64,000 bases of DNA from Rufibacter roseolus (lineage in GTDB: Bacteria > Bacteroidota > Bacteroidia > Cytophagales > Hymenobacteraceae). The first letter of the stretch is position 1, and the number at the start of each line of letters is the position of its first letter. Shown piece by piece: positions 1-64,000 of this stretch. The position numbers and the translations under genes were made by a program. The notes below the pieces were generated by a model. It worked only from the letters and a program-made list of their open reading frames with translations, had not been told where the DNA came from and did no database searches. The stretch is from contig NZ_JAFMSU010000001.1 of assembly GCF_017916365.1 (NCBI RefSeq), forward strand, positions 682,001-746,000, read 5' to 3'.

Positions 1-48
1 TTTCAAGAAAGTAGGCCAGAAACGGTTTTAATTTTTTAGGCTTATCCC

Positions 49-1002
49 CTACTCCTTGTATTTGAGCACCAGCACGGCCGGCAATGGCCGCTGTCCTTCT
101 TTGTCTGAAGGCTTGATGGTGTCTTTTCCTTTCACGTACAGCGCACTGGAGCCGCCGCCGTCAAGGTTCACGGCCTCACGGCAGCCCAGGCTCACCATCA
201 GTTGTGCCAACTGGTCTAAACTTGCCCCCTCGGCAATGCCTTTGTTGCGGCCTTCAACCATCAAGATAATCAGTTTCTGGTCTGGGGTATAGCCCATCAC
301 CGTCCGCGGATTGGGCCCGATGAAACTGGCGCCGCCGCGCATCTCTTCCTGAGCGGTGACATGTACTTTGCCATCCTGCACCAGCACCGGCCCGCCACCT
401 ACGGCGGTTTGCGGTTTCCAGCGTTTCATGTGCCTGGCGGTGCGCCTGGAAGGTGCCGGCGCCGGCTGTCCATTGGTTCCGGCAGCATAAGGTGCCGCTA
501 ATTCCATGGTTTTCTTCTTCTTGCCCACATTGTATGCCCAGGCCACATCGGCGGTGCGGTTCCGGAAAAACCCGATGACGCCCGTAGTGGGGTGATAGGT
601 GAGCGTATCCGGGCCGTTGGGGTTCTTGCGCCTAACCGGCGCCTGCGGGGCCAGGACCTTGCCGTTGTTGATGACCAGGTTCAGGTTGCTGTTGTCTGCG
701 AAGGAGAAGAAGGTGGTGTTCACTACTGCCAGCACGTTGCCGGTTTCCTGCTCATAGTACTGCTTGGGCGTAAAGCGCTGGCCGTTGCCAACCCTGGCCA
801 CGATCTCTAGTTTGGGGTCTTTGAGGTCTGCCTCCAAATAATAGGCTCTAAACGGTTTGCCGTCCAGAGAATCTGAGGTGGTGAATACTTTCACCGAGGT
901 AGGAAGTCCCGTTTGATGTTCAAGGGAAGGAAACCATTTCACTTGCGCAAAACCCGGAAAAGACAAGTAGACCGAGAGTAGGAGGGGGAGCAGCTTTTTC
1001 AT
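49..1002 (-). CDS. Secreted phosphodiester glycosidase (NAGPA-type domain)
   Basis: 317 residues beginning with a Sec signal peptide (about residues 1-19, ending GFAQ). The body matches the phosphodiester glycosidase / NAGPA family, related to the human enzyme that removes GlcNAc from GlcNAc-phosphate diesters and common next to bacterial exopolysaccharide genes. Visible family landmarks are VVNTTFF, an AVGGGPVLVQDG stretch, PRTVMGY, and the C-terminal NLDGGGSSAL motif that holds the catalytic region. The product should act in the periplasm or at the cell surface on a sugar-phosphate diester; the substrate cannot be told from sequence. It stands alone, convergent with nothing visible at the left window edge, and its upstream side is a repeat-filled gap before hemA. 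Family assignment is firm, role is not. Confidence 0.85.
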   Translation of the reverse strand: MKKLLPLLLSVYLSFPGFAQVKWFPSLEHQTGLPTSVKVFTTSDSLDGKPFRAYYLEADLKDPKLEIVARVGNGQRFTPKQYYEQETGNVLAVVNTTFFSFADNSNLNLVINNGKVLAPQAPVRRKNPNGPDTLTYHPTTGVIGFFRNRTADVAWAYNVGKKKKTMELAAPYAAGTNGQPAPAPSRRTARHMKRWKPQTAVGGGPVLVQDGKVHVTAQEEMRGGASFIGPNPRTVMGYTPDQKLIILMVEGRNKGIAEGASLDQLAQLMVSLGCREAVNLDGGGSSALYVKGKDTIKPSDKEGQRPLPAVLVLKYKE

Positions 1003-1437
1003 CGCGCCAAGATAAAGTCTAGCTTGTCAGATTCTCTGTTTCTGCCTTCATTTTCTGAAAAGCGGCTCAAAATGGGTGTGGTGGTTTCCCTTTGAGAGTA
1101 GCAGGCGCCGTTTGGGTTGTTGGTGATAACACCAACAATGGCGAGTGAAAGCGGCTTGAAACAGAGACCCACCCCTACCCCTCCAAGGAGGGGAATTCTC
1201 TCCGATGCACTAGGACGCATTTGAACAGCAATAGAGGCGGTAGAAAAACAGGTCAAAAATGTTAAGGCAATCCCTTGTGGTTGCCCTAACACCGGGGCAA
1301 ACGCTAAAGGGCAACCATAAGGGATTGCCCCTACAATGGCCTGCAGCAGAAACATCGTTCAGGGTATCCGCAAAAAGAAAATCGGGACGCTCTTTGGAGG
1401 AACGTCCCGATTGGTATGGTCAATAATGAAATTCTAG
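1003..1437. other. Repeat-filled intergenic gap upstream of the phosphodiester glycosidase gene
   Basis: No credible gene. It holds one imperfect IPE palindrome near its left end, a small CCCCTCC/GGAGGGG palindrome at about 1179-1196, and an inverted pair of the widespread GGCAATCCCTTGTGG repeat (1266-1287 and 1308-1331). An open frame of 118 codons on the minus strand crosses these repeats and is not believed to be a gene. Confidence 0.7.
1266..1331. repeat. Inverted pair of the GGCAATCCCTTGTGGTTGCC repeat
   Basis: Two 22-24 base arms, reading GCAATCCCTTGTGGTTGCCC on the left and its near reverse complement on the right, separated by about 20 bases. Similar short arms occur in noncoding DNA of many unrelated bacteria. 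A further single arm is inside the MITE-like element at 40.3-40.5 kb of this window. Confidence 0.75.
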
Positions 1438-2712
1438 TTAAGAGTGGCTCTCGGCGGATTGTTTCTCCAGGTCGAAGAGGTCGGTGAGCACGTCAATGAG
1501 GGTTTCGGCCTCGCCGCGTTTGCAGGCGGCTTTGAGTTGCAGTACCGGCAGCTTGATGATCTTCTGCATCATGGACTTGGTTACGTCATCCATGTGCTTG
1601 GCTTCCTGCGGAGAGAGTTTCTTCATGTACCGCGCCATCTCTTCCTGGCGGATGGTCTCCAGCGCGTTCTTCAGCTTCTGGATGGTAGGCGACACGTTCA
1701 TCTCCTTGCTCCAGTCCTCAAACCCGGCGATGGATTCCTTGATGATCTGCTTTACCTGCGGCACGGCATCCAGGCGGCGTTGCAGGGCTTCAGAGGCTTT
1801 GTTCTGGATGGTGTCAATGTTGTACACCAGCACCCCTGGGATCTGCTCTATCTGCGGCTCAACGCTGCGGGGCACGCTCAGGTCAATGAAGAACTTGTAC
1901 GTAAGCACGTTCAGGCGGCTCACCATTTCCTTGGTGAAGAAAGGCTCATCGCGGGCTACGGAGGAGATGATGACATCGGCCTCTTTCATGGCTTCCACCA
2001 GGTTCTCAAAAGGAACTACTTCTAGGCCGCACTCCTCGGCCAGGATCTCGGCCTTGGCTTTGGTGCGGTTAGAGATCTTCACGTTCTGGAAATCTGAATC
2101 AGAGAGGTGGCGGCACACATCGGCGCCAATCTCGCCTAAGCCTACCACCAGCACTTTAGGGTTGGCGATATCGGCGGTAAGGCTTTCTACCAACTCAAGG
2201 GCCGCGTAAGAGGTAGAGGCGGCGCCGTCTCTAAACGAGGTCTCCTGTACTACGCGCTTGTTGGTGAAGAAAATGGTGTGCAGCAGGCGGTGCAGGAATG
2301 GTCCGGCGGCCTCGTTGTCTACACTCCACTGGTAAGCTTGTTTTACCTGGTTAGAGATCTGCATGTCACCCACCACCTGCGCGTCCAGGCCCATGGCCAC
2401 GTTGAACAGGTGCTGAACGGCATCTGCATGCTCGTTCACGATGGTGAAGTAATCCAGGTACTGGGAAATATTGGAAATGCCTTTGCTGATGCCCAGCAGC
2501 TTCACGATCTCGTGGCTGTAGTCATCATCAGAGGTGTAATAAACCTCGGTGCGGTTGCACGTGGAAAGAACTAATATGTCAGTTGCCTGAATGAAATTTT
2601 TGAGCGTTTGCAGGAACTGTCGGCACGACCCCTCATCCAAGGCGATAAGCTCTCTTATGTCTAAGGGAGCTTTTTTATAAGAAAGACTGACGGCTCTAAA
2701 GTTGTGAAGCAT
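1438..2712 (-). CDS. hemA: Glutamyl-tRNA reductase
   Basis: First committed enzyme of C5 tetrapyrrole (heme) synthesis: reduces glutamyl-tRNA(Glu) to glutamate-1-semialdehyde with NADPH in the cytosol. The catalytic cysteine is Cys52 in LSTCNRTE; KAPLDIRE near the N-terminus, the Rossmann motif VVGLGEIGADV and the C-terminal dimerisation helices are all present, and length (424 residues) is usual. The frame can be extended eight codons to a TTG at 2736, but that TTG lies inside a good TAATTTTG promoter box (2734-2741), so I place the start at the ATG at 2712, giving a leader of about 15 bases. No other heme genes are adjacent; it is divergent from the histidine kinase gene. Confidence 0.95.
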   Translation of the reverse strand: MLHNFRAVSLSYKKAPLDIRELIALDEGSCRQFLQTLKNFIQATDILVLSTCNRTEVYYTSDDDYSHEIVKLLGISKGISNISQYLDYFTIVNEHADAVQHLFNVAMGLDAQVVGDMQISNQVKQAYQWSVDNEAAGPFLHRLLHTIFFTNKRVVQETSFRDGAASTSYAALELVESLTADIANPKVLVVGLGEIGADVCRHLSDSDFQNVKISNRTKAKAEILAEECGLEVVPFENLVEAMKEADVIISSVARDEPFFTKEMVSRLNVLTYKFFIDLSVPRSVEPQIEQIPGVLVYNIDTIQNKASEALQRRLDAVPQVKQIIKESIAGFEDWSKEMNVSPTIQKLKNALETIRQEEMARYMKKLSPQEAKHMDDVTKSMMQKIIKLPVLQLKAACKRGEAETLIDVLTDLFDLEKQSAESHS

Positions 2713-2733
2713 ACGGCAGTTTGAAATAGCATG

Positions 2734-2741
2734 CAAAATTA
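2734..2741 (-). promoter_or_regulatory. Predicted -7 box of hemA (TAATTTTG)
   Basis: Matches the Bacteroidota sigma factor -7 consensus TAnnTTTG on the minus strand, about 22 bases before the hemA ATG. A clear -33 TTTG was not found at ideal spacing, so this is a sequence match only. Confidence 0.5.
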
Positions 2742-2893
2742 CAGCACATACTTTTAATAATGAATTACTTTTGTATCTTTCTTTTATTTATACTCATTAC
2801 AAATTGCTGATAACAGACGCTCGGGCTACTATCTTCGTTAAGAGAGAACCCAATCCCTAGACGGGCGTATTTCCTCTAGCGTTGCCTTTGTAC

Positions 2894-4081
2894 ATGATCC
2901 CGACCTCCATTTATTCCAGGAAATCCAGGTTAAAGCTGCTCATCATTGCCATTGCACTGATTATTGGCGCGGCCACCGTCATCTACACTAACCTGTTGGT
3001 AGCCAAGCTTTCTGAGCGGGAACAGCAACTCATTGATTTGTACGCCAAAGGTCTGCGCTACATGATCAACGCCGAGATTGACTCAGACAACCTGGTGTTC
3101 ATCCAGGAGGAGATCATTGACGCAAACCGCTCCGTACCCGTTATCCAGACCGACGAGAAAGAGAACGTCATCGCCTATAAGAACCTTGATATCCCCGAAA
3201 AAATTTCAGAAAACCGCAAAAAAAGGCTTTTGCAGCGCGAAATAGCCAAGATGAAGGCCCAGCACAAGCCCATTGTGGTGTCTTACCAGCAGGAGTTCAA
3301 GAACTATATTTTCTACAAGGATTCTGAGTTGCTCACGCAGTTACGCTATTACCCGTATGTGCAGCTCACGGTCATCGCGTGCCTTTCTGTGATTGCCTAT
3401 TACGCCTTCAGTTACTCCCGCAAAGCGGAGCAGAACCGCGTGTGGGTGGGTCTGGCGAAGGAAACCGCTCACCAGTTGGGCACGCCGCTCTCTTCTTTGA
3501 TGGCCTGGTACGAGTACCTTAAAGGCAGTCCCCGGTTTGAAAATGAGCCCATTATTGAAGAACTAGGTAAAGACGTGCGCCGGCTGGAGATCATCACCGA
3601 GCGTTTCTCCAACATCGGGTCGGTGCCGGTGCTCAAGGATGAGCCACTGCAACGGGTACTGGAAAACGCCATCGGGTACCTTCGCAACAGGGTCTCCAAC
3701 AAGGTGGCTTTCTCCATAGAGTCTGAGTTCCCACCGGAGACCACGGCCAAAGTGAACATCCCGCTTTTTGAGTGGGTGATAGAGAATATCTGCAAGAACG
3801 CCGTGGACGCCATGGAGGGCAAAGGCAGTATCACGCTGCGCCTGGTGAAAGCCAACGCAAAAGACGCCATCGCGCTGGACATCCAGGATACCGGCAAAGG
3901 CATCCCTAAGACGAAGCAGGAAGAAGTGTTCGTGCCCGGTTATACCACTAAGAAACGCGGCTGGGGCTTAGGTCTGGCGTTGGCCAAACGTATTATTGAG
4001 AATTACCACCAAGGTCGCCTGTTTGTGAAATCCTCTGAGGTGGGAAAGGGCACTACGTTTAGGGTGGTGTTGAATAGGTAA
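2894..4081 (+). CDS. Membrane sensor histidine kinase (orphan)
   Basis: About 395 residues from the ATG; a TTG four codons upstream is less likely. Order: short cytoplasmic tail, transmembrane helix about 13-32, extracytoplasmic sensor of roughly 115 residues without a domain I recognise, second helix about 153-172, then the DHp helix with the phospho-acceptor in AKETAHQLGTPLSS (near residue 190), and a HATPase domain with N box ENICKNAVDAM, G1 box DTGKGIP and G2 box GWGLGLALAK. The HQLGTP H-box resembles the NtrY-like subgroup common in Bacteroidota. No response regulator lies next to it, so its partner and signal are unknown. It is divergent from hemA and convergent with the three-paralogue operon. 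Confidence 0.88.
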   Translation: MIPTSIYSRKSRLKLLIIAIALIIGAATVIYTNLLVAKLSEREQQLIDLYAKGLRYMINAEIDSDNLVFIQEEIIDANRSVPVIQTDEKENVIAYKNLDIPEKISENRKKRLLQREIAKMKAQHKPIVVSYQQEFKNYIFYKDSELLTQLRYYPYVQLTVIACLSVIAYYAFSYSRKAEQNRVWVGLAKETAHQLGTPLSSLMAWYEYLKGSPRFENEPIIEELGKDVRRLEIITERFSNIGSVPVLKDEPLQRVLENAIGYLRNRVSNKVAFSIESEFPPETTAKVNIPLFEWVIENICKNAVDAMEGKGSITLRLVKANAKDAIALDIQDTGKGIPKTKQEEVFVPGYTTKKRGWGLGLALAKRIIENYHQGRLFVKSSEVGKGTTFRVVLNR

Positions 4082-4083
4082 GG

Positions 4084-4120
4084 TGTTTTGGAGGTGTTTT
4101 CTGGAAAGAAAGGGAGAAAC
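4084..4120. repeat. IPE palindrome, degenerate copy
   Basis: GTTTTGGAGGTGTTTTC on the left and GGAAAGAAAGGGAGAAAC on the right; the core TGTTTTC is kept, the outer stem is decayed. It sits between two convergent genes. Confidence 0.45.
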
Positions 4121-4123
4121 GGA

Positions 4124-4867
4124 TTAGCGGAAAAAGTCTTCTATTCGGTAGAACACGTTTTTAGGAAAGCTAGTGTCTTTTACTGGAAGCCCGCTCACTG
4201 AAATACCTCCCAATACTCCCTGAAATGAATTATGGGTTGGTTTGCCTTGTAGCAGCGCAATCCTAACTGCTTGAAGATTTTCCAATTCTGAAAGGCGGAA
4301 CCGTTGAGTTTGGTAGCCAATAGCCGAAATCACTAACCATTGTTTCTCCAGCGATATTATTTTAGAAAACGGCAGGCGGAAATTGCCCAGAGCATCTGCC
4401 TTGGTTTCTACGGAGTCATTCAGCCTGATGATTATGGCTGATGTGCCTGCTAGTATATTTCCGACGATTGAGTTGTTGTCCTGCGCAGATACAGTGGGAG
4501 AAAGCAGAAGGCTGGGTGCTGGTAAGAGTTCTATTTCTGAGCTGCGCTGTTGAATATGCTGGGCGGCAGTTGGGCGAGCGGTTAGCCATGTTGCTAAACC
4601 CAAGACCAAAGCAGGTAAAGTCCATTTCTTTTTGGAACTAGACTTAGGTTTATATTCCCGGTTGAGTTGATCATCGCGGAATCTCCCGCAGCCATTTCCA
4701 GATTGTTTTGTCAGCCAAGCTATTACCTCTGCATCAGACATCATTGTGAAATCCACTACCGTTTTCTGGCAGTTTTGACAGAATCTGCCTTTCTCATTTG
4801 GTGTCATTTTATTCCAGCTTTCATGGCAAGGTTCTGGAATGGTGACGCTGATTTTGTCTCTGGACAT
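4124..4867 (-). CDS. Four-Cys motif / single-TM / CarboxypepD_reg-like protein, paralogue 3 of 3
   Basis: 247 residues, last gene of a tandem of three paralogues. N-terminal cytoplasmic-type module: PEPCHESW (Cys14), GRFCQNC (Cys30, Cys33), VVDFTMMSDAEV and CGRFRDDQL (Cys60), spacing compatible with a Zn or Fe-S knuckle. Next comes one hydrophobic segment (about 81-99) and a C-terminal region with SAIGYQTQRF, resembling the end of a CarboxypepD_reg beta-sandwich (a transthyretin-like fold), preceded by a weak carboxypeptidase-like repeat (IVGNILAGTSAIIIRLND). It ends FYRIEDFFR, a tail shared with its neighbours. The regulatory domain here is the most divergent of the three. This architecture recurs in Bacteroidota as unnamed 'carboxypeptidase-like regulatory domain' proteins; I know of no demonstrated function. 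Confidence 0.8.
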   Translation of the reverse strand: MSRDKISVTIPEPCHESWNKMTPNEKGRFCQNCQKTVVDFTMMSDAEVIAWLTKQSGNGCGRFRDDQLNREYKPKSSSKKKWTLPALVLGLATWLTARPTAAQHIQQRSSEIELLPAPSLLLSPTVSAQDNNSIVGNILAGTSAIIIRLNDSVETKADALGNFRLPFSKIISLEKQWLVISAIGYQTQRFRLSELENLQAVRIALLQGKPTHNSFQGVLGGISVSGLPVKDTSFPKNVFYRIEDFFR

Positions 4868-4875
4868 GAATTCCT

Positions 4876-4911
4876 GTTTTGAGGCTGATTTCCGGAATAG
4901 AGGCCGGAAAT
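4876..4911. repeat. IPE palindrome between paralogues
   Basis: Left arm GTTTTGAGGCTGATTTCC, right arm GGAATAGAGGCCGGAAAT. It fills most of the 49-base gap between the second and third paralogue. Confidence 0.6.
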
Positions 4912-4916
4912 AAAAA

Positions 4917-5672
4917 CTAAAAGAGCTTTTCTTTTAGTCGCTGGAAGAAGTTAAGCTGCGGCTTATTTTGCTGAACCGGTGGGTTTCTCACTAGTTGTAC
5001 ATTCCCCGCCACCACTACAACTTCTACCAAGGAGGCACGATCTAGCCGCAATCTGATTTCATTGGAAGCTTGGGAATTTGATTCTTTCAGAGGAATAGTT
5101 TCTGTCATGTAGCCAATAAAAGAGACGACGAGCGATAGGTTTTCTGTGCCTGTCCCCTCCGGAAGCACAATTTCAAATTCTCCGTGAACGCCGGTAGGTT
5201 TTGCTATAGAAGTTCCCGCGACTCGCACGGTGACACCAGGTATGGGCTCCAGGCTGATAGAATCTACAATTATGCCTCTGTAAACAGAAGAAGGGGTTAT
5301 GGTGGAATCGCGGATTATAGAAGGTAAGGCCTGCGCACGGTCCTGTGCAGGAATTGATGCATTTGATGTCTGTGCTTCTGCCGTCTTGGAACTGAACCAA
5401 GCAAATAGGCCCAGCAAGGCTGGTCGCCAATCCCACTTTCTTGAGGGTACGGGAAGAGCTGTTAACTCTCTTCCTAATTGGTTTGACCTAAAGCGGCCAC
5501 ATGTATTTTCTTTCCCTAACCAATCTACCACCTCCACATCAGACATCATCGTGAAATCTACTACCGTTTTCTGGCAGTTTTGGCAGAAACGGCCTTGATT
5601 AAGTGGCGTCATAGATGCCCAATCCTCGTGGCAAGGCTGCGGTATGGTGACGGTGAGGCGGCGAGTAGGCAT
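4917..5672 (-). CDS. Four-Cys motif / single-TM / CarboxypepD_reg protein, paralogue 2 of 3
   Basis: 251 residues from the ATG at 5672, where the product begins MPTRRLTVTIPQPCHEDW exactly like its upstream paralogue; a TTG twelve codons earlier would extend it but lies in an IPE remnant. Cys14, Cys30, Cys33 and a CGRF cysteine near residue 58 are conserved, followed by a hydrophobic segment, then a recognisable CarboxypepD_reg domain (GIIVDSISLEPIPGVTVRV, GVHGEFEIVLP, LVVSFIGYMTETI). The C-terminus NFFQRLKEKLF keeps the aromatic/basic tail. Probably co-transcribed with both neighbours (gaps of 42 and 49 bases). Topology suggests cysteines inside the cell and the beta-sandwich outside. Function unknown. 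Confidence 0.82.
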   Translation of the reverse strand: MPTRRLTVTIPQPCHEDWASMTPLNQGRFCQNCQKTVVDFTMMSDVEVVDWLGKENTCGRFRSNQLGRELTALPVPSRKWDWRPALLGLFAWFSSKTAEAQTSNASIPAQDRAQALPSIIRDSTITPSSVYRGIIVDSISLEPIPGVTVRVAGTSIAKPTGVHGEFEIVLPEGTGTENLSLVVSFIGYMTETIPLKESNSQASNEIRLRLDRASLVEVVVVAGNVQLVRNPPVQQNKPQLNFFQRLKEKLF

Positions 5673-5714
5673 GGCTTCTTTTGAACTCGTTTCTGAAAAG
5701 TGGGGCAAAACAGG

Positions 5715-6461
5715 TTATCGGAACAGGTTTTTGACTCTGTAGTAAAGACCACGTGGAGAATACCACTTATACCAGAAGGCACCACCGACTATAACAGTTT
5801 CTCCCATGGTGCTTGTGTCTTCGGAGAGAAGAATGGTTACTTCTGAGGCTCTCAATAATTCCGCTACCTTTCTCTCCTGGGGTATATAACCTATAAAAGA
5901 GATAATAACCGTTTGTTCTTCAGTTTGTATTCCTGTAGGAAGTTCCAAGGAAAAATACCCATTCACATCTGTGGGGGTGGCCATGGTAGTGCCTTTGAGT
6001 AGTACCGTTGTGCCTGGCATTGGGTTATTACCTTTCGCGTCCAGTATTCTTCCTTTAAGTACTACTAAGCTATCAGCGGCCAAAGCTTTTTGAGAAATTT
6101 CTTCTTCAGGCGCTGCGTCTCTGATAGACAATGGGAAAACAGGAGAGGGGTGTGCCTCCACCGGCTTCGTGTTTAACCACGCCGACAAACCTAGTACCGC
6201 AGCTCGCCAGGTCCAGCGCCGTCTGCTGCTTGCGGAAGTCGCCAGCAATTCCCTGCCTAGCTGATCATGCCTAAACTTTCCGCAGGTGCGACCTTCTTGC
6301 TTTGAAAGCCAATCCACTACTTCGGCGTCAGACATCCTGGTGAAGTCCACCACTGTTTTGGCGCAGCTTTGGCAAAAACGGCCCTGAAGCTCAGGTGACA
6401 TGGCGTTCCAGTCCTGGTGGCAGGGCTGGGGCACGGAGACGGTGAGGCGGCGGTTGGGCAT
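5715..6461 (-). CDS. Four-Cys motif / single-TM / CarboxypepD_reg protein, paralogue 1 of 3
   Basis: 248 residues, first gene of the tandem. Cys14 (PQPCHQDW), Cys30 and Cys33 (GRFCQSC), VVDFTRMSDAEVVDWL, and Cys60 (CGKFRHDQLGRE) define the N-terminal module. An Arg-rich stretch RRRW precedes the hydrophobic segment (about 80-97), which by the positive-inside rule puts the cysteine module in the cytoplasm. The outer part is a clear CarboxypepD_reg domain: LKGRILDAKGNNPMPGTTV, LLKGTTMATPTDVNGYFSL, VIISFIGYIPQERKV. Tail YYRVKNLFR matches the siblings. The three differ enough that they are old duplicates. The amino-acid permease gene diverges from it across a 92-base gap. Confidence 0.82.
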   Translation of the reverse strand: MPNRRLTVSVPQPCHQDWNAMSPELQGRFCQSCAKTVVDFTRMSDAEVVDWLSKQEGRTCGKFRHDQLGRELLATSASSRRRWTWRAAVLGLSAWLNTKPVEAHPSPVFPLSIRDAAPEEEISQKALAADSLVVLKGRILDAKGNNPMPGTTVLLKGTTMATPTDVNGYFSLELPTGIQTEEQTVIISFIGYIPQERKVAELLRASEVTILLSEDTSTMGETVIVGGAFWYKWYSPRGLYYRVKNLFR

Positions 6462-6553
6462 AGGGGAGGGTTTGTCTAAATATAGGGTGGTTTCGCCGCT
6501 TTCAGAATATTTTGCTTAACTTTTCCCCTGAATTTTTACACCCAACAGACCAA

Positions 6554-8299
6554 GTGAATTTAAAAAGTCTTTTTCGCCGCAAGAGTTTAACCGCTGTTTT
6601 GCATACCCCGCCCGCCGATGTAGCCGCCCACCCGGGGGCTGTGGAGGAGGGCCTGGAGCGTAACCTTACTGTAAGGGACTTGACTTCCCTGGGGATCGCC
6701 GCCATTATTGGGGCCGGTATTTTCAGTACCATCGGGAATGCGAGTTACGAGGGCGGTCCGGCGGTGTCTCTGCTGTTTGTCTTTACGGCTATTGCGTGTG
6801 CGTTCTCTGCGTTGTGCTATGCGCAGTTTGCGGCCACCATTCCGGTGAGCGGCTCGGCTTATACATATGCCTATACTTCCTTCGGGGAGCTGGCGGCCTG
6901 GATCATCGGCTGGGCCCTGATCATGGAATACACGGTGGGGAACATTGTGGTGGCCATCTCCTGGAGCGATTATTTCACCGGGCTCATGAGCGGGGTTGGC
7001 CTGGATATTCCGGCCTGGCTCACCATGGGAACCCAGAGTGCCCACAAAGGCTACTACGAGGTAGTGGCGCTGCTGCAGGCCGGGCAACCGCTCTCCGCGG
7101 CTGATCCGGTGCAGTTGGAGGCGTATAATACCTGGCTGTCGGCCCCTAATTTCCTGGGCGGAAAACTGGTGATCGACTTGCCAGCCTTCATGATCAATGC
7201 CGTGATCACTGCTTTGGTATACATCGGGATAAAAGAGTCCAAAAACGCTTCTAACCTGCTGGTGCTGCTGAAAATGGCCGTTGTGCTGGTGGTGATTGCC
7301 GTGGGGATCTTCTACGTGAACCCCGAGAACTGGAGCCCGTTCGCCCCTAATGGCATCGGTGGCGTGCTGAAAGGCGTATCAGCGGTGTTTTTTGCCTATA
7401 TCGGGTTTGACGCCATCAGTACCACCGCCGAGGAATGTAAGAATCCGCAGCGCGATTTGCCCCGCGCCATGATCTACGCCCTTATCATCTGTACTATTCT
7501 GTACGTGATCATCACGCTGGTGCTGACGGGAATGGTATCCTATAAAGAACTGGCCGTGGGCGATCCATTGGCCTATGTGTTCACCAAAGTAGGGGTTGAC
7601 TGGTTGGCTGGTGTGGTGGCGGTGAGCGCCATCTTCGCCATGGCCTCGGTGCTGTTGGTGTTCCAAATCGGGCAGCCGCGCATCTGGATGACCATGTCAC
7701 GTGACGGATTGTTGCCTCCTTTGTTCTCAAAAGTTCACCCGCGTTTCAGGACACCGTCTTTCTCCACCATAGTGACCGGGCTCTTCGTGGGCGTGCCGGC
7801 CTTGCTCCTGAACATGGACCTGGTGATTGACCTGACCAGCATAGGCACACTTTTCGCGTTTGCCCTGGTGTGCGGTGGTATTCTCATGATTGACCCCCAT
7901 GGTACTTCCGAGGCCCGTTTCAAAGTGCCTTACCTAAACGGCAAATTCCTGGTGCCGCTCATCCTGGGGTTAATCGGGGTGCTGGTATTAATGTATAATC
8001 GGCAAGCCATTGATGAGTTCTGGCGTGCGGTGGCCTGGAGCGGTGGCTATGAGGAGTTCCGCCACCAGATTCCTATGCTGGTGTTCCTGATTTCCTGCGT
8101 GCTCATGGCCTGGGTTTCTTTCAGACGGAACTTGTCTTTGCTGCCGGTGCTGGGTCTTTTAACCAACCTCTACCTCATGACCCAATTGGGCGTGAACAAC
8201 TGGTTGCTCTTCACTGTTTGGCTGCTGATTGGCTTGGCTATCTACTTCGGGTACAGCTACAAACACAGTAAACTGGCGGTGCGCCGACAAGTAGTGTAG
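6554..8299 (+). CDS. APC-family amino-acid permease
   Basis: About 581 residues with some 12-14 predicted membrane helices. The N-terminal family signature is clear: GLERNLTVRDLTSLGIAAIIGAGIFSTIG, then PVSGSAYTYAYTSFGELAAWIIGWALIMEY, which match the cationic amino-acid transporter (CAT/YfnA) branch. Later FFAYIGFDAISTTAEECKNPQRDLPRAM is also typical. I choose the GTG at 6554 (product starts VNLKSLFRRKSL, like relatives); a TTG at 6512 is possible but falls in TATTTTG, which looks like a promoter box. There is an unusual insert (roughly residues 150-180: GTQSAHKGYYEVV...) between early helices. Likely proton-coupled amino-acid uptake; substrate unknown. Confidence 0.9.
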   Translation: MNLKSLFRRKSLTAVLHTPPADVAAHPGAVEEGLERNLTVRDLTSLGIAAIIGAGIFSTIGNASYEGGPAVSLLFVFTAIACAFSALCYAQFAATIPVSGSAYTYAYTSFGELAAWIIGWALIMEYTVGNIVVAISWSDYFTGLMSGVGLDIPAWLTMGTQSAHKGYYEVVALLQAGQPLSAADPVQLEAYNTWLSAPNFLGGKLVIDLPAFMINAVITALVYIGIKESKNASNLLVLLKMAVVLVVIAVGIFYVNPENWSPFAPNGIGGVLKGVSAVFFAYIGFDAISTTAEECKNPQRDLPRAMIYALIICTILYVIITLVLTGMVSYKELAVGDPLAYVFTKVGVDWLAGVVAVSAIFAMASVLLVFQIGQPRIWMTMSRDGLLPPLFSKVHPRFRTPSFSTIVTGLFVGVPALLLNMDLVIDLTSIGTLFAFALVCGGILMIDPHGTSEARFKVPYLNGKFLVPLILGLIGVLVLMYNRQAIDEFWRAVAWSGGYEEFRHQIPMLVFLISCVLMAWVSFRRNLSLLPVLGLLTNLYLMTQLGVNNWLLFTVWLLIGLAIYFGYSYKHSKLAVRRQVV

Positions 8300-8447
8300 C
8301 GCGTAAAAATTTTCTTGTGCTGCGGCAACTACGCTATTGTTGCTAAAAGGTTACAAAATTTTTTCTTTCCTCCCTATTAGGTGGTATCTTTCCTATAGTT
8401 TAGGCAGGCAGAGGCGTGTCTGCATATTAAAAGGAAAAGCTGAGGCT

Positions 8448-8870
8448 GTGGTTGAGAGAGAGATCATTGAAAGTAATCTGCACCTGACATACCGCAGGGA
8501 TTTGGATATCCTGTTTCTGCGGTGGTATAGGAGCCCCGATTCTGTGCAGTTGCGGCAGGGGTATCTGCAGGCGCTTGATATGGTCAAAGAGGTGAAAACA
8601 GCCTATTACATGTTTGACCTGCGAAGCCGGGGTCAGGTGTCTGCCGATGACGAGGCTTGGTTGCTCCAGAATTTCTTTCCCTCCATGGAAGAAGAGTGTA
8701 ACCATCAAAGCTACTGCGCTAACCTGGTTACTCCCACGCACTTCAATTATATTAAAGAAACGGTTGGGCTTGAGTTCCTGGAACAGTACAGCGACCTAAC
8801 CAAGATGGGTATTTTCCTGTCTGAGCAGGATGCCGTAGCCTGGCTCCTGAAAAGCCGCGCCGATCGATAG
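8448..8870 (+). CDS. Small unknown protein, STAS/SpoIIAA-like in style
   Basis: About 140 residues from the GTG at 8448. The frame is open back to a TTG at 8337, but the upstream part is AT-rich and contains a TATCTTT box near 8386, so a later start is likely. Features seen: HLTYRRDLDILFLRWYR, an alternating strand-like start, then LRQGYLQALDMVKEVKTAYYMFDLRSRG, a helix followed by a strand ending in an Asp-Arg loop, as in STAS-like folds. No catalytic motif or membrane segment. Similar short proteins are frequent in Hymenobacteraceae. Not recognised by function; the fold suggestion is weak. Confidence 0.6.
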   Translation: MVEREIIESNLHLTYRRDLDILFLRWYRSPDSVQLRQGYLQALDMVKEVKTAYYMFDLRSRGQVSADDEAWLLQNFFPSMEEECNHQSYCANLVTPTHFNYIKETVGLEFLEQYSDLTKMGIFLSEQDAVAWLLKSRADR

Positions 8871-8885
8871 TTATCTCTCCTTCCT

Positions 8886-9800
8886 CTATTTAGCCCGGTT
8901 CACGAGCAATACCCCGCCCAGAATAATGGCCATGCCAACGTAGTGCATCAGGTGAATGGTCTCCCCATCGGCTACGCCCCAGATCAAAGCCACAATAGGC
9001 ATGAGGTACGTGGAGGTGCTCGCGAAAAGCGTGTTGGTCATGTGGATGAGCTTGTTGTAGAACACCAACCCAATAGCGGTACTGAATACGGCCAGCAGCG
9101 TGATATAGCCCAAAGCTTCCCAGGCTTGAGGCTGCGTGGCGAGTTTCTCCAGCGCCGGGGTGGTGCAGAGATAAGCAAACGCCAGCGGCCCCACCGTAAG
9201 CAAAGCTAGGCTGGCCATGGTCAAAGGCTTAATACCCGCCAGGCAGTGCTTGATAATGTTCAGGCTCCCGCCGTACAGCACCGTGGCCAGCACCACATAC
9301 AAGCCATAGAAAGAATTGGACGAGGTCTCCTGGGCGCTGCCCGAGAAAATAAGCACCGCCGTCCCGATGATCCCGATCAGAATCCCCAGGACCCGCAGTA
9401 ACGTGATCTTCTGCCGGAAGAAAATAGCTCCTATAATAAGCGTGAACAGCGCCGTCAAAGAGTTTAACACGCCCGCCAGGCCGCTGGCCAGTTTCGTCTC
9501 AGCATAGGCAAAAAGAAAAGCCGGAATCAGGTTGCCTATGAGGCCGCTTAGCAGCAGGAACTTCCACTGGCCGGGTTTAGGTGCTTTCAACCCCTTCAGC
9601 GCGAAAGGCAGTAAGGCCAGCATCGCAATGGTAATCCGGATGGCGCCCAATTCATCAGAGGAAAAAACCTCCAAACCTTTCTTGATCAAAATAAACGAGG
9701 TGCCCCAGATAAGAGCCAATCCGGTCAGGATGATCCACGCCAGCGCGGGGGTAGAAGAGGCAGGTTTGGCAAGGGTGGGAGAAGAGACTTCAGTAGACAC
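8886..9800 (-). CDS. EamA/DMT-family transporter
   Basis: About 304 residues from the GTG at 9800, ten predicted helices in two EamA repeats: ALAWIILTGLALIWGTSFILIKKGL opens the first, and GLYVVLATVLYGGSLNIIKH the second. The conserved TSLTALFT-type segment (SLTALFTLIIGAIFF) and the C-terminal PIVALIWGVADGE are characteristic of the 10-TMS drug/metabolite exporter group. The frame is open for another 87 codons upstream, but that stretch carries an IPE palindrome and other repeats, so the longer form is rejected. Probable inner-membrane exporter of a small metabolite; substrate unknown. Tail-to-tail with the preceding small gene, 15 bases apart. Confidence 0.87.
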   Translation of the reverse strand: MSTEVSSPTLAKPASSTPALAWIILTGLALIWGTSFILIKKGLEVFSSDELGAIRITIAMLALLPFALKGLKAPKPGQWKFLLLSGLIGNLIPAFLFAYAETKLASGLAGVLNSLTALFTLIIGAIFFRQKITLLRVLGILIGIIGTAVLIFSGSAQETSSNSFYGLYVVLATVLYGGSLNIIKHCLAGIKPLTMASLALLTVGPLAFAYLCTTPALEKLATQPQAWEALGYITLLAVFSTAIGLVFYNKLIHMTNTLFASTSTYLMPIVALIWGVADGETIHLMHYVGMAIILGGVLLVNRAK

Positions 9801-9885
9801 GGAAATAGCTTGAAAATGAAGTGCAAAGATAAGGGATGCTTCTAAACTAATGAGAGATTGAGTGAAGGATAGAAGGACTGCATCT

Positions 9886-9922
9886 GTTTTAGCCCTGGTT
9901 TTGGGAAAACAGACTTGAAAAG
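9886..9922. repeat. IPE palindrome
   Basis: GTTTTAGCCCTGGTTTTGG then GAAAACAGACTTGAAAAG; core kept with scattered mismatches. It lies about 85 bases upstream of the EamA start. Confidence 0.6.
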
Positions 9923-10062
9923 GTATTGGCGCAGACGCTCGCAGGACCTCCGGACGCTGCGAGGTCTTCTGAGTAGACGGTATAGCGCTGGCAGCCAGAA
10001 ACTCCCCTCCTGATTCAGGAGGGGTGCCCGCAGGGCGGGGTGGTGAGTAGGCTAAAAGCAAA

Positions 10063-10106
10063 AAGCGTTTCAGCGCCGATTCTCGTAAATCAGCCCTGAA
10101 ACGCTT
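10063..10106. repeat. IPE palindrome, extended stem
   Basis: Outer stem AAGCGTTTCAG pairs with CTGAAACGCTT; inner core is weaker (CGCCGATT / AATCAG). It begins 20 bases after the dusB stop and may serve as its 3' hairpin. Confidence 0.7.
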
Positions 10107-10126
10107 CTTATTATAATCTAAAAGCT

Positions 10127-11125
10127 TTACGCCTCAGCGTACTCCATGGAATTGGCAATCTCGTCCAGGATGGCGTAGATTTCCTGCGGGTCTTCGGTCT
10201 GCACCAGGCGCGTGCGGTAGCCTTTCACGTTAGGCAAGCCTCTGAAGTAGTTGGCGTAATGGCGGCGCATCTCAAAGATGCCCAGGCGCGGGCCTTTCCA
10301 CTCCAGGCTCTTGTCAAAGTGCATTTTGCACATGTCAATGCGCTCCTGGATGGTAGGCGGGGCCAGTAATTCGCCGGTCTCCCGGAAATGCTTGATTTCC
10401 CTGAAAATCCAGGGGTACCCGATGGAGGCGCGGCCAATCATCACGCCATCCACGCCATAGGTGTTTTTGTATTCCACGGCTTTCTCTGGCGTGTCAATGT
10501 CGCCGTTCCCGAAGATGGGGATCTGGATGCGCGGGTTTTCTTTGATCTTGCGGATGAGGGTCCAGTCGGCCTCGCCTTTGTACATCTGCACGCGGGTGCG
10601 GCCGTGCACGGTCAGGGCTTTGATCCCGATGTCCTGCAGTCGCTCGGCTACTTCCTCCACGTTCTTGGTGGAATCGTCCCAGCCCAGGCGGGTCTTTACC
10701 GTCACCGGCAAGCCGAAGGGCTCAACTGCCTGCACGATGGCTGAGGTCATGGCCACCATTTTGGGAATATCGCGCAGCAGGGCCGCGCCGGCGCCTTTGC
10801 AGGCCACGTTTTTCACTGGACAGCCGTAGTTGATATCAATTAAATCCGGGCCTACCTGCGCAGAGATCACCGCCGATTCGCGCATAGAATCAATATCGGA
10901 ACCGAAGATCTGGATTCCAATGGGTTGCTCGTAGTCAAAGATGTCCAGTTTCTGGCGGCTCTTGGCCGCGTCGCGGATAAGGCCCTCTGAGGAGATGAAC
11001 TCCGTATACATTAAGTCGGCGCCATTGGCCTTGCACACTGCCCGGAAGGGTGGATCGCTGACGTCTTCCATAGGCGCCAGCAGCAGCGGGAAGTCCGGTA
11101 GTTCTATCTGACCGATTTTTACCAC
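10127..11125 (-). CDS. dusB: tRNA-dihydrouridine synthase B
   Basis: 332-residue FMN-dependent enzyme that reduces uridine to dihydrouridine in the tRNA D-loop, using NADPH. TIM-barrel N-terminus with LLLAPMEDVSDPPFR, substrate/catalytic segment INYGCPVKNVACKGAGAALL with Cys102 as the proton donor, VTVKTRLGWDD, LTVHGRTRVQMYKG, and the FMN-phosphate stretch IFGNGDI followed by VDGVMIGRASIGYPWIF. The C-terminal helical tRNA-binding domain (FEMRRHYANYFRGLPNVKGYR) is complete. Start is a GTG 56 bases from the divergent CPBP gene. Of the Dus paralogues this is the DusB/Nifr3 type by motif. Confidence 0.93.
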   Translation of the reverse strand: MVKIGQIELPDFPLLLAPMEDVSDPPFRAVCKANGADLMYTEFISSEGLIRDAAKSRQKLDIFDYEQPIGIQIFGSDIDSMRESAVISAQVGPDLIDINYGCPVKNVACKGAGAALLRDIPKMVAMTSAIVQAVEPFGLPVTVKTRLGWDDSTKNVEEVAERLQDIGIKALTVHGRTRVQMYKGEADWTLIRKIKENPRIQIPIFGNGDIDTPEKAVEYKNTYGVDGVMIGRASIGYPWIFREIKHFRETGELLAPPTIQERIDMCKMHFDKSLEWKGPRLGIFEMRRHYANYFRGLPNVKGYRTRLVQTEDPQEIYAILDEIANSMEYAEA

Positions 11126-11181
11126 GTGAATGAGTTTAAATATTTCGCGTAAATTTACCTCATTAAAACCACACCGCCTAT

Positions 11182-12126
11182 ATGAAAGGTTTCATCTCGC
11201 CTACCCTGCATCCGTTAAAGTCACTTTTGTTGTTTATCGTGTTCGTGGTGGCGGGGCTGTTCATCGGGAATTTCCTGGCGGTGGTGCTGGTGAAAATGAT
11301 CTGGGGCTACGGGGTGGTGCAGACCGCCGAGATGCTGGGTAAGCCTTCTGCCTACCCGGAGAGCCGCAGCGCGTTGGTGCTGTTCCAGGGCATGGTGCAC
11401 TTTGTGGGATTCACAGTGGCCTCGCTCGCTTTCCTGCGGGTGAACGCCCATAGGCCCGGCGCTTTCCTTTCGCCTAGGGCGGTGGTGCCGTTTTACCTGC
11501 TTTTGGGCAGCGCCGTGCTGCTGCTGGTGATTCTGCCGGCTTCCTCCTGGGTGGTGCACTGGAACGCAACCGTAGATTTCCCGGCTTTTCTGGAGGGCTT
11601 TGAGCGCTGGGCCAAAGCCAAGGAAGATGCACTGCGGGAACTGACCCTGGAACTGACCAAGATCAACACCATTCCGCAGCTGATTTTGGGCATGGTGGTG
11701 TTTGCAGTGCTGCCCGCCATTGGAGAGGAACTGGCCTTCAGGGGCATTGTGCAGCAGGAATTGCAGCGCTGGTGGCGTAACCCGCACCTGGCCATCTGGG
11801 TGTCTGCCATTGTCTTCGGGATCATTCACCTGCAGTTCTACGGCGTGGTGCCGCGTATTATGCTGGGGCTGATCTTCGGGTATCTGTACTGGTGGTCTGG
11901 GAATATCTGGGTGCCTATCATCGGGCACTTTATGAACAATGGCTTTATGGTGCTCATGATGTTTCTGGCCCAGCGGCAGGCCGTAACCATGAACGTGGAG
12001 TCAACGGAGCCTAATTCCTGGCCATTGTCCTTGATTTCTCTGGGGCTCACCGCCATTCTATTGTACGGTTTGTACACCTCTTTCCGGCGCTTGCCGGCAC
12101 CCCTAGAGGAGGAGCCTCATTTCTAA
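11182..12126 (+). CDS. CPBP-family intramembrane metalloprotease (Abi/CaaX-like)
   Basis: 314 residues, about eight predicted helices. The CPBP (Abi) motifs are intact: motif 1 EELAFRG with paired glutamates and Arg, motif 2 in FGIIHLQFYG, and motif 3 GHFMNNGF. These residues form a membrane-embedded Zn site related to Rce1 CaaX prenyl endopeptidases; in bacteria members serve in protein processing and bacteriocin immunity, but substrates are mostly unknown. The loop AWAKAKEDALRELTLELTKI is amphipathic. Its stop codon overlaps an IPE palindrome and cdsA follows 79 bases later, so the two may be co-transcribed. Confidence 0.87.
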   Translation: MKGFISPTLHPLKSLLLFIVFVVAGLFIGNFLAVVLVKMIWGYGVVQTAEMLGKPSAYPESRSALVLFQGMVHFVGFTVASLAFLRVNAHRPGAFLSPRAVVPFYLLLGSAVLLLVILPASSWVVHWNATVDFPAFLEGFERWAKAKEDALRELTLELTKINTIPQLILGMVVFAVLPAIGEELAFRGIVQQELQRWWRNPHLAIWVSAIVFGIIHLQFYGVVPRIMLGLIFGYLYWWSGNIWVPIIGHFMNNGFMVLMMFLAQRQAVTMNVESTEPNSWPLSLISLGLTAILLYGLYTSFRRLPAPLEEEPHF

Positions 12127-12155
12127 GCCCTTTTCCTGAAATCAGCCTTAAAACA
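12120..12155. repeat. IPE palindrome overlapping a stop codon
   Basis: TTTCTAAGCCCTTTTCC / TGAAATCAGCCTTAAAAC. The TAA stop of the CPBP gene is part of the left arm, the only copy I see reaching into a coding sequence. Confidence 0.55.
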
Positions 12156-12205
12156 GCCCCAGGCCAGCCTTTTGCTGCCTTATGCCGTATTACCAATCCT
12201 TTTAA

Positions 12206-13036
12206 ATGGAAACAGAGAAAAAACAATTGAACAATCTGCAGCTGCGCCTCCTGGCCGGCGTGATTGGCGGGGCAGTCTTTATTGGCGCCATTTACTTTCA
12301 TGAGTGGACGTTCTTCGGGCTGTTCCTGGCGCTCACGGTGCTGGGCCTGCTGGAGTTTTACCGCCTACTTTCTGATAAGGGGTTCCAGCCCAACAGAGTG
12401 ATTGGGACCATTCTGGGTCTTGGGCTGTACGTGCTGGGCTTTCTGGTGGAGCGTGGTGATGTGGCCAGCGATTGGCTTTTTCTTTTGCCCCCGGTGATGC
12501 TGCTGGCGCTGGTAGCCGAGCTGTACCGCAAAAAAGAGCAGCCTTTCACCAATGTGGCCCTCACGTTGGTGGGGGTTTTTTACATTGCCGCTCCGTTTAC
12601 GCTCTTGCACGTACTTGCTTTCCTGCCAGACAGATACAGCTGGCAGATTATCCTGGGCGTCATGTTTCTCATCTGGGCCTCAGACACGGGGGCCTACGCG
12701 GCGGGCAGAACCCTTGGGAAAAATAAATTATTTCCGCGTATTTCGCCCGGCAAAACCTGGGAGGGCTGGGTAGGCGGCGTGCTTTTGTCGCTTGGCGTGG
12801 CATGGATATTGTCGCTTTACTACCAGGACCTGGAACTAGAACATTGGCTGGGCGTGGCCGTGCTGGTGTCTGTCTTCGGGGCGCTGGGTGACCTGGTGGA
12901 GTCTATGCTGAAGAGAAGCCTGAACGTGAAAGACTCCGGCACCCTTATTCCTGGCCACGGCGGCATTCTGGATCGGTTTGACAGCCTAATACTGGTAATT
13001 CCGTTCCTGGTGGCTTTCCTGGAGCTTGTGCGGTAA
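12206..13036 (+). CDS. cdsA: Phosphatidate cytidylyltransferase
   Basis: 276 residues, multi-helix inner-membrane enzyme that makes CDP-diacylglycerol from phosphatidate and CTP, the branch point for all membrane phospholipids. The family signature is at the C-terminus: SDTGAYAAGRTLGKNKLFPRISPGKTWEG and GDLVESMLKRSLNVKDSG...LPGHGGILDRFDSL (here TLIPGHGGILDRFDSL), containing the Mg/CTP-binding Asp residues. Length is normal. It is close to psd, which acts two steps later in phosphatidylethanolamine synthesis, with only gdhA between. Confidence 0.94.
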   Translation: METEKKQLNNLQLRLLAGVIGGAVFIGAIYFHEWTFFGLFLALTVLGLLEFYRLLSDKGFQPNRVIGTILGLGLYVLGFLVERGDVASDWLFLLPPVMLLALVAELYRKKEQPFTNVALTLVGVFYIAAPFTLLHVLAFLPDRYSWQIILGVMFLIWASDTGAYAAGRTLGKNKLFPRISPGKTWEGWVGGVLLSLGVAWILSLYYQDLELEHWLGVAVLVSVFGALGDLVESMLKRSLNVKDSGTLIPGHGGILDRFDSLILVIPFLVAFLELVR

Positions 13037-13088
13037 AATTTCCTTATTTATAAAAGGCGCTTATTTTAGTTTAGTGTTATAAAATTGA

Positions 13089-13096
13089 TAATTTTG
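13089..13096 (+). promoter_or_regulatory. Predicted -7 box of the glutamate dehydrogenase gene (TAATTTTG)
   Basis: TAATTTTG preceded by a T-rich stretch (TTTAG near 13065) at suitable distance; about 40 bases before the ATG. Match to TAnnTTTG by eye. Confidence 0.5.
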
Positions 13097-13135
13097 CCGC
13101 CAATAAATTCCCCTGAATTGCAAAATTTATAATTT

Positions 13136-14431
13136 ATGGCAGCATACAACAGCAAGATGGCTTATAAAGAACCAGCTCCTATAAAAGACAAAGAGAATCC
13201 CTTTGAGTCTATGATGTCCCGCTTCAACATTGCGGCGGAAGTGTTGGGTCTGGATGATGAGACGTATGAAGTTCTGAAATCCCCCACCCGGCAAGTGATT
13301 GTAAACCTTCCCGTGACCATGGACGATGGCAGCGTGCGGGTGTTTGAGGGTTTCAGGGTGGTGCACTCCAATATATTAGGTCCGTCTAAAGGCGGTATCC
13401 GCTATGACAAAGGTGTTTTCCTGGATGAGGTGAAGGCCCTGGCTGCCTGGATGACCTGGAAATGCGCCGTGGTGGATATTCCGTACGGCGGGGCCAAAGG
13501 CGGGATCGTGTGTGACCCTACCACCATGTCTGCTGGTGAGATTGAGCGTTTGACCCGCGCCTACACCGTAGCTTTGATTGACACCTTCGGTCCGGACCAA
13601 GATATTCCGGCCCCGGACATGGGTACCGGTCCGCGCGAGATGGCTTGGCTGATGGACGAATACTCCAAAACCAAAGGCATGACCGTGAACTCGGTGGTGA
13701 CGGGTAAACCGTTGGTACTGGGCGGTTCTTTGGGCCGGGTAGAGGCAACCGGACGCGGGGTGATGGTATCTGCCATGGCCGCGATGGAAGTGCTGGGTAT
13801 GGACCCAACGCAATCAACCGCTGCGGTGCAGGGCTTCGGGAACGTGGGTTCCTGGGCTGCGAAGCTGCTGGCTGAGCGCGGCGTGAAAATCCTGGGCGTG
13901 AGCGACGTGAGCGGTGCCTACTGGAACGAGAACGGCATCAATATAGAGGAAGCCATTGCCTACAAGAACGCGCACAACGGCCGTCTGGAAGGCTACGCCG
14001 GAGCAGAACCCATCAGCAACGATGAACTATTGACCTCAGCCGTGGATCTTTTGGTGCCTGCTGCCGTGGAAGATGTGATCACCGCCCGTAACGCTGACCA
14101 GATCCAGGCCAAACTGATTGTGGAAGGTGCCAACGGACCAACCTCGGCCAACGCCGATAAGATCATCAACGAGAAAGGCATTATGGTAGTGCCGGATATC
14201 CTGGCCAACTCTGGTGGGGTAACGGTGTCTTACTTTGAGTGGGTGCAGAACCGTTTGGGCTACAAATGGAGCCTGGACATGGTGACCGAGCGCTCTGACC
14301 GGATCATGACTGAGGCCTTCAACAAGGTGTACGCCACCTCCCAGAAATACGGGGTACCCATGCGGATTGCCGCCTATATTGTGGCCATTGACAAAGTAGC
14401 GCAGACGTATAAATTCCGCGGAGGCTTCTAA
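13136..14431 (+). CDS. gdhA: Glu/Leu/Phe/Val dehydrogenase (glutamate dehydrogenase)
   Basis: 431 residues. Interconverts glutamate and 2-oxoglutarate plus ammonia, linking nitrogen and carbon metabolism. Substrate-binding domain: GPSKGGIRYDKGV, MTWKCAVVDIPYGGAKGGI with the catalytic Lys in GGAKGG, and the PAPDMGTGPREMAWLMDEY motif with the catalytic Asp. Nucleotide-binding domain begins with VQGFGNVGSWAA, and the acidic residue in GVSDVSG at the end of the second strand favours NAD over NADP (inference). The final GGVTVSYFEWVQNRLGY is typical of hexameric NAD-type enzymes. Own promoter upstream and a strong terminator downstream suggest a single-gene unit. Confidence 0.93.
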   Translation: MAAYNSKMAYKEPAPIKDKENPFESMMSRFNIAAEVLGLDDETYEVLKSPTRQVIVNLPVTMDDGSVRVFEGFRVVHSNILGPSKGGIRYDKGVFLDEVKALAAWMTWKCAVVDIPYGGAKGGIVCDPTTMSAGEIERLTRAYTVALIDTFGPDQDIPAPDMGTGPREMAWLMDEYSKTKGMTVNSVVTGKPLVLGGSLGRVEATGRGVMVSAMAAMEVLGMDPTQSTAAVQGFGNVGSWAAKLLAERGVKILGVSDVSGAYWNENGINIEEAIAYKNAHNGRLEGYAGAEPISNDELLTSAVDLLVPAAVEDVITARNADQIQAKLIVEGANGPTSANADKIINEKGIMVVPDILANSGGVTVSYFEWVQNRLGYKWSLDMVTERSDRIMTEAFNKVYATSQKYGVPMRIAAYIVAIDKVAQTYKFRGGF

Positions 14432-14471
14432 GTAGAAGCTTTCCGGCAACGTCTGGAAGTACATAATCTTG

Positions 14472-14512
14472 CCGCCTCCTGTCTTTTTTCTAGACAGGGG
14501 GCGGTTTTTTTT
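14472..14512 (+). terminator. Rho-independent terminator after gdhA
   Basis: Stem CCGCCTCCTGTC / GACAGGGGGCGG with a short loop, followed by eight T. One of the few textbook terminators in the window and not part of an IPE. Confidence 0.85.
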
Positions 14513-14513
14513 A

Positions 14514-14521
14514 TATTTTTG
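14514..14521 (+). promoter_or_regulatory. Predicted -7 box of psd (TATTTTTG)
   Basis: TATTTTTG starts immediately after the terminator T-run, 24 bases before the psd ATG, giving a leader of about 15-18 bases. Confidence 0.5.
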
Positions 14522-14544
14522 CTTAATCAGCCAAAGAGTATCTA

Positions 14545-15231
14545 ATGAAAATTCATAAAGAAGGACGAAAGATTCTGTTTTTTACCCTGTTAGGGATGTT
14601 GGTCGTGAACATGGCGCTTTACTACTTCAACAGCGAGCACTTAACTTTTAACAGGATCTTCTCTGGCGTTTCCTTTATCGTTTTCCTGCTCATTCTGCAG
14701 TTTTTCCGCAGCCCTTACCGCAACCTGCTCCTGCACGAGGACCTGGTGGTGGCGCCCGCCGATGGCAAAGTGGTGGTGATTGAGAATGTGGAGGAACCTG
14801 AGTATTTCAACGATGTGCGCAAGCAGATCTCCATCTTTATGTCGCCTATCAACGTGCACATCACGCGTAATCCGGTGTCTGGCATCGTGAAATACTTCAA
14901 ATATCACCCTGGGCATTACCTGGTGGCCTGGCACCCAAAGTCCAGCACCAAGAACGAGCGCACCACGGTTGTGGTAGAATCTTTGGCTGGTCCTGAGGTG
15001 TTGTTCCGCCAGATTGCCGGCGCCATGGCCCGCCGCATTGTGTGGTACGTGACCGAGGGCGATGAGGTAAACCAGGGCGAAGAGTTCGGTTTCATCAAGT
15101 TCGGTTCCCGCGTAGATATCTTCGTGCCGGTAGACACCGAGGTGAAAGTAGAACTGGGCCAGAAAACCAAAGGTGGTCAGACCGTCATCGCGCAGCTGAA
15201 AACCAGCGCTTCCGGTTCTTTCTTCGGATAG
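14545..15231 (+). CDS. psd: Phosphatidylserine decarboxylase proenzyme
   Basis: 228 residues, the short Psd type (archaeal-like class). Converts phosphatidylserine to phosphatidylethanolamine at the inner membrane. Two N-terminal hydrophobic helices (about 10-25 and 36-50) anchor it. Catalytic landmarks: APADGKVVVIE, MSPINVHITRNPVSG with the His, YHPGHYL, and the self-cleavage site in IKFGSRVDIFVP, where cleavage between Gly and Ser would create the pyruvoyl group. The motif is FGS in place of the LGST of longer enzymes, as expected for this class. Functionally linked to cdsA upstream. Confidence 0.92.
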   Translation: MKIHKEGRKILFFTLLGMLVVNMALYYFNSEHLTFNRIFSGVSFIVFLLILQFFRSPYRNLLLHEDLVVAPADGKVVVIENVEEPEYFNDVRKQISIFMSPINVHITRNPVSGIVKYFKYHPGHYLVAWHPKSSTKNERTTVVVESLAGPEVLFRQIAGAMARRIVWYVTEGDEVNQGEEFGFIKFGSRVDIFVPVDTEVKVELGQKTKGGQTVIAQLKTSASGSFFG

Positions 15232-15280
15232 TCGGTGTCACGTAGCAGGTATTAAGTAACAAGACTTTTTAATTTCTGAT

Positions 15281-15325
15281 AAAACGAAGAAGCCTCATCT
15301 GGGAAAGATGAGGCTTCTTCGTTTT
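15281..15325. terminator. Bidirectional terminator between psd and the GAF-domain gene
   Basis: Perfect arms of AAAACGAAGAAGCCTCATCT and its complement around a GGGAA loop, with A-run on one side and T-run on the other, so it can end transcription from both convergent genes. An IPE half-copy (about 15330-15358) abuts it. Confidence 0.85.
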
Positions 15326-15391
15326 ACAGGTGTTTCTTAGAAATCGGGCCTGAAATGGCGTACTACCTGATACGCGCTATCTTATAAAACC

Positions 15392-15874
15392 TTAGAACCA
15401 GTTCTCAGCCAGCTTCATCAGTTGCTCTAGGTATTTCTGGTCCACCTCATCGAAGTCATCCAGGCGGTCACTGTCTACGTCCAGCACCATCTTCACTTCG
15501 CCATCTTTGATTACGGGAACCACGATCTCGGACTTGGAAGCGCTGCTGCAGGCGATGTGGCCGGGGAAAGCCTCTACGTCCGGCACCAGGATGGTTTCGC
15601 GGCGGGTATAGCAGGCGCCGCACACGCCTTTGTGGAACGGAATGCGGGTGCACGCCACCGGTCCCTGGAATGGTCCAAGCACCAGTTGGTTTTCTTTCAC
15701 CAGGTAAGCGCCCACCCAGAAAAAGTTGAAAGTCTCTTTCAGAGCCGCCATCACGTTGGAAAGGTTGGCGATCAGGTCAGTTTCCGGGGCTACCAAGGCT
15801 TCGATCTGCGGAAGCAGGGTTTTGTATTTCTCTTCTTTGGAGAGCGTGGTATCAATGAATAAGTCTTCGGCCAT
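15392..15874 (-). CDS. msrC: Free methionine-(R)-sulfoxide reductase (GAF domain)
   Basis: 160 residues, a single GAF fold. The three cysteines of fRMsr enzymes are all present with the exact spacing: Cys75 (VACTRIPF), Cys85 (KGVCGACY) and Cys109 (GHIACSS), that is 10 and 24 residues apart as in the E. coli enzyme. A fourth cysteine, Cys88, is extra. SEIVVPVIKDGEVKMVLDVDS is the usual end. The enzyme reduces free (not protein-bound) methionine-R-sulfoxide in the cytosol, an oxidative-damage repair step. Monocistronic, with a good promoter upstream. Confidence 0.9.
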   Translation of the reverse strand: MAEDLFIDTTLSKEEKYKTLLPQIEALVAPETDLIANLSNVMAALKETFNFFWVGAYLVKENQLVLGPFQGPVACTRIPFHKGVCGACYTRRETILVPDVEAFPGHIACSSASKSEIVVPVIKDGEVKMVLDVDSDRLDDFDEVDQKYLEQLMKLAENWF

Positions 15875-15946
15875 TTGAGTAAAGTGCTAATTGGTAAATG
15901 TGCTGCTGTGCTAATGATTTGTAAAGCACAACGTTTTCTTGAACGG

Positions 15947-15978
15947 CAAAGGTAACCTTAGGGGTTTCCTGACGCAAA
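15947..15978 (-). promoter_or_regulatory. Predicted promoter of the fRMsr gene (TTTG - N20 - TACCTTTG)
   Basis: On the minus strand TTTG (15975-15978) and TACCTTTG (15947-15954) are 20 bases apart, fitting the Bacteroidota -33/-7 pattern. The leader would be about 65 bases. Confidence 0.55.
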
Positions 15979-16021
15979 TGCTGCCGGTATGCTGCGGGAA
16001 AGGGTGCCGGAGGAACTTTCA

Positions 16022-16055
16022 GTTTTGGGCTGTTTTTGGCGAAACAAGACAAAAA
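16022..16055. repeat. IPE palindrome
   Basis: GTTTTGGGCTGTTTTTGG then GAAACAAGACAAAAAG; right arm partly decayed. It lies 11 bases beyond the ribD stop. Confidence 0.55.
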
Positions 16056-16065
16056 GAGGCTGTTG

Positions 16066-17103
16066 CTAGGAAGGATGGTTGCGGTAGATTGTCAGTTCAT
16101 CGTCTGCCACCATTCTCCGGGAGGCAAACTGAAGAGCCGGTAACCTTGGTGCCTTGATACCGTGCGCCAGGTTCTTCGGGCTTCTGAAAACCCTGATCTC
16201 ATCCCATAGATTATTCTGCAGCAGCGCCTCCAGTAAGACCGTGCCGCCTTCTACCAAAATGGATTGTACGTTTCGCTGGTATAAATTGGTTAGCATCTGA
16301 TTCAGGAAAGTGCCATCTGGGGACAGGGTAACGAATTCTGTTTGGGCGCTGCTCGCCTTCTCTTGTAAGGTGTAAATAACCGTGGGCTGGCTGTCATCCA
16401 GCAGTTGGTGCGTTTCGGGAATCTGTAATTGCTTGTCAATGGCGATTCTCAAGGGCGCTTGGCCGGGCCAGTGCCGGGTATTCAACTGTGGGTTGTCGTG
16501 GATTGCCGTGCGGGTGCCCACCATGATGGCTTGTTCTTCGGTGCGCCACTTATGCACCAGTTGCTTTGCCATAGGGCCGGAGATTTGGGTCGCCTGGTAA
16601 TCAGGCAAGGCAATGAACCCGTCCGATGACTCGGCCCACTTCAGGACCAAGTAAGGGCGCTTTTTGGTCTGGAAGGTGAAGAACCGCCGGTTCAGCTCCA
16701 GGCCTTCCTGTTCCAGTACCCCGATATGGACTTTGCAGCCGGCATCCAGTAGTTTCTTGATCCCCCTGCCCGCCACCAGCGGGTTGGGGTCTGTGTTGCA
16801 GATTATGACATCGCGCACGCCATGCTCCAGGAGGAAATCAGCGCAGGGTGGGGTCTTGCCGTAATGGGAGCAAGGCTCCAGCGTGACGTACACACGGCTG
16901 TGGGGGAGCAGGCTTTTGTCCTGCACGCTGTTGATGGCGTTGACCTCGGCATGGAGGCCTCCGTACTGCTGATGCCAGCCCTCGCCTATGATCTTGTGTT
17001 TGTGGACTACCACGCAACCCACAATGGGATTAGGGCGTGCGTAGCCACTGCCTACGGCTGCCAAATCCAGCGCCCGCTGCATGTATTTTTCCTCTGTATG
17101 CAT
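16066..17103 (-). CDS. ribD: Bifunctional riboflavin biosynthesis deaminase/reductase
   Basis: 345 residues with two domains. The N-terminal cytidine-deaminase-like domain (1-145) carries the Zn site HAEVNAI and PCSHYGKTPPC and deaminates the pyrimidine intermediate; VGSGYARPNPIVGCVVV is the usual start. The C-terminal RibD reductase (from about 150: RPYLVLKWAESSDGFIAL) has MVGTRTAIHDNPQLNTR and ILVEGGTVLLEALL, and reduces the ribosyl group with NADPH. No other rib gene is adjacent and no FMN riboswitch is evident in the short 79-base gap to the divergent prmC gene. Confidence 0.94.
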   Translation of the reverse strand: MHTEEKYMQRALDLAAVGSGYARPNPIVGCVVVHKHKIIGEGWHQQYGGLHAEVNAINSVQDKSLLPHSRVYVTLEPCSHYGKTPPCADFLLEHGVRDVIICNTDPNPLVAGRGIKKLLDAGCKVHIGVLEQEGLELNRRFFTFQTKKRPYLVLKWAESSDGFIALPDYQATQISGPMAKQLVHKWRTEEQAIMVGTRTAIHDNPQLNTRHWPGQAPLRIAIDKQLQIPETHQLLDDSQPTVIYTLQEKASSAQTEFVTLSPDGTFLNQMLTNLYQRNVQSILVEGGTVLLEALLQNNLWDEIRVFRSPKNLAHGIKAPRLPALQFASRRMVADDELTIYRNHPS

Positions 17104-17150
17104 TACCTGTATTTACGCGCCCTTTGGTGATCCATGCCCGAATATCGGGT

Positions 17151-17174
17151 GTTTTTTCAGAAATTGCCTAAAAC
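17151..17174. repeat. IPE half-copy
   Basis: Only the right half is clear: TTTTTTCAGAAATTGCCTAAAAC. It lies between two divergent 5' ends, an unusual place for this family. Confidence 0.4.
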
Positions 17175-17182
17175 TGGCCTTT

Positions 17183-18040
17183 ATGCAGACCCTTGAAGCT
17201 ATTTTAGAGCACTTGGCTCACCAACTGGAAACGCTCTATGAAGCTCCGGAGGCCCGCACCATGGCCGAGTGGACCCTGCAGCATGTGCTGGGCGCGGGTA
17301 GGTTTGAGTTGTTGCGCCGGCGGAAAGAAGAGGCTCCCGAAGAGGTGCAAAAACAGGTGCATGGATATCTGGAGCGGCTGCTGCGGCATGAACCACTGCA
17401 GTATGTCTTAGGCGAAGCCTCTTTCTATGGCCGGGAGTTCAAGGTCACGCCATCAGTGCTCATTCCAAGGCCCGAAACAGAAGAGTTGGTGCAGCGGGTC
17501 ATCAGAACCTATCAGCATAAGGCGGGAGTAAAGTTATTGGATATTGGCACCGGGAGCGGCTGTATTCCAATCACGCTGGCGGCTGAGCTGCAAAATGCCC
17601 AGGTCTGGGGTTTAGATGTTTCCTCGGAGGCGTTGAAGGTGGCAAGGGTTAATGCTCAGGAGTTAGGGCAATCGGTCACCTGGCTGCAGCAGGATATCCT
17701 GCAGGAGGTACCCGCTTTAGAACTGCAAAGCCTGGATGCCGTGATCAGTAATCCGCCGTACGTGCTGGAGGAGGAGAAAGGCCAAATGCGGCAGAACGTG
17801 CTGGCGTTTGAGCCGCACATGGCGCTGTTCGTTCCCAATGAAGATCCCTTGCTTTTTTACCGGCGCATTGCAGTAGTGGCGCAACAACTGCTGAAGAAGG
17901 GGGGCAAACTCTACTTTGAAATAAATGAGCGCTTCGCCGAAGAGACACTAGAAATGCTGAAAGAAATGGGCTATCAGGAAATCAGGGTTTGTAAGGATCT
18001 GCGGGGAAAAGATCGGGTATCTGAAGCAGTCTGGGAATGA
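17183..18040 (+). CDS. prmC: Peptide chain release factor N5-glutamine methyltransferase
   Basis: 285 residues from the ATG at 17183; the frame is open further upstream into ribD but that part is not family-like. Class I SAM methyltransferase that methylates the GGQ glutamine of release factors RF1/RF2. N-terminal helical domain, then LIPRPETEELV, SAM-binding LDIGTGSGCIPITLA, and the catalytic ISNPPYV (NPPY), followed by EPHMALFVPNEDPLLFYRRI. Everything needed is intact. It is divergent from ribD. Confidence 0.93.
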   Translation: MQTLEAILEHLAHQLETLYEAPEARTMAEWTLQHVLGAGRFELLRRRKEEAPEEVQKQVHGYLERLLRHEPLQYVLGEASFYGREFKVTPSVLIPRPETEELVQRVIRTYQHKAGVKLLDIGTGSGCIPITLAAELQNAQVWGLDVSSEALKVARVNAQELGQSVTWLQQDILQEVPALELQSLDAVISNPPYVLEEEKGQMRQNVLAFEPHMALFVPNEDPLLFYRRIAVVAQQLLKKGGKLYFEINERFAEETLEMLKEMGYQEIRVCKDLRGKDRVSEAVWE

Positions 18041-18099
18041 TTTTCTACTGAAAGCGTGATGAATACAACCACGTTACCGGGAATTATTATAAAAACCCC

Positions 18100-18107
18100 T
18101 ACCTTTG
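18100..18107 (+). promoter_or_regulatory. Predicted -7 box of the nucleotide-sugar cluster (TACCTTTG)
   Basis: TACCTTTG about 75 bases before the first ATG of the cluster. It would drive at least the first four genes, which are packed with gaps of 1-9 bases. Confidence 0.5.
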
Positions 18108-18182
18108 CGGCTGCAAAAAAATGATATCCAAATAAGACGGTTATCCGTAAAGAGTCCGGCTCTTTGAACAAGCTCCAGTACC

Positions 18183-18782
18183 ATGAACCAACCTGCTTCC
18201 GCGTACACCGCCCATGAAACCGCTGTCATTGACGAAGGCTGTACCATTGGGGAGGGGACCAAGATCTGGCATTTCTCGCACATCATGTCTGATTGTGTCA
18301 TTGGAAAGCGCTGCAATATTGGGCAGAACGTGGTTATTTCTCCCGGAGTCGTCTTGGGGGAGAATGTCAAAATCCAAAATAACGTATCGGTTTACACCGG
18401 GGTGGTGTGCGAGGACGATGTCTTCCTAGGCCCTTCAATGGTATTTACCAACGTGCTCAACCCCAGAAGCGCCATTAACCGGCGGGGAGAGTATCAGAAG
18501 ACCCTGGTACAGAAGGGTGCCAGTATCGGGGCCAACGCCACCGTGGTGTGCGGCCATACTATTGGGGCCTACGCCCTCATAGGCGCCGGAGCCGTGGTGA
18601 CCAAGGATGTGCCGCCTTATGCGCTGGTCTACGGAAACCCCTCCAAGCAGCATGGGTGGGTCAGTGAGGCTGGGCACAAGCTGGCCTTTGATGGCATGAA
18701 TGAAGCTATTTGCCCGGAAACAGGCGAGAAATATAAAATAGAGAATAATCAAGTAACTAAATCGTCCATTCAAATAGATTAA
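18183..18782 (+). CDS. WbpD/WlbB-like UDP-amino-sugar N-acetyltransferase (left-handed beta-helix)
   Basis: 199 residues made of hexapeptide repeats (AVIDEGCTIGEGTKIWHFSHIM, VIGKRCNIGQNVVISPGVVLGENVKIQNNVSVY). The match is to WbpD/WlbB enzymes, which acetylate the 3-amino group of UDP-GlcNAc(3N)A using acetyl-CoA. The conserved VFTNVLNPRSAINRR loop and GAGAVVTKDVPPYALVYGNP are typical. The C-terminal tail (CPETGEKYKI) is also usual for the family. Two bases separate it from the dehydrogenase gene. The aminotransferase (WbpE) and second oxidase (WbpB) of that pathway are not in this window, so the exact sugar is uncertain. Confidence 0.85.
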   Translation: MNQPASAYTAHETAVIDEGCTIGEGTKIWHFSHIMSDCVIGKRCNIGQNVVISPGVVLGENVKIQNNVSVYTGVVCEDDVFLGPSMVFTNVLNPRSAINRRGEYQKTLVQKGASIGANATVVCGHTIGAYALIGAGAVVTKDVPPYALVYGNPSKQHGWVSEAGHKLAFDGMNEAICPETGEKYKIENNQVTKSSIQID

Positions 18783-18784
18783 CT

Positions 18785-20074
18785 GTGTACCAGCAACTCC
18801 TCAACAAAGAAGCCAAACTGGCTGTCATCGGATTAGGATATGTAGGACTTCCCATTGCCCTGGAGTTCGCCAAAAAAATCAGTGTTATCGGGTTTGACAT
18901 CAATGCCAAGCGGGTAGAGTTGATGAAAAACAACGTGGATCCAAGCGGTGAGCTGGAGGCATCTGCGTTTGAAGGATGTGATATCACCTTCACCAATGAC
19001 CTGGAAGTTTTAAGAGAAGCCCGGTTTTTCATTGTAGCCGTGCCCACCCCTATTGATAACCACGCTTTGCCAGATTTGAAGCCTCTCCTAGGTGCCTCCA
19101 CCACGGTAGGTAAGGTTTTGAAACAAGGCGATTATGTGGTGTATGAGTCTACCGTATACCCAGGCTGCACTGAAGAAGACTGTATTCCAATTTTGGAGCG
19201 TGAGTCTGGCCTGAAATTCCCTGCTGATTTCAAAGTAGGTTACTCCCCGGAGCGCATCAACCCAGGCGACAAAGAGCACACGCTTACCAAGATTGTGAAG
19301 GTGGTATCTGGCTGTGACGCAGAGTCTCTGGACATCATTGCAAAAGTTTATGAGCTGGTGATTCAGGCTGGGGTGCACCGTGCATCTTCTATTAAAGTAG
19401 CCGAGGCTGCCAAGATCATCGAGAATACCCAGCGCGACGTGAACATCGCCTTGATGAACGAGCTGTCCATCATCTTTGACCGGATGAACATCAATACCTA
19501 CGAAGTGTTGGAGGCCTCCGGCACCAAGTGGAACTTCCTGAAATTCTTCCCGGGTCTGGTAGGTGGCCACTGCATCGGCGTGGATCCTTACTACCTGACC
19601 TACAAAGCCAAAGCGCTGGGCTACGATTCCAAAATCATTCTGAGCGGCCGTACCATCAACGACGGCATGGGTGCTTATGTAGCCAGCAAAGCCATAAAAA
19701 TGATGATCAAGGAAGGGAAAGCCATTTCCAAAGCCAAAGTGTTGGTGATGGGTGCTACCTTCAAAGAGAACGTGGAGGATATCCGTAACTCAAAGGTGGC
19801 CGATGTGATCAACGAACTGAAGAGCTTCGGGGTGCAGGTAGACGTGGTGGATCCGTATGCTTCTTCTGAAGAACTGGAGCATGAGTACGGTTTCGCCTTA
19901 ACGGCTAACCCAAGTAATGACTATGATGCGGTGGTTGTGGCCGTAAACCATAAAGATTACCTGGAGCTGGACGAAAACTATTTCCAGAGCATCTCCGCCG
20001 ATAGTCCTATTGTCATTGACCTGAAAGGGATTTATCGCGGAAAAATCAATACATTGCCTTACTGGAGCTTATAA
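18785..20074 (+). CDS. Nucleotide sugar 6-dehydrogenase (WbpA/TviB type)
   Basis: 429 residues from a GTG start. NAD-dependent four-electron oxidation of a UDP-HexNAc to the uronic acid. Rossmann motif VIGLGYVGLPIALEFAKK, VAVPTPID, ESTVYPGCTEE, SPERINPGD, KIIENTQRDVNIALMNE, and the catalytic-cysteine segment GGHCIGVDPYYLTYKA are all present; the last matches the UDP-GlcNAc/GalNAc dehydrogenases and not UDP-glucose dehydrogenase (which has FGGSCF). MGATFKENVEDIRNSK is in the UDP-binding C-terminal domain. With the WbpP-like epimerase downstream, product could be UDP-GlcNAcA or UDP-GalNAcA. Confidence 0.9.
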   Translation: MYQQLLNKEAKLAVIGLGYVGLPIALEFAKKISVIGFDINAKRVELMKNNVDPSGELEASAFEGCDITFTNDLEVLREARFFIVAVPTPIDNHALPDLKPLLGASTTVGKVLKQGDYVVYESTVYPGCTEEDCIPILERESGLKFPADFKVGYSPERINPGDKEHTLTKIVKVVSGCDAESLDIIAKVYELVIQAGVHRASSIKVAEAAKIIENTQRDVNIALMNELSIIFDRMNINTYEVLEASGTKWNFLKFFPGLVGGHCIGVDPYYLTYKAKALGYDSKIILSGRTINDGMGAYVASKAIKMMIKEGKAISKAKVLVMGATFKENVEDIRNSKVADVINELKSFGVQVDVVDPYASSEELEHEYGFALTANPSNDYDAVVVAVNHKDYLELDENYFQSISADSPIVIDLKGIYRGKINTLPYWSL

Positions 20075-20083
20075 TCTATTCTT

Positions 20084-21115
20084 ATGAGTAAAATTCTTGT
20101 TACCGGCGGAGCAGGCTACATTGGCTCCCACACCGTGGTAGAACTGGCACAGGCTGGTTATACGCCCATCATCGTTGATAATTTCAGCAATTCTGAGGAA
20201 CGGGTGCTGGAGGGGCTTACCCAGATTCTGGGTAAGGAAGTACCCTGCTATAAAGTAGATTGCACCGATGCCGTTGCGTTACAGGAAGTTTTCTCAAAAG
20301 AAGGCGATATTACCGGCGTAATCCACTTCGCGGCTTATAAGGCGGTAGGAGAGTCGGTGAAGGAGCCTTTGAAGTACTACCACAACAACGTGGCCGGATT
20401 GGTAACCTTGTTGCAGGTGATGGAAGCCAATCAGGTAACTCAGTTGGTGTTCTCTTCTTCCTGCACGGTCTACGGTATTCCCGAGAAGCTACCGGTAACA
20501 GAGCAAACCCCTACGCAGAAAGCCAACTCGCCTTACGGCAATACCAAGAAGATTGACGAGGAGATTCTGCAGGATGTGGCCAATAGCGGCAGCTATGCTG
20601 TAAAGTCCATTGCCCTTCGGTACTTCAATCCGGTAGGCGCACATGAATCAGCGTTGATTGGGGAGTTGCCGCTGGGTATCCCAAGCAATCTGGTGCCTTT
20701 CATCACCCAGACTGCTGCCGGCATCCGGGAGAGTTTAACCGTGTTCGGGACCGACTACGATACGCCTGACGGAAGCAATATCCGTGATTACGTGCACGTA
20801 GTGGATTTGGCTAAAGCCCACGTGGCCGCCATCAAACGCTTGGAGAAACCAGATGCCGTACCCTACGAAGTGTTCAACATCGGTACCGGACAAGGCAGCA
20901 GCGTGCTGGAAGTGATTAAGGCTTTTGAAAAAGCTACCGGCCAAAAATTCAACTATAAAATTGGTCCTCGTCGCGCAGGTGACGTTCCTGCCATCTACGC
21001 CGATGTGACCAAAGCCACCCAGGAACTCGGCTTTAAAACGTCATTATCCCTGGAAGATAGCTTGGGCAGTTCCTGGGCCTGGCAGCAACAATTAATGAAG
21101 GTAACCTCTAAGTAA
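20084..21115 (+). CDS. galE: UDP-glucose 4-epimerase
   Basis: 343 residues, extended short-chain dehydrogenase. TGGAGYIGSHTVVEL binds NAD; IHFAAYKAVGESV, FSSSCTVYG (catalytic Ser) and YGNTKKIDEE (YxxxK) are the GalE markers; RYFNPVGAH, NIRDYVHVVDLAKAH and RRAGDVPAIYAD complete it. Interconverts UDP-glucose and UDP-galactose in the cytosol for polysaccharide precursor supply. Nine bases after the dehydrogenase and one base before rfbB, so co-transcribed. Confidence 0.93.
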   Translation: MSKILVTGGAGYIGSHTVVELAQAGYTPIIVDNFSNSEERVLEGLTQILGKEVPCYKVDCTDAVALQEVFSKEGDITGVIHFAAYKAVGESVKEPLKYYHNNVAGLVTLLQVMEANQVTQLVFSSSCTVYGIPEKLPVTEQTPTQKANSPYGNTKKIDEEILQDVANSGSYAVKSIALRYFNPVGAHESALIGELPLGIPSNLVPFITQTAAGIRESLTVFGTDYDTPDGSNIRDYVHVVDLAKAHVAAIKRLEKPDAVPYEVFNIGTGQGSSVLEVIKAFEKATGQKFNYKIGPRRAGDVPAIYADVTKATQELGFKTSLSLEDSLGSSWAWQQQLMKVTSK

Positions 21116-21116
21116 G

Positions 21117-22163
21117 ATGAAAATACTAATCACAGGCGGGGCCGGTTTCATTGGTTCCCATGTAGTGCGGCTATTTGTGACCAAGTATCCAAACTACAAG
21201 ATATTCAACCTGGATAAGCTTACCTATGCTGGGAATCTTCAGAACCTGACGGATATCGAGGATGCCCCTAACTACACCTTCATCAAAGGCGACATCACCG
21301 ATCAGGAGTATATCAACGGTTTGTTCCAGGAACATCAGTTTGACGCCGTGATGCACCTGGCCGCCGAGTCGCACGTGGACCGGTCCATCACGGATCCTAT
21401 GGCCTTTGTGCGCACCAACGTGAACGGAACCTGCAACCTGCTGCACGCTGCCAAAGAACTCTGGAAATCTGATTACTCTGGAAAGGTGTTCTACCACATC
21501 TCAACTGACGAGGTGTACGGTTCACTGGGCGAGGAAGGCATGTTCACTGAGGAGACCAAGTATGATCCACGTTCTCCGTATTCGGCCTCTAAAGCCAGTT
21601 CAGATCACTTCGTGCGGGCCTACCACCACACTTACGGCTTGCCGGTGAAGATCTCTAACTGTTCCAATAACTACGGACCCAATCACTTCCCTGAGAAGCT
21701 GATTCCGTTGGCCTTGAACAACATCAAGAACAACAGACCGGTGCCGGTATATGGCAAAGGCGAGAATATTAGAGATTGGTTGTACGTGATTGACCACGCC
21801 CGTGCCATTGACGATGTGTTTCACAAAGGCAAAGAAGGCGATACCTACAACATCGGGGGCGTGAACGAGTGGCGCAACATTGACCTCATTCACCTTCTGT
21901 GCGACATCATGGACCAGAAACTGAACCGTGAGCCAGGTACCTCCCGCAAACTCATCACCTTCGTCACCGACAGAGCAGGCCACGATTTACGCTACGCCAT
22001 TGATTCTTCCAAGATCATGAATGAGCTGGGCTGGAAGCCATCCGTTACGTTTGAGGAAGGCCTGGAGAAAACGGTAGACTGGTACCTGCAAAACGAGGAG
22101 TGGTTGCAGAATGTGACCTCCGGAAGTTACCAGGAATACTACAACGAGCAATATGCCCGCTAA
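21117..22163 (+). CDS. rfbB: dTDP-glucose 4,6-dehydratase
   Basis: 348 residues. Second step of dTDP-rhamnose (and other dTDP-deoxysugar) synthesis. [41 protein letters not shown] with the Asp-Glu proton shuttle, YSASKASSDHFVRAYHHTYGLP with YxxxK, and NNYGPNHFPEKLIPL identify it firmly. rfbA is present four genes on, but rfbC and rfbD are absent from this window, so whether rhamnose is the end product cannot be decided here. Confidence 0.95.
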   Translation: MKILITGGAGFIGSHVVRLFVTKYPNYKIFNLDKLTYAGNLQNLTDIEDAPNYTFIKGDITDQEYINGLFQEHQFDAVMHLAAESHVDRSITDPMAFVRTNVNGTCNLLHAAKELWKSDYSGKVFYHISTDEVYGSLGEEGMFTEETKYDPRSPYSASKASSDHFVRAYHHTYGLPVKISNCSNNYGPNHFPEKLIPLALNNIKNNRPVPVYGKGENIRDWLYVIDHARAIDDVFHKGKEGDTYNIGGVNEWRNIDLIHLLCDIMDQKLNREPGTSRKLITFVTDRAGHDLRYAIDSSKIMNELGWKPSVTFEEGLEKTVDWYLQNEEWLQNVTSGSYQEYYNEQYAR

Positions 22164-22180
22164 ACCGCTAAATCAAAGTT

Positions 22181-22232
22181 AAAGATGCGTTTAGAGGCTG
22201 TTTTCCCGAAAACAGCCTCTAAACGCATCTTT
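22181..22232. repeat. IPE palindrome, perfect 25-bp arms
   Basis: The best copy: two perfectly complementary 25-base arms around a two-base spacer. Core is GGCTGTTTTC / GAAAACAGCC, outer stem AAAGATGCGTTTAGA. It lies 17 bases past the rfbB stop and ends in TTTGTTT, so it may terminate the first half of the sugar cluster. Confidence 0.9.
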
Positions 22233-22321
22233 GTTTATTCTGCTTACAAAGCAAAATAAAGGTTTCTTTTGAGAGAGATAACGCCATGTCAAAAGCATCA
22301 AATTGGGTAAAAAGGAACTGT

Positions 22322-22358
22322 GTTTTTAAGCCAGTTTTCTCAAAGTTGCCCTAAAACT
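22322..22358. repeat. IPE palindrome
   Basis: GTTTTTAAGCCAGTTTTC then CAAAGTTGCCCTAAAAC; several mismatches. Second copy in the same gap, 33 bases before the next start. Confidence 0.55.
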
Positions 22359-22390
22359 CATTTTAATTTTTAATTCGTTATTAATTCCCC

Positions 22391-23398
22391 GTGTACGAGA
22401 ATCCCTTTCATAACGGCTCTTTAGAGCAAACTTCCTTTCTAGTGACCGGCGGCGCCGGATTTATAGGTTCCAACTTAGTAGAGTACCTCCTAAAGTACAA
22501 CGCCAAAAAAGTGCGGGTATTGGATGATTATTCCAACGGATTCCACAAAAACCTGAGGGCCTTCCAAGACAATGACCGTCTGGAAGTGCTGGAAGGCGAT
22601 ATCCGTAGCTTAGAAACCTGCATGAAAGCCTGTGAGGGAATGGACGTAGTGTTGCACCAAGCCGCTTTAGGCTCCGTGCCCAGGAGCGTGAAAGACCCGG
22701 TCACCTCTAATGAGGTGAACGTGGGTGGTTTCGTGAACATGCTCATGGCCGCCAAAGAGCAGAACGTAAAGCGCTTCGTTTACGCCGCTTCTTCCTCTAC
22801 CTACGGTGACAGCAAGTCTTTGCCTAAAGTGGAAGACAAAATCGGTAAGCCCTTGTCTCCTTACGCGGTGACCAAATACGCCAATGAGTTGTATGCCGAT
22901 GTATTCGGAAAGACTTATGGCATGGAGATTATCGGGCTACGGTATTTCAATATCTTCGGGCCGCGCCAAGACCCGAATGGGGCGTATGCGGCCGTGATTC
23001 CGCTGTTCATTGATGCGGTGCTTAACAACCGTGGGCCGAGAATGAACGGCGACGGGGAGCAAACCCGTGACTTCACCTTCGTGGAGAACTGCGTGGAAGC
23101 AAACATCCGTGCGGCGTTGGTGGAGAACCCTGAGGCGATCAACCAGGTCTACAACATCGCGGTAGGTGACCGGACTTCTTTGAATGACCTCTTCAACATC
23201 CTAAAAGAGGAAGCCGGCGTGGACGTGCAGGCGGAGTATGGCCCTGAGCGCGCCGGTGATATCCGCGACAGTTTGGCTGATATTTCCAAGGCGCAACGCT
23301 TATTGGGCTACAACCCACAAATCAGAATCCAGGAAGGTCTGCAAAGAACCCTGGCCTGGTTCCGTGACAACCAAGATTTTATATACAACCAGAAATAA
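22391..23398 (+). CDS. UDP-N-acetylglucosamine 4-epimerase-like SDR (WbpP/TviC type)
   Basis: 335 residues from a GTG. Extended [80 protein letters not shown] (YxxxK), [21 protein letters not shown] and [16 protein letters not shown]. The combination GSVPRSV plus [15 protein letters not shown] is the signature of WbpP/Gne-type enzymes acting on N-acetylated UDP-hexoses (UDP-GlcNAc to UDP-GalNAc or the uronic acids). Four bases before rfbA. Confidence 0.88.
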
Positions 23399-23402
23399 GA
23401 CC

Positions 23403-24278
23403 ATGAAAGGAATCGTCTTAGCCGGAGGCTCAGGAACAAGGTTACACCCGCTCACGCTTGCCGTTAGCAAGCAGCTGATGCCGGTGTATGACAAACCCAT
23501 GATCTATTACCCACTGTCCACGCTCATGCTGGCCGGTATCAAAGACATTCTCATCATTTCCACCCCGCACGACCTGCCCATGTTTGAGCGTCTGCTGGGC
23601 GATGGCAGCCAGATTGGATGTAATTTCAGCTACCAGGTACAGGAAGTGCCTAACGGATTGGCGCAAGCCTTTGTGTTAGGCGCTGACTTCATCGGGAATG
23701 ACAAAGCGGCCTTGATCTTAGGAGACAACATCTTCTACGGTTCCGGCATGAGCAAACTTCTGCAGGCTAACAATGATCCCGATGGTGGTGTTGTGTATGC
23801 CTACCACGTGAATGATCCGGAACGCTACGGCGTGGTGGAGTTTGACGGGAACATGAAAGCCGTCTCTATTGAAGAGAAGCCGAAGCAGCCAAAATCAAGC
23901 TACGCGGTGCCAGGCCTTTACTTCTATGACAATGACGTGGTAGAAATTGCCAAGAATTTGGAGCCCAGCCCCCGCGGAGAGTACGAGATCACCGATGTGA
24001 ACAAAGAATACCTGCGCCAGGGCAAACTAAAAGTAGGTATCCTGGACCGCGGCACGGCCTGGTTAGACACGGGTACCATCCAGTCCTTGATGCAGGCTGC
24101 TACGTTTGTGCAGGTGATTGAAGAGCGCCAAGGACTGAAAATCGGGTCTATTGAAGAAGTGGCCTACCGCATGGGCTTCATCTCTGCCGAGCAGTTGCAG
24201 CGCGTGGCCGAGCCTCTGCGCAAAAGCGGTTACGGCGATTACCTGTTGAGTGTCCTGAGAGAACAGAACAGCTTGTAA
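23403..24278 (+). CDS. rfbA: Glucose-1-phosphate thymidylyltransferase
   Basis: 291 residues from the ATG at 23403 (longer readings run into the preceding gene). Makes dTDP-glucose from dTTP and glucose-1-phosphate. Diagnostic N-terminus [32 protein letters not shown], then [41 protein letters not shown] and [13 protein letters not shown]. Length is standard. Supplies the substrate of rfbB earlier in the cluster. A canonical hairpin terminator follows. Confidence 0.95.
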
Positions 24279-24298
24279 AAGCGATAAACATCAAACGG

Positions 24299-24338
24299 AA
24301 AGCCCTGTGAGATTGAGTTCTTCACAGGGCTTTCTATT
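24299..24338 (+). terminator. Terminator after rfbA
   Basis: AAAGCCCTGTGA / TCACAGGGCTTT stem, followed by CTATTTAT. It ends the nucleotide-sugar cluster. An IPE copy starts at its right foot. Confidence 0.8.
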
Positions 24339-24372
24339 TATAGGCTGTTTTTAGGGAATTGGGGCAGAAACT
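24336..24372. repeat. IPE palindrome abutting a terminator
   Basis: TTTATAGGCTGTTTTTAGG then GAATTGGGGCAGAAACTG; decayed copy directly joined to the rfbA terminator and 3 bases from the chrA stop. Confidence 0.5.
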
Positions 24373-24374
24373 GA

Positions 24375-25550
24375 CTAATTCGGAAAGATCAAACCAACTA
24401 CCAAACCGGTCAAAATAAGGACAGGGGCTGGAATTCTGGTCCATTGCAGCAGCGCGAAGGTGAGTAGGACTAGCCCGAAGTTATAAGGAGTGTTCTCGAT
24501 GGGATGGTAGAGCATAATGGCGGCCGCGCACACCATGCCACAGCCTACGGCGTTGATGCCCTCTAGCGAGGCCTGGATCACCCGGTACTTGCGGAGTTCC
24601 TCCCAAAAGCGAATCACGAAGAAGATCAGGAAGGTGCCTGGTAGGAAAATAGCGATGGTACACACCACACCACCCAGAATCTGCCCGCCCCAGCCGTATG
24701 GCCGCATGGCTAGGGTGCCGATGTAGGAACAGAAAGAGAAAACCGGGCCCGGCAAGGCCTGCACAAGCGCAAATCCAGACAAAAACTCTTTGGAGTTGAG
24801 ATAACCCTTGAACTCCACAAACTCGGTGTACATCACGGGGATCAGCACCTGGCCACCGCCAAAGATAAGGCTGCCGTTCCGGTAGAAATTCTCAAACAGC
24901 AAGACCGCCCGCAGTTGCGTGAACCGGCCAAGCAAAGCCGCCGCAATCAAGACCCCCAAAAACAGGAGGAAATTGGCCCATTCTATCTTCATTGGCTGCT
25001 TCTTCAGCACCGGCTGCTTCTGGAACCTGAGTGCCGTCAGACTACCGCCTATCAGCAGCAGCACCGGAAATACCCAAGGGGACCTAAAGAAGAAGGCCAG
25101 AATGGCGGAAAACACCATAATCACAATCCCGCCTTTGGTGTAGACCACTTTAGAGCTGATCCGCCAGGCGGCAAAAGCTACGAAACCCACGGCCATGGGC
25201 TGGATGAACCGGGTGAAACCCAGGGGGGCGCCTTTGCCTTCCAGAAAAGAGATGATAAGGGCCGCGGCAATCATGATGATGGCAGCGGGCGCAATCCAGA
25301 CCAAGAGCGTGAGGTAAGCAAGGTTAGGACCTCCCACTTTGAATCCGATGGCCGTGATGGTCTGGGTGGAGGAGGGGCCGGGCAGAATCTGGCACAGCGC
25401 GTTGAGCTCCAGCAGCTCTTTCTCGGTGATGTAGCGCCGTTTCTCCACCAGCAGGCGCAGCATCATGGCAATATGCGCCTGAGGTCCGCCAAACGCCGTG
25501 AGCGAGAGCGAAGCCACATCCTTCAGGAAAATATAATTACGAGGGCGCAA
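24375..25550 (-). CDS. chrA: Chromate transporter family protein (two CHR domains)
   Basis: 391 residues, about 10-12 helices. The two tandem CHR modules are evident: first FGGPQAHIAMM...LCQILPGPSSTQTITAIGFKVGG, second IFGGGQVLIPVMYTEFVEFKGYLNSKEFLSGFALVQALPGPVFSFCSYIG. LPGP repeats are diagnostic. Classical members export chromate with protons; many chromosomal ones have no tested substrate, so the function as a chromate pump is by family only. Start is a TTG (product LRPRNYIFLKDV); no ATG fits better without losing the first helix. Stands alone. Confidence 0.9.
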   Translation of the reverse strand: MRPRNYIFLKDVASLSLTAFGGPQAHIAMMLRLLVEKRRYITEKELLELNALCQILPGPSSTQTITAIGFKVGGPNLAYLTLLVWIAPAAIIMIAAALIISFLEGKGAPLGFTRFIQPMAVGFVAFAAWRISSKVVYTKGGIVIMVFSAILAFFFRSPWVFPVLLLIGGSLTALRFQKQPVLKKQPMKIEWANFLLFLGVLIAAALLGRFTQLRAVLLFENFYRNGSLIFGGGQVLIPVMYTEFVEFKGYLNSKEFLSGFALVQALPGPVFSFCSYIGTLAMRPYGWGGQILGGVVCTIAIFLPGTFLIFFVIRFWEELRKYRVIQASLEGINAVGCGMVCAAAIMLYHPIENTPYNFGLVLLTFALLQWTRIPAPVLILTGLVVGLIFPN

Positions 25551-25569
25551 TAGAACTTAGTGTTGAAAG

Positions 25570-25609
25570 CGTTTTTAGGCCTGTTTTATAAAAATAGACT
25601 TAAAAAACG
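25570..25609. repeat. IPE palindrome abutting a terminator
   Basis: CGTTTTTAGGCCTGTTTTA then AAAATAGACTTAAAAAACG; joined at its right end to the terminator of the oxygenase gene, on the side away from that gene. Confidence 0.75.
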
Positions 25610-25634
25610 AAAGGAGCCCCTAAAGGCTCCTTTC
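25609..25634 (-). terminator. Terminator after the 2OG-Fe(II) oxygenase gene
   Basis: GAAAGGAGCC / GGCTCCTTTC with a CCTAAA loop. Seen from the minus strand it is followed by a T-run contributed by the adjacent IPE. Confidence 0.8.
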
Positions 25635-25651
25635 AAAGTCAAAAGAAGAGC

Positions 25652-26623
25652 TTATTTCTTCAGACCCAGCTCCACCAGGCGCTCGTTGAGGAATTCGCCG
25701 GCGGTGATGTCTGGGAATTGTTTCGGGTTCTGCTCGTCAATGCAGCCTTCCAGGCAGGTCAGGTCCATCTCTGAGCGTGGGTGCATGAAAAACGGAATAG
25801 AGAAGCGGGAAGTGTGCATCAGCTCGCGCGGCGGGTTCACTACGCGGTGGATGGTGGACTTCAGCTTGTTGTTGGTGTGGCGCGAGAGCATGTCGCCCAC
25901 GTTCACAATGATCTGCTCAGGCAAGGCCGTGATCGGGATCCATTTCCCGTCGCGGCGAAGCACTTGCAAGCCATCAGCGGAGGCGCCCATCAATAGGGTG
26001 ATCAGGTTGATGTCCCCGTGCTCGGCGGCACGAACGGCATCGGCTGGTACGGCATCCGGGTTCTCGATAGGGAAGTAGTGGATGGCGCGCAGGATGCTGT
26101 TACCGTTGTGCACTTTGGCATCGAAGTAATCCTCGGAAAGACCTAGATACAAGGCCAAGGCGCGCAGAACCTGCTTGCCAGCGGCTTCTAGACGGCTGTA
26201 CGCCTCCAGGGCCACTTCCCGGAACTCGGTCACCTCTTCGGGCCACACGTTGTCTGGGTATTCTTCTTTGATAGGATCGTTGTCGGTTACTTCCTGGCCC
26301 ACATGGTAGAACTCCTTCAGGTCGCCGGTGTTGCGGCCCTTGGCGTGCTCTTTCCCTTTACCCACGTAGCCGCGCTGACCCGCCAGACCCGGAATCTCGT
26401 ATTTCTGTTTCACGTCATCTGGGAGGGCGAAGAATTTCTTGATAGCCGCATACAGGCGGTCGGTCAACTCATCGCTCAGGCCGTGGTTTTTCAAGGCGGC
26501 AAAGCCGATATTCTGGTGCGCATCACCCATTCCTTTCACGAAGGCCGCTTTGCGGGCCGGGTCGCCGGAGGTGAAATCGGCGAGGTCCAGCGATGGGATT
26601 TCCTCTAATAATTTATCGTTCAT
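25652..26623 (-). CDS. Isopenicillin N synthase-like 2-oxoglutarate/Fe(II) oxygenase
   Basis: 323 residues. The double-stranded beta-helix core has the iron triad HGDINLITLL (His-x-Asp) and STIHRVVNP (distal His), and RFSIPFF supplies the Arg-x-Ser co-substrate clamp. The N-terminal DIOX_N region (PSLDLADFTSGDP...GFAALKNHGL) is complete. The family is broad (amino-acid, hormone and natural-product oxidation); nothing next door hints at the substrate, and there is no NRPS or other natural-product gene, so an antibiotic role should not be assumed. Divergent from the lipoprotein gene at 26727. Confidence 0.88.
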   Translation of the reverse strand: MNDKLLEEIPSLDLADFTSGDPARKAAFVKGMGDAHQNIGFAALKNHGLSDELTDRLYAAIKKFFALPDDVKQKYEIPGLAGQRGYVGKGKEHAKGRNTGDLKEFYHVGQEVTDNDPIKEEYPDNVWPEEVTEFREVALEAYSRLEAAGKQVLRALALYLGLSEDYFDAKVHNGNSILRAIHYFPIENPDAVPADAVRAAEHGDINLITLLMGASADGLQVLRRDGKWIPITALPEQIIVNVGDMLSRHTNNKLKSTIHRVVNPPRELMHTSRFSIPFFMHPRSEMDLTCLEGCIDEQNPKQFPDITAGEFLNERLVELGLKK

Positions 26624-26684
26624 AAACCTGTCTTGACGTGTTTTGAAAAACTCATTTTAAATGCGGCACAAGTTACGAAATTTC

Positions 26685-26692
26685 TATCTTTG
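26685..26692 (+). promoter_or_regulatory. Predicted -7 box of the His-rich lipoprotein gene (TATCTTTG)
   Basis: TATCTTTG 35 bases before the ATG, an exact match to TAnnTTTG. Confidence 0.5.
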
Positions 26693-26726
26693 AAACATTC
26701 TGCGTATTTATACGAAAACCTAAACT

Positions 26727-27602
26727 ATGAAAAAGAAACATTTGTCTTTTGTCGCGATAGCGGCCATGCTGCTGGCTTCTGCCTGTGATGGAAAACGTGC
26801 CTCTGATACTGAGGCAACTGTAACAGATACCACAGCTGTTGCTGACCATTCTGGCATGGCACATGACACCGCCGGGGTGCAGCACCAGGGCGCCATGGGC
26901 ACGCCTATGGAAAAAGGAGGCCTGAAAGTATACTCCTACAGTAACTCCGTGGATTTCCCGAATGCCGACCTGGAACTGAACCAGCCCGAAAAGAACGGTA
27001 AAGTAACCGGTGACTCGGTGCAGTTCAACTACGAGGTGAAGAACTTCCAATTGAGCCAGCAAACCTCAGACGCGGGCACCCACGAGCACGCCAACTCCAA
27101 AGAAGGCCAGCACATCCACAACATTGTGGACAACGAGCCTTACACCGCGCACTACAAACCCACGTTCAAGAAAGCGATTAAGCCGGGTCAGCACGTGGTG
27201 TTGTCGTTCCTGTCACGCTCTTACCACGAGAGCATTAAGCATGACGAGGCCTATGACCTGCGCGTGATCAACGTAGGCAATGCCCCGGCCAGCGCAGCCA
27301 AGTTTGATGAGAAAGGCCAGCACCTGTTCTACAGCCGCCCCAAAGGCGAGTACAAAGGCGCTGATACCCGCAAAGTAATGCTTGATTTCTACCTGGTGAA
27401 CACAGAACTGGCCAAAGACGGCAACAAGGTGCGCGCCACCATCAACGGCAATGAGTTCATCCTGGACCAGTGGCTGCCGTACCTGGTAGAAGGCCTGCCT
27501 ATGGGCGAGAACACCTTCAAACTGGAACTGATCGATAACGCGGGTAAGGTGATCCCTGGCCCGTTCAACACGGTTGAACGCAAAATCACGCTGGCGCAGT
27601 AA
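26727..27602 (+). CDS. His-rich periplasmic lipoprotein of unknown function
   Basis: 291 residues. Lipobox LLASAC gives acylation at about Cys20. The mature protein starts with an Asp/Thr-rich linker, then a His/Met cluster (DHSGMAHDTAGVQHQGAMGTPM) and later HEHANSKEGQHIHNIVDNEPY, both able to bind metal such as copper. The remaining sequence is beta-rich with Gly/Pro turns: KVYSYSNSVDFPNADLELNQPEKNGKV and the C-terminal LPMGENTFKLELIDNAGKVIPGPFNTVERKI, Ig-like in style. Relatives occur as hypothetical proteins in Hymenobacteraceae. A metal-related role is only a guess from composition. Confidence 0.75.
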   Translation: MKKKHLSFVAIAAMLLASACDGKRASDTEATVTDTTAVADHSGMAHDTAGVQHQGAMGTPMEKGGLKVYSYSNSVDFPNADLELNQPEKNGKVTGDSVQFNYEVKNFQLSQQTSDAGTHEHANSKEGQHIHNIVDNEPYTAHYKPTFKKAIKPGQHVVLSFLSRSYHESIKHDEAYDLRVINVGNAPASAAKFDEKGQHLFYSRPKGEYKGADTRKVMLDFYLVNTELAKDGNKVRATINGNEFILDQWLPYLVEGLPMGENTFKLELIDNAGKVIPGPFNTVERKITLAQ

Positions 27603-27625
27603 TCTGTTTCCGGCCCGTTTTCAGC

Positions 27626-27656
27626 AAAGCCGCTCCCAATAAGGAGCGGCTTTTTT
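27626..27656 (+). terminator. Terminator after the His-rich lipoprotein gene
   Basis: AAAGCCGCTCC / GGAGCGGCTTT around CAATAA, followed by six T. A fragment resembling an IPE left arm (CCGTTTTCAGC) precedes it. Confidence 0.85.
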
Positions 27657-27730
27657 GTTGTAAAATCGTAAATGTGGGTGTCAAACGTATAGAAAAGGCA
27701 TGCCTTGTCTCTTTAATTTCTTCTCTCCTT

Positions 27731-27819
27731 TGTCCTCCTAAAAGGATCTTGTAGTCGAACTAGGAAAGCGTTGGAGAAGCGCTATGCCCGTTTGCCCACA
27801 AGATCTTTCCAGGATGACA
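27731..27819. repeat. 90-bp inverted-end repeat, copy A
   Basis: Ends TGTCCTCCTAAAAGGATCTT and AAGATCTTTCCAGGATGACA form inverted termini; interior contains GTCGAAC and TTGCCCACAAG. Most divergent of three copies in the window (others at 35.7 and 48.0 kb). Confidence 0.75.
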
Positions 27820-27878
27820 GAAGAGAGGGTACTTTCAGGAGAGTGAGGGAATGACTCTCGGTCTGAGGGGCCAAATAT

Positions 27879-27913
27879 GTTTTGGACCTGTTTTTAAGAA
27901 ATCGGCCTAAAAC
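27879..27913. repeat. IPE palindrome
   Basis: GTTTTGGACCTGTTTTTAA / GAAATCGGCCTAAAAC; near-consensus arms. Confidence 0.7.
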
Positions 27914-28017
27914 AATTTGCTGCTGCAGATAGGGGAAAAGCCTGTGATATTTGTCTTGAAAGAGTTGTAATAAATAATTGGTGAATGCTACAAATAAGGT
28001 AAGTCACTTTCACAGAG

Positions 28018-28059
28018 GCTGTTTTGGGCAGGTTTAGAGAAAATCGTGCCCAAAACAGC
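28018..28059. repeat. IPE palindrome, extended stem
   Basis: GCTGTTTTGGGCAGGTTT / AAATCGTGCCCAAAACAGC with an AGAGA loop region; outer stem of 11 pairs. Confidence 0.7.
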
Positions 28060-28160
28060 AAATTTTTTTGTGCAGGCAACCACCGCCGGAAAACCTGCAT
28101 CTTTAGGGTGACGCTTTTCGGCAGAGAGCATTTGTTTAGGGCATTTCACCAGCGTTGACC

Positions 28161-28880
28161 ATGATACAGCTCCAGAACATCCATAAATACTACGCCATGG
28201 CGCAGAACAAGCTCCATGTGCTGAAAGGAATTGATCTGCACGTGCGGGAAGGGGAACTGGTCTCCATCATGGGTTCCTCAGGGTCTGGCAAATCCACGCT
28301 GCTCAACATCTTGGGTATTCTGGATGACTTTGACTCCGGCGACTACACCCTGGCGGGCACGCCCATCAAGAATCTCTCCCAAGCCAAAGCCGCCTACTAT
28401 AGAAACAAGTTCCTGGGTTTCGTTTTTCAGAGCTTCAACCTACTTTCCTTTAAAAACGCCATGGAGAACGTGGCCTTGCCGCTCTATTACCAGAAAGTGG
28501 GCAGGAAGGAACGCAACAAACTGGCGCTGGAGTACCTGGACCGCGTGGGTCTGAAAGAGTGGGCCGAGCACTCGCCCAACGAGATGTCTGGGGGGCAGCG
28601 GCAGCGCGTGGCCATCGCCAGGGCCCTCATCAGCAAGCCCAAATTGATCCTCGCCGATGAGCCTACCGGCGCCCTGGACACCAACACTTCCTACGAGGTG
28701 ATGGAGATTTTCAAGGAAGTGCACAAGCAAGGCATCACGGTGGTGATTGTGACCCACGAGAACGACATCGCAGACCAGACCGAACGGGTGATTCGCTTGA
28801 AAGACGGCCTCATCCTGGATGATGGTCTGGGGAATAAAACCGAGGAATTCCTGACGCCCGTTGCCTATACCCAAGCTTAA
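28161..28880 (+). CDS. ABC transporter ATP-binding protein (MacB/LolD family)
   Basis: 239 residues from the ATG at 28161 (a TTG two codons earlier is also open). Walker [11 protein letters not shown]-loop FVFQSFNLL, signature [14 protein letters not shown], Walker [13 protein letters not shown] and the H-loop IVTHEND are all intact. It is the MacB/LolD type that powers mechanotransmission exporters, not substrate import. First gene of a five-gene set with two FtsX-type permeases, an adaptor and a small secreted protein; the first permease begins 11 bases later. An outer-membrane TolC partner is not encoded here. Confidence 0.93.
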
Positions 28881-28891
28881 CATCGCCGCGC

Positions 28892-30136
28892 ATGTTTGAC
28901 GTTGACAAATGGCAGGAGATTCTGGGTACCATCCGGAAAAACAAGCTCCGTACCTTTCTCACGGCCTTTGGCGTGTTCTGGGGCATTTTCATGCTGGTCA
29001 TGCTGCTGGGCTTTGGACAGGGACTGCAGAACGGCGTGTTTAACCGCTTCGGGGATGGAGCCAAGAATGGGATATTCTTCTCCGGAGGCAAATCTTCTAT
29101 GCCTTATGCTGGTCTGGGGCCGGGCCGCGAGATCAAACTCACGAACGAGGACCTGGCCACCATTGAGCGCGAAGTGCCGCAGGTGCAGATCATCTCGCCG
29201 CGCAACCGCCTGTGGGGCGAGTACACCATCAACTACAAAACCGAGAACGGCTCTTACCAGGTCTTCGGGTCTACGCCTGAGTTTCTGGAGGTCAACGGCG
29301 AGCGCCTGAAAGTGGGCCGCCTGCTCAACGAAAACGACATCAAAGAAAAACGGAAGGTCATTGTGCTGGGCGAGAAAGTGCGCGAGGTGCTGTTCAAAGA
29401 CAAGACCGGCCTGGAAGAGTACGTGAACATCCAGGGCATCCACTTTAAGGTGGTGGGCATCTTCACGGTGCGTGGCAACAACGGCGGTCGCCGGGAGGAA
29501 CGGGCTTATATCCCTTTCTCCACCCTGCAGACTACCTACAATCAGCCCAACCAGGTACAGTTGGTGGCCATGGTGGCACAGCCCGGCGTGAAGGCGGTGG
29601 TGATTGAAGAAAAGGTGAAAGCGCTATTGGCCCAGCGGCATAAATTCTCTCAGGAAGATGTCCAGGCCTTGGATATCAATAACGGCGAGAAGGAGTACGA
29701 GCAGGTTATGGGCCTGTTCAACGGCATCAACATGTTTGTGTGGGTGGTGGGCATCGGCACGCTCATCGCGGGCATTGTGGGCGTGAGTAACATCATGCTC
29801 ATCATTGTGAAGGAACGCACCCGCGAGATCGGCGTGCGGAAAGCCTTAGGAGCCACGCCGGTGTCCATCGTGAGCATGATTTTGCAGGAATCGGTGGTGA
29901 TTACGGCTTTCTCGGGCTATTTGGGTTTGCTGGCCGGCGTAGGTCTGCTGGACCTGATGCGCTATGCTCTGGAGAAATCCGGCGCTGATTTGCCGTTCTT
30001 CGCCAACCCCGGCGTGAACCTGGGGGTAGCGGTTTCCGCCACGGTGCTGCTGGTGCTGGCCGGGGCCATAGCCGGTCTCATGCCCGCCCTGAAAGCTGCC
30101 AGCATCAAACCCATTGAAGCGCTCAGAGCAGAGTAG
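28892..30136 (+). CDS. MacB-like ABC transporter permease, first paralogue
   Basis: 414 residues. Standard type VII topology: one helix near the N-terminus (about 20-42), a periplasmic MacB_PCD domain of about 230 residues, then an FtsX domain with three C-terminal helices (NGINMFVWVVGIGTLIAGIVGVSNIMLIIVKERTREIGVRKALGATP). The ATPase that is fused in E. coli MacB is separate here. It differs clearly from the second permease (for example FSGGKSSMPYAGLGPGREI in the PCD), so a heterodimeric transporter is likely. Role: extrusion of a peptide, lipid or drug; not determinable from sequence. Confidence 0.9.
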   Translation: MFDVDKWQEILGTIRKNKLRTFLTAFGVFWGIFMLVMLLGFGQGLQNGVFNRFGDGAKNGIFFSGGKSSMPYAGLGPGREIKLTNEDLATIEREVPQVQIISPRNRLWGEYTINYKTENGSYQVFGSTPEFLEVNGERLKVGRLLNENDIKEKRKVIVLGEKVREVLFKDKTGLEEYVNIQGIHFKVVGIFTVRGNNGGRREERAYIPFSTLQTTYNQPNQVQLVAMVAQPGVKAVVIEEKVKALLAQRHKFSQEDVQALDINNGEKEYEQVMGLFNGINMFVWVVGIGTLIAGIVGVSNIMLIIVKERTREIGVRKALGATPVSIVSMILQESVVITAFSGYLGLLAGVGLLDLMRYALEKSGADLPFFANPGVNLGVAVSATVLLVLAGAIAGLMPALKAASIKPIEALRAE

Positions 30137-30210
30137 TTTAAAATTAAGAATTAAGAATTAGGAATTGGTGCAGACAGGTGTCCCACACCTTCTTCACAAG
30201 GAACTCAGAA

Positions 30211-30250
30211 GCTGTTTGCGGACTGATTTCCGGAAAACAGGCTTAAAACG
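30211..30250. repeat. IPE palindrome between the two permease genes
   Basis: GCTGTTTGCGGACTGATTTC / GGAAAACAGGCTTAAAAC. It sits inside what should be one transcription unit, showing that an IPE need not end transcription. Confidence 0.65.
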
Positions 30251-30295
30251 ATTATTGACTCAGGACAATAGACTCAGGACTCAGAACTCCCACTT

Positions 30296-31546
30296 ATGAT
30301 TGATGTAGACAAATGGGCTGAGATTTACGCCACTGTCAAGAAGCACAAGCTGCGGACGGCGTTGACGGCGTTTGGCGTTTTCTGGGGCATCTTTATGTTG
30401 GTGCTCTTGCTGGGCGCGGGCAAAGGGCTGGAGCACGGCATCACCAATGACTTCAACATCGCCAAGAACGCCGTATTCGTCTGGACCCAGCGCACCAGCG
30501 TGCCGTACATGGGCCTCAAAGCCGGCAGGTTTGTGCACCTGACCAATGATGACGTGAAAGCCATTCAGGAGCAGCTGCCTGAGGTGGGCATCCTGTCACC
30601 CAGCAACGGATTGGATGGCACGTTCACCGTTAGCTACGCCAATAAAAACTCGTCCTTCAACGTGAGCGGCGATTACCCCGAGATGCTGTACGTGGATCCG
30701 CTCACCATCTCTACCGGGCGTTTCATCAACCGCATTGACATTGAGGAGAAACGCAAAGTGGCCGTGATTGGGCCGCGCGTGCAGGAGGTGCTGTTTAAGG
30801 AGGGTGTAGACCCTATTGGCAAATACATCAACATCAAGGGCAGTTACTTCCAGGTGGTAGGCAAGTTCACGCCGGTAGGCAAAGGCGAAGACATTGTGTA
30901 CGCCTCCCAGACCATTTACATCCCCAATACCACGCTGCAGCAAACCTTCAACCAGCCCAACCGCATCGGGCACTTCAAGATCATCCCCGCACCGGGCGTG
31001 CCCGCCGAGGTAGTGGAGGAGAAGGTGAAAACCCTCTTGGCGCAGCGCCACCAGGTAGCGCCTACAGATCTGAAAGCCTTCGGCTCGGCCAATGTGGAGA
31101 AGGAGTTCAAAGACGTGCAGGGGCTGTTCGCGGGTATCTCGGGCTTTAGCTGGATCGTGAGCATCGGGACCATCATTGCGGGCATCATCGGGGTGGGCAA
31201 CATCATGCTCATCGTGGTGAAGGAACGCACAAAGGAAATAGGTATCAGGAAGGCGCTGGGCGCCACGCCTTGGTCGGTGATCAGCTTGATTCTGCAGGAA
31301 TCGGTGGTGATTACCAGTATCGCGGGCATCTCTGGACTTATTGTGGGAACGGGGCTAGTGGCTTTGATTAGTTACCTCATGGAGCGCTTTGAGGTGGATG
31401 CCGGCTTCTTCGCCAGCCCTGAGGTTGATCCGCAGGTGGCTTTGATGGCCGTGGTGCTGCTGATTGTGATGGGCGCCATTGCCGGCCTCATTCCCGCCAC
31501 CAAAGCCGCCCGGGTGAACCCGGTAGAAGCCTTGAAGGATGAGTAA
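30296..31546 (+). CDS. MacB-like ABC transporter permease, second paralogue
   Basis: 416 residues with the same layout as the preceding permease: N-terminal helix with HKLRTALTAFGVFWGIFMLVLLLGAGKGLEHG, MacB_PCD domain, then the FtsX module GFSWIVSIGTIIAGIIGVGNIMLIVVKERTKEIGIRKALGATPWSVI. Both proteins share (F/L)xVDKWxEI at the start and IxPxxALKD/RxE at the end. Sequence identity between the two looks moderate (by eye), so this is an old duplication retained for a heterodimer. Confidence 0.9.
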   Translation: MIDVDKWAEIYATVKKHKLRTALTAFGVFWGIFMLVLLLGAGKGLEHGITNDFNIAKNAVFVWTQRTSVPYMGLKAGRFVHLTNDDVKAIQEQLPEVGILSPSNGLDGTFTVSYANKNSSFNVSGDYPEMLYVDPLTISTGRFINRIDIEEKRKVAVIGPRVQEVLFKEGVDPIGKYINIKGSYFQVVGKFTPVGKGEDIVYASQTIYIPNTTLQQTFNQPNRIGHFKIIPAPGVPAEVVEEKVKTLLAQRHQVAPTDLKAFGSANVEKEFKDVQGLFAGISGFSWIVSIGTIIAGIIGVGNIMLIVVKERTKEIGIRKALGATPWSVISLILQESVVITSIAGISGLIVGTGLVALISYLMERFEVDAGFFASPEVDPQVALMAVVLLIVMGAIAGLIPATKAARVNPVEALKDE

Positions 31547-31549
31547 GTT

Positions 31550-31590
31550 CTGTTTTGAGCCCGATTTATAGAAAACGACACCAAAACACC
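31550..31590. repeat. IPE palindrome between permease and adaptor genes
   Basis: CTGTTTTGAGCCCGATTTAT / GAAAACGACACCAAAACACC, imperfect. Again inside an apparent operon. Confidence 0.6.
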
Positions 31591-31661
31591 TCTGCGGCAC
31601 CACAAGGGCCGGGGATTTGAGATAGCACATCAGCACATTAACACATTAGCACATTAAACAA

Positions 31662-32777
31662 ATGAAAAAGGTATTTCTAGGGTTGTTCATCGTCTTGTTT
31701 CTGGCCGGCAGCGTCTGGATCGGGTACTACTTCTACAAGAAATCGAACGCTGATCCGGTGGTGTATAAGACCGAGAAGCCGTTCTACACCAATATTGTGA
31801 AGAAGACGGTAGCTACGGGCTCCATTGTGCCGAGGAAGGAAATCCAGATAAAGCCGCAGGTGAGCGGCATTGTGGAGGAACTGTACGTGGAGGCGGGGCA
31901 GACGGTAAGGGCCGGGCAGACCATCGCCAAGATCAGGATTGTGCCCAACATGGTGAGCGTGAACAACGCCGAGACCAGCGTGCAGACGGCCCGCATCGCG
32001 TTTGAGCAGGCCAGACGGGAGTTGGCGCGCCAGAAGATGCTTTATGACCAGAAAGTAATCGCGGAGCAGGAATACAACAAGTTTGTGCTGGACTACAAGC
32101 TGCGCCGGGAGGACCTGACTGCGGCCGAGAACAACCGCCAACTGGTAAAATCAGGTACTTCACGGCGTACCGGGGGCTCCAACATCATCATCTCCACCGT
32201 GGACGGTATGGTGCTGGACGTGCCCGTGAAAGTGGGCGCCTCGGTGATTGAGCGCAACAACTTCAACGAGGGCACCACCATCGCGGCCGTAGCCGATATG
32301 AAGAGCCTCATCTTTGAGGGCAAGATTGACGAGTCTGAGGTGGGCAAGCTGCGCGAGGGCATGGATCTGAACCTCACCATCGGGGCCATAGAGAACAAGG
32401 TGTTCAAGGCCAAGCTGGAGTACATCGCCCCCAAGGGCGTGCTGGAGGAAGGGGCCGTGAAGTTCCAGGTGAAGGCCCAGGTGATGCTGCAGCCCGGCGA
32501 TTTCCTGCGGGCCGGTTACAGCGCTAACGCTGACATCGTGCTGGACCAGAAACAGAACGTGCTGGCCATAAAGGAAGGTTTGCTGCAGTTCGGGAAGAAA
32601 GGCAAAGACAGCGTGTTTGTGGAGGTGGAAACCGGGCCTCAGCAGTTCAAGAAGAAACTGGTGAAAACCGGCCTGTCTGACGGCATCAACATACAGGTGG
32701 TAGACGGCCTCAAAGCCAGCGACAAAGTGAAAGTGGTGGAGGCGGCCTCGCCGGATGAGGAAAAGAAGGCCTCGTAG
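31662..32777 (+). CDS. Periplasmic adaptor subunit (MacA/HlyD family)
   Basis: 371 residues. N-terminal membrane anchor (about 4-24), then a lipoyl half (IVPRKEIQIKPQVSGIVEELYVEAGQTVRAGQTIAKI), a helical hairpin (about 95-150: NNAETSVQTARIAFEQARRELARQK), the returning lipoyl half (STVDGMVLDVPVKVGASVIERNNFNEGTTIAAVADM) and beta-barrel and membrane-proximal domains. The short helical hairpin and the order next to MacB-like permeases identify a MacA-type adaptor, which connects the inner-membrane pump to an outer-membrane channel. Confidence 0.9.
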   Translation: MKKVFLGLFIVLFLAGSVWIGYYFYKKSNADPVVYKTEKPFYTNIVKKTVATGSIVPRKEIQIKPQVSGIVEELYVEAGQTVRAGQTIAKIRIVPNMVSVNNAETSVQTARIAFEQARRELARQKMLYDQKVIAEQEYNKFVLDYKLRREDLTAAENNRQLVKSGTSRRTGGSNIIISTVDGMVLDVPVKVGASVIERNNFNEGTTIAAVADMKSLIFEGKIDESEVGKLREGMDLNLTIGAIENKVFKAKLEYIAPKGVLEEGAVKFQVKAQVMLQPGDFLRAGYSANADIVLDQKQNVLAIKEGLLQFGKKGKDSVFVEVETGPQQFKKKLVKTGLSDGINIQVVDGLKASDKVKVVEAASPDEEKKAS

Positions 32778-32847
32778 TGAATAAATGAAAGTAAGCGCAG
32801 CCGCAAGCAGGGTAGAAAACAGTGTATCAAACATCAAATTAAAACAG

Positions 32848-33333
32848 ATGAAAAAGACAAAGTGGATTACCTCCGGGATGTTAAGCATGGTCTTCTCCCT
32901 ATTGTTGCTCACGGCGCAGGCAGCCGGCATCAGCCCCACCGAGCTGAAGATGGACAAGATCCTGAACACCTATGCCACCAGGATGAAAGCGGCCTTCCTG
33001 GAGAAAAACGACGAGAAAACCATCGCCCTCATCAAAACCGCCTCTGATGAGGCCGGTGCCGAGATGCACAAACTCAAGCCCGAGCTGGAGAAGTGGGCCC
33101 AGGAACATAAAAACTTGAAAGGTGCCGAGAAAGAGGCCTTTGAGAAGCGGTTCCAGTCCAAGCCTTATTTCAAAACCATCTTTGAGGTGATGCTGGACCC
33201 CGCCGTAGCCAAACGCCTGCAAGCTAACCCAGCCCTGGACCAAGCCATCAAAGAAGGCAATAAAGCGTTCCCTAACTTCAAATCTGCTGAGGACAGCAAC
33301 ATAGAAGAAGCTTCTGGATTTGACGAAGGATAA
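32848..33333 (+). CDS. Small secreted helical protein in the MacAB-like operon
   Basis: 161 residues from the ATG at 32848, with a signal peptide ending TAQAAG. The mature part is rich in Lys, Glu and Ala and predicted almost entirely helical (KMDKILNTYATRMKAAFLEKNDEKTIALIKTASDEAGAEMHKLKPELEKW). There is no family I recognise. It follows the adaptor by 70 bases and ends in a terminator, so it is likely the last gene of the export operon. It could be a periplasmic accessory or a cargo of the transporter; neither is shown. Confidence 0.75.
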   Translation: MKKTKWITSGMLSMVFSLLLLTAQAAGISPTELKMDKILNTYATRMKAAFLEKNDEKTIALIKTASDEAGAEMHKLKPELEKWAQEHKNLKGAEKEAFEKRFQSKPYFKTIFEVMLDPAVAKRLQANPALDQAIKEGNKAFPNFKSAEDSNIEEASGFDEG

Positions 33334-33358
33334 AACCTTTGCCCACTTCTTCTCAAAG

Positions 33359-33386
33359 CGCGACAACTCTGCCCGGGGTTGTCGCG
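33359..33386 (+). terminator. Terminator ending the MacAB-like operon
   Basis: CGCGACAAC / GTTGTCGCG stem with a nine-base loop, followed by TTCTGTTTT. The T-rich tail is also the beginning of the IPE next to it. Confidence 0.75.
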
Positions 33387-33390
33387 TTCT

Positions 33391-33426
33391 GTTTTAGCTT
33401 TGTTTCCCGGAAAAGAGCCGTAAAAC
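33391..33426. repeat. IPE palindrome abutting a terminator
   Basis: GTTTTAGCTTTGTTTCC / GGAAAAGAGCCGTAAAAC, downstream of the operon terminator by four bases. Confidence 0.65.
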
Positions 33427-33467
33427 CCTTCTCTGCCCCAAGGCATTCACCCCAACCAAAAACCAAA

Positions 33468-34574
33468 ATGAAAAGCCCCGCCTTTACTGTTCAACTGCAC
33501 TTTGAGTCTGAGCACAGCATCACCGCCACCGGCAAACACGTGCGCGACGGCCTCTCCGCCGTACTGCGCACCGGCGATTACCTCTGGATGAGCTGCGATG
33601 AGCAAACCACCCTGGAGCGCCTGAAACTCACCGGTGAACAGACCTTCGGCGAGCACGTGCACTTTGACCTGAGCCAGTACCTGGACCTGCCCGATGGCAC
33701 CAATTCAGAGATTGACATTGAAGGTCTTGGCGAAGGCGGGGGATACCTTTGGCTGGTGGGCTCGCATAGCCTCAAGCGCAAGAAACCACGCAAGGAAGAC
33801 TCTATAGAAAAGCAGATCAAAAGGCTGGCCAAGGTCTCATCTGATCCTAACCGGTACCTGCTGGCCCGCATCCCGTTGGTGCAGGACCCCGAAACCGGCG
33901 AGTACACCCTTGCCAAAAAGTGCACTGATCCCGAGGACCCCTCCAAAAAGCTTCGGGCCGCCCAACTGGTGGGTACTAAAACGGGAAACCAACTTATGGA
34001 TGCCTTCCAGAATGACATCCACCTAAAGGATTTCCTGCCCATTCCGGGGAAAGACAACGGGTTTGACATTGAGGGCTTGGCCGTGCACGAAGACCGCATC
34101 TTTGTGGGTTTGCGCGGACCGGTGCTGCGTGGCTGGTCTATGGTGGTGGAGCTGCAGTTAAAGGATGGGGAAGAGAAAGGTACCCTGCAGCTCAAGGCCA
34201 ACGCAGACGGCTCGCTATACAAAAAGCACTTCCTGCACATGGTAGGCAAAGGTGTGCGGGAACTGCGCGTCAAAGACAATGACCTCTACATTCTGGCGGG
34301 CCCCACCATGGACCTGGACGGCACCATTGCCGTGTACCGCTGGCCCAACGCCATGGTGCAGTCCCTAGAGGGTGAACAGATGGTGCACCGCAAAGAACTG
34401 GATCACCTCTTTGATGTGCCCCACGGCAGCGGCTCCCACTCGGGCCTGGACAAAGCCGAAGGCTTGGGCATCTTTGACGAGGAACACCTGCTGGTGGTCT
34501 TCGACAGCCCCAGAGACGAACGTAAAACAGACAAAAATGCTGTCACCGCCGATGTATACCGCATCAAGGACTAG
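33468..34574 (+). CDS. DUF3616 domain-containing protein
   Basis: 368 residues from the ATG at 33468; upstream codons in frame run through the terminator and IPE and are rejected. No signal peptide. Repeated beta-propeller-like blades: AVLRTGDYLWMSCDEQTTLERL, DIEGLGEGGGYLWLVGSHSLKRKKPRK, DIEGLAVHEDRIFVGLRGPVLRGW, ELRVKDNDLYILAGPTMDLDGT, GLDKAEGLGIFDEEHLLVVFDSP. The DIEGLA/EGL motifs match DUF3616, whose function has not been assigned. Expected in the cytoplasm. Not obviously linked to neighbours. Confidence 0.85.
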   Translation: MKSPAFTVQLHFESEHSITATGKHVRDGLSAVLRTGDYLWMSCDEQTTLERLKLTGEQTFGEHVHFDLSQYLDLPDGTNSEIDIEGLGEGGGYLWLVGSHSLKRKKPRKEDSIEKQIKRLAKVSSDPNRYLLARIPLVQDPETGEYTLAKKCTDPEDPSKKLRAAQLVGTKTGNQLMDAFQNDIHLKDFLPIPGKDNGFDIEGLAVHEDRIFVGLRGPVLRGWSMVVELQLKDGEEKGTLQLKANADGSLYKKHFLHMVGKGVRELRVKDNDLYILAGPTMDLDGTIAVYRWPNAMVQSLEGEQMVHRKELDHLFDVPHGSGSHSGLDKAEGLGIFDEEHLLVVFDSPRDERKTDKNAVTADVYRIKD

Positions 34575-34655
34575 TGAAATTTAAAGCTTGCCCTTAAATA
34601 AGTTGCCTGGCCTGGCGTTGAGAAAAAGATTACTCTCTTCAAATCAAACATGACC

Positions 34656-34691
34656 GTTTCGGGGCTGTTTTCTGTATAACAGCCCCGAAAC
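34656..34691. repeat. IPE palindrome, perfect 14-bp arms
   Basis: GTTTCGGGGCTGTT / AACAGCCCCGAAAC with an eight-base middle. The outer stem sequence TTTCGGGG/CCCCGAAA differs from other copies yet pairs perfectly, an example of covariation. Confidence 0.88.
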
Positions 34692-34717
34692 AATTCACCT
34701 TCCCGTACCTGCGCCGC

Positions 34718-35608
34718 ATGAAACACGTTTTCGCCCTGCTTTTGATGGTCCTGCTCTTGGCCGGCACCGGTTTTGGCCAGGTGAAAGGCACCGTCACCGA
34801 CAAAGCCACAGGAAAGCCGGTGGCCTTCGCCAATATCTGGGTAGAGGACGAGAACCTGGGCACCACCTCCTCTGAGAAAGGCGAGTTCGGGTTTGCTTCT
34901 TCCGCGTTGCAGGGGAAAACGCTGGTCATTTCCTGTTTAGGCTATGAGCGGATGCGCCTCCTCATCTCGGGCGGAAATCTGAATATTAGCTTGGTGCCTT
35001 CGGCGGTGGCCCTCAATGAGGTAACGGTGAAGAAAAGCACCAAACGCAGCAAGCTCGTCATCAACAAACTGGATGATAACACTGAGTATTCTTTCGGGAG
35101 CAATGGCACGCCCTGGATTGTAGCCCAGTACATTCCTTACGAACCCAATTACGCCGCCACGCCTTTTCTGGACCAGATCTCGCTCGTGACCCTGAGTAAC
35201 CTTAAAAATGCATCTTTCAAACTCCGCCTCCTGCGGGTAGGCGAGGACGGCGCCCCCGGCCCCGACCTCCTTTCCATACCCCTCATGGGCCTGGCCCCGA
35301 AAGGCATCAAGACCGTGATCCTGGATGTAAGCCAGCACGACCTGCAGATGCCGGCCAAGGGTTTCTTCATCGCGTTTGAGTGGCTCGTGATCAAGCAGAA
35401 CCGCCACGAGGCCGTTGACCCCGAGACCGGCGCCAAAGAAGTACCCGCCAGAATCTCCTACGAGCCCAGCATCCGGTGCTACGGTCCTGACCAACGCAGC
35501 CCCAACGGCTGGATCTACCACCAGGGCAAATGGGTAAGCACCAGCCAACGCGAAGGCGACGCCATTAGCTTCGCCACCCCACAATTCCAGCTCACTTTGA
35601 GTAATTAA
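34718..35608 (+). CDS. Secreted CarboxypepD_reg-like protein
   Basis: 296 residues. Signal peptide ending TGFGQ, then a CarbopepD_reg_2 domain (VKGTVTDKATGKPVAFANIWVEDENLGTTSSEKGEFGF, LVISCLGYERMRLLI, VPSAVALNEVTV), as found before TonB receptors, here without a receptor barrel. The rest (about 110-290) is a second beta-rich domain: GSNGTPWIVAQYIPYEPNYAATPFLDQIS, FKLRLLRVGEDGAPGPDLLS, MPAKGFFIAFEWLVI. This pairing is seen in several Bacteroidota proteins of unknown function, probably surface- or periplasm-located. Length normal for such proteins. Confidence 0.8.
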   Translation: MKHVFALLLMVLLLAGTGFGQVKGTVTDKATGKPVAFANIWVEDENLGTTSSEKGEFGFASSALQGKTLVISCLGYERMRLLISGGNLNISLVPSAVALNEVTVKKSTKRSKLVINKLDDNTEYSFGSNGTPWIVAQYIPYEPNYAATPFLDQISLVTLSNLKNASFKLRLLRVGEDGAPGPDLLSIPLMGLAPKGIKTVILDVSQHDLQMPAKGFFIAFEWLVIKQNRHEAVDPETGAKEVPARISYEPSIRCYGPDQRSPNGWIYHQGKWVSTSQREGDAISFATPQFQLTLSN

Positions 35609-35658
35609 GGCCTGAACTAGAGTAACAGCAATTCCCTCCTGACTTCTTTATTTTTATT

Positions 35659-35746
35659 GTCATCCTGAAAGGATCTTGTGAGCGAACGGTAAAAGCGCAT
35701 AATACATGGTTTTCTAGCTTGCCCACAAGATCTTTCCAAGATGACA
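35659..35746. repeat. 90-bp inverted-end repeat, copy B
   Basis: GTCATCCTGAAAGGATCTTG ... CAAGATCTTTCCAAGATGAC. Interior GAGCGAACGGTAAAAGCG is shared with copy C at 48.0 kb, where the two termini are swapped. Confidence 0.85.
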
Positions 35747-35782
35747 AATAAGAAGGAGGATGGAGAGTGTCCTTTAAAAGAT

Positions 35783-35824
35783 GTTTCTTTTCAGGCCTCT
35801 TTTCCTGAAAACAGGTCAGAAACA
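35783..35824. repeat. IPE palindrome
   Basis: GTTTCTTTTCAGGCCTCTTTTC / GAAAACAGGTCAGAAAC; lies beyond the GH3-gene terminator. Confidence 0.65.
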
Positions 35825-35848
35825 TTTCCAAACTTAAAAACCTTACCA

Positions 35849-35890
35849 AACAGAAGAGCCGCCCCGGGTTACCAAGGCGGCTCTTCTGTT
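35849..35890 (-). terminator. Terminator after the GH3/beta-lactamase gene
   Basis: AACAGAAGAGCCGCC / GGCGGCTCTTCTGTT, 15 paired bases, loop of 12. Confidence 0.85.
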
Positions 35891-35909
35891 GATTATCTAT
35901 GGACAGCGG

Positions 35910-38900
35910 TTAGTTGCGCTTGCTTTCCACGGTATCAGGTTTTGGTGGGGTGACGCGGGATTTGTCAATGGCGTCGTAGACAACTTGCATCACCTTGGTG
36001 CGGGTGTTCAGCTTGCTCAGAACCGAGCTCTCGCGGGTGGGGTGCACGCGGTTAGACAGGAACACATACACCAGTTGGTTCACCGGGTCTACCCAGGTGT
36101 AAATGCCCGTGAAGCCGGTGTGCCCGAAGCTCTCGGCCGGGGCGCTCCTGGCGGCGTTCCCGTTCTCGGTGCCCGGCTTGGACGGACGGTCAAACCCGAG
36201 GGCGCGGTAGTTGTCTGGGCAGAACTGGCATTTGCTGAACGTGCTCACCGTTTTGTTGGCGATGTAGCGCTTGCCGGCGTAGATCCCATCGTTGAGGTAC
36301 AGTTGCATCACCTTGGCCAGGTCATTCGCGGTCCCGAACAAGCCTGCGTGGCCGCTGATGCCGCCCAGCATGGCAGCGCCTTCGTCATGCACCGTGCCGT
36401 GCAGCAACTGCTTCCGGAACAAGGTATCCACTTCGGTAGGCACAATGCGCGACAACGGGTAGTACTTGTAAGGGTTGAACGTTAATGTAGTAGCGCCCAG
36501 CGGCCCGTAGATGTTCTTTTTCAGGTAGGTCTCAAAGTCCTCGCCGGTGATGTTTTTCACTACCAGCGGCGCCAGAATGAAAGACAGGTCACTGTACACG
36601 TAGCCCGGCTTGTCATTCAGTGGTGACTTCTTGATCTGTTCGTAAATTTCCTCGGCGTAATCTTTCCGGATGAACAGGTTCTTGGCCACGCGGTACGGGA
36701 ATTTATCAGAGGAGTCTGCTTTGAAGATGTTCGGCTTCAGCTCGCCGTTGGCCTTCACGGTCTCTCTCCAAAACGGAATCCAGGACTTCAGGCGGGCCTG
36801 GTGCGTGAGGATGTCGCGGTAGCGGAGGTTCTCTTTGTCTGAGCCTTTCATCAAAGGCAGGTACTCGCCCAGGGTTTTGTCCACATCAAACTTGCCCTCG
36901 CCGTTCAGTTTCATGTAAGCCGCCAACGATGTGGTGATCTTGGTTACCGAGGCCAGGTCATACAGGTCTGTGTTCTTCACCGGCATCTGGTTCTCGTAGG
37001 TATGATACCCGAACGACTTGGCGTAGATCACTTTCCCGTTCTTGGCTACTAGCACCTGAGCGCCAGGGGTGGCTTTGGCTCTAATGGCCTGGTTTACCAG
37101 CGTGTCAATCTGCGCGAAATCCTCTGACCGAAGGCCTACGGCTTCTGGTTGCGTATAGGCCAGCCGGAGGCCGGCATCGGTTTTCAGGCCATTGTTGATT
37201 TTGAAGTAATTAGACACGTTCACCGGCAACTTGCCTTTGGCGCCCACCCCCCCGAAAATAATCTGGGCGGCTACGTCCTGGGTTAAGGCATTCTCCTGGT
37301 AGGTGGCCAATACGCCGTGCGCTTTCTCAATGTCTTCAAAACGGTTGAGGCTGTACACGTTGCCAAATACGGTCACAATGGTCTGTTTGGAACGGATCAG
37401 GTCTTTCAGGAACAGGTTCATCTCGGCGGTAATTCCGAAGGTGTTATTGCCGGAGGCCTTCAGTTGCAGCTTATGGACACCTACCAGAATGGTGTTATAG
37501 TTTTTCAGCTTGTCTTTAAGCGCCTGCAGGTCAGCGATGGAGCTGGTGGGCGGCAAGAAGAAGTTGTCCACTTTCGCGTATTTGGCCAGGTTCCGCTGGA
37601 ATTCAGTCTCTGTGCTGGTGCCCAGCGCCAGAGCGGCAATATTCAACGTGTCCAGCGTTTTGATAGGCAGGATGTTGTCTTTGTTGCGCAGCAGCGTAAG
37701 CGAAGCCTCAGTTAGCTGGCGGTTAATGAATTCGGCGGTGGGGTTATTCAGGTCCTGGATCAGGTTTTTGGTTTCAATGGGTTGCCACTTGTCCAGACCC
37801 GCCCACTGTTTAGCGGCCAGTACTTTCCGGCAACGGGCATCTACCTCGGCCTGGGTAATTTCCTTGTTCGCGATGGCTTTCTTCACCTCCTCAATGGTGG
37901 TTTTCACGTCCATGGTGTTCAGGAGAACATCGTTCCCAGCCAGTAAGGCCTTCACGTCCACAATGCCGGGGGCGTAAAACTTGGCCACGCCTTGCATGTT
38001 CAGGGCATCGGTGAAAACCAGGCCTTTAAAGCCCATCTCTTTCTTGAGCAGATCGCTCACAATGTTCTTGGAGAGGGTAGAGGCTACGTCTTTGGTGTTG
38101 TCCAGCACCGGAATGTTCATGTGCGCCACCATGAGGCTGCCCAGACCGTTTTTCATCAGCTCTCTGAAGGGGTACAATTCAGTAGAATCTAACCGAAGTT
38201 TAGAGAAGTGTAGCACCGGCAAGCCGTAGTGCGAGTCCACGTTGGTGTCGCCGTGGCCGGGGAAGTGCTTGGCGTTGGCCATCACTTTATTGTCCTGCAT
38301 GCCTTTCACGTACGCCAGGGATTTGCGGGTCACGTTGTATTTGTCTTCGCCGAAGGAGCGGAACCCGATCACGGGGTTGTTGGCGTTGTTGTTCACATCC
38401 ACTACCGGCGCGAAGTTCACATGGATGCCCAACCGGCGGCACTGGCGCGCAATCTCCGCGCCCATGTCATAGATCAGTTTCTCGTTTTCAATTCCGCCCA
38501 AGCTCATCTGGTACGGGAACGATACCGTGCTGTCCAGGCGCATGCCCAGGCCCCACTCGCCGTCAATGGAAATCATGAGCGGCACTTTGCTTTCACGCTG
38601 GTAGCGGTTGGTCATGTGCGCCTGCCGTACCGGTCCGCCCTGGAAGAAGATCAATCCGCCCACCTTATAGGTAGTCACCAACCGGCTGATAGAGTCTATG
38701 TGCACCTGGTTTTTGTTGGAGTACACCGGAATCATGATCAGCTGCGCAATGCGCTCCTCGGGCGTGAGGGTCTTGAACACGGAATCTACCCATTTCTGGT
38801 TTGCACCCATAAATGGCGGATCGGTTTTTGGATTAAACACTGGCACCGCAGGTTTCTTGGCCGCCGCTTTCTTGCTTGCCGTTACCTTTTTAGAAGCCGG

Positions 38901-39050
38901 GGCTTTCTTTTTAGCAGCAGCAGAGGCCTTTTTGGAAACGGTTTTGGTGGTTTTAGCGGATTTTTTGCCGCGGGTCTGGCCGTGCAGGGAAATGAACCCT
39001 ACCGCAAACAGAAAAATGAAGACGAGGGGGAGAAAACGGAGGTTTTTCAA
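35910..39050 (-). CDS. GH3 beta-N-acetylhexosaminidase / serine beta-lactamase-like fusion
   Basis: About 1046 residues from a TTG at 39050, giving a fine signal peptide (LKNLRFLPLVFIFLFAVGFISLHG); a TTG 29 codons upstream is possible. A Lys/Ala-rich linker (KKSAKTTKTVSKKASAAAKKK) follows. GH3 N-terminal domain, NagZ type: KHFPGHGDTNVDSHYGLPVL and LVFTDALNMQGV with the catalytic Asp. Middle GH3_C-like domain. From about 660: class C beta-lactamase-like hydrolase with SVTK (in DLASVTKITTS), YSDLSFILAPL and FGHTGFTG. Likely outer-envelope enzyme trimming GlcNAc from peptidoglycan fragments plus a peptidase/esterase activity. The fusion is known in Bacteroidota. Confidence 0.88.
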   Translation of the reverse strand: MKNLRFLPLVFIFLFAVGFISLHGQTRGKKSAKTTKTVSKKASAAAKKKAPASKKVTASKKAAAKKPAVPVFNPKTDPPFMGANQKWVDSVFKTLTPEERIAQLIMIPVYSNKNQVHIDSISRLVTTYKVGGLIFFQGGPVRQAHMTNRYQRESKVPLMISIDGEWGLGMRLDSTVSFPYQMSLGGIENEKLIYDMGAEIARQCRRLGIHVNFAPVVDVNNNANNPVIGFRSFGEDKYNVTRKSLAYVKGMQDNKVMANAKHFPGHGDTNVDSHYGLPVLHFSKLRLDSTELYPFRELMKNGLGSLMVAHMNIPVLDNTKDVASTLSKNIVSDLLKKEMGFKGLVFTDALNMQGVAKFYAPGIVDVKALLAGNDVLLNTMDVKTTIEEVKKAIANKEITQAEVDARCRKVLAAKQWAGLDKWQPIETKNLIQDLNNPTAEFINRQLTEASLTLLRNKDNILPIKTLDTLNIAALALGTSTETEFQRNLAKYAKVDNFFLPPTSSIADLQALKDKLKNYNTILVGVHKLQLKASGNNTFGITAEMNLFLKDLIRSKQTIVTVFGNVYSLNRFEDIEKAHGVLATYQENALTQDVAAQIIFGGVGAKGKLPVNVSNYFKINNGLKTDAGLRLAYTQPEAVGLRSEDFAQIDTLVNQAIRAKATPGAQVLVAKNGKVIYAKSFGYHTYENQMPVKNTDLYDLASVTKITTSLAAYMKLNGEGKFDVDKTLGEYLPLMKGSDKENLRYRDILTHQARLKSWIPFWRETVKANGELKPNIFKADSSDKFPYRVAKNLFIRKDYAEEIYEQIKKSPLNDKPGYVYSDLSFILAPLVVKNITGEDFETYLKKNIYGPLGATTLTFNPYKYYPLSRIVPTEVDTLFRKQLLHGTVHDEGAAMLGGISGHAGLFGTANDLAKVMQLYLNDGIYAGKRYIANKTVSTFSKCQFCPDNYRALGFDRPSKPGTENGNAARSAPAESFGHTGFTGIYTWVDPVNQLVYVFLSNRVHPTRESSVLSKLNTRTKVMQVVYDAIDKSRVTPPKPDTVESKRN

Positions 39051-39147
39051 GGCAAAAAGCAAGGATAATGGAAGTACGTAGCGCGAAAGAGTGCAAATTA
39101 CAGCATAATTCTGGAAAACAGGCTCATAAAGGAGCAAAGTTCCAGTT

Positions 39148-40203
39148 TTAAGCCACGGCGCTCTTTAATAACCTGATAGTTCCGGCGGTGGCGTCTATCT
39201 CGGCCTCGGCTCCTACTGGTACGGTAAATTTGTGGGTTATGTGACCTATCATGGCCCCGGAATACACCGGAATTTTCAAAGACTGTAGATGTTGCTCTAA
39301 CACCTCTTCCAGCGTGAGCGACCCGTAGCTTCCTTTGCCGGGCTCGCAGTCTGAGCATTTGCCGAACACCACGCCTTTGACTTGGTCCAGCACCCCGGCC
39401 AGTTTCAATTGCGTGAGCATGCGGTCTACCCGGTACACAGCCTCGTTCGTGTCTTCCAGGAACAGGATAGCGTCTTTCCAGTTGGGCAAATAATCTGATC
39501 CTAGAATGGCGGTGAGCACCGTGAGATTGCCGCCCACCAGCTTGCCCTGCGCCGTGCCGGGGGTGATGGTGGTGATGCGGTCTTTGGTGATGGTGAGGTT
39601 ATCGCCCAGTTCTTTGGGGTTCTCAAACAGCGCCGGACTGCCGTCTACCAGCACTTGCCGGAAAGAATCTACGGAGAACTTGTTCCAGGTGGCGGACCCC
39701 ACCGGGCCATGGAACGTGATGAGGCCGGTTTTTGCGTTGATGGCCAAAAGCAGCGCCGTAATGTCTGAGTACCCGATGAGCGGTTTGGGGTTCTTCTGGA
39801 TGGTCTTGTAGTCCAGCAAAGGCAGCAACCGGGCGCAGCCCCAACCTCCGTGGATGGCCAGAATACCTTGCACACTTTTGTCTGCGAACATGGCGTTCAC
39901 ATCCTCGGCCCGCGCCTGGTCTGTACCCGCCAGATACCCGAACCGGTCAAACACGTGCTTGCCCATTTTCACTTTCAGGCCCAGCGCTTCAATGGACTCT
40001 TTGGTGATCTGCACCACCTCCTTGCTGAACGCCGCGCCTGCCGGACAGATGAGGCCTACCGTGTCGCCGGGTTTGAGGCGGGGCGGCAGAATGGTTTTGG
40101 GGCCTTTCTCAGGAGCAGTAACTGAGTTGAAACCCAGCAAAGGAAGAGCCGCGGCGGCCACAGAAAGCGAAGCCAGCACCTCACGGCGAGATCGAAGTAT
40201 CAT
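39148..40203 (-). CDS. LD-carboxypeptidase (peptidase S66)
   Basis: 351 residues. N-terminus RSRREVLASLSVAAAALPLLGF resembles a Tat signal (RR plus hydrophobic stretch), so export folded is possible. The S66 core shows PRLKPGDTVGLICPAG, ILAIHGGWGCARLLPLLDY, IGYSDITALLLAI with the nucleophile Ser in GYSD, VGGNLTVLTAILGSDYLP and the Glu/His of ILFLEDTNEAVYRVDRML and GHITHKFTVPVG. It removes the terminal D-Ala from tetrapeptides in peptidoglycan recycling. Sits 98 bases upstream of the GH3 fusion on the same strand, so a joint murein-recycling role fits. Confidence 0.9.
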   Translation of the reverse strand: MILRSRREVLASLSVAAAALPLLGFNSVTAPEKGPKTILPPRLKPGDTVGLICPAGAAFSKEVVQITKESIEALGLKVKMGKHVFDRFGYLAGTDQARAEDVNAMFADKSVQGILAIHGGWGCARLLPLLDYKTIQKNPKPLIGYSDITALLLAINAKTGLITFHGPVGSATWNKFSVDSFRQVLVDGSPALFENPKELGDNLTITKDRITTITPGTAQGKLVGGNLTVLTAILGSDYLPNWKDAILFLEDTNEAVYRVDRMLTQLKLAGVLDQVKGVVFGKCSDCEPGKGSYGSLTLEEVLEQHLQSLKIPVYSGAMIGHITHKFTVPVGAEAEIDATAGTIRLLKSAVA

Positions 40204-40272
40204 ACGTCAACAGGTTTAGCGGATAGAAGGGAAAACACCGCGTTAAAATAAAGAGATTGTTCCTGTTTCGCG

Positions 40273-40310
40273 TGTTTTGGGCCTGATTTTTCAAATTGAG
40301 GCTTAAAACG
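40273..40310. repeat. IPE palindrome
   Basis: GTTTTGGGCCTGATTTTTC / AAATTGAGGCTTAAAAC; left arm at consensus, right arm with three changes. Confidence 0.68.
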
Positions 40311-40333
40311 GAAAAGCAGTGTAGTACGCATAT

Positions 40334-40489
40334 CGTCCCCCTTTGAAGGGGGTAGGGGGATGACCACTCGTGCTGAATATGGCATTCCAGATAAGTAGGG
40401 CCATCCCTTGTGGTTGCCCTTGCTCTGAGCGGAAGCTTTCCATAATTGATATGGCTTTGTCATCCTCCTACCCCCTTCAAAGGGGGACG
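40334..40489. mobile_element. MITE-like element with 30-bp terminal inverted repeats
   Basis: Ends CGTCCCCCTTTGAAGGGGGT... and ...ACCCCCTTCAAAGGGGGACG are inverted over 30 bases with about one mismatch; each end is itself a small palindrome. The 96-base interior contains one arm of the ATCCCTTGTGGTTGCCCT repeat. No coding capacity and no obvious target duplication, so mobility is inferred from the ends only. Confidence 0.6.
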
Positions 40490-40609
40490 GAATGCGTGAG
40501 ATAATTTTAATAGGATGTCCTATCCAGAGTGCGAAGGCCACATTTTTCTGACGTAATTTTTGATGCTGTCAGAATCTTGGATTAACTATGGGTTCTAAAC
40601 TGTTCCTGT

Positions 40610-41983
40610 ATGTTCCTTCGTCTCCCGCGCCGCCCATTGCTCTCGTTTCCTTGCCTTTTTCTACTGTTTCTGCTGGGCTGTAGTACACCTAAACAGGCGC
40701 CGGTAGTCACGACGACCCCACCGCCGCCCCCACCGTACGGCCCCGAGGAAATCAAACGCCAGGTGCTGGCTTCTGAAATTGGGAAGAACCGGTTTGTGGG
40801 CTTCGCGCTGTATGACCCGGCCCTGGGGAAGATGGTGGTGGAGCATAACACTGATAAATACTTTGTGCCCGCCTCTAACACCAAGCTGTTCACCTTTTAT
40901 GCCAGCTTGAAGATGCTGGGCGATTCCATTCCGGCACTCAAATATGTGGTGCACGGAGATTCGCTGATCTTCTGGGGTACCGGCGACCCCACTTTCACCC
41001 ACATGGACCTGAAGAACACCCGCGCCTATGACTTCCTGAAGAACCGCAAAGAGAAGCTGTACTATCTGGAGGCCCCCTTCGCCAGTACGCCCTTCGCCAC
41101 CAACTGGGGCTGGGACGATTATAACTATTACTACCAGCCCGAGCGCAGCGTTTTCCCCATTCACGGCAACATTGTGAAGTTTACCCGTAAAGGAGGCCCT
41201 ACGCAACGCTACACTACCACGCCGGCCATCTTCAAGCCTACCATCAAAACCGATACCGCCCGTTATCCGCACAACGACACCTTTATGCGTGCTTGGCGCA
41301 CGAATGAACTGACCTATTATCCTAAACACGCCTCGGCGGATTTCTCCGTGGAAGTGCCGTTCATCCCGTCTCCGGACATGACCGTGCGGCTCCTGGCCGA
41401 TACCCTGAAAAGGAAAGTGACCTTGTTGAAGAAGCGTGCCCTGCCCCTGGGCGCCCAGACTTTCTATGGCCTGCCTTCAGACTCGGTGTACAAACGCATG
41501 CTGCAGGTGAGCGATAACCTGATGGCCGAACAGCTCATGGTCCTCTGCTCCGGCACCCTGTCAGACACGTTATCCATTGAGCGCGGCATCAAGCACGCCG
41601 TGAAAACCTACCTGGCAGACCTGCCCGATGCCCCCGTTTGGGTGGATGGCTCTGGTCTTTCCAGCATGAACCTGTTTACGCCGCGCAGTATTATCGCGCT
41701 GCTGCAGAAGCTCCAGCAGGAACGTCCCACTGAGCGACTGCTTCCGCTCATGGCCACCGGCGGCCGACCCGGCACTTTCCGGAACATCTACAAAGCCGAG
41801 CCTCCTTTTGTCTTCGGGAAATCCGGTACTCTGGCCCACGTGCACAACCAAAGCGGCTATATTATGACTAAAAGCGGAAAACTGCTGCTCTTCAGTTTCA
41901 TGAACAATAACTTCAGCGTCTCTTCCGGTGATATTCGCAATGAAATGGTCCGGATCATGACGGAGGTGCATGAGAAGTATTGA
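40610..41983 (+). CDS. dacB: D-alanyl-D-alanine carboxypeptidase/endopeptidase (PBP4, peptidase S13)
   Basis: 457 residues. Lipoprotein signal with lipobox FLLGC at about residue 24, so attached to a membrane. Penicillin-binding motifs: SxxK in VPASNTKLFTF, SxN in QVSDNLMAEQL, and KSG in FGKSGTLAHVH (KTG variant usual for the family). The insert domain between the first two motifs, DDYNYYYQPERSVFPIHGNIVKF..., is typical of S13. It cleaves D-Ala-D-Ala or cross-links in peptidoglycan. A proline-rich tether (TTTPPPPPPYGP) follows the acylated Cys. Third murein enzyme in a row. Confidence 0.92.
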   Translation: MFLRLPRRPLLSFPCLFLLFLLGCSTPKQAPVVTTTPPPPPPYGPEEIKRQVLASEIGKNRFVGFALYDPALGKMVVEHNTDKYFVPASNTKLFTFYASLKMLGDSIPALKYVVHGDSLIFWGTGDPTFTHMDLKNTRAYDFLKNRKEKLYYLEAPFASTPFATNWGWDDYNYYYQPERSVFPIHGNIVKFTRKGGPTQRYTTTPAIFKPTIKTDTARYPHNDTFMRAWRTNELTYYPKHASADFSVEVPFIPSPDMTVRLLADTLKRKVTLLKKRALPLGAQTFYGLPSDSVYKRMLQVSDNLMAEQLMVLCSGTLSDTLSIERGIKHAVKTYLADLPDAPVWVDGSGLSSMNLFTPRSIIALLQKLQQERPTERLLPLMATGGRPGTFRNIYKAEPPFVFGKSGTLAHVHNQSGYIMTKSGKLLLFSFMNNNFSVSSGDIRNEMVRIMTEVHEKY

Positions 41984-42008
41984 TAAGTAGCTCTCCTGTT
42001 GAAGCAAA

Positions 42009-42052
42009 GTCTGTTTTAAGGCTATTTTGGTAAAAACAGCCTTGAAACGGAC
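42009..42052 (+). repeat. IPE palindrome with T-run, possible dacB terminator
   Basis: GTCTGTTTTAAGGCTATTTT / AAAACAGCCTTGAAACGGAC, then CTTTTTT. Begins 26 bases after the dacB stop. Confidence 0.78.
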
Positions 42053-42069
42053 TTTTTTCTAACTCCCTT

Positions 42070-42175
42070 GGTCCAAGCCTGTGACTTGGACCTATTCCCC
42101 TCTTTTCTGGTTCAAGTTTTCAACTTGGACCTACCATGGGCTGAAGTTTGCAACTTCAGTGAGGCGTCAGCCTCA
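42070..42175. repeat. Tandem small palindromes (GTCCAAG..CTTGGAC group)
   Basis: GGTCCAAGCCTGTGACTTGGACC (as two arms GGTCCAAG/CTTGGACC), GGTTCAAG/CTTGGACC, CTGAAGTTTGCAACTTCAG and TGAGGCGTCAGCCTCA in a row. The same order, with changed arms, recurs at 56586-56650. Confidence 0.75.
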
Positions 42176-42248
42176 AAATCACTTTGGAGATATTACTTCC
42201 TACTGTATGACTTAGAACTTTGGACTCAGGACTCTCCCTGAGAGGTTT

Positions 42249-42280
42249 GGTTACTTTTCTCCTTGATGAGAAAAGTAACC
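42249..42280. repeat. GGTTACTTTTC palindrome
   Basis: GGTTACTTTTCTC / GAGAAAAGTAACC around a six-base middle; a motif I have seen in noncoding DNA of many Gram-negative genomes. Confidence 0.7.
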
Positions 42281-42528
42281 AAAAGAATCAAGAAGCCTCA
42301 AACTCGCTTACGCTCGGACAGTAAGGCTTCAGTTCAGTACCACCTGGCTAAGGCTATCTGTTCCATAGCTGACCTAGGCCTTTACTGCTTGAACGGTACC
42401 TACTTGCGGCAGGCCGTGCCTCGGCCTCACTGTAGGCCTTCGCCCCGGCCCGCCGCAGGTGAGCTGTCTTGTCTTGTGTGTCACTGCAATGCCTTAATGG
42501 TCCTGCGGACGGGAATTGGGTAAATACA

Positions 42529-42582
42529 AAGCGCCTCGTTTTTAGCCTGTTTTGTGAAAATCAGGTCAAAAACGAGGCGCTT
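42529..42582. repeat. IPE palindrome, extended outer stem
   Basis: Outer stem AAGCGCCTCGTTTTT / AAAAACGAGGCGCTT encloses AGCCTGTTTTGTGAAAATCAGGT. It ends 18 bases from the NlpC/P60 stop and looks like a terminator with the IPE core in place of its loop. Confidence 0.85.
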
Positions 42583-42599
42583 GTTATATGGTCAACTGC

Positions 42600-43796
42600 T
42601 TACTGGAACAGCGAGGCGGTTCTTAGGTCAATAAGCGAGGCTTGCGGGGAGATGCGTTTGGCCCGTAGGAAACGGTTCAGTTCGGAGGCGTCGTGGTTAG
42701 GAGCGGCGGGGTCCATGCTGTTGATGCGCACGCGGCCTGCTGAGTGGATGAACTCGTTGTTTCCTATCCACATGCCCACATGCACCACGCGCTCAGGTTT
42801 GCCGTCTTTGGCCTGGCTCCCGAAGAAAAGCAGGTCGCCGGGGCGTAGGTTCTGGAAACCGTCTTTGGTGTCAACCAAATCGCCGGAGTGCACTTGCTGG
42901 GAGGCATCGCGGGGCAGGACCAGGCCGTTCATGAAGTACACCGTTTTGGTGAAGCCGCTGCAGTCTACGCCTTTGAAGGAAGTACCGCCCCAGAGGTAAG
43001 GCAAGCCCAGCAGACGTTTGGAGGTTTCCACCAGGTTCTGCTCCGTAGGCCGGCGCGTGGCCGCCCAGTCAGTGTATTTCTGGACCTCAGGGGCGGAGAC
43101 GAAGGCCGAGCGTCCATCGGGGAAAGAGACTTCGTAGAAACCTTTGGTTTGCTTTTTCAGCACCATCATATCGCCGTACACCAGGTCAGAGACGGTGGCG
43201 CCCTGCGCGTTGGGCGTGGCGTAGGCAAAACCATATGGATTGGTGTACAGGAGTTTCTCGCCCTGCTGCCAGGCAGTGAAAGTGGCGTTGTCCATGAGCT
43301 TGATGGCGCTAGCATCTACCCAGGCCAGGTATTTGTCTGGGGTCTGCACCAGGTACCAGCCGCTTTTCTGTTTCCAGACGCGCAACGGGGTGCCCATGGT
43401 GGCTTGGGTGGCGAGTTCAGCGGGGTGTTTGGGTTCTGAGCGCAGGTTGGCCACGGACAAGGTGACTACCGCGAAGGTTTTGTCATTCAGCCCGGCTTCT
43501 GGCAGTACCTGGATGCTGTCCTGGAAAGAAAGGCCAGCCGCTTGCAGCCGCTCCAGCAAGGCGGTTTTGGCGGCAGGTAGGTTGGTCTCGCCGGTGAGCA
43601 CCGGGCCATTGGTTTTCACATCAAAGAGCGCTACCCGCTTATCCGGGGCAAACTGCTGCCTGATGGCTTCCACGTGGGGCGCCAGTGTAGTGGCGGGTGC
43701 CTCCGTGGCTTTCGCCTGAACAGGATCAGGGAGGGGTTTGCTGCTGGTGCAGGCCGCCAGAAACCCGAGAAATAAAACAGGTATTATATTTTTCAT
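42600..43796 (-). CDS. C40 peptidase (NlpC/P60) with SH3-like domains, lipoprotein
   Basis: 398 residues. Lipobox LAAC (about Cys16). Two bacterial SH3-like regions: VVTLSVANLRSEPKHPAELATQATMGTPLRVWKQKSGWYLVQTPDKYLAWV, and LVYGDMMVLKKQTKGFYEVSFPDGRSAFV. C-terminal NlpC/P60 papain-like domain: LLGLPYLWGGTSFKGVDCSGF (catalytic Cys), VVHVGMWIGNNEFIHSAG (His), as in gamma-D-glutamyl-L-diamino acid endopeptidases of the YkfC type. It should cut stem peptides of murein or of recycled muropeptides. Divergent from the unknown lipoprotein at 43876. Confidence 0.92.
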   Translation of the reverse strand: MKNIIPVLFLGFLAACTSSKPLPDPVQAKATEAPATTLAPHVEAIRQQFAPDKRVALFDVKTNGPVLTGETNLPAAKTALLERLQAAGLSFQDSIQVLPEAGLNDKTFAVVTLSVANLRSEPKHPAELATQATMGTPLRVWKQKSGWYLVQTPDKYLAWVDASAIKLMDNATFTAWQQGEKLLYTNPYGFAYATPNAQGATVSDLVYGDMMVLKKQTKGFYEVSFPDGRSAFVSAPEVQKYTDWAATRRPTEQNLVETSKRLLGLPYLWGGTSFKGVDCSGFTKTVYFMNGLVLPRDASQQVHSGDLVDTKDGFQNLRPGDLLFFGSQAKDGKPERVVHVGMWIGNNEFIHSAGRVRINSMDPAAPNHDASELNRFLRAKRISPQASLIDLRTASLFQ

Positions 43797-43875
43797 GCAA
43801 TGATTAAACCTTAAGCGGTTAAGTTAAGGGTTTGGCTATATATCTTGTAAGGTAATTATTAATTAATTTTAGAAA

Positions 43876-44781
43876 GTGCTATTAAAACAAGTTAAAGTGG
43901 GAAGCAGCTATCTGCCCCGCGTTTTCAGCAAGCTGTTTCTGTTGGGGCTCGGCCTTATGCTCCTGCTATTGGGTATGAGTGCCTGCTCATCCTTCTTAAA
44001 CCCTAGGCAGTCGGCTCTTAATCAACCTTCAACTGCCAAGCTGGGTTCAACCGGTAAACCCACCGGGCCGGAAATCATAGGTGCGCTAAGGAATCTATCC
44101 TTAGAGGAACGGGAAACTTACCTGTTGCACCAACTTCTGAAGGAAGCGAATGGGCCAGACTTCCTCCGGAAAACCAAATGTGTTCCGTTGATAGCTGTAA
44201 GCCTCAAGGGAGATACGTTGAGGGGGTATTGCTTTCCGTTGCTGGACTATCTGGCGGTGGGCGGAAACAAAGACTTTGTCCGGGTACCGTTGCAACCCCA
44301 AAATGCCCAAACCGTGGCAGAGGCCTGGAGCTGTACCTTACCCACCCGTAAAATTGTAGACGCTATCTACGCCGCCGCCGATGTGAAACTGGAGCCGCAC
44401 CCGCTTACCCAACACCGTGACAGCGTCACCACTTTTCTGGAGCATAACCAAATCATACAAGGGCAGTTGAAGGGTAAAAACAAGCAGGGCTTGCTCATTG
44501 CCGGGCATAAGAAAGATGTGGTGCTATCGCCGCGGTTGCTGCGGCTGGAGAAGAAAGACCGGGTGGCCATTTACGGGTGGCATAAGCCAGATGGCAAACC
44601 TATTCAGCCGCTGTACCTGGGGCACGTGGCCTGGTACACAGATTACAGCCACGGCATCAGGTTACTTTACAACCGATTTGAGGTGAATGGCCGCTATTAC
44701 ACCCTGCAGGAACTGCTGGCAGACCCCGTGCTAAGCCGCTTGGTCTGTGACGAAGATATCTGCGAGCCGGTGCAGTATTAG
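43876..44781 (+). CDS. Unknown lipoprotein-like secreted protein
   Basis: 301 residues from a GTG. Long hydrophobic N-terminus (FSKLFLLGLGLMLLLLGMSACSS) with a possible lipobox at Cys37. The mature part has SLEERETYLLHQLLKEANGPDFLRKTKCVPLIAV, SCTLPTRKIVDAIYAAADVKLEPHPLT, and near the end YGWHKPDGKPIQPLYLGHVAWYTDYSHGIRLLYNRFEVNG. The TDYSHGIRL block with several His and Tyr looks like a conserved active or binding site; I have seen similar stretches in other hypothetical bacterial proteins but cannot name a family. Two Cys near the C-terminus (VCDEDIC) may form a disulfide. Upstream is shared with the divergent NlpC/P60 gene. Confidence 0.72.
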   Translation: MLLKQVKVGSSYLPRVFSKLFLLGLGLMLLLLGMSACSSFLNPRQSALNQPSTAKLGSTGKPTGPEIIGALRNLSLEERETYLLHQLLKEANGPDFLRKTKCVPLIAVSLKGDTLRGYCFPLLDYLAVGGNKDFVRVPLQPQNAQTVAEAWSCTLPTRKIVDAIYAAADVKLEPHPLTQHRDSVTTFLEHNQIIQGQLKGKNKQGLLIAGHKKDVVLSPRLLRLEKKDRVAIYGWHKPDGKPIQPLYLGHVAWYTDYSHGIRLLYNRFEVNGRYYTLQELLADPVLSRLVCDEDICEPVQY

Positions 44782-44789
44782 GCAGCCCT

Positions 44790-44823
44790 GTTTTAGGCAG
44801 TTTTTGAGAGAAACACCTCAGAA
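44790..44823. repeat. IPE palindrome, degenerate
   Basis: GTTTTAGGCAGTTTTTGAG then GAAACACCTCAGAAT; right arm decayed. Eight bases past the preceding stop. Confidence 0.5.
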
Positions 44824-44840
44824 TCGCAGGTGGGTTTCTG

Positions 44841-44848
44841 TATCTTTG
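44841..44848 (+). promoter_or_regulatory. Predicted -7 box of the GNAT gene (TATCTTTG)
   Basis: TATCTTTG 23 bases before the ATG, giving a leader of about 16 bases. Confidence 0.55.
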
Positions 44849-44870
44849 GCGGCAAGAACAAACTATTACC

Positions 44871-45350
44871 ATGAATTCCGCACCCGTTTTCCCCTCTGTT
44901 TCCATTATTGACTATACCCCTGTCCACGCCGCTAAATTCCGAGAGCTGAACCAAGCCTGGATTGAGCATTACTTTGAGATGGAAGAACTGGACCACAAAT
45001 CCCTGGGTGATCCAGACGGCTACATCATCGCCAAGGGCGGCCACATTTTCATGGCCGAGTACAACGGCGAGATTGTGGGTACCTGCGCCCTGATCAAAGT
45101 AGATGACCAGACCTACGAGCTGGCCAAAATGGCCGTTACCGACAAGGCCCAGGGCCTGAAGATTGGCAAACGCCTGGGCGAGGCCGCTATCCAGAAAGCC
45201 CGCGAGTTGGGCGCCACTACGCTCATGCTGCTCTCTAACCGCAAACTGGAAACAGCCCTGCACCTGTACCACAAACTGGGTTTTGTGGAGGTGCCCGATG
45301 AACTGAAAGAATACAAACGCGCCGATATAAAGATGGAGCTCGCGCTCTGA
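44871..45350 (+). CDS. GNAT-family N-acetyltransferase
   Basis: 159 residues. Acetyl-CoA binding segment ELAKMAVTDKAQGLKIGKRLGEAAIQKAREL (the Q/RxxGxG/A region reads QGLKIG), strand DPDGYIIAKGGHIFMAEYNGEIVGTCALI before it, and LYHKLGFVEVP at the end. Single GNAT domain, cytosolic. Acceptor unknown: could be an amino group of a small metabolite or a protein. The TonB receptor gene begins 30 bases later on the same strand, so they may share a transcript, although GNAT has its own promoter-like box. Confidence 0.88.
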   Translation: MNSAPVFPSVSIIDYTPVHAAKFRELNQAWIEHYFEMEELDHKSLGDPDGYIIAKGGHIFMAEYNGEIVGTCALIKVDDQTYELAKMAVTDKAQGLKIGKRLGEAAIQKARELGATTLMLLSNRKLETALHLYHKLGFVEVPDELKEYKRADIKMELAL

Positions 45351-45380
45351 TTTTCCTTCTCCAACTTCTACTATCCCCAT

Positions 45381-47783
45381 ATGAAGTCATTTCTATCTCT
45401 GTTGCTGGTGGCGGTGCCTTTGGCGGCCTCGGCACAGACCGCCGTGGTGCAAGACCGGGCCAACCTGCAGCCTCTGGCTGGTGTGCGGGTCATTCCCACG
45501 CAAGGCGGTACCGCGCTCCTCACCGATGCCCGGGGCAAATTCAATACCCAAGGCTTCCTGGACACCGACAGCCTCCGCTTTGAGCGCGCTGATTACCAGA
45601 CGCGCACCCTGGCCGTAAACCAACTGGCCGCGCTGAACTACCGCGTGAGCCTCACTGAGCGAAGCTATTCCCTGGACGAAGTGGTGGTATCGGCGAGTAA
45701 GTTTGAGGAGAAGCGCGCCGATGTGCCGCAGCAGATCCAGGTACTCAAGGCGCGGGAACTGGCCTTTCAAAGCAATCAAACCTCCGCCGATGTGCTGCAG
45801 CAAAGCGGCCAGGTGCTGGTGCAGAAAAGCCAGGCGGGCGGCGGCAGCCCCATCCTGCGTGGTTTTGAGGCGAACAAAGTCCTGATGGTGATTGACGGTG
45901 TGCGCCTGAACAATGCCATTTACCGCGGAGGCCACCTGCAGAACGTGATCACGGTAGATAATGCGGCTCTGGAGAAAGTGGAGGTGGTGTTCGGGCCTGG
46001 ATCAGTGGTGTACGGGTCCGATGCCCTGGGCGGCGTGGTGCACTTCTACACTAAAAGCCCTGTGCTAGGCGACAGCGCCGGCACCCGCGTGACGGGCGGC
46101 GCCTTCACCCGCTACGCCACGGCCAACCAGGAGAAAACCGGCCACGTGGACTTTTCAGTAGGCGGACAGAAATGGGGCAGCTTCACCAGCTTCACGTACT
46201 CAGACTTCGGGGATCTGCGCCAGGGCAAGAACCGCAACCCGTTCTACGGCACCTGGGGGCTGCGCCCGTCCTACGCCCAATGGCAGGACGGCAAAGACGT
46301 GACAGTACCCAATGAGAACATCAACGTGCAGAAATTCACCGGCTACAAGCAGTACGATGCCCTGCAGAAAATCCTGTTCCAGCCCTCGGCGAACACCTCA
46401 CATTTGTTAAATGTGCAGTTCTCCACCTCCTCAGACATTCCGCGCTACGACCGCCTCACCGAGGTAGATGGCCAGGGCGCCCTGAACCACGGCGACTGGT
46501 ACTACGGTCCGCAGGAGCGCTGGCTCGCGGCCTATACCTTCGCTACCAAGGGCAGAGGCTGGCTGGAGAACCTGAGGGTGACGGCCGCTTACCAGAGCGT
46601 GGAGGAAAGTCGGCATAACCGCCGGTTCAAACGTACCACCCTGCAGAACCGCTTTGAGCACGTGGATGTCTACACCCTCAACGCCGATGCCAGCCGACTG
46701 CTGGGCAACCATGAACTGCGCTACGGCCTGGAAGGCACCTACAACGATGTCTTTTCCCGCGCCTACGGCTCTGACCTGACCACCGGCGAGCGCTCGCCCC
46801 TGGATACCCGTTACCCCAGCGGCGGCTCTGACATGCGCACGGCGGCCGCTTACTTCACGCACACCTGGGAGATCACCCCGCAATGGATTCTTTCTGATGG
46901 TATCCGGCTGAGCCGCGTGGAGCTGAACGCCAACTTCCAAGACAAAACCTTCTTCCCGTTTCCGTTTGACGAGGTCTCCCAAAAGAACACCGCCGTGAAC
47001 GGCAACCTGGGTCTGGTGTACCAGCCGGGGCAGGACTGGCGCTTTGCCGCCGTGGCTTCCTCGGGCTTCCGGGCACCTAACGTAGATGACCTGGCAAAGG
47101 TGTTTGAGTCTGTAGCCGGGCAGCTGGTTGTGCCTAATCCTGATCTGAAGCCAGAATACACCTATAATGCTGAGCTGTCTATAGGCAAAACCATCGCGCA
47201 GAGCGTGCGGGTAGAGGGAACCGGTTTCTACACCTGGTACCGCGATGCCATCACCACGCAGCCGTTCCTGTTCCAGGGGCAGAGTGAGGTGGAATACAAC
47301 GGTCAACTGAGCCGCGTGGTAGCCAGCGTGAACGCGAACAAAGCCTACGTGTACGGCTTCAGCGGCGCCATCAACGCTGATATTACCTCGGCTTTCCGGT
47401 TGGCTTCCACGCTCACCTACACCTATGGTCGCATCAAATCAGAAACCGGTGAAACCCCGCTGGACCACATTCCACCAGTCTTCGGGAAGACGAGTTTGTT
47501 CCTGACCTTGCCCAAGTTTCGCTCTGAGTTCTTTGTGCAATACAATGGCTGGAAAAACCTGGAAGACTACAACCCCGTGGGCGAGGACAACCTGCAGTAC
47601 GCCACTCCGCAGGGCGTACCGGCCTGGTACACGCTCAACCTGCGCACCGCTTACCAGATCCACCCCAGAATACAGGTGCAGGCCGCCCTGGAAAACATCC
47701 TGGACAAGTTCTACCGCGTCTATGCCTCTGGGGTGAGTGCCCCCGGCCGCAATTTCATGCTCACGCTGCGCGGGAATTTTTAA
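45381..47783 (+). CDS. TonB-dependent outer-membrane receptor
   Basis: 800 residues. Signal peptide ending ASAQ, a short CarbopepD_reg-like domain (21-95), plug domain (DEVVVSASKFEEKRADVPQQIQVL, LVQKSQAGGGSPILRGFEANKVLMVIDGVRLNNAIYRGGHLQNV, VEVVFGPGSVVYGSDALGGVVHFYTKSP), then the 22-strand barrel finishing RNFMLTLRGNF with a terminal Phe. The motifs GFRAPNVDDLAKVFES and NPDLKPEYTYNAELSIG resemble haem/haemoglobin-type receptors, but this subgroup call is weak. Imports a large substrate using the Ton system; no SusD partner is present, which argues against a glycan-uptake locus. Confidence 0.9.
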   Translation: MKSFLSLLLVAVPLAASAQTAVVQDRANLQPLAGVRVIPTQGGTALLTDARGKFNTQGFLDTDSLRFERADYQTRTLAVNQLAALNYRVSLTERSYSLDEVVVSASKFEEKRADVPQQIQVLKARELAFQSNQTSADVLQQSGQVLVQKSQAGGGSPILRGFEANKVLMVIDGVRLNNAIYRGGHLQNVITVDNAALEKVEVVFGPGSVVYGSDALGGVVHFYTKSPVLGDSAGTRVTGGAFTRYATANQEKTGHVDFSVGGQKWGSFTSFTYSDFGDLRQGKNRNPFYGTWGLRPSYAQWQDGKDVTVPNENINVQKFTGYKQYDALQKILFQPSANTSHLLNVQFSTSSDIPRYDRLTEVDGQGALNHGDWYYGPQERWLAAYTFATKGRGWLENLRVTAAYQSVEESRHNRRFKRTTLQNRFEHVDVYTLNADASRLLGNHELRYGLEGTYNDVFSRAYGSDLTTGERSPLDTRYPSGGSDMRTAAAYFTHTWEITPQWILSDGIRLSRVELNANFQDKTFFPFPFDEVSQKNTAVNGNLGLVYQPGQDWRFAAVASSGFRAPNVDDLAKVFESVAGQLVVPNPDLKPEYTYNAELSIGKTIAQSVRVEGTGFYTWYRDAITTQPFLFQGQSEVEYNGQLSRVVASVNANKAYVYGFSGAINADITSAFRLASTLTYTYGRIKSETGETPLDHIPPVFGKTSLFLTLPKFRSEFFVQYNGWKNLEDYNPVGEDNLQYATPQGVPAWYTLNLRTAYQIHPRIQVQAALENILDKFYRVYASGVSAPGRNFMLTLRGNF

Positions 47784-47815
47784 CGAAAAGGGTTGGCTTG
47801 AAAGCATCGGCTCCA

Positions 47816-47851
47816 GTTTTAGGGCTGTTTTCAGAAAAGTAAGCCAAAAGT
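47816..47851. repeat. IPE palindrome
   Basis: GTTTTAGGGCTGTTTTC / GAAAAGTAAGCCAAAAG; a few mismatches in the right arm. Confidence 0.7.
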
Positions 47852-47866
47852 GGAAGTCGGTGGTTT

Positions 47867-47899
47867 AGACCTCACAGGTTTTGAAAACCTGTGAGGTCT
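47867..47899 (+). repeat. ACCTCACAGGTTTT palindrome, perfect copy; possible terminator
   Basis: AGACCTCACAGGTTTT / AAAACCTGTGAGGTCT, perfect arms around one base, then a T-rich tail. May end the TonB receptor transcript. A second copy is at 56539-56571. Confidence 0.85.
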
Positions 47900-48002
47900 T
47901 TTGTTTTTAGAGGAGCCACTAGTAGGAACTTCGCACACTACGAGGTCATGTACGTCAGCTTTTTTCCAGCCTTCTTTCCTTGCCGGCACTATTCTCCCTC
48001 TT

Positions 48003-48092
48003 TGTCATCTTGGAAAGATCTTGTGAGCGAACGGTAGTAGCGTTTCAGCAAGGCTTGTCTAGTTCGCCCACAAGATCCTTTCAGGATGACAA
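48003..48092. repeat. 90-bp inverted-end repeat, copy C
   Basis: GTCATCTTGGAAAGATCTTG ... CAAGATCCTTTCAGGATGAC. Interior GAGCGAACGGTAGTAGCG has the same orientation as in copy B while the outer arms are exchanged. Confidence 0.85.
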
Positions 48093-48129
48093 AAAGATGG
48101 GTAGTTGTAAGTGAAATGTTGAAAGATGA

Positions 48130-48178
48130 AGCCCTGCTTTGGGCCTGATTTCTAAAAAACAGGTCCAAAGCAGGGCTT
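48130..48178. repeat. IPE palindrome, extended stem
   Basis: AGCCCTGCTTTGGGCCTGAT on the left, AACAGGTCCAAAGCAGGGCT on the right; 18 paired bases. Ends 35 bases from the DUF3592 stop. Confidence 0.88.
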
Positions 48179-48212
48179 TATTCATTTATAAGAAAAAGCT
48201 TCTTAGAGAGAC

Positions 48213-48593
48213 TTACCAGTAACAAAGTTGGACACAGGTTGCCCCTAGACTGATGAGAAAGATGCCCCAGTATAACAACTTCCAGATAGCACTTGTGGGG
48301 TACGCTTTGTCATTGTAATAAACAATCTTTAACTCCTGACCTTTGCGGAAGAGCGGAATACTAGAGCCTATTTCTAATCTCCTTTGTAGTTCCTGCTTTC
48401 CTGCTGAGTAAAACTGCACAATTGGGTAGTATAAATAGCTTACGCTGTTACCGCCGTAACCCCATTTCCCTTTCAGTTGGATGACTCTGCCTTTCGTATG
48501 AAATCCATACTTATTAGAGACGTAGTCATGGTAAACTAGATACATCCCAAGGCCAAGAAGAATGAGTGTAATCACTAAAAACAAAGCTTCCAT
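48213..48593 (-). CDS. Small DUF3592-like membrane protein
   Basis: 126 residues. N-terminal helix (about 3-22), a beta-rich soluble stretch (KGRVIQLKGKWGYGGNSVSYLYYPIVQFYSAG and IGSSIPLFRKGQELKIVYYNDKAYPTSAIW), and a C-terminal helix (about 103-124). The order helix, small sandwich with YPxVxF and GxxLxVxYxxxxP, helix fits DUF3592. The coding DNA is AT-richer than its surroundings, hinting at recent arrival or low expression. 20 bases downstream of the M28 peptidase gene on the same strand, so probably co-transcribed. Function unknown. Confidence 0.78.
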   Translation of the reverse strand: MEALFLVITLILLGLGMYLVYHDYVSNKYGFHTKGRVIQLKGKWGYGGNSVSYLYYPIVQFYSAGKQELQRRLEIGSSIPLFRKGQELKIVYYNDKAYPTSAIWKLLYWGIFLISLGATCVQLCYW

Positions 48594-48613
48594 CTCTATT
48601 AGCTTTAAGAAGA

Positions 48614-49921
48614 TTACTGCACCTGCGTCTTGTCTACGCGCTTAGGCGTTTTCTTGCCCTGCACGAAGTCTTTGGCGCCCATGGCGATGGCTTTGATCAT
48701 GTTGGTCATGTGGGCCATGTCCAGGCTTTCCACCTCGTCATTCACGGAGTGGTAGAGTTTGTCCTGGTCAATCTGCACCGAGGAGATGGTGTGGGCCGGA
48801 ACGCCCAGGCGGGCCAGGGTGGCGTTGTCTGAGCGGTAGAACAGGTTCTGGCTGGGGTACGGGTCTGGGTGGAAGCTGTACGGCGTGCCTTTTACGGCCT
48901 GCTGTAGCAGCGTCCCGAAATCAGATTTCTCAAATCCGGTGATGTAGGCGCTGTTGGGTCCGAATTTGGAGCCTTTGCCTATCATCTCAATGTTGAACAT
49001 GGCCACAATCTCATCGGGGTTCAATTGCTTGGAGAAGTACTGCGACCCAAATCCGCCGATTTCCTCGGCTGTGAAGGCCACAAAAATGAGGGTGCGCTCT
49101 GGTTTAGGCTGTTTCTGGAAGTGTCTGGCCAGGGTGATCACGGCGGTAGTACCGGAGGCATCGTCATCGGCACCGTTGGCGATAGAGTCGCCTTCCACGG
49201 GTTTCATGGTGCCTATGTGGTCATAGTGGCCCGAGAATACCACGTACTCATTCGCGCGTTTGCCCGGGATCATGCCTGCCACGTTGGCGAGCGGCATTTC
49301 GTCCACATCGTTCTTGATCTCAATGTTGAAAGAGGTGACCTCGGTGAGCGGCGAGAGCACGAAAATGAGTGTGTTGCCTTTGCCCAGTTCCATCACCGGT
49401 CGGGCCTGACGGAATGAGTTGGCATAGCGCTTGAACATTTCCTGGTGCTTGGGGTGTACCATCACCAGAACGTCCTTATCCATTTTGCGGGCAGTGTTTA
49501 CCCCCTGTCTGAAATCATCGTTCTCGCCAATGAACACAGGCTTGGGGGCTTTCTCTTCCCATTCAAACTTGCGGTGCACCGTGCTGTAGAAGAACTCGTC
49601 GGGGTTCAGGCTCTGCTTGTTGAGGGTGACATCAGCTTTGCTGGGTTTCAGGGCGAACATCTTAAACTCCTGCTTGTAATCTGTGTTGCCGGTTAAAGGC
49701 TTCAACCCAATGCTCTTGAATTCAGCCGAGATAAAATCGGCGGCCTTGTCAATGCCCGGCGTGAAGGTCTGGCGGCCCATCATGTCATCGGCAGCCAGCG
49801 TGCTCACAAGGCGGGTGACGTCTTTCTGCTGAATGTTTTTCAGTTGGGTGGTTTTCTGCGCAAAGGCCCCGGCCAGCGGCAACAGGGAAAAGCAAAGGAC
49901 AATGGTTTTCTTTAGGATCAT
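48614..49921 (-). CDS. Secreted M28-family zinc aminopeptidase
   Basis: 435 residues with signal peptide ending GAFAQ. An N-terminal part with a PA-like insert (about 85-215) precedes the peptidase. Di-zinc ligands and catalytic residues are visible: VFSGHYDHIGT (His and general base Asp), GADDDASGTTAV (bridging Asp), FVAFTAEEIGGFGS (Glu pair), FNIEMIGKG (Asp replaced by Glu in NxxMIG, a variant seen in the family), and the distal His in VPAHTISSVQID. Likely a periplasmic or secreted exopeptidase that supplies amino acids. Adjacent DUF3592 gene follows on the same strand. Confidence 0.9.
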   Translation of the reverse strand: MILKKTIVLCFSLLPLAGAFAQKTTQLKNIQQKDVTRLVSTLAADDMMGRQTFTPGIDKAADFISAEFKSIGLKPLTGNTDYKQEFKMFALKPSKADVTLNKQSLNPDEFFYSTVHRKFEWEEKAPKPVFIGENDDFRQGVNTARKMDKDVLVMVHPKHQEMFKRYANSFRQARPVMELGKGNTLIFVLSPLTEVTSFNIEIKNDVDEMPLANVAGMIPGKRANEYVVFSGHYDHIGTMKPVEGDSIANGADDDASGTTAVITLARHFQKQPKPERTLIFVAFTAEEIGGFGSQYFSKQLNPDEIVAMFNIEMIGKGSKFGPNSAYITGFEKSDFGTLLQQAVKGTPYSFHPDPYPSQNLFYRSDNATLARLGVPAHTISSVQIDQDKLYHSVNDEVESLDMAHMTNMIKAIAMGAKDFVQGKKTPKRVDKTQVQ

Positions 49922-50096
49922 AGCTTGGTGAAGGTAAGGTCAAGGGCAATGTGGGGTAAAGATACTTTCTTCTGTATAACTACCGCTATTAGTCTGCCAT
50001 CGGGGTTTATTCTTACAGCTTCTTCTGGGGAGAACTGATTTGAGGCAAAAAAATCAATTGGCACCTGCCAACTGCCGCTCAGTGAAAAGCCGAAGA

Positions 50097-50140
50097 GCGT
50101 TTTAGGGCCATTTTTCAGGAAGAAGGCTTAAAAGGAAAAC
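50097..50140. repeat. IPE palindrome
   Basis: CGTTTTAGGGCCATTTTTC / GAAGAAGGCTTAAAAGG; imperfect arms. It is far (about 175 bases) from the M28 start and not at a 3' end. Confidence 0.55.
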
Positions 50141-50551
50141 GGGAAACCGGCCCGGTGGTTTTGTGGTTTGGATAGGATTTGCGGAGTGCCGCAGGAAAGG
50201 GATATCTGGCCGAAGGATAGGGGGCGGGAAAGTCTGGAAAACCTAAGGTCTTCCCTTAGAAGAGAAAAAACTGCGGGCTTTCAGGGTAGGTATTAATACT
50301 TTGCCAAGAAGCGGGTGCTGGTGTTTTTAGGCGATTTTTACGTAGAAGATGAGGGAAAGTACTGGTGGTGTTGTAACCATATTGTGCTGTTTTTGAGGCG
50401 ATTTCATGTAAAAAGGTAAAAATTTATATATATCCGGGGAGGAATACTCTGGCGCCTGGTTTCTATTTGGAGTTTGCCGGAGGATTTAAAATAATTGGAG
50501 AAAAGTCAGATGTGAACGCAACTATTCGGGCGCATTTGCGATAAAATGGAT

Positions 50552-50574
50552 TCGCCGATACATGAAATCGGCGA
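50552..50574 (+). promoter_or_regulatory. Leader hairpin upstream of the Gln/Gly-rich protein gene
   Basis: TCGCCGAT / ATCGGCGA with an ACATGAA loop, 55 bases before the ATG. It may be part of the mRNA leader; role unknown. Confidence 0.4.
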
Positions 50575-50629
50575 GCCGAGGCAGGCTGCTTCGGGAAGAA
50601 AATGATCTATACATCTAACATTTAAAATT

Positions 50630-51010
50630 ATGGAAAATCAATTTAACAACCAGCCAGGGGCTGCAGCACAGGATGCTACTTCTTACTCACAGGATTCCGG
50701 CCAAAACAGAACCGGCAGCCAACAAGGACAAGGAGGAATCTTAGGCAGCATTACCAGTGGTCTGAGCAACATTCAGGTACCACAGGCGGTTAAAAATTTA
50801 GGAACTACCGTGTCCAGCTCTTACAACGGCATGAGCACTACACAGAAAGTATTGGGCGGTGCTGCTCTGTTGGGCGCTTCTTACTGGGTAGCCAGCAAGC
50901 AAGGCTGGATTGGCCAGGGCCAAGCCAAAGTTGCCAAACTGGGCAAAAAACAAAAAGGCTCTAAAAACTCATATTCTCCTGGTCATAATGCCGGCGACTA
51001 CAGCTCTTAA
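50630..51010 (+). CDS. Small Gln/Gly/Ser-rich protein of unknown function
   Basis: 126 residues, no signal peptide. The first 40 residues are low-complexity (Gln, Asn, Gly, Ser), the middle has QVPQAVKNLGTTVSSSYNGMSTTQKVLGGAALLGASYWVAS, with one hydrophobic stretch (about 78-97) that could be a membrane helix, and the end is basic then Ser/Gly-rich. The layout (disordered head, short hydrophobic segment, Lys-rich tail) is frequent in stress-induced small proteins of this family of bacteria, but I cannot name it. Long upstream gap and a strong bidirectional terminator suggest its own unit. Confidence 0.65.
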   Translation: MENQFNNQPGAAAQDATSYSQDSGQNRTGSQQGQGGILGSITSGLSNIQVPQAVKNLGTTVSSSYNGMSTTQKVLGGAALLGASYWVASKQGWIGQGQAKVAKLGKKQKGSKNSYSPGHNAGDYSS

Positions 51011-51041
51011 GGCGGTAGCGCTTAGTAGAACCTATTACCAG

Positions 51042-51086
51042 AAACAGAAAAGCCGTTCACTAATTAGTGAACGGCTTTTCTGTTTT
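51042..51086. terminator. Bidirectional terminator, perfect 22-bp arms
   Basis: Arms AAACAGAAAAGCCGTTCAC... and the exact complement GTGAACGGCTTTTCTGTTT around the centre TAATTA, with T-runs on both sides. It serves both convergent genes; no IPE is adjacent here. Confidence 0.9.
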
Positions 51087-51104
51087 ATAGCTGGTTGGAA
51101 ACGT

Positions 51105-52472
51105 TTATCTGCTGTTCCGTCCGCCGGGGGAGTTTCTGCCGCCGCCGCTGCGGTTGCCTCCCTGGCCCTGTTCTGTTCTGCCGCCGCTGTTCTGGCTACT
51201 GCCACTGCGCCGCTGTTCAGGGCGTCTGTTGCCGCCCTGGCCACCGCCTCTTGGGCCATGGCTCTGACCTCCGCCGCCGGCACTTTTGCGGGCTGCTTTA
51301 TCGGTGCCTTTGCCACCGGCCAGGGGCAGTTTGGTATAGTCTACGTGGAAAGGCTGGTCTTCCTCTACCGGAATAGTCTGTTTGGTGAGTTTCTCAATAT
51401 CACGCAGGTACGGGAGCTCGGTATCGTCGCAGAAAGAAAGTGCCATACCCTCGGCACCTGCCCGGCCCGTGCGGCCTATGCGGTGCACGTAGGTTTCTGG
51501 TTCGTTGGGCAGGTCTACGTTGATCACGTGCGTTAAATCATCCACGTCAATCCCGCGGGCCGCAATGTCAGTCGCCACCAAGGCTTTGAGCTCATGGTTT
51601 TTGAACTGCGTGAGCGCTTTTACGCGGGTGCTCTGGGCTTTGTCTCCGTGGATGGACTGCGCCGAGATGCCTACTTTGGAGAGTTCCTTGGCAATGCGGT
51701 CGGCACCGTGTTTGGTACGGGAGAAAACCAACGCTCGCTGGATCTCATCTCCTTTGAGCAGATGCTTCAACAAGGCCCGTTTGGTGGTTTTATCCACGAA
51801 ATATACTTTCTGGGCGATTTTCTCAGCGGTGCTGGAAACCGGGGTCACCTCTACGTACACAGGCTCGCGCAGAATGCTGGCAGAAAGTTTCTGGATTTCC
51901 TGCGGCATGGTGGCCGAGAACAAAAGGGTCTGGCGGTGCGCCGGAATCTGCGCGATAACCTTGCGTACGTCATGGATAAAGCCCATGTCCAGCATACGGT
52001 CGGCCTCGTCAAGAATGAAGGTCTCAATGTGTTTCAGAGACAAAAGCCCCTGGTTCATGAGGTCCAGCAATCGGCCCGGAGTGGCCACCACAATGTCTAC
52101 GCCGCGTTTGATCTGCTCTACCTGCGGTACCTGACCCACGCCGCCAAACACCACCGTGTGTTTGATCTTGGTGTACCGGCCGTAGGCGTTGATGCTGTCG
52201 CCAATCTGCAAAGCCAGTTCCCGGGTAGGGGTAAGGATGAGCGCCCTGATAGCCTTGGCCGGATGGGCCGGACCTGCCTCGTGCAGGCGCTGCAACAGCG
52301 GCAAGCTGAAGGCGGCGGTTTTCCCGGTCCCGGTCTGGGCACAGCCCAACAGGTCATCGCCATTTAAAACCGGCGGGATGGCTTGTTCCTGGATGGGAGT
52401 AGGGGTGGTGTATCCCTCTTCCTGCAGGGCCTGCAGCAGAGGTTCTATTAAATTGAGTTCTGAAAAAGTCAT
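51105..52472 (-). CDS. DEAD-box RNA helicase (RhlE-like)
   Basis: 455 residues from the ATG at 52472 (product [16 protein letters not shown]); the open frame continues through a promoter and an IPE and is not coding there. Motifs: Q motif [73 protein letters not shown]. The last 70 residues are an Arg/Gly/Ser-rich tail ([21 protein letters not shown]), a typical RNA-binding extension. Likely roles are ribosome assembly, RNA decay or cold adaptation. A leader of about 70 bases would be expected from the promoter position. Confidence 0.92.
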
Positions 52473-52550
52473 TCTGAATTGTAACGGCCGTAAGCTTTGG
52501 CCAGGCATGAAAAAAAGACGCGGCGAAATGGCGCCCGTCATTAGAAGACA

Positions 52551-52558
52551 CAAAGATA
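52551..52558 (-). promoter_or_regulatory. Predicted -7 box of the DEAD-box helicase gene (TATCTTTG)
   Basis: TATCTTTG on the minus strand with a TTG 18 bases further upstream. The leader of about 70 bases is long for this window, as often in cold-inducible helicases. Confidence 0.55.
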
Positions 52559-52577
52559 GGTAAAAAGATTCAGTCTC

Positions 52578-52615
52578 AATTTTAGGCCTATTTTCAGGAA
52601 AAAGGCTTTGAAACA
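52578..52615. repeat. IPE palindrome upstream of the helicase promoter
   Basis: AATTTTAGGCCTATTTTCA / GGAAAAAGGCTTTGAAAC. Between two divergent 5' ends; overlaps the place of the -33 region of the helicase promoter. Confidence 0.65.
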
Positions 52616-52732
52616 GATAACCGCTTGCAAGAGGCGCCATAGCGAAGGCAACCTTGGGGCCTGAAAATCGGTTTATACTAGTCCACGTGAGGGCGCTTGA
52701 GGAGAAAGGAACACGCTTAACCAGAGTAAACT

Positions 52733-53257
52733 ATGGAACAAGACAACACTGCAAGAGGGCTTGACAATACCCCCAGGCGGACTAAGAAAACGAAGAAGGC
52801 GTCTAAGAAAAGATTAAACAAATGGCTGAGATCCGGACTTAGCGGACTGGCAGGCGCCATGGCCGTAACGGTACTGCACGAGACCGTGCGCCGCTTCTAC
52901 CCCAACGCCCCCCGGATGGATATTCTGGGGATGCGGGCCATTGCCAAAGGCCTGCGCTACGCGGGCCAAACCCCACCCGATGACGATCAACTGCACACCT
53001 TGTCTTTACTAGGCGATATTGTCTCCAACGGCTTGTACTACAGCCTCAGTGGCGGTGGCAAAATGGCCCTTTGGCGCGGCACCATTCTGGGTGCGGCCGC
53101 CGGCGTAGGCGGGGTAATATTGCCTGGCCCGATGGGCTTAGGCGTAGCCCCCAGCGGAAGAACCAAAGAGACCCAGGCCCTCACCATCGGCTATTACCTG
53201 GTAGCCGGTGTAGTAGCCGGCGCCGTGGCCAAGTGGCTGCGGAAGGTGAAGGTGTAG
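52733..53257 (+). CDS. Small integral membrane protein, unknown function
   Basis: 174 residues. A very basic N-terminus (RRTKKTKKASKKRLNKWLRSG), then hydrophobic segments LSGLAGAMAVTVLHETVRRF (about 38-55), GTILGAAAGVGGVILPGPMGLG (about 118-138) and LTIGYYLVAGVVAGAVAKWL (about 150-170). Between them APRMDILGMRAIAKGLRYAG and an acidic DD loop. Charged tails suggest an inner-membrane protein with cytoplasmic N-terminus. Similar ones are common as hypotheticals in Cytophagales; no function known to me. Ends 24 bases before a perfect IPE. Confidence 0.75.
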   Translation: MEQDNTARGLDNTPRRTKKTKKASKKRLNKWLRSGLSGLAGAMAVTVLHETVRRFYPNAPRMDILGMRAIAKGLRYAGQTPPDDDQLHTLSLLGDIVSNGLYYSLSGGGKMALWRGTILGAAAGVGGVILPGPMGLGVAPSGRTKETQALTIGYYLVAGVVAGAVAKWLRKVKV

Positions 53258-53280
53258 AAGACCCAGGGATACATCATATA

Positions 53281-53330
53281 AAAAGGCGTTTAGAGGCTGT
53301 TTTCATTGAAACAGCCTCTAAACGCCTTTT
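53281..53330. repeat. IPE palindrome, perfect 22-bp arms
   Basis: AAAAGGCGTTTAGAGGCTG... / ...CAGCCTCTAAACGCCTTTT around TTTTCATTGAAA. Lies between convergent genes; with flanking A- and T-runs it could act as a two-way terminator. The same outer stem (GCGTTTAGAG) is used in the copy at 22181. Confidence 0.92.
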
Positions 53331-53352
53331 GTATTTCTTACTTCCTAGGTCC

Positions 53353-53529
53353 TTACTTCTTACGGCCGGAACCGCTTTTCTTGCCGCCGCCGTCTTGTTT
53401 GTTCACAGTGGCCCAGGCGCGCTTCTCGGCTTCTTCTTCACTGATGCCACGTTTCTCGTAGCTTTCCTCAATGTGTTGGGCCTGCCTTTTCTGTTTGTCA
53501 GTGTAGGCGGATTTATCTCCTTGTGGCAT
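53353..53529 (-). CDS. 58-residue basic protein (MPQGDKSAYT..., plasmid-stabilisation-like family)
   Basis: A short gene easily missed: product begins MPQGDKSAYTDKQKRQA, continues with SYEKRGISEEEAEKRAWATV and ends GGGKKSGSGRKK. This pattern (PxGDKSxYTxKQ, RGxSxxEAExRAWATVN, GGGKKSGSG) is a conserved small-protein family of many Bacteroidota and Proteobacteria, sometimes labelled plasmid stabilisation protein, with no proven role. The start is supported by an AGGAG ribosome-binding sequence eight bases upstream, unusual here. It is convergent with the membrane protein gene at 52733. Confidence 0.8.
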   Translation of the reverse strand: MPQGDKSAYTDKQKRQAQHIEESYEKRGISEEEAEKRAWATVNKQDGGGKKSGSGRKK

Positions 53530-53649
53530 AAGAAACTCCTTTCTGTTTAGGTTTAGACTTTCAGTTCTTATACGATTGTGTGCCGGAAAGAACGATGCTC
53601 TTTTCTACCGCAAAGAATCTGAGAAGGCTAAATCAATCTTAATATTGAG

Positions 53650-55155
53650 TCAAGGCTTGCAATTGCAGAGGACCTCGCGCTTAATGGGAGCGGTTTTGTA
53701 GTCTGGCAGGGTGAATTCCTTCATGTAGATCACATTCAGTTCATTGATCTGCTCAGGCTTGGGATGGGTCTCGTTCCAGCGGCGGATGAGGTAAAAACAG
53801 TAGTAAGGCCGCATGTACTCATTGGGCACGAACAGGTAGTTCTCTGAGTATTTGCGCCAGCGGTCGTTTTTGAATAGACTCATCACGGAGGCTGGTTTCA
53901 CGGTATCGGGCTCTTTGCCTTGCTGGTTCAGGTCTACTTTGCGTTGGTTGTTGGTAAAACCTTCCAGAACATACCAGCCATCGTCTTTGAAAACATTGGG
54001 AGCGAACATGCTCCAGTTCTGGTCTAGCCGCGGCACCAACGCGGCCCATTGTATCTGGGCCGGTATCTGGAAATACGGTTTACCCAGGGTGCTCAGGTTC
54101 CACCACAAGGCCAGAATGAGCGCCACCAGCACCACGCCTTCGCGCAGGTACCTAAGCGGAAAGCTTTCTGCCCACCGGGGCGAGTTCCACTTCAACTGTA
54201 CATCAATCTCCAAAGGAGAGCGCATGCCTTTGCCGGCCCGGGCCCAACGTTTATGCACCCGTTTATAACCAGAACGCAGGTAGCGGTCAACGGTATCCAT
54301 CACCGGGGTGGGCAGCAACCCAATGACCGCCGAGATACTGATGAGGTAAAACAGGCCCACAAACAAAGACAAACTGATGCCTATGTGCAGACCTATGATG
54401 GTCCCAATGAACAGCATCCTGAACCAGGTGGTACGCCACGGAATGAGTAATACAAGCGGCAGCCATAACTCCATAAAGTAGGTAGCGTGCGTGAGGAACT
54501 TCATTAGCTCAGGGAATTGGTAGAGGATGCGGCCGCCCGGCATCAGGATCTGGTCCAGGCTGAGGGCATAGTAAAGAGCAGTACCATCAGTGGTCCAGTC
54601 GGGGCCGCTTTTGAGCAGGGCAGTGAACACGTATACCCAGGCAACCTGCAGCAGGTAGGCTCCGGTAGCCATGCTCAGGTAATGCGGTGTGGTCTCGGAG
54701 GTGAGGGAACGGCGCGCATCCACAGAGTAATGGCGGTGCCAGGGCAGGAACATCCCCCAGAATAGGAGCATCCGCAACAGACTGTCCCCTGACTGGGTGA
54801 TCAACGGATTGCGGTTCTGGACCGAAAGCAGCAGAATCCAGGATACGAAAGTGGCCCAACGTGTGTGATAGCCCAGCAACAGGCAGATAGCGGCCGCGCC
54901 GGCTATGATAAACAGAACCAGCTCAAACTGCCACAGGCCGCTTAGGGCATGAAAAGAGAAGAAGTACTGGTTCCAGGCATTGGCATGGAGCACATGTAAG
55001 GGCAGCACCCCCATGTTGGAATAGTGCGCCTCCAGATCAGAAGCCCTGATGCCAATGTCCAGCAACAGTACACTGGCTACCCAGATCCGCATAAAAGAGA
55101 GTGCCCGGGTATCTGTATAGAATACACGATGCAGATACTGTATAAGTAGATGCAT
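53650..55155 (-). CDS. HTTM-domain membrane protein (vitamin K carboxylase-related)
   Basis: 501 residues from the ATG at 55155 (a TTG upstream lies in a terminator). About ten helices form the HTTM domain: FMRIWVASVLLLDIGIRASDLEAHYSNMGVLP, LLLGYHTRWATFVSWILLLSVQNRNPLI, GGDSLLRMLLFWGMFLPWHRHYSVD-like (here TQSGDSLLRMLLFWGMFLPWHRHYS), and THATYFMELWLPLVLLIPWR. The motif NP.(I/L)...GD.LLR is shared with HTTM and the carboxylase. A C-terminal soluble region of about 180 residues (WSMFAPNVFKDDGWYVLEGF) follows. Vitamin K carboxylases carboxylate glutamate, but whether bacterial HTTM proteins do so is unknown. A DCC-type oxidoreductase gene is close by. Confidence 0.87.
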   Translation of the reverse strand: MHLLIQYLHRVFYTDTRALSFMRIWVASVLLLDIGIRASDLEAHYSNMGVLPLHVLHANAWNQYFFSFHALSGLWQFELVLFIIAGAAAICLLLGYHTRWATFVSWILLLSVQNRNPLITQSGDSLLRMLLFWGMFLPWHRHYSVDARRSLTSETTPHYLSMATGAYLLQVAWVYVFTALLKSGPDWTTDGTALYYALSLDQILMPGGRILYQFPELMKFLTHATYFMELWLPLVLLIPWRTTWFRMLFIGTIIGLHIGISLSLFVGLFYLISISAVIGLLPTPVMDTVDRYLRSGYKRVHKRWARAGKGMRSPLEIDVQLKWNSPRWAESFPLRYLREGVVLVALILALWWNLSTLGKPYFQIPAQIQWAALVPRLDQNWSMFAPNVFKDDGWYVLEGFTNNQRKVDLNQQGKEPDTVKPASVMSLFKNDRWRKYSENYLFVPNEYMRPYYCFYLIRRWNETHPKPEQINELNVIYMKEFTLPDYKTAPIKREVLCNCKP

Positions 55156-55183
55156 AGAGTCTGTGAATTGGTGGAAGGGAAAA

Positions 55184-55218
55184 CAGAAAAGGCAAAACCC
55201 TGGGGTCTTGCCTTTCTG
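55184..55218 (-). terminator. Terminator after the Gly/Thr-repeat lipoprotein gene
   Basis: AGAAAAGGCAAAACCC / GGGTCTTGCCTTTCT with a two-base loop (three mismatches). Immediately precedes the HTTM gene start. Confidence 0.65.
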
Positions 55219-55256
55219 CAATACATTACGTTACAAAGAACGTTTATTGAAAACTA

Positions 55257-55655
55257 CTAGCGGCTAGTAGTAGTGCCTGTGGTTGTGCCGGTTGTAGAAC
55301 CAGTTGTGCCAGTAGTTCCAGTGGTGGTTCCGGTAGTAGTACCAGTTGTAGTTCCGGTGGTTGTGCCAGTAGTGGTACCAGTAGTTCCGGTAGTTGTGCC
55401 AGTAGTGGTACCAGTAGTTCCGGTTGTACCGGTAGTAGTTCCAGTAGTGGTGCCGGTGGTAGTACCAGTAGTAGTACCAGTGGTTCCAGAAGTTGTGCCA
55501 GTAGTGCCGGAGGTAGTTCCGGTAGTACCAGACTCAGTGCTCATATCTGTGGATGTAGTATCCGTGGTTGTCTCAGAAGCGCCTGAGCAAGAAGTTAGTG
55601 CCGAGGCTGCTACAAATGCGGCAACTGCGAACATGTTTACAAAAGTCTTTTTCAT
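55257..55655 (-). CDS. Gly/Thr low-complexity repeat lipoprotein
   Basis: 132 residues. Lipoprotein signal with lipobox LTSC (Cys23), a short spacer SGASETTTDTTSTDMSTES, and then about 85 residues made only of Gly, Thr and a few Ser in GTT, TGTT and GTTTGTT units to the end (TTSR). At DNA level these are short direct repeats (ACT/GGT-rich units in multiples of three), so length may vary between strains without frameshifts. Such lipoproteins might form a surface brush or a stress-induced coat; no evidence beyond composition. The opposite strand is also open (PVVVPVV-like), a consequence of the repeat. Confidence 0.78.
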   Translation of the reverse strand: MKKTFVNMFAVAAFVAASALTSCSGASETTTDTTSTDMSTESGTTGTTSGTTGTTSGTTGTTTGTTTGTTTGTTTGTTGTTGTTTGTTTGTTGTTTGTTTGTTTGTTTGTTTGTTGTTGSTTGTTTGTTTSR

Positions 55656-55789
55656 AGTTTTGACAGGTTAATGAATGGTTATTATTTGGTTTCCCTTTTC
55701 AAGTTCATCTTTTACGCACGCTTCTTAGAAAGGTGCCATGTTTTCATCAAAAATTATTCATAACGAGAGAAAATCTTTAACTGGCGTTG

Positions 55790-55796
55790 TATCTTG
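55790..55796 (+). promoter_or_regulatory. Predicted -7 box of the DCC gene (TATCTTG)
   Basis: TATCTTG about 42 bases before the ATG; one base shorter than the consensus TAnnTTTG. Confidence 0.4.
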
Positions 55797-55837
55797 TGCG
55801 TACCACTTCAGGGATCACGCCACCAAACCAAGCCTTT

Positions 55838-56239
55838 ATGCTGCCTTCCTCTCCAACTATCCTCTTTGACGGTGTCTGCAACCTTTGTAACGGATTTGTG
55901 CAGTTTGTGATCAATAATGATCCAAAAAGTTATTTCAAATTTGCCTCTTTGCAGTCTGACACAGGCCAGCAGGTATTAAAGGCTCATGGTTTACCAACGG
56001 AGCAATTCAAGAGTGTATTGTTGCTAGAAGACGGAAAAATCTATACCCGGTCTGCCGCGGCCCTGCGCATTGTGCGTCGTTTAAGCGGCGGATGGGCTGG
56101 TTTGTACGTGTTTGTCTTAATGCCGAAGTTTCTCCGTGACCCCTTGTATGATTGGGTTTCTAAGAACCGGTACCGTTGGTTCGGTCAGCAGGAGAGTTGT
56201 ATGTTGCCTACGCCGGAGTTGAAAGCTCGTTTTCTTTGA
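55838..56239 (+). CDS. DCC-family thiol-disulfide oxidoreductase (DUF393)
   Basis: 133 residues from the ATG at 55838 (the frame is open 17 codons further up). Thioredoxin-like fold with the DCC motif: FDGVCNLCNGFVQF, with Asp11, Cys14 and Cys17 as the redox CxxC. YFKFASLQSDTGQQVL and IYTRSAAALRIVRRLSGGWAGLYVFVLMPKFLRDPLYDWVSKNRYRWFG are standard for DUF393. Cytosolic or membrane-peripheral. Members are often found near HTTM/vitamin K carboxylase-like genes, one of which lies 0.7 kb away, though the two are divergent and not in one operon. Confidence 0.9.
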   Translation: MLPSSPTILFDGVCNLCNGFVQFVINNDPKSYFKFASLQSDTGQQVLKAHGLPTEQFKSVLLLEDGKIYTRSAAALRIVRRLSGGWAGLYVFVLMPKFLRDPLYDWVSKNRYRWFGQQESCMLPTPELKARFL

Positions 56240-56538
56240 TTTTTTCTTGAGCTTTTGTTGATTGTAGTTGGTTTGCGCGGATAATTGCCTTTCTGTTTAT
56301 TTTCTTGTGTTTGCGTAGTCCGCTTTCGCTGGCGTGGTGCCGCTGTTTACGCGGGTGCATAAATTTGATTGTTGCATGGCTGGGCTCCGTGCGCTCACGG
56401 CCGCGAGGCCCCGCCTTCCGGCCTCGCGCTGCGCCAGCTTCCTTTGCTCCTTTCAGTCGCAATGCCTCACGGCACCGAAACCTGACAAGGCGCTCCACCG
56501 AAAGGCTGGAATTGGGAATGCGCCGGCGGGAAGGCCAC

Positions 56539-56571
56539 AGACCTCACAGGTTTTGAAAACCTATGAGGTCT
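56539..56571. repeat. ACCTCACAGGTTTT palindrome, second copy
   Basis: AGACCTCACAGGTTTT / AAAACCTATGAGGTCT, one mismatch compared with 47867-47899. Confidence 0.8.
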
Positions 56572-56585
56572 CCTATTTATGACAT

Positions 56586-56650
56586 GGTTCAAGTCTGTGA
56601 CTTGGACCACCATGGCCGGCAGTTTGTAACTGCCGTGAGGCGCTAATCTC
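56586..56650. repeat. Tandem small palindromes, second tract
   Basis: GGTTCAAG/CTTGGACC, GGCAGTTTGTAACTGCC and TGAGGCGCTAATCTCA, the same order as at 42109-42175 with changed but still pairing arms. Confidence 0.75.
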
Positions 56651-56859
56651 ATAGGACCGTGTGCTGATCTGCTGGCGCGAGCCTCCGGCTCGTGTCCGGA
56701 GGCATTCCAGAAAAGCTTTTCTAAAAGTAGTGTGGAGTTTTGATCAACCAACACCACCTTTCTGTCTTTACTTAGCATCAAGATTTCTGAACTACGCTTA
56801 CTAACCGTAAAGTCTTTTTTTAAAGGAGGAGAGGAGGAAGAGGTATCTGCTGACTTCCT

Positions 56860-56896
56860 ATTTTAAGGCTCTTTCCTTAAAATTAGCCTTAAAACG
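56860..56896. repeat. IPE palindrome abutting the carB terminator
   Basis: ATTTTAAGGCTCTTTCC / TTAAAATTAGCCTTAAAAC, on the far side of the terminator from carB. Confidence 0.7.
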
Positions 56897-56897
56897 C

Positions 56898-56930
56898 AAA
56901 AAGGCCGTCCCAACCGGGACAGCCTTTTCT
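56898..56930 (-). terminator. Terminator after carB
   Basis: AAAAGGCCGTCCC / GGGACAGCCTTTT around AACC; on the minus strand followed by TTTTTGCG. Confidence 0.8.
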
Positions 56931-56970
56931 TTATCAGTAAATGCGTGCTACGAGCTACGTGCTACCAGAA

Positions 56971-59784
56971 TTACATACTCAAATACAAATTACGCTCTGA
57001 GTACACTTTGGTGAAATACTCGTCTTCCAGGTCATCAATAAAGTAGATGGCCTCGCCGGTTGACTTCATCTCTGGGCCTAGCTCCTTGTTTACTTCTGGG
57101 AACTTGCTGTGGGAGAATACCGGAACCTTGATGGCATAACCGTTTTTCACCGGGTTGAAGGTGAAATCGGTTACCTTTTTCTCGCCCAGCATCACTTTGG
57201 TGGCATAGTTCACATACGGCTCTTGGTAAGCTTTTGCAATGAATGGCACGGTACGGCTGGCGCGTGGGTTGGCTTCAATGATGTATACAATTCCGTTCTT
57301 GATGGCGAACTGAATGTTGATCAAGCCAACGGTATTCAGGGCCAGCGCGATTTTCTTCGTGTGCTCTTCAATCTGGCGGATCACGTCTTCGCCTAAGTCA
57401 AACGGAGGCAACACGGCGTACGAGTCACCAGAGTGGATACCGGCTGGTTCAATGTGCTCCATGATGCCCAGGATGTGCACGTTTTCACCGTCGCAGATGG
57501 CATCAGCCTCGGCCTCAATGGCGCGGTCCAGGAAGTGGTCCAGCAGAACTTTGTTGCCCGGATTGTCTTTCAGGATGTCCAGTACCTGCGCTTCCAGTTC
57601 CTTCTCGTTAATCACGATCTTCATGTTCTGGCCACCCAATACGTAGCTAGGGCGCACCAGCAGCGGGAATTTCAGGTCTTTGCACACTTCCAGCGCTTCC
57701 TCGGCAGACGTTACGCTCGCAAACGGAGGATACGGAATGTTGTTTTCTTTCAGCAGGGTAGAGAAAGCACCGCGGTCCTCGGCTAGGTCAAGGCTCTCAT
57801 AGGTGGTACCCATGATCTTGATGCCGTAGCGGGTCAGTTTCTCAGCCAACTTCAACGCTGTCTGCCCACCCAACTGCACGATTACACCTTCCGGTTTCTC
57901 GTGCAGGATGATGTCGTAGATGTGCTCCCAGAACACCGGCTCAAAATACAGTTTGTCTGAGATGTCAGAGTCTGTAGAAACGGTCTCGGGGTTACAGTTG
58001 ATCATGATGGTCTCGTAGCCACACTCGCTGGCGGCTAGTACGCCGTGCACGCAGGAGTAGTCGAACTCAATGCCCTGCCCGATACGGTTAGGACCTGAAC
58101 CCAACACCACTACCTTTTTGCGATCAGAGACAACGCTTTCGTTCTCGCCGTCAAAGGTGCTATAGTAGTAAGGTGTCACGGCCTCAAACTCGGCGGCGCA
58201 GGTATCCACCATCTTGAACACGCGCTTGATACCCATGCTCGTGCGTTTCTCGTGCACTTCGCTCTCTTTGCAACGCAGCAGGTATGCCAGCTGTCTATCG
58301 GCAAAGCCTTTCACTTTAGCGCTGCGCATCAGATCCACCGGAATATTGTCGATGGTATATTTCAGAACTTCACGCTCGGTGAGCTCCAATTCCTCAATCT
58401 GCTGCAGGAACCAAGGGTCAATTTTGGTTACTTTCTGGATGGTGCTGGTGGCTACGCCAAATTTCATGGCGTCCTTGATGGTGAACAGACGGTCCCAGCT
58501 CGGGTTGGCCAGGCTGTCCATCAATTGGTCGTAGTTCGTTTTCTCCTTGCCATCGGCACCCAGGCCGTTCCGCTTAATTTCTAAGCTTTGGCAAGCCTTC
58601 TGCAGTGCCTCCTGGAAGGTACGTCCGATGCCCATTACCTCGCCCACAGACTTCATCTGCAGACCTAATTTCTTGTTCGCGCCTTTGAATTTGTCAAAGT
58701 TCCAGCGCGGTATTTTCACAATCACGTAGTCCAGCGCGGGCTCAAAGAACGCCGAGGTGGTTTTGGTGATAGAGTTTTTCAGTTCGTCTAAGTTATAACC
58801 AATCGCCAGTTTAGCGGCTACTTTGGCAATTGGATACCCGGTCGCTTTAGAAGCTAATGCTGAAGAGCGGCTCACGCGGGGATTAATCTCAATGGCAATG
58901 ATGGTGTCATCCTCAGGGTTCACCGAGAATTGTACGTTACAGCCACCGGCAAACTGACCGATACCCGCCATCATTTTGATAGCCAAGTCGCGCATCTGTT
59001 GGTAGATGGTGTCTGGCAAAGTCATGGCCGGCGCTACCGTGATAGAGTCACCGGTGTGGATACCCATTGGGTCAAAGTTCTCAATGGAGCAGATAATGAT
59101 TACGTTGCCGATGTTATCGCGCAACAACTCCAACTCGTACTCTTTCCAACCCAGGATGCTTTGCTCCACCAGTACCTCGTGGGTAGGGCTGGCGTGCAGA
59201 CCGCGGGTGAGGGCGGCGTCAAATTCTTCGGGCGTGTTCACGAACCCACCACCGGTTCCACCCAGGGTGAACGACGGACGGATTACCAATGGAAAGCCGA
59301 TTTCCTGGGCGATTTCCTTGCCTTCTAAGAAAGAGGTAGCGGTGTTGCCTTTGCAGACGTTCACGCCCAGCTCAATCATTAACAAGCGGAATTTCTCGCG
59401 GTCCTCGGTGGTCTCAATGGCTTTGATGTCTACGCCAATGATTTTTACCCCGTATTTTTTCCAAATACCAGCTTTCTCGCAGTCGATCGCCAGGTTCAAC
59501 GCGGTTTGTCCACCCATCGTAGGGAGTACTGCGTCAATCTTGTGCTTCTCCAGAATCTCAATGATAGACTTCTTCTCCAGCGGTTTCAGGTACACGTTGT
59601 CCGCGGTGATAGAGTCGGTCATGATGGTGGCGGGATTTGAGTTGATGAGGGTAACCTCAATCCCCTCCTCGCGCAGGGAGCGGGCGGCTTGGGAGCCAGA
59701 GTAGTCGAATTCGCAGGCTTGCCCAATAACGATGGGACCGGAACCAATGATTAAGACTGACTTGATGGAATTATCTTTCGGCAT
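56971..59784 (-). CDS. carB: Carbamoyl-phosphate synthase large subunit lacking the MGS domain
   Basis: 937 residues. Makes carbamoyl phosphate from bicarbonate, ATP and glutamine-derived ammonia, for pyrimidines and arginine. Two ATP-grasp halves are complete: first VLIIGSGPIVIGQACEFDYSG...LINSNPATIMTD...LPTMGGQTALNL, second VVVLGSGPNRIGQGIEFDYSC...IMINCNPETVSTD...VIVQLGGQTALKLA, each with EINPRVSRSSALASKATGYPIAKV or EANPRASRTVPFIAKAY. The protein stops at FTKVYSERNLYLSM after the second half, so the C-terminal MGS-like allosteric domain (about 130 residues in E. coli CarB) is missing. carA is not in the window. Downstream hairpin is intact. Confidence 0.95.
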   Translation of the reverse strand: MPKDNSIKSVLIIGSGPIVIGQACEFDYSGSQAARSLREEGIEVTLINSNPATIMTDSITADNVYLKPLEKKSIIEILEKHKIDAVLPTMGGQTALNLAIDCEKAGIWKKYGVKIIGVDIKAIETTEDREKFRLLMIELGVNVCKGNTATSFLEGKEIAQEIGFPLVIRPSFTLGGTGGGFVNTPEEFDAALTRGLHASPTHEVLVEQSILGWKEYELELLRDNIGNVIIICSIENFDPMGIHTGDSITVAPAMTLPDTIYQQMRDLAIKMMAGIGQFAGGCNVQFSVNPEDDTIIAIEINPRVSRSSALASKATGYPIAKVAAKLAIGYNLDELKNSITKTTSAFFEPALDYVIVKIPRWNFDKFKGANKKLGLQMKSVGEVMGIGRTFQEALQKACQSLEIKRNGLGADGKEKTNYDQLMDSLANPSWDRLFTIKDAMKFGVATSTIQKVTKIDPWFLQQIEELELTEREVLKYTIDNIPVDLMRSAKVKGFADRQLAYLLRCKESEVHEKRTSMGIKRVFKMVDTCAAEFEAVTPYYYSTFDGENESVVSDRKKVVVLGSGPNRIGQGIEFDYSCVHGVLAASECGYETIMINCNPETVSTDSDISDKLYFEPVFWEHIYDIILHEKPEGVIVQLGGQTALKLAEKLTRYGIKIMGTTYESLDLAEDRGAFSTLLKENNIPYPPFASVTSAEEALEVCKDLKFPLLVRPSYVLGGQNMKIVINEKELEAQVLDILKDNPGNKVLLDHFLDRAIEAEADAICDGENVHILGIMEHIEPAGIHSGDSYAVLPPFDLGEDVIRQIEEHTKKIALALNTVGLINIQFAIKNGIVYIIEANPRASRTVPFIAKAYQEPYVNYATKVMLGEKKVTDFTFNPVKNGYAIKVPVFSHSKFPEVNKELGPEMKSTGEAIYFIDDLEDEYFTKVYSERNLYLSM

Positions 59785-59810
59785 TAGTAAAGCGGTATGT
59801 ATAAATTGCC

Positions 59811-59818
59811 CAAAGTTA
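59811..59818 (-). promoter_or_regulatory. Predicted -7 box of carB (TAACTTTG)
   Basis: TAACTTTG on the minus strand 27 bases before the ATG; exact consensus match. Confidence 0.55.
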
Positions 59819-60059
59819 AGGCAGAAAGTTTAGAATTATGAAATAAACTGCCTCGGGCGGTTAAATTATTCGCTTCTGTGCTTAAACTGATTGATTGTCA
59901 GTGAGAAGGCAGAAACCGATTGTGAACAGCAGCAGGGTTGGGAAGAGTTCCTGAATATTAGAAAGGCAGAATAAAGACTAAGTCTGAGGCGTGTGGAAGG
60001 TGTTTTGCGTCTTACGTGCCATGCTTTAGAAGCCAGCGGTTTTTCATCCTGCTGGATGA

Positions 60060-60119
60060 CGTCGTTGCAGTGCAACGACGCTACATATTGCCCTGTAGCG
60101 ACGTTACACCGTAACGTCG
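60060..60119. repeat. Double GACG-hairpin repeat
   Basis: Two hairpins with matching loops and a common spacer; a type of intergenic repeat seen in several bacterial groups (pairs of CAACGACG and AACGTCG stems). No other copy in this window. Confidence 0.65.
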
Positions 60120-60151
60120 TACGCATTCCATCGAAAATACCGAGTAGAGAT

Positions 60152-60191
60152 GCGTTTTAGGTTCCATTTACAGAAAACAGGCCCAAAACGC
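60152..60191. repeat. IPE palindrome
   Basis: GCGTTTTAGGTTCCATTTAC / GAAAACAGGCCCAAAACGC. Ends 17 bases from the DinG-like gene stop. Confidence 0.75.
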
Positions 60192-60207
60192 GAAATGTAT
60201 TCCAAGG

Positions 60208-63147
60208 TTAAAGCGATACGCCGCGGCGCTCCCACTCAGAGGCTAGTTCCAGCTTAGGCAAAAGCGTTTTCAATAGCCAACTTTCCATTTCCGCGCCGGC
60301 GTGGAAAGGCGTGATGTCTACGGGCAGTTCGTCTTTTAGGTGCTGCATGCGGGCGGTATGGTGTACCCGGGAATCCAGAATCACAAATGCGCCTTTGTCT
60401 TTCTCGCGCCGCACCAGTCGCCCGAAGCCTTGCCGGAGTTTGTGCTGACTGGCCGGGTAATAGAATTTGCTCCAGAAGTAACCGCCTTCCACCTCGCGGC
60501 GGTGTGCTACCAAGGGGTTACCCAAGGATGGATTAGGCAATCGGAAAACGATGACCTGCGAGAGCGTGACGCCCGGGAAATCCACGCCTGACCACATGCG
60601 GTCCAGACCCAGCAAAACGGAATGCTCTTCCTGCCGGAACCTTCTGATTTCCCACAGGCTGGTGCCTTCCTGCTTGAGCAGTTCAATGTCATAGGCGGGT
60701 AGACGCGGGTGCAGCCATCGGTAAGCATCTTCCATGTCGCGGCGACTGGTGAAGAGGACCAGGGTTCTGCCGTTCAAAGCCACAATGCACTTGAGCAGCG
60801 TTTCCATGGAGGTCTGCAGCCAAGCCTGTTTCTGGTCTTGCGCCATCTTGTGCTCATAGCAGGGGATGAACGCGGGGACCACTGCGTGGACCTTTTCCTG
60901 CTGCTCATAGTTGAACGGCGAGAGGTAACGCACTTCCTGTTCAAACGGCTCCTGGCGGCCCAGTTGATTTCTAAAGTACTGCGTGTTGCCGCCTACATAC
61001 AGCGTGGCCGAGGTAAACAACAGGCTGGGGTAGATGTTCTGCAGTTTGTCCATCTCGTCCTGCAGGTAGTACGGCATCTTGCTCACCGACCAGTTCTGGC
61101 CGCTTTTCTCCAGCACATGAATCCACTTGCGGGCCGGGAAATCGCTGGTGATTTTCATTAGCGAATCGGCGAACTCAGCGGCCTTTTCTCTGTAGGTCTC
61201 CAGGCGGCTGTAGGTCTTGTCCTCGGGCTTTTTCAGGAGCTTGAGGATGCGGTCTATCTTGCCGGCCACAAACTGAACGGCCGTCAAGAGTTCCTGCAGG
61301 GCTTGTTCAATATCGGCGCTGAATTCTCTTTTGGTCCAGCGGCCGTTTTCTACCAACGCGACTTCCTCCTGCCAGCGCTGTTCGCCTTGGATAGGCAGGG
61401 CCTGAATCAACTCGCCGCTGGTTCTGATGGTGGCGCAGTCGCGGTGGATAGAGTCAATTTCAGCCAGCACCAGTTGGGCGGTTTCGGTGTCTGCCTGGTG
61501 GGCTACCTTTCCGGCCACAATATCCAGGAAACCTTTGCGGTAGTCTTTGCCCAACAACGGGCGAAGCAGCCGGGCTTCCATGACGGCTAGGCTGAAGTTC
61601 ATGCTGAGGGCACTCCGGGCGAAATCGGGGAACTGATCGGCTTCATCAATGATGCAGTGCTTGATTAAGTCCGTGAGTTTGGGCGGCAGTTGCAGCAGCT
61701 TGTGGTGGTTCGTGACAATGATATCGGCGGCGTAGGCCTGCTCCATGTGGCGGGCGTACGTGCACTTGGCGGGCTCCAGGCACAGCTTGGGCACGCAGAC
61801 CTCCTGGGCGTTCGCCTCCGACAGCAATCGGTAGGTATCCGGTAAAATGGCCCTGATGTTGTGCGGAATCTCTTCCACCTCGCCCTGGGTATGATGTACG
61901 CGCAGCACCAGGTAGAGCCAACTCAGCCCTTCCCGAATGGTGCCTTTCTCCTGCACCACCAACTCGTCATACAAATCCAGCAGCGCCGAGATGCACAGGT
62001 AGTTGTTCTTGCCTTTCACGATGGCGGGCCGCAGGTGCGCGTGTAAACCACCCTTGAAGCGCAGGCGCGGGATCTCGCCCTGCATCACCTGTTCCTGCAG
62101 GTTTTTGGTCGCCGTGGCCACCACCACCTTGCGGCCAGGGTTCAAGCGCAGCAACTCAGCAGCGGCCATGAGGTAGCCCATGGTTTTCCCGGTGCCAGTG
62201 CCGGCCTCGGCCACAAACGTGCCTTTATCTGTGAGGGCTTTGTTGCAGAATTTGGAATACTGCATCTGAGCGTAGCGCTCGGGCAGGCCGTGTTTCTTGT
62301 ACCAGGCGTGCAGGGCATCGTGGATGAGCTGGTCAGACGGCTGGGCGATGTCTACGCGGGGTTTTACCGTGGGGGCATCGGGTACGGTGGGGAGCCAGGA
62401 GGTGAGCAGTTCCCGCAGGTGAAAGGGTAAAACCGGCACTTGGGTGGTGGCAGGCGGCGTAAGCCAATGCAGATCCAGCGGCTCCAAGGTCTCGATGTGC
62501 TCGGCGGCATGCAGCAAGGTGCGCCAGGCGGTGCCCATGAAGATGGCGCCTAAGTCCAGCACCTGTTGAAGCAACTGCATGAATAGCGTAGGTTCGCCGG
62601 GTTCATCTTCCGGGGTGCTGGGGATTTTCTGCAGCAGCACCTCCAGTAGTTTGAAAAGCTGCGTATGCAGGGCGGCTAAAGCCACGTGCATAGGTTGAGA
62701 AGCGGGCTTCTTCTGGGCGGCGGTGGAAAGCGCCACCAAATCGCCCATTTCCATCAAGTTCAAGTGCGGGAGGAAGAATGAGGAAAGCACGGCCAAGTCA
62801 GCACAGACGGGCGGCGAGGCAATTCCTGCCAAAATGTAATGCTTCAGCCAGGTTTGCTCGTGCCGTTCGTGGAAGAAGAACACGTGCGTGAAAGTACTCA
62901 GATATGCCTGTACCTCGGCTTTCTGCTCCTGCCAGGTAAGGGCGTTCTTTGCCTGCTCTTTGCTGATTTTAGACTGTTTCTGGACGCTACGGCCAAACTC
63001 CGCCTCGGGGTTGATAAACCATTCCTTCAGTACGGCATTCCCTTTCTGCAACGACAGCACGCCCACCTGCAATAGCCCATGTTTGGAACCATAAGGGCCG
63101 GTGGCAAATAAATGCAAGATGGCAAAGGATGGGGAATCAGCTTTCAT
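60208..63147 (-). CDS. DinG/XPD-like ATP-dependent DNA helicase with a degenerate exonuclease domain
   Basis: About 979 residues from the ATG at 63147 (GTG codons upstream are possible). Residues 1-170 look like a DnaQ-type exonuclease fold whose metal ligands are lost: the usual DxET(T)G reads HLFATG, and later HxAxxDA reads PMHVALAAL. The helicase follows: motif I AEAGTGTGKT, Walker B IIDEADQF (DEAD/H variant), a Fe-S cluster cysteine set (NNYLC then VCVPKLCLEPAKC), VLFTSRRDMEDAY, WSGVDFPGVTLSQVIVFRLP and QGFGRLVRREKDKGAFVILDSR. Likely a 5'-3' helicase acting on damaged or structured DNA. Alone on its strand between IPE copies. Confidence 0.9.
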   Translation of the reverse strand: MKADSPSFAILHLFATGPYGSKHGLLQVGVLSLQKGNAVLKEWFINPEAEFGRSVQKQSKISKEQAKNALTWQEQKAEVQAYLSTFTHVFFFHERHEQTWLKHYILAGIASPPVCADLAVLSSFFLPHLNLMEMGDLVALSTAAQKKPASQPMHVALAALHTQLFKLLEVLLQKIPSTPEDEPGEPTLFMQLLQQVLDLGAIFMGTAWRTLLHAAEHIETLEPLDLHWLTPPATTQVPVLPFHLRELLTSWLPTVPDAPTVKPRVDIAQPSDQLIHDALHAWYKKHGLPERYAQMQYSKFCNKALTDKGTFVAEAGTGTGKTMGYLMAAAELLRLNPGRKVVVATATKNLQEQVMQGEIPRLRFKGGLHAHLRPAIVKGKNNYLCISALLDLYDELVVQEKGTIREGLSWLYLVLRVHHTQGEVEEIPHNIRAILPDTYRLLSEANAQEVCVPKLCLEPAKCTYARHMEQAYAADIIVTNHHKLLQLPPKLTDLIKHCIIDEADQFPDFARSALSMNFSLAVMEARLLRPLLGKDYRKGFLDIVAGKVAHQADTETAQLVLAEIDSIHRDCATIRTSGELIQALPIQGEQRWQEEVALVENGRWTKREFSADIEQALQELLTAVQFVAGKIDRILKLLKKPEDKTYSRLETYREKAAEFADSLMKITSDFPARKWIHVLEKSGQNWSVSKMPYYLQDEMDKLQNIYPSLLFTSATLYVGGNTQYFRNQLGRQEPFEQEVRYLSPFNYEQQEKVHAVVPAFIPCYEHKMAQDQKQAWLQTSMETLLKCIVALNGRTLVLFTSRRDMEDAYRWLHPRLPAYDIELLKQEGTSLWEIRRFRQEEHSVLLGLDRMWSGVDFPGVTLSQVIVFRLPNPSLGNPLVAHRREVEGGYFWSKFYYPASQHKLRQGFGRLVRREKDKGAFVILDSRVHHTARMQHLKDELPVDITPFHAGAEMESWLLKTLLPKLELASEWERRGVSL

Positions 63148-63247
63148 CAGGACCTCGTTCACTCGTCTAAGCAGAACCACAAAGGTACTCTATGCTAAGG
63201 AATTTGCCGCAAAATAGTGCTGGATGCTAAGCAGTTTAGGAGGGTTT

Positions 63248-63284
63248 GTTTTGAGGGTGTTTTGGGGAATGAAGGCCTGAAACG
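63248..63284. repeat. IPE palindrome abutting a terminator
   Basis: GTTTTGAGGGTGTTTTGG / GGAATGAAGGCCTGAAAC, with the OYE-gene terminator directly to its right. Confidence 0.6.
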
Positions 63285-63316
63285 AAAAAAGCCGCACCAT
63301 TTGTGCGGCCCTTTTC
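63285..63316 (-). terminator. Terminator after the Old Yellow Enzyme gene
   Basis: AAAAAAGCCGCAC / GTGCGGCCCTTTT around CATTT. Seen from the minus strand the six A become the T-run. Confidence 0.8.
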
Positions 63317-63344
63317 TATATATGCAGTTGTGTGTTCCTTATGA

Positions 63345-64000
63345 TTACACGGCAGAAACTTCGGCTAGGGTAGGATAGTCAGTGTAGCCTATTTCTGCAG
63401 TGTTGCTGTAGAACGTGTTGTAGTCCGGGGCGTTCAGCTCGGCATTCTCCGCGAAACGCTCTACCAGGTCTGGGTTCGCAATGAACGGTCTGCCATAGGC
63501 TACCAAATCAGCGAAGCCGTCTTCTAACACTTTGTTGCCGGTTTCCTGCGTAAAGCCGCCGTTGATAATCAAGGTGCCGTTGTACAACGGACGGAAGTGC
63601 TTGGCAATCTCCTTAATAGCGTATGGCAACTCGGCTACTTTAGGAGATGCCTCAGTCAGGTGCAGATACGCCAGGTTGTAGTCATTCAAACGCTTCACGA
63701 TGTACTCAAACGTAGGCGCGGTTTCCTCGTCCACGGTGATCCCGAACTGCTCGTGCATAGATGGGTTCAGGCGAACGCCCACGCGGCTCAGGTCAATGAC
63801 TTCTTTCACGGCATCCAGCACCTCAAAGAAGAAGCGGGCGCGGTTCTCCACAGATCCGCCGTATTCATCGGTGCGCTGGTTAGAGCAGCGGCTGAAGAAC
63901 TGGTGGAACAGGTATCCGTTGGAAGAGTGAATCTCCACGCCGTCAAAACCAGCTTCTACGGCATTGACAGCGGCTTTCTTGAAGTCTTCCACAATGCCTT
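63345..64000 (-). CDS. Alkene reductase / Old Yellow Enzyme family, C-terminal part (cut by window edge)
   Basis: About 218 residues visible; the reading frame continues beyond the right window end, so the N-terminal third (FMN-binding PLTR-like start, catalytic Tyr region) is outside. Seen: DFKKAAVNAVEAGFDGVEIHSSNGYLFHQFFSRCSNQRTDEYGGSVENRARF (the HSSNGYLxxQF and RTDxYGGSxxNRxRF signature), VGVRLNPS, and the FMN phosphate site INGGF plus DLVAYGRPFIANPDLVERF. It reduces activated C=C bonds or nitro compounds with NAD(P)H; NemA/alkene reductase type by motif. Confidence 0.88.
   Translation of the reverse strand, partial: GIVEDFKKAAVNAVEAGFDGVEIHSSNGYLFHQFFSRCSNQRTDEYGGSVENRARFFFEVLDAVKEVIDLSRVGVRLNPSMHEQFGITVDEETAPTFEYIVKRLNDYNLAYLHLTEASPKVAELPYAIKEIAKHFRPLYNGTLIINGGFTQETGNKVLEDGFADLVAYGRPFIANPDLVERFAENAELNAPDYNTFYSNTAEIGYTDYPTLAEVSAV

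Follow-up and report, generated by a model that had tools for sequence, protein, structure and literature searches.

DNA uptake sequences (USS/DUS) are genus-specific short words of 9–12 bp that occur in thousands of copies, are common inside genes and are in some cases built into terminators, and a topological role at gene ends has been proposed for BIME-gyrase sites. The footprints of HU and IHF extend over about 36 bp, with contacts in the minor groove and a bend near the centre. REPs and BIMEs are short palindromes present in high copy number between convergent and tandem genes and downstream of coding regions; REPs are described as often limited to a species, REPs and BIMEs as binding several proteins, CGTC repeats as known from Bacteroidetes and REP candidates as numbering thousands in species of the Bacteroidota (PMC3733652, PMC2817692, PMC12306157). 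A stem-loop forms part of the REP definition (PMC12306157). GapR of Caulobacter occupies the 3′ ends of genes and the space between convergent genes, where positive supercoils gather (PMC8360656), and HIP1 of cyanobacteria is a clade-specific, over-represented 8-bp palindrome tied to methyltransferases (PMC4390886). Here we describe a family of 36-bp dyads in the genus Rufibacter that can be set beside these systems.

The stretch of 64,000 nucleotides analysed (the window) comprises positions 682001–746000 of contig C1 in a genome of 5.5 Mb (G000; other genomes are coded G002–G025). The original prediction, made from the sequence of this stretch, was that about 30 palindromes, roughly one per 2 kb, occupy its intergenic spaces, and our data confirm that a dense, mostly intergenic repeat family is real in Rufibacter. 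A hairpin scan found 32 palindromes in the window, several with the core that had been described, versus 4–9 in five shuffled versions. The palindrome at 22181–22232 is exact, with 25-bp arms and a 2-bp centre, and the other copies that had been named are present at 34656, 42529, 53281 and 48126 (originally given as 48130). Sites were then called with a symmetric weight matrix, fitted by iteration and with its threshold fixed on one shuffle set, in a 464-kb sample of G000 that includes 20 further stretches of 20 kb. In the window, 42 dyad sites pass this threshold, and the 33 with a score above 20 (table 1) agree with the predicted number and density. The sample as a whole contains 293 sites versus 13 after order-3 shuffling, and a simple pattern has 1612 matches across G000 versus 15 for a reversed control pattern. 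Extrapolation from samples that cover about 8% of G000 and about 9% of the genome of a second species, G014, gives an estimate of approximately 3,300 dyad sites in G000 (with the shuffle share subtracted) and 1,700 in G014. The intergenic bias stood up as well: 221 of the 293 sites fall in intergenic DNA, although coding sequence makes up 83% of the sample, with both counts depending on crude codon-usage gene calls made for this analysis. Twenty strong sites (score above 25) lie inside called genes, and some of these gene calls are doubtful. Sites are evenly spread in G000 (variance 4.7 at a mean of 9.7 per 20 kb). At the gathering score, Rfam yields no match in the window or in 80 kb of G014; no description of the family was found in the open-licence literature, the main text of the RepRanger paper does not mention Rufibacter, and a near-consensus dyad pattern had no match in viral contigs.

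Table 1. Dyad sites with a score above 20 in the window (positions within the window; score from the weight matrix).
Position	Strand	Score	Remarks
1038..1073	.	27.9	within called ORF
4085..4120	.	27.1	convergent gap
4876..4911	.	33.3	
6355..6390	.	29.5	within ORF without coding score
9886..9921	.	33.9	
10067..10102	.	32.9	partly hairpin
12119..12154	.	35.0	
15321..15356	.	30.6	overlaps end of terminator-like hairpin 15280–15326
16021..16056	.	26.5	
22189..22224	.	42.3	hairpin class; core of palindrome 22181–22232; after stop at 22163
22322..22357	.	28.9	second in gap of 22189 site; not hairpin class
24336..24371	.	30.8	adjoins hairpin 24293–24339
25571..25606	.	31.6	adjoins hairpin 25609–25634
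27879..27914	.	34.1	
28021..28056	.	26.6	partly hairpin
30214..30249	.	35.9	between two MacB/FtsX-like genes; in 7/7 syntenic genomes (weaker in G003)
31552..31587	.	35.0	between MacB/FtsX-like and HlyD-like genes; in 6/7 syntenic genomes
33391..33426	.	34.0	right after hairpin 33357–33388
34656..34691	.	37.3	hairpin class
35788..35823	.	35.4	convergent gap
40274..40309	.	38.0	in ORF without coding score, probably intergenic
42013..42048	.	41.6	within palindrome 42006–42055
42538..42573	.	41.1	within palindrome 42529–42582
44790..44825	.	21.1	
47816..47851	.	34.3	
48136..48171	.	36.9	within palindrome 48126–48181
50099..50134	.	31.7	divergent gap
50389..50424	.	21.2	divergent gap
52579..52614	.	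34.9	gap called divergent
53288..53323	.	38.1	within palindrome 53281–53330; hairpin class
56860..56895	.	36.5	
60154..60189	.	36.5	
63248..63283	.	29.5	

The window also holds other elements. Another palindrome family, distinct from the dyads and of the form AGACCTCACAGGTTTT-G-AAAACCTGTGAGGTCT, is represented by two near-identical copies (47867–47899 and 56539–56571), and a perfect palindrome with 22-bp arms and no loop (AAACAGAAAAGCCGTTCACTAA and its complement) lies at 51042–51085, outside the dyad family. A single protein encoded at 35913–39137 combines glycosyl hydrolase family 3 and beta-lactamase-fold domains.

The consensus is a fixed 36-bp dyad, GTTTT-N7-TTTTC-NN-GAAAA-N7-AAAAC, with a pyrimidine preceding the first G. 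Its centre, which had been given as 0–8 bases, has 2 bp in about 91% of copies in G000 and 93% in G014, and the steady part of the site is not the GC core that had been proposed: near-invariance is confined to the cores of the four T/A tracts (in the G000 sample, 91–96% of copies have T at positions 3, 4, 14 and 15), whereas the GGCCTG middle is variable (RGGCCTG, approximately 32–71%). The dyad can be divided into four GTTTT elements, two per half and spaced by 11 bp, and a blind dyad scan recovers the same layout, i.e. GTTT..AAAC at distances 21 and 32. Both arms are of equal make-up once oriented by transcription, and the flanks, which are alike on both sides, show only C/T at position 0 and a richness in C at −1 before becoming near random; by this composition, an end tag of the REP type (GTAG or CGTC) is absent from them. 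Halves on their own are near chance. At scores above 14, G000 has 39 lone half-sites versus 19–22 in shuffled sequence, with 360 inside dyads, and G014 has 5 versus 3, with 279 inside dyads; the excess in G000 is 1.6- to 3-fold at scores above 12–16 and there is little in G014, and inverted pairs of lone half-sites number nine in G000 and one in G014. In its fixed length and its constrained contact positions, the dyad has the form of a sequence-specific DNA–protein site.

This constraint can be followed in 26 window sites that were traced into up to seven syntenic genomes, with some misalignments inflating the substitution values. Substitution amounts to 4.4% at positions 3 and 4, to 7.9 and 8.9% at positions 14 and 15, and to 16% and 22% at positions 2 and 16; elsewhere in the dyad it is 26–45% (40–45% at positions 5–7 and 26–33% at positions 8–13), and in the flanks it is 29–32%. 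The orthologues show selection on the four A/T tract cores. In G004 and G008, the orthologues of the region at 25571 contain related inserts of about 165 bp, which share GAGTAAGGTTCTG and a stretch with TTTTTGAGCCTCGTAGCAGCGCTACGAAGGTGATAAAAG, lie on different sides of the same gap and look like a mobile element.

With respect to genes, the sites cluster at 3′ ends. Among gaps of at least 50 bp, 40/51 convergent, 114/181 tandem and 25/58 divergent gaps hold a site in G000, and the corresponding figures are 28/41, 86/168 and 14/43 in G014. In G000, a stop lies within 120 bp of 100 of the 131 tandem sites and of 48 of the 51 convergent ones. Even in tandem gaps of 300–700 bp, site density in G000 runs from 9.1 to 3.3 sites per kb at 18–100 bp past the stop and is 0.4–1.8 per kb beyond 130 bp; tandem gaps of G014 show the same direction (7.1–2.9 near the stop versus 0–2.5 farther away). 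When a single site in a short gap is counted for both of the ends that face it, 163/283 gene 3′ ends and 94/297 gene 5′ ends have a site within 130 bp in G000, as do 116/250 and 63/254, respectively, in G014. Close pairs are avoided, with 6% of neighbour distances being below 150 bp versus 27% for random intergenic positions. This placement bears on the idea of a DNA-uptake or similar transfer signal, which would have accumulated by molecular drive and been parked where it does no harm. Thousands of copies, restriction to a genus, even spread, partial use in terminators and T tracts about one helical turn apart are all compatible with such a signal, but lone half-sites are near chance, the 36-bp obligate dyads do not resemble the known uptake words, and the first 100 bp past a stop are strongly preferred even in long gaps; we consider this explanation very unlikely.

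A further aspect of the 3′ ends is that dyad sites have hairpins as neighbours. In tandem gaps of G000, 15 of 32 upstream hairpins end at most 8 bp from the start of a site, versus 2 of 40 for random positions; in G014, 11 of 20 end at the site start, a count that comes with no random control. At 15280–15326 in the window, the T run of a terminator-like hairpin is at the same time the outer T tract of the dyad site. Tandem ends with the motif are richer in separate strong hairpins (0.29) than those without it (0.18), and strong hairpins are found at 0.68–0.73 of convergent ends in Rufibacter when the motif is counted and at 0.47–0.50 when it is not, the range in sister genera being 0.43–0.88. 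Because the motif and separate hairpins are present side by side, a simple replacement of terminators by the motif was ruled out. A bound dyad could alternatively act as a roadblock that halts RNA polymerase from either side, and the presence of symmetric sites at convergent and tandem ends, the abutting hairpins and the larger share of separate hairpins at motif-bearing tandem ends would fit this. Yet the conserved sites at 30214 and 31552 are located between genes of what is likely an ABC-MacB-MacB-HlyD operon, in which genes farther along would be silenced by a hard block, so that a hard transcription stop is unlikely; moreover, at a site that a hairpin abuts, RNA polymerase would need to have entered the site by the time it reaches the U tract. 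Overall, we consider a roadblock quite unlikely.

An important question is whether the dyads themselves are selected as hairpins or cruciforms, as had been proposed from outer stems that change while still pairing. Arm pairing in 273 copies with a 2-bp centre is close to that expected from independent columns (z between −1.2 and 2.1, with 4.0 at position 6), the z values in G000 being mostly slightly positive. When 44-mers were folded and compared with arm-swapped chimeras, 11.4% versus 1.1% fell below −20 kcal/mol, whereas below −12 kcal/mol the shares were 21% and 20%. Since chimeras differ from real copies only at the lower energy and pairing is near the independent-column expectation, there are two populations, i.e. 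a minority of true extended hairpins, which makes up about a tenth of copies by folding energy and more by looser criteria, and a majority without clear hairpin selection. With a looser stem score, site-centred hairpins are found in G000 at 28/129 tandem, 16/49 convergent (32/98 when the 49 sites are oriented from both sides) and 1/31 divergent sites, and in G014, where the consensus pairs by itself, at 27/87 tandem and 14/35 convergent sites. The same division is visible between orthologues: for three hairpin-class window sites, 41 double changes stay paired versus 4 that are broken (the site at 22189 having compensatory changes in G004, G003 and G002), while for 23 other window sites, some of which are partly hairpins, the numbers are 39 and 21, and 212 of the 290 one-sided changes at these 23 sites disrupt a pair. 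The covarying copies that had been singled out at 22181, 34656 and 53281, and less strictly those at 42529 and 48130, fall in or close to the hairpin minority, in which compensatory changes do occur from one species to another. Selection on a hairpin or cruciform is retained for this minority; as a general explanation it was rejected for the majority of copies, given the independence of columns, the folding of chimeras and the changes between orthologues.

These findings also weigh on the view that the whole family consists of RNA hairpins acting as bidirectional intrinsic terminators or as protectors of mRNA 3′ ends. Besides location at gene 3′ ends, the distribution of site-centred hairpins among gap types, the compensatory changes in the three hairpin-class sites and the agreement of convergent ends with those of sister genera once the motif is counted, it can draw on two mild signals: tract changes that keep a U.G pair outnumber those that break it (64 versus 44 in G000, p 0.067; 24 versus 18 in G014, p 0.44), and T is slightly raised (37–41%) 10–12 bp downstream of sites in tandem gaps, with no strong T run. 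The form of an intrinsic terminator, i.e. a stable, GC-rich hairpin with a U run after it, is however not that of the family as a whole, as pairing does not clearly exceed expectation in most copies, their folding is no better than that of chimeras, one-sided changes mostly break pairs in the sites outside the hairpin class, and separate terminator hairpins stand beside the motif. RNA hairpins therefore seem an unlikely explanation for the family, whereas its hairpin minority probably represents intrinsic terminator stems.

The dyad sites are restricted to a single genus, Rufibacter, within the genomes searched. When two mismatches are allowed, the pattern matches 1043–2449 times in each of 16 genomes of the genus (controls 7–23), 0–37 times in nine genomes from five other genera of the family (controls 2–21) and 6–60 times in 14 genomes of other families (controls 6–58); a small excess appears in three of the genomes from the same family (G016, 32 versus 12; G018, 37 versus 21; G023, 31 versus 16). 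With one mismatch, eight genomes of the genus have 349–1614 matches, and none of 382 other genomes of the order exceeds 25, the control of the genome with 25 being 29. The exact near-consensus pattern was found in 29 stretches among 84,980 genomes, all of them in four Rufibacter strains, from which the genus is inferred to be Rufibacter; this agrees with the family, Hymenobacteraceae, that the original prediction had in view. Five sister genera, each represented by 80 kb of a single genome, yielded nothing comparable in a dyad scan; its largest z, 8.6, belongs to a short TTAT..ATAA palindrome in G017, versus 14.3 and 12.7 in G000. G025, from another family of the order, has many copies of a near-identical dispersed repeat, GTTTTTAGCCTATTTTGTCAAAAAACTGGYAAAACC, in a layout superficially like that of the Rufibacter dyad.

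Within the genus, the sites are largely shared between relatives, with 17–20 of 19–21 sites in common in five pairwise comparisons, and with 11 of 13 in the remaining one. These six comparisons contain 55 indels of 25–90 bp, two of them with the motif; the first reflects misalignment of a site that is shared, and the second, 43 bp in G012 with a site-like sequence of score 21, plausibly adds a site. Because most sites are shared and about one indel in 55 adds one, the system was present in the ancestor of the compared genomes and has largely been kept in place since, with no evident recent transposition. A REP-like mobile spread, which had also been considered, finds no support in the indels, nor in the distribution or surroundings of Y1 (IS200/RAYT-like) transposase genes. 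None of the 20 window ORFs compared with Pfam is a transposase, in line with the predicted absence from the window. Of the 16 Rufibacter genomes, 15 have a Y1 match; the exception, G007, has 1435 dyad sites. Six of 45 Y1 places were looked at: each has at least one dyad site within 3.3 kb, and two are flanked by sites on both sides, or three if one weak site is counted, which is not clearly above site density. An origin of the REP/RAYT type is not supported by these data. That the dyads are degenerate REP- or MITE-like palindromes that an ancestral transposase seeded and that no longer have a function would be in keeping with palindromic, genus-limited sequences placed at 3′ ends like REPs (PMC3733652), with Y1 genes in nearly all genomes and with the G012 indel, but the T-tract cores are strongly constrained today, motif-bearing indels are scarce and G007 combines many sites with no Y1 match; we regard this explanation as improbable. 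Ancient seeding by mobility followed by selection is possible.

In G014, the family is sharper than in G000: 400 kb contain 155 sites versus 1 after shuffling, 147 of them intergenic, with the consensus GTTTTTGGCCTGTTTTC-NN-GAAAACAGGCCAAAAAC. The variable middle positions 7, 9, 10 and 12 show no covariation (z −1.9 to 0.2), whereas the outer flank has a pairing excess at −1 to −4 (z 3.0–4.1), as expected if some copies are terminator stems; 14.8% of copies versus 4.0% of chimeras fold below −25 kcal/mol. Among 150 copies, 93 have CA or TG as their centre (TA in 9, CG in 6), the next base is G in 91 of 91 copies oriented by CA, and along transcription CA (35) and TG (19) both occur. This preference was not seen in G000 (YR in 69 of 220). 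Positions 5–6 and 17 and the CA/TG centre thus form site ‘dialects’, sharp in G014 and loose in G000, which look as if specificity or selection differed between the species.

What, then, might these dyads be? A symmetric site of fixed length with little covariation between its arms in most copies argues for a symmetric DNA-binding protein, and the 3′-end, convergent-rich placement, which matches the locations of positive supercoils and of REPs, makes an architectural or topological role the first choice. We therefore favour the reading that the dyads are recognition sites of a putative protein with two-fold symmetry that plays such a role at the 3′ ends of genes, and put its probability at about 0.45. 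A regulator or nucleoid site was among the options of the original prediction and is supported as a possibility. The binder would be a homodimer, or a tetramer given the four similar GTTTT elements, that reads four A/T tracts and tolerates the GC-rich middle. With their cores about 4 and 15 bp to either side of the dyad centre, the tracts would lie roughly on one face of the helix, which, together with the flexible centre in G014, where the CA/TG step suggests bending, points to contacts in the minor groove and a bent site. Such a protein could hold or relieve the positive supercoiling left by transcription, or insulate neighbouring genes from each other, and a minority of its sites may additionally have become stems of intrinsic terminators. 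Two known candidates for the binder are unsupported by profile counts across 16 genomes of the genus. No extra HU-family protein was found genus-wide, with PF00216 having one clear copy in 16 of 16 genomes (and weak second matches in three, with a second match to PF18291 in one) and Rufibacter and sister genera alike having one clear HU copy; the GapR family was matched in none of the 16 genomes, with a Caulobacter control being matched.

More tentatively, a sequence-specific protein private to the genus and bound behind roughly half of all genes bordering a gap of at least 50 bp might be a bacterial counterpart of an insulator at gene ends, with thousands of sites that would date back at least to the ancestor of the genus and have been kept in place; we lean against this wider idea but think it worth stating. 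The usual view of extragenic palindromes is that of RNA hairpins or mobile debris, whereas here the orthologues show selection on four A/T tract cores and, in most copies, little that would point to selection on a hairpin, and the sites mark gene 3′ ends in a single genus among the genomes searched. If a protein does bind them, one genus has evolved a system of gene ends that spans its genome, and the gain of this system, the seeding of its sites and their upkeep would be open to comparison with sister genera that lack the system.

In relation to described systems, the dyad sites are like REPs and BIMEs in being high-copy, palindromic, extragenic and downstream of genes, but differ in that they have no GTAG/CGTC tag, mostly no selected stem-loop and no consistent link to Y1 genes, avoid close pairs and are mostly shared in place between relatives. 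Their location at 3′ ends and between convergent genes is also that of GapR, which, however, follows overtwisted DNA and not a 36-bp dyad (PMC8360656). From DNA uptake sequences they are set apart by half-sites that are near chance when alone and by their nearly complete confinement to intergenic DNA in G014. The Rufibacter dyad shares with HIP1 that it is a clade-specific, over-represented and symmetric DNA word, HIP1 not being known to be anchored to gene 3′ ends. Finally, although no HU paralogue common to the genus was found, a length of about 36 bp, putative minor-groove contacts and a putative central bend are features that the dyad would have in common with the sites of HU and IHF.
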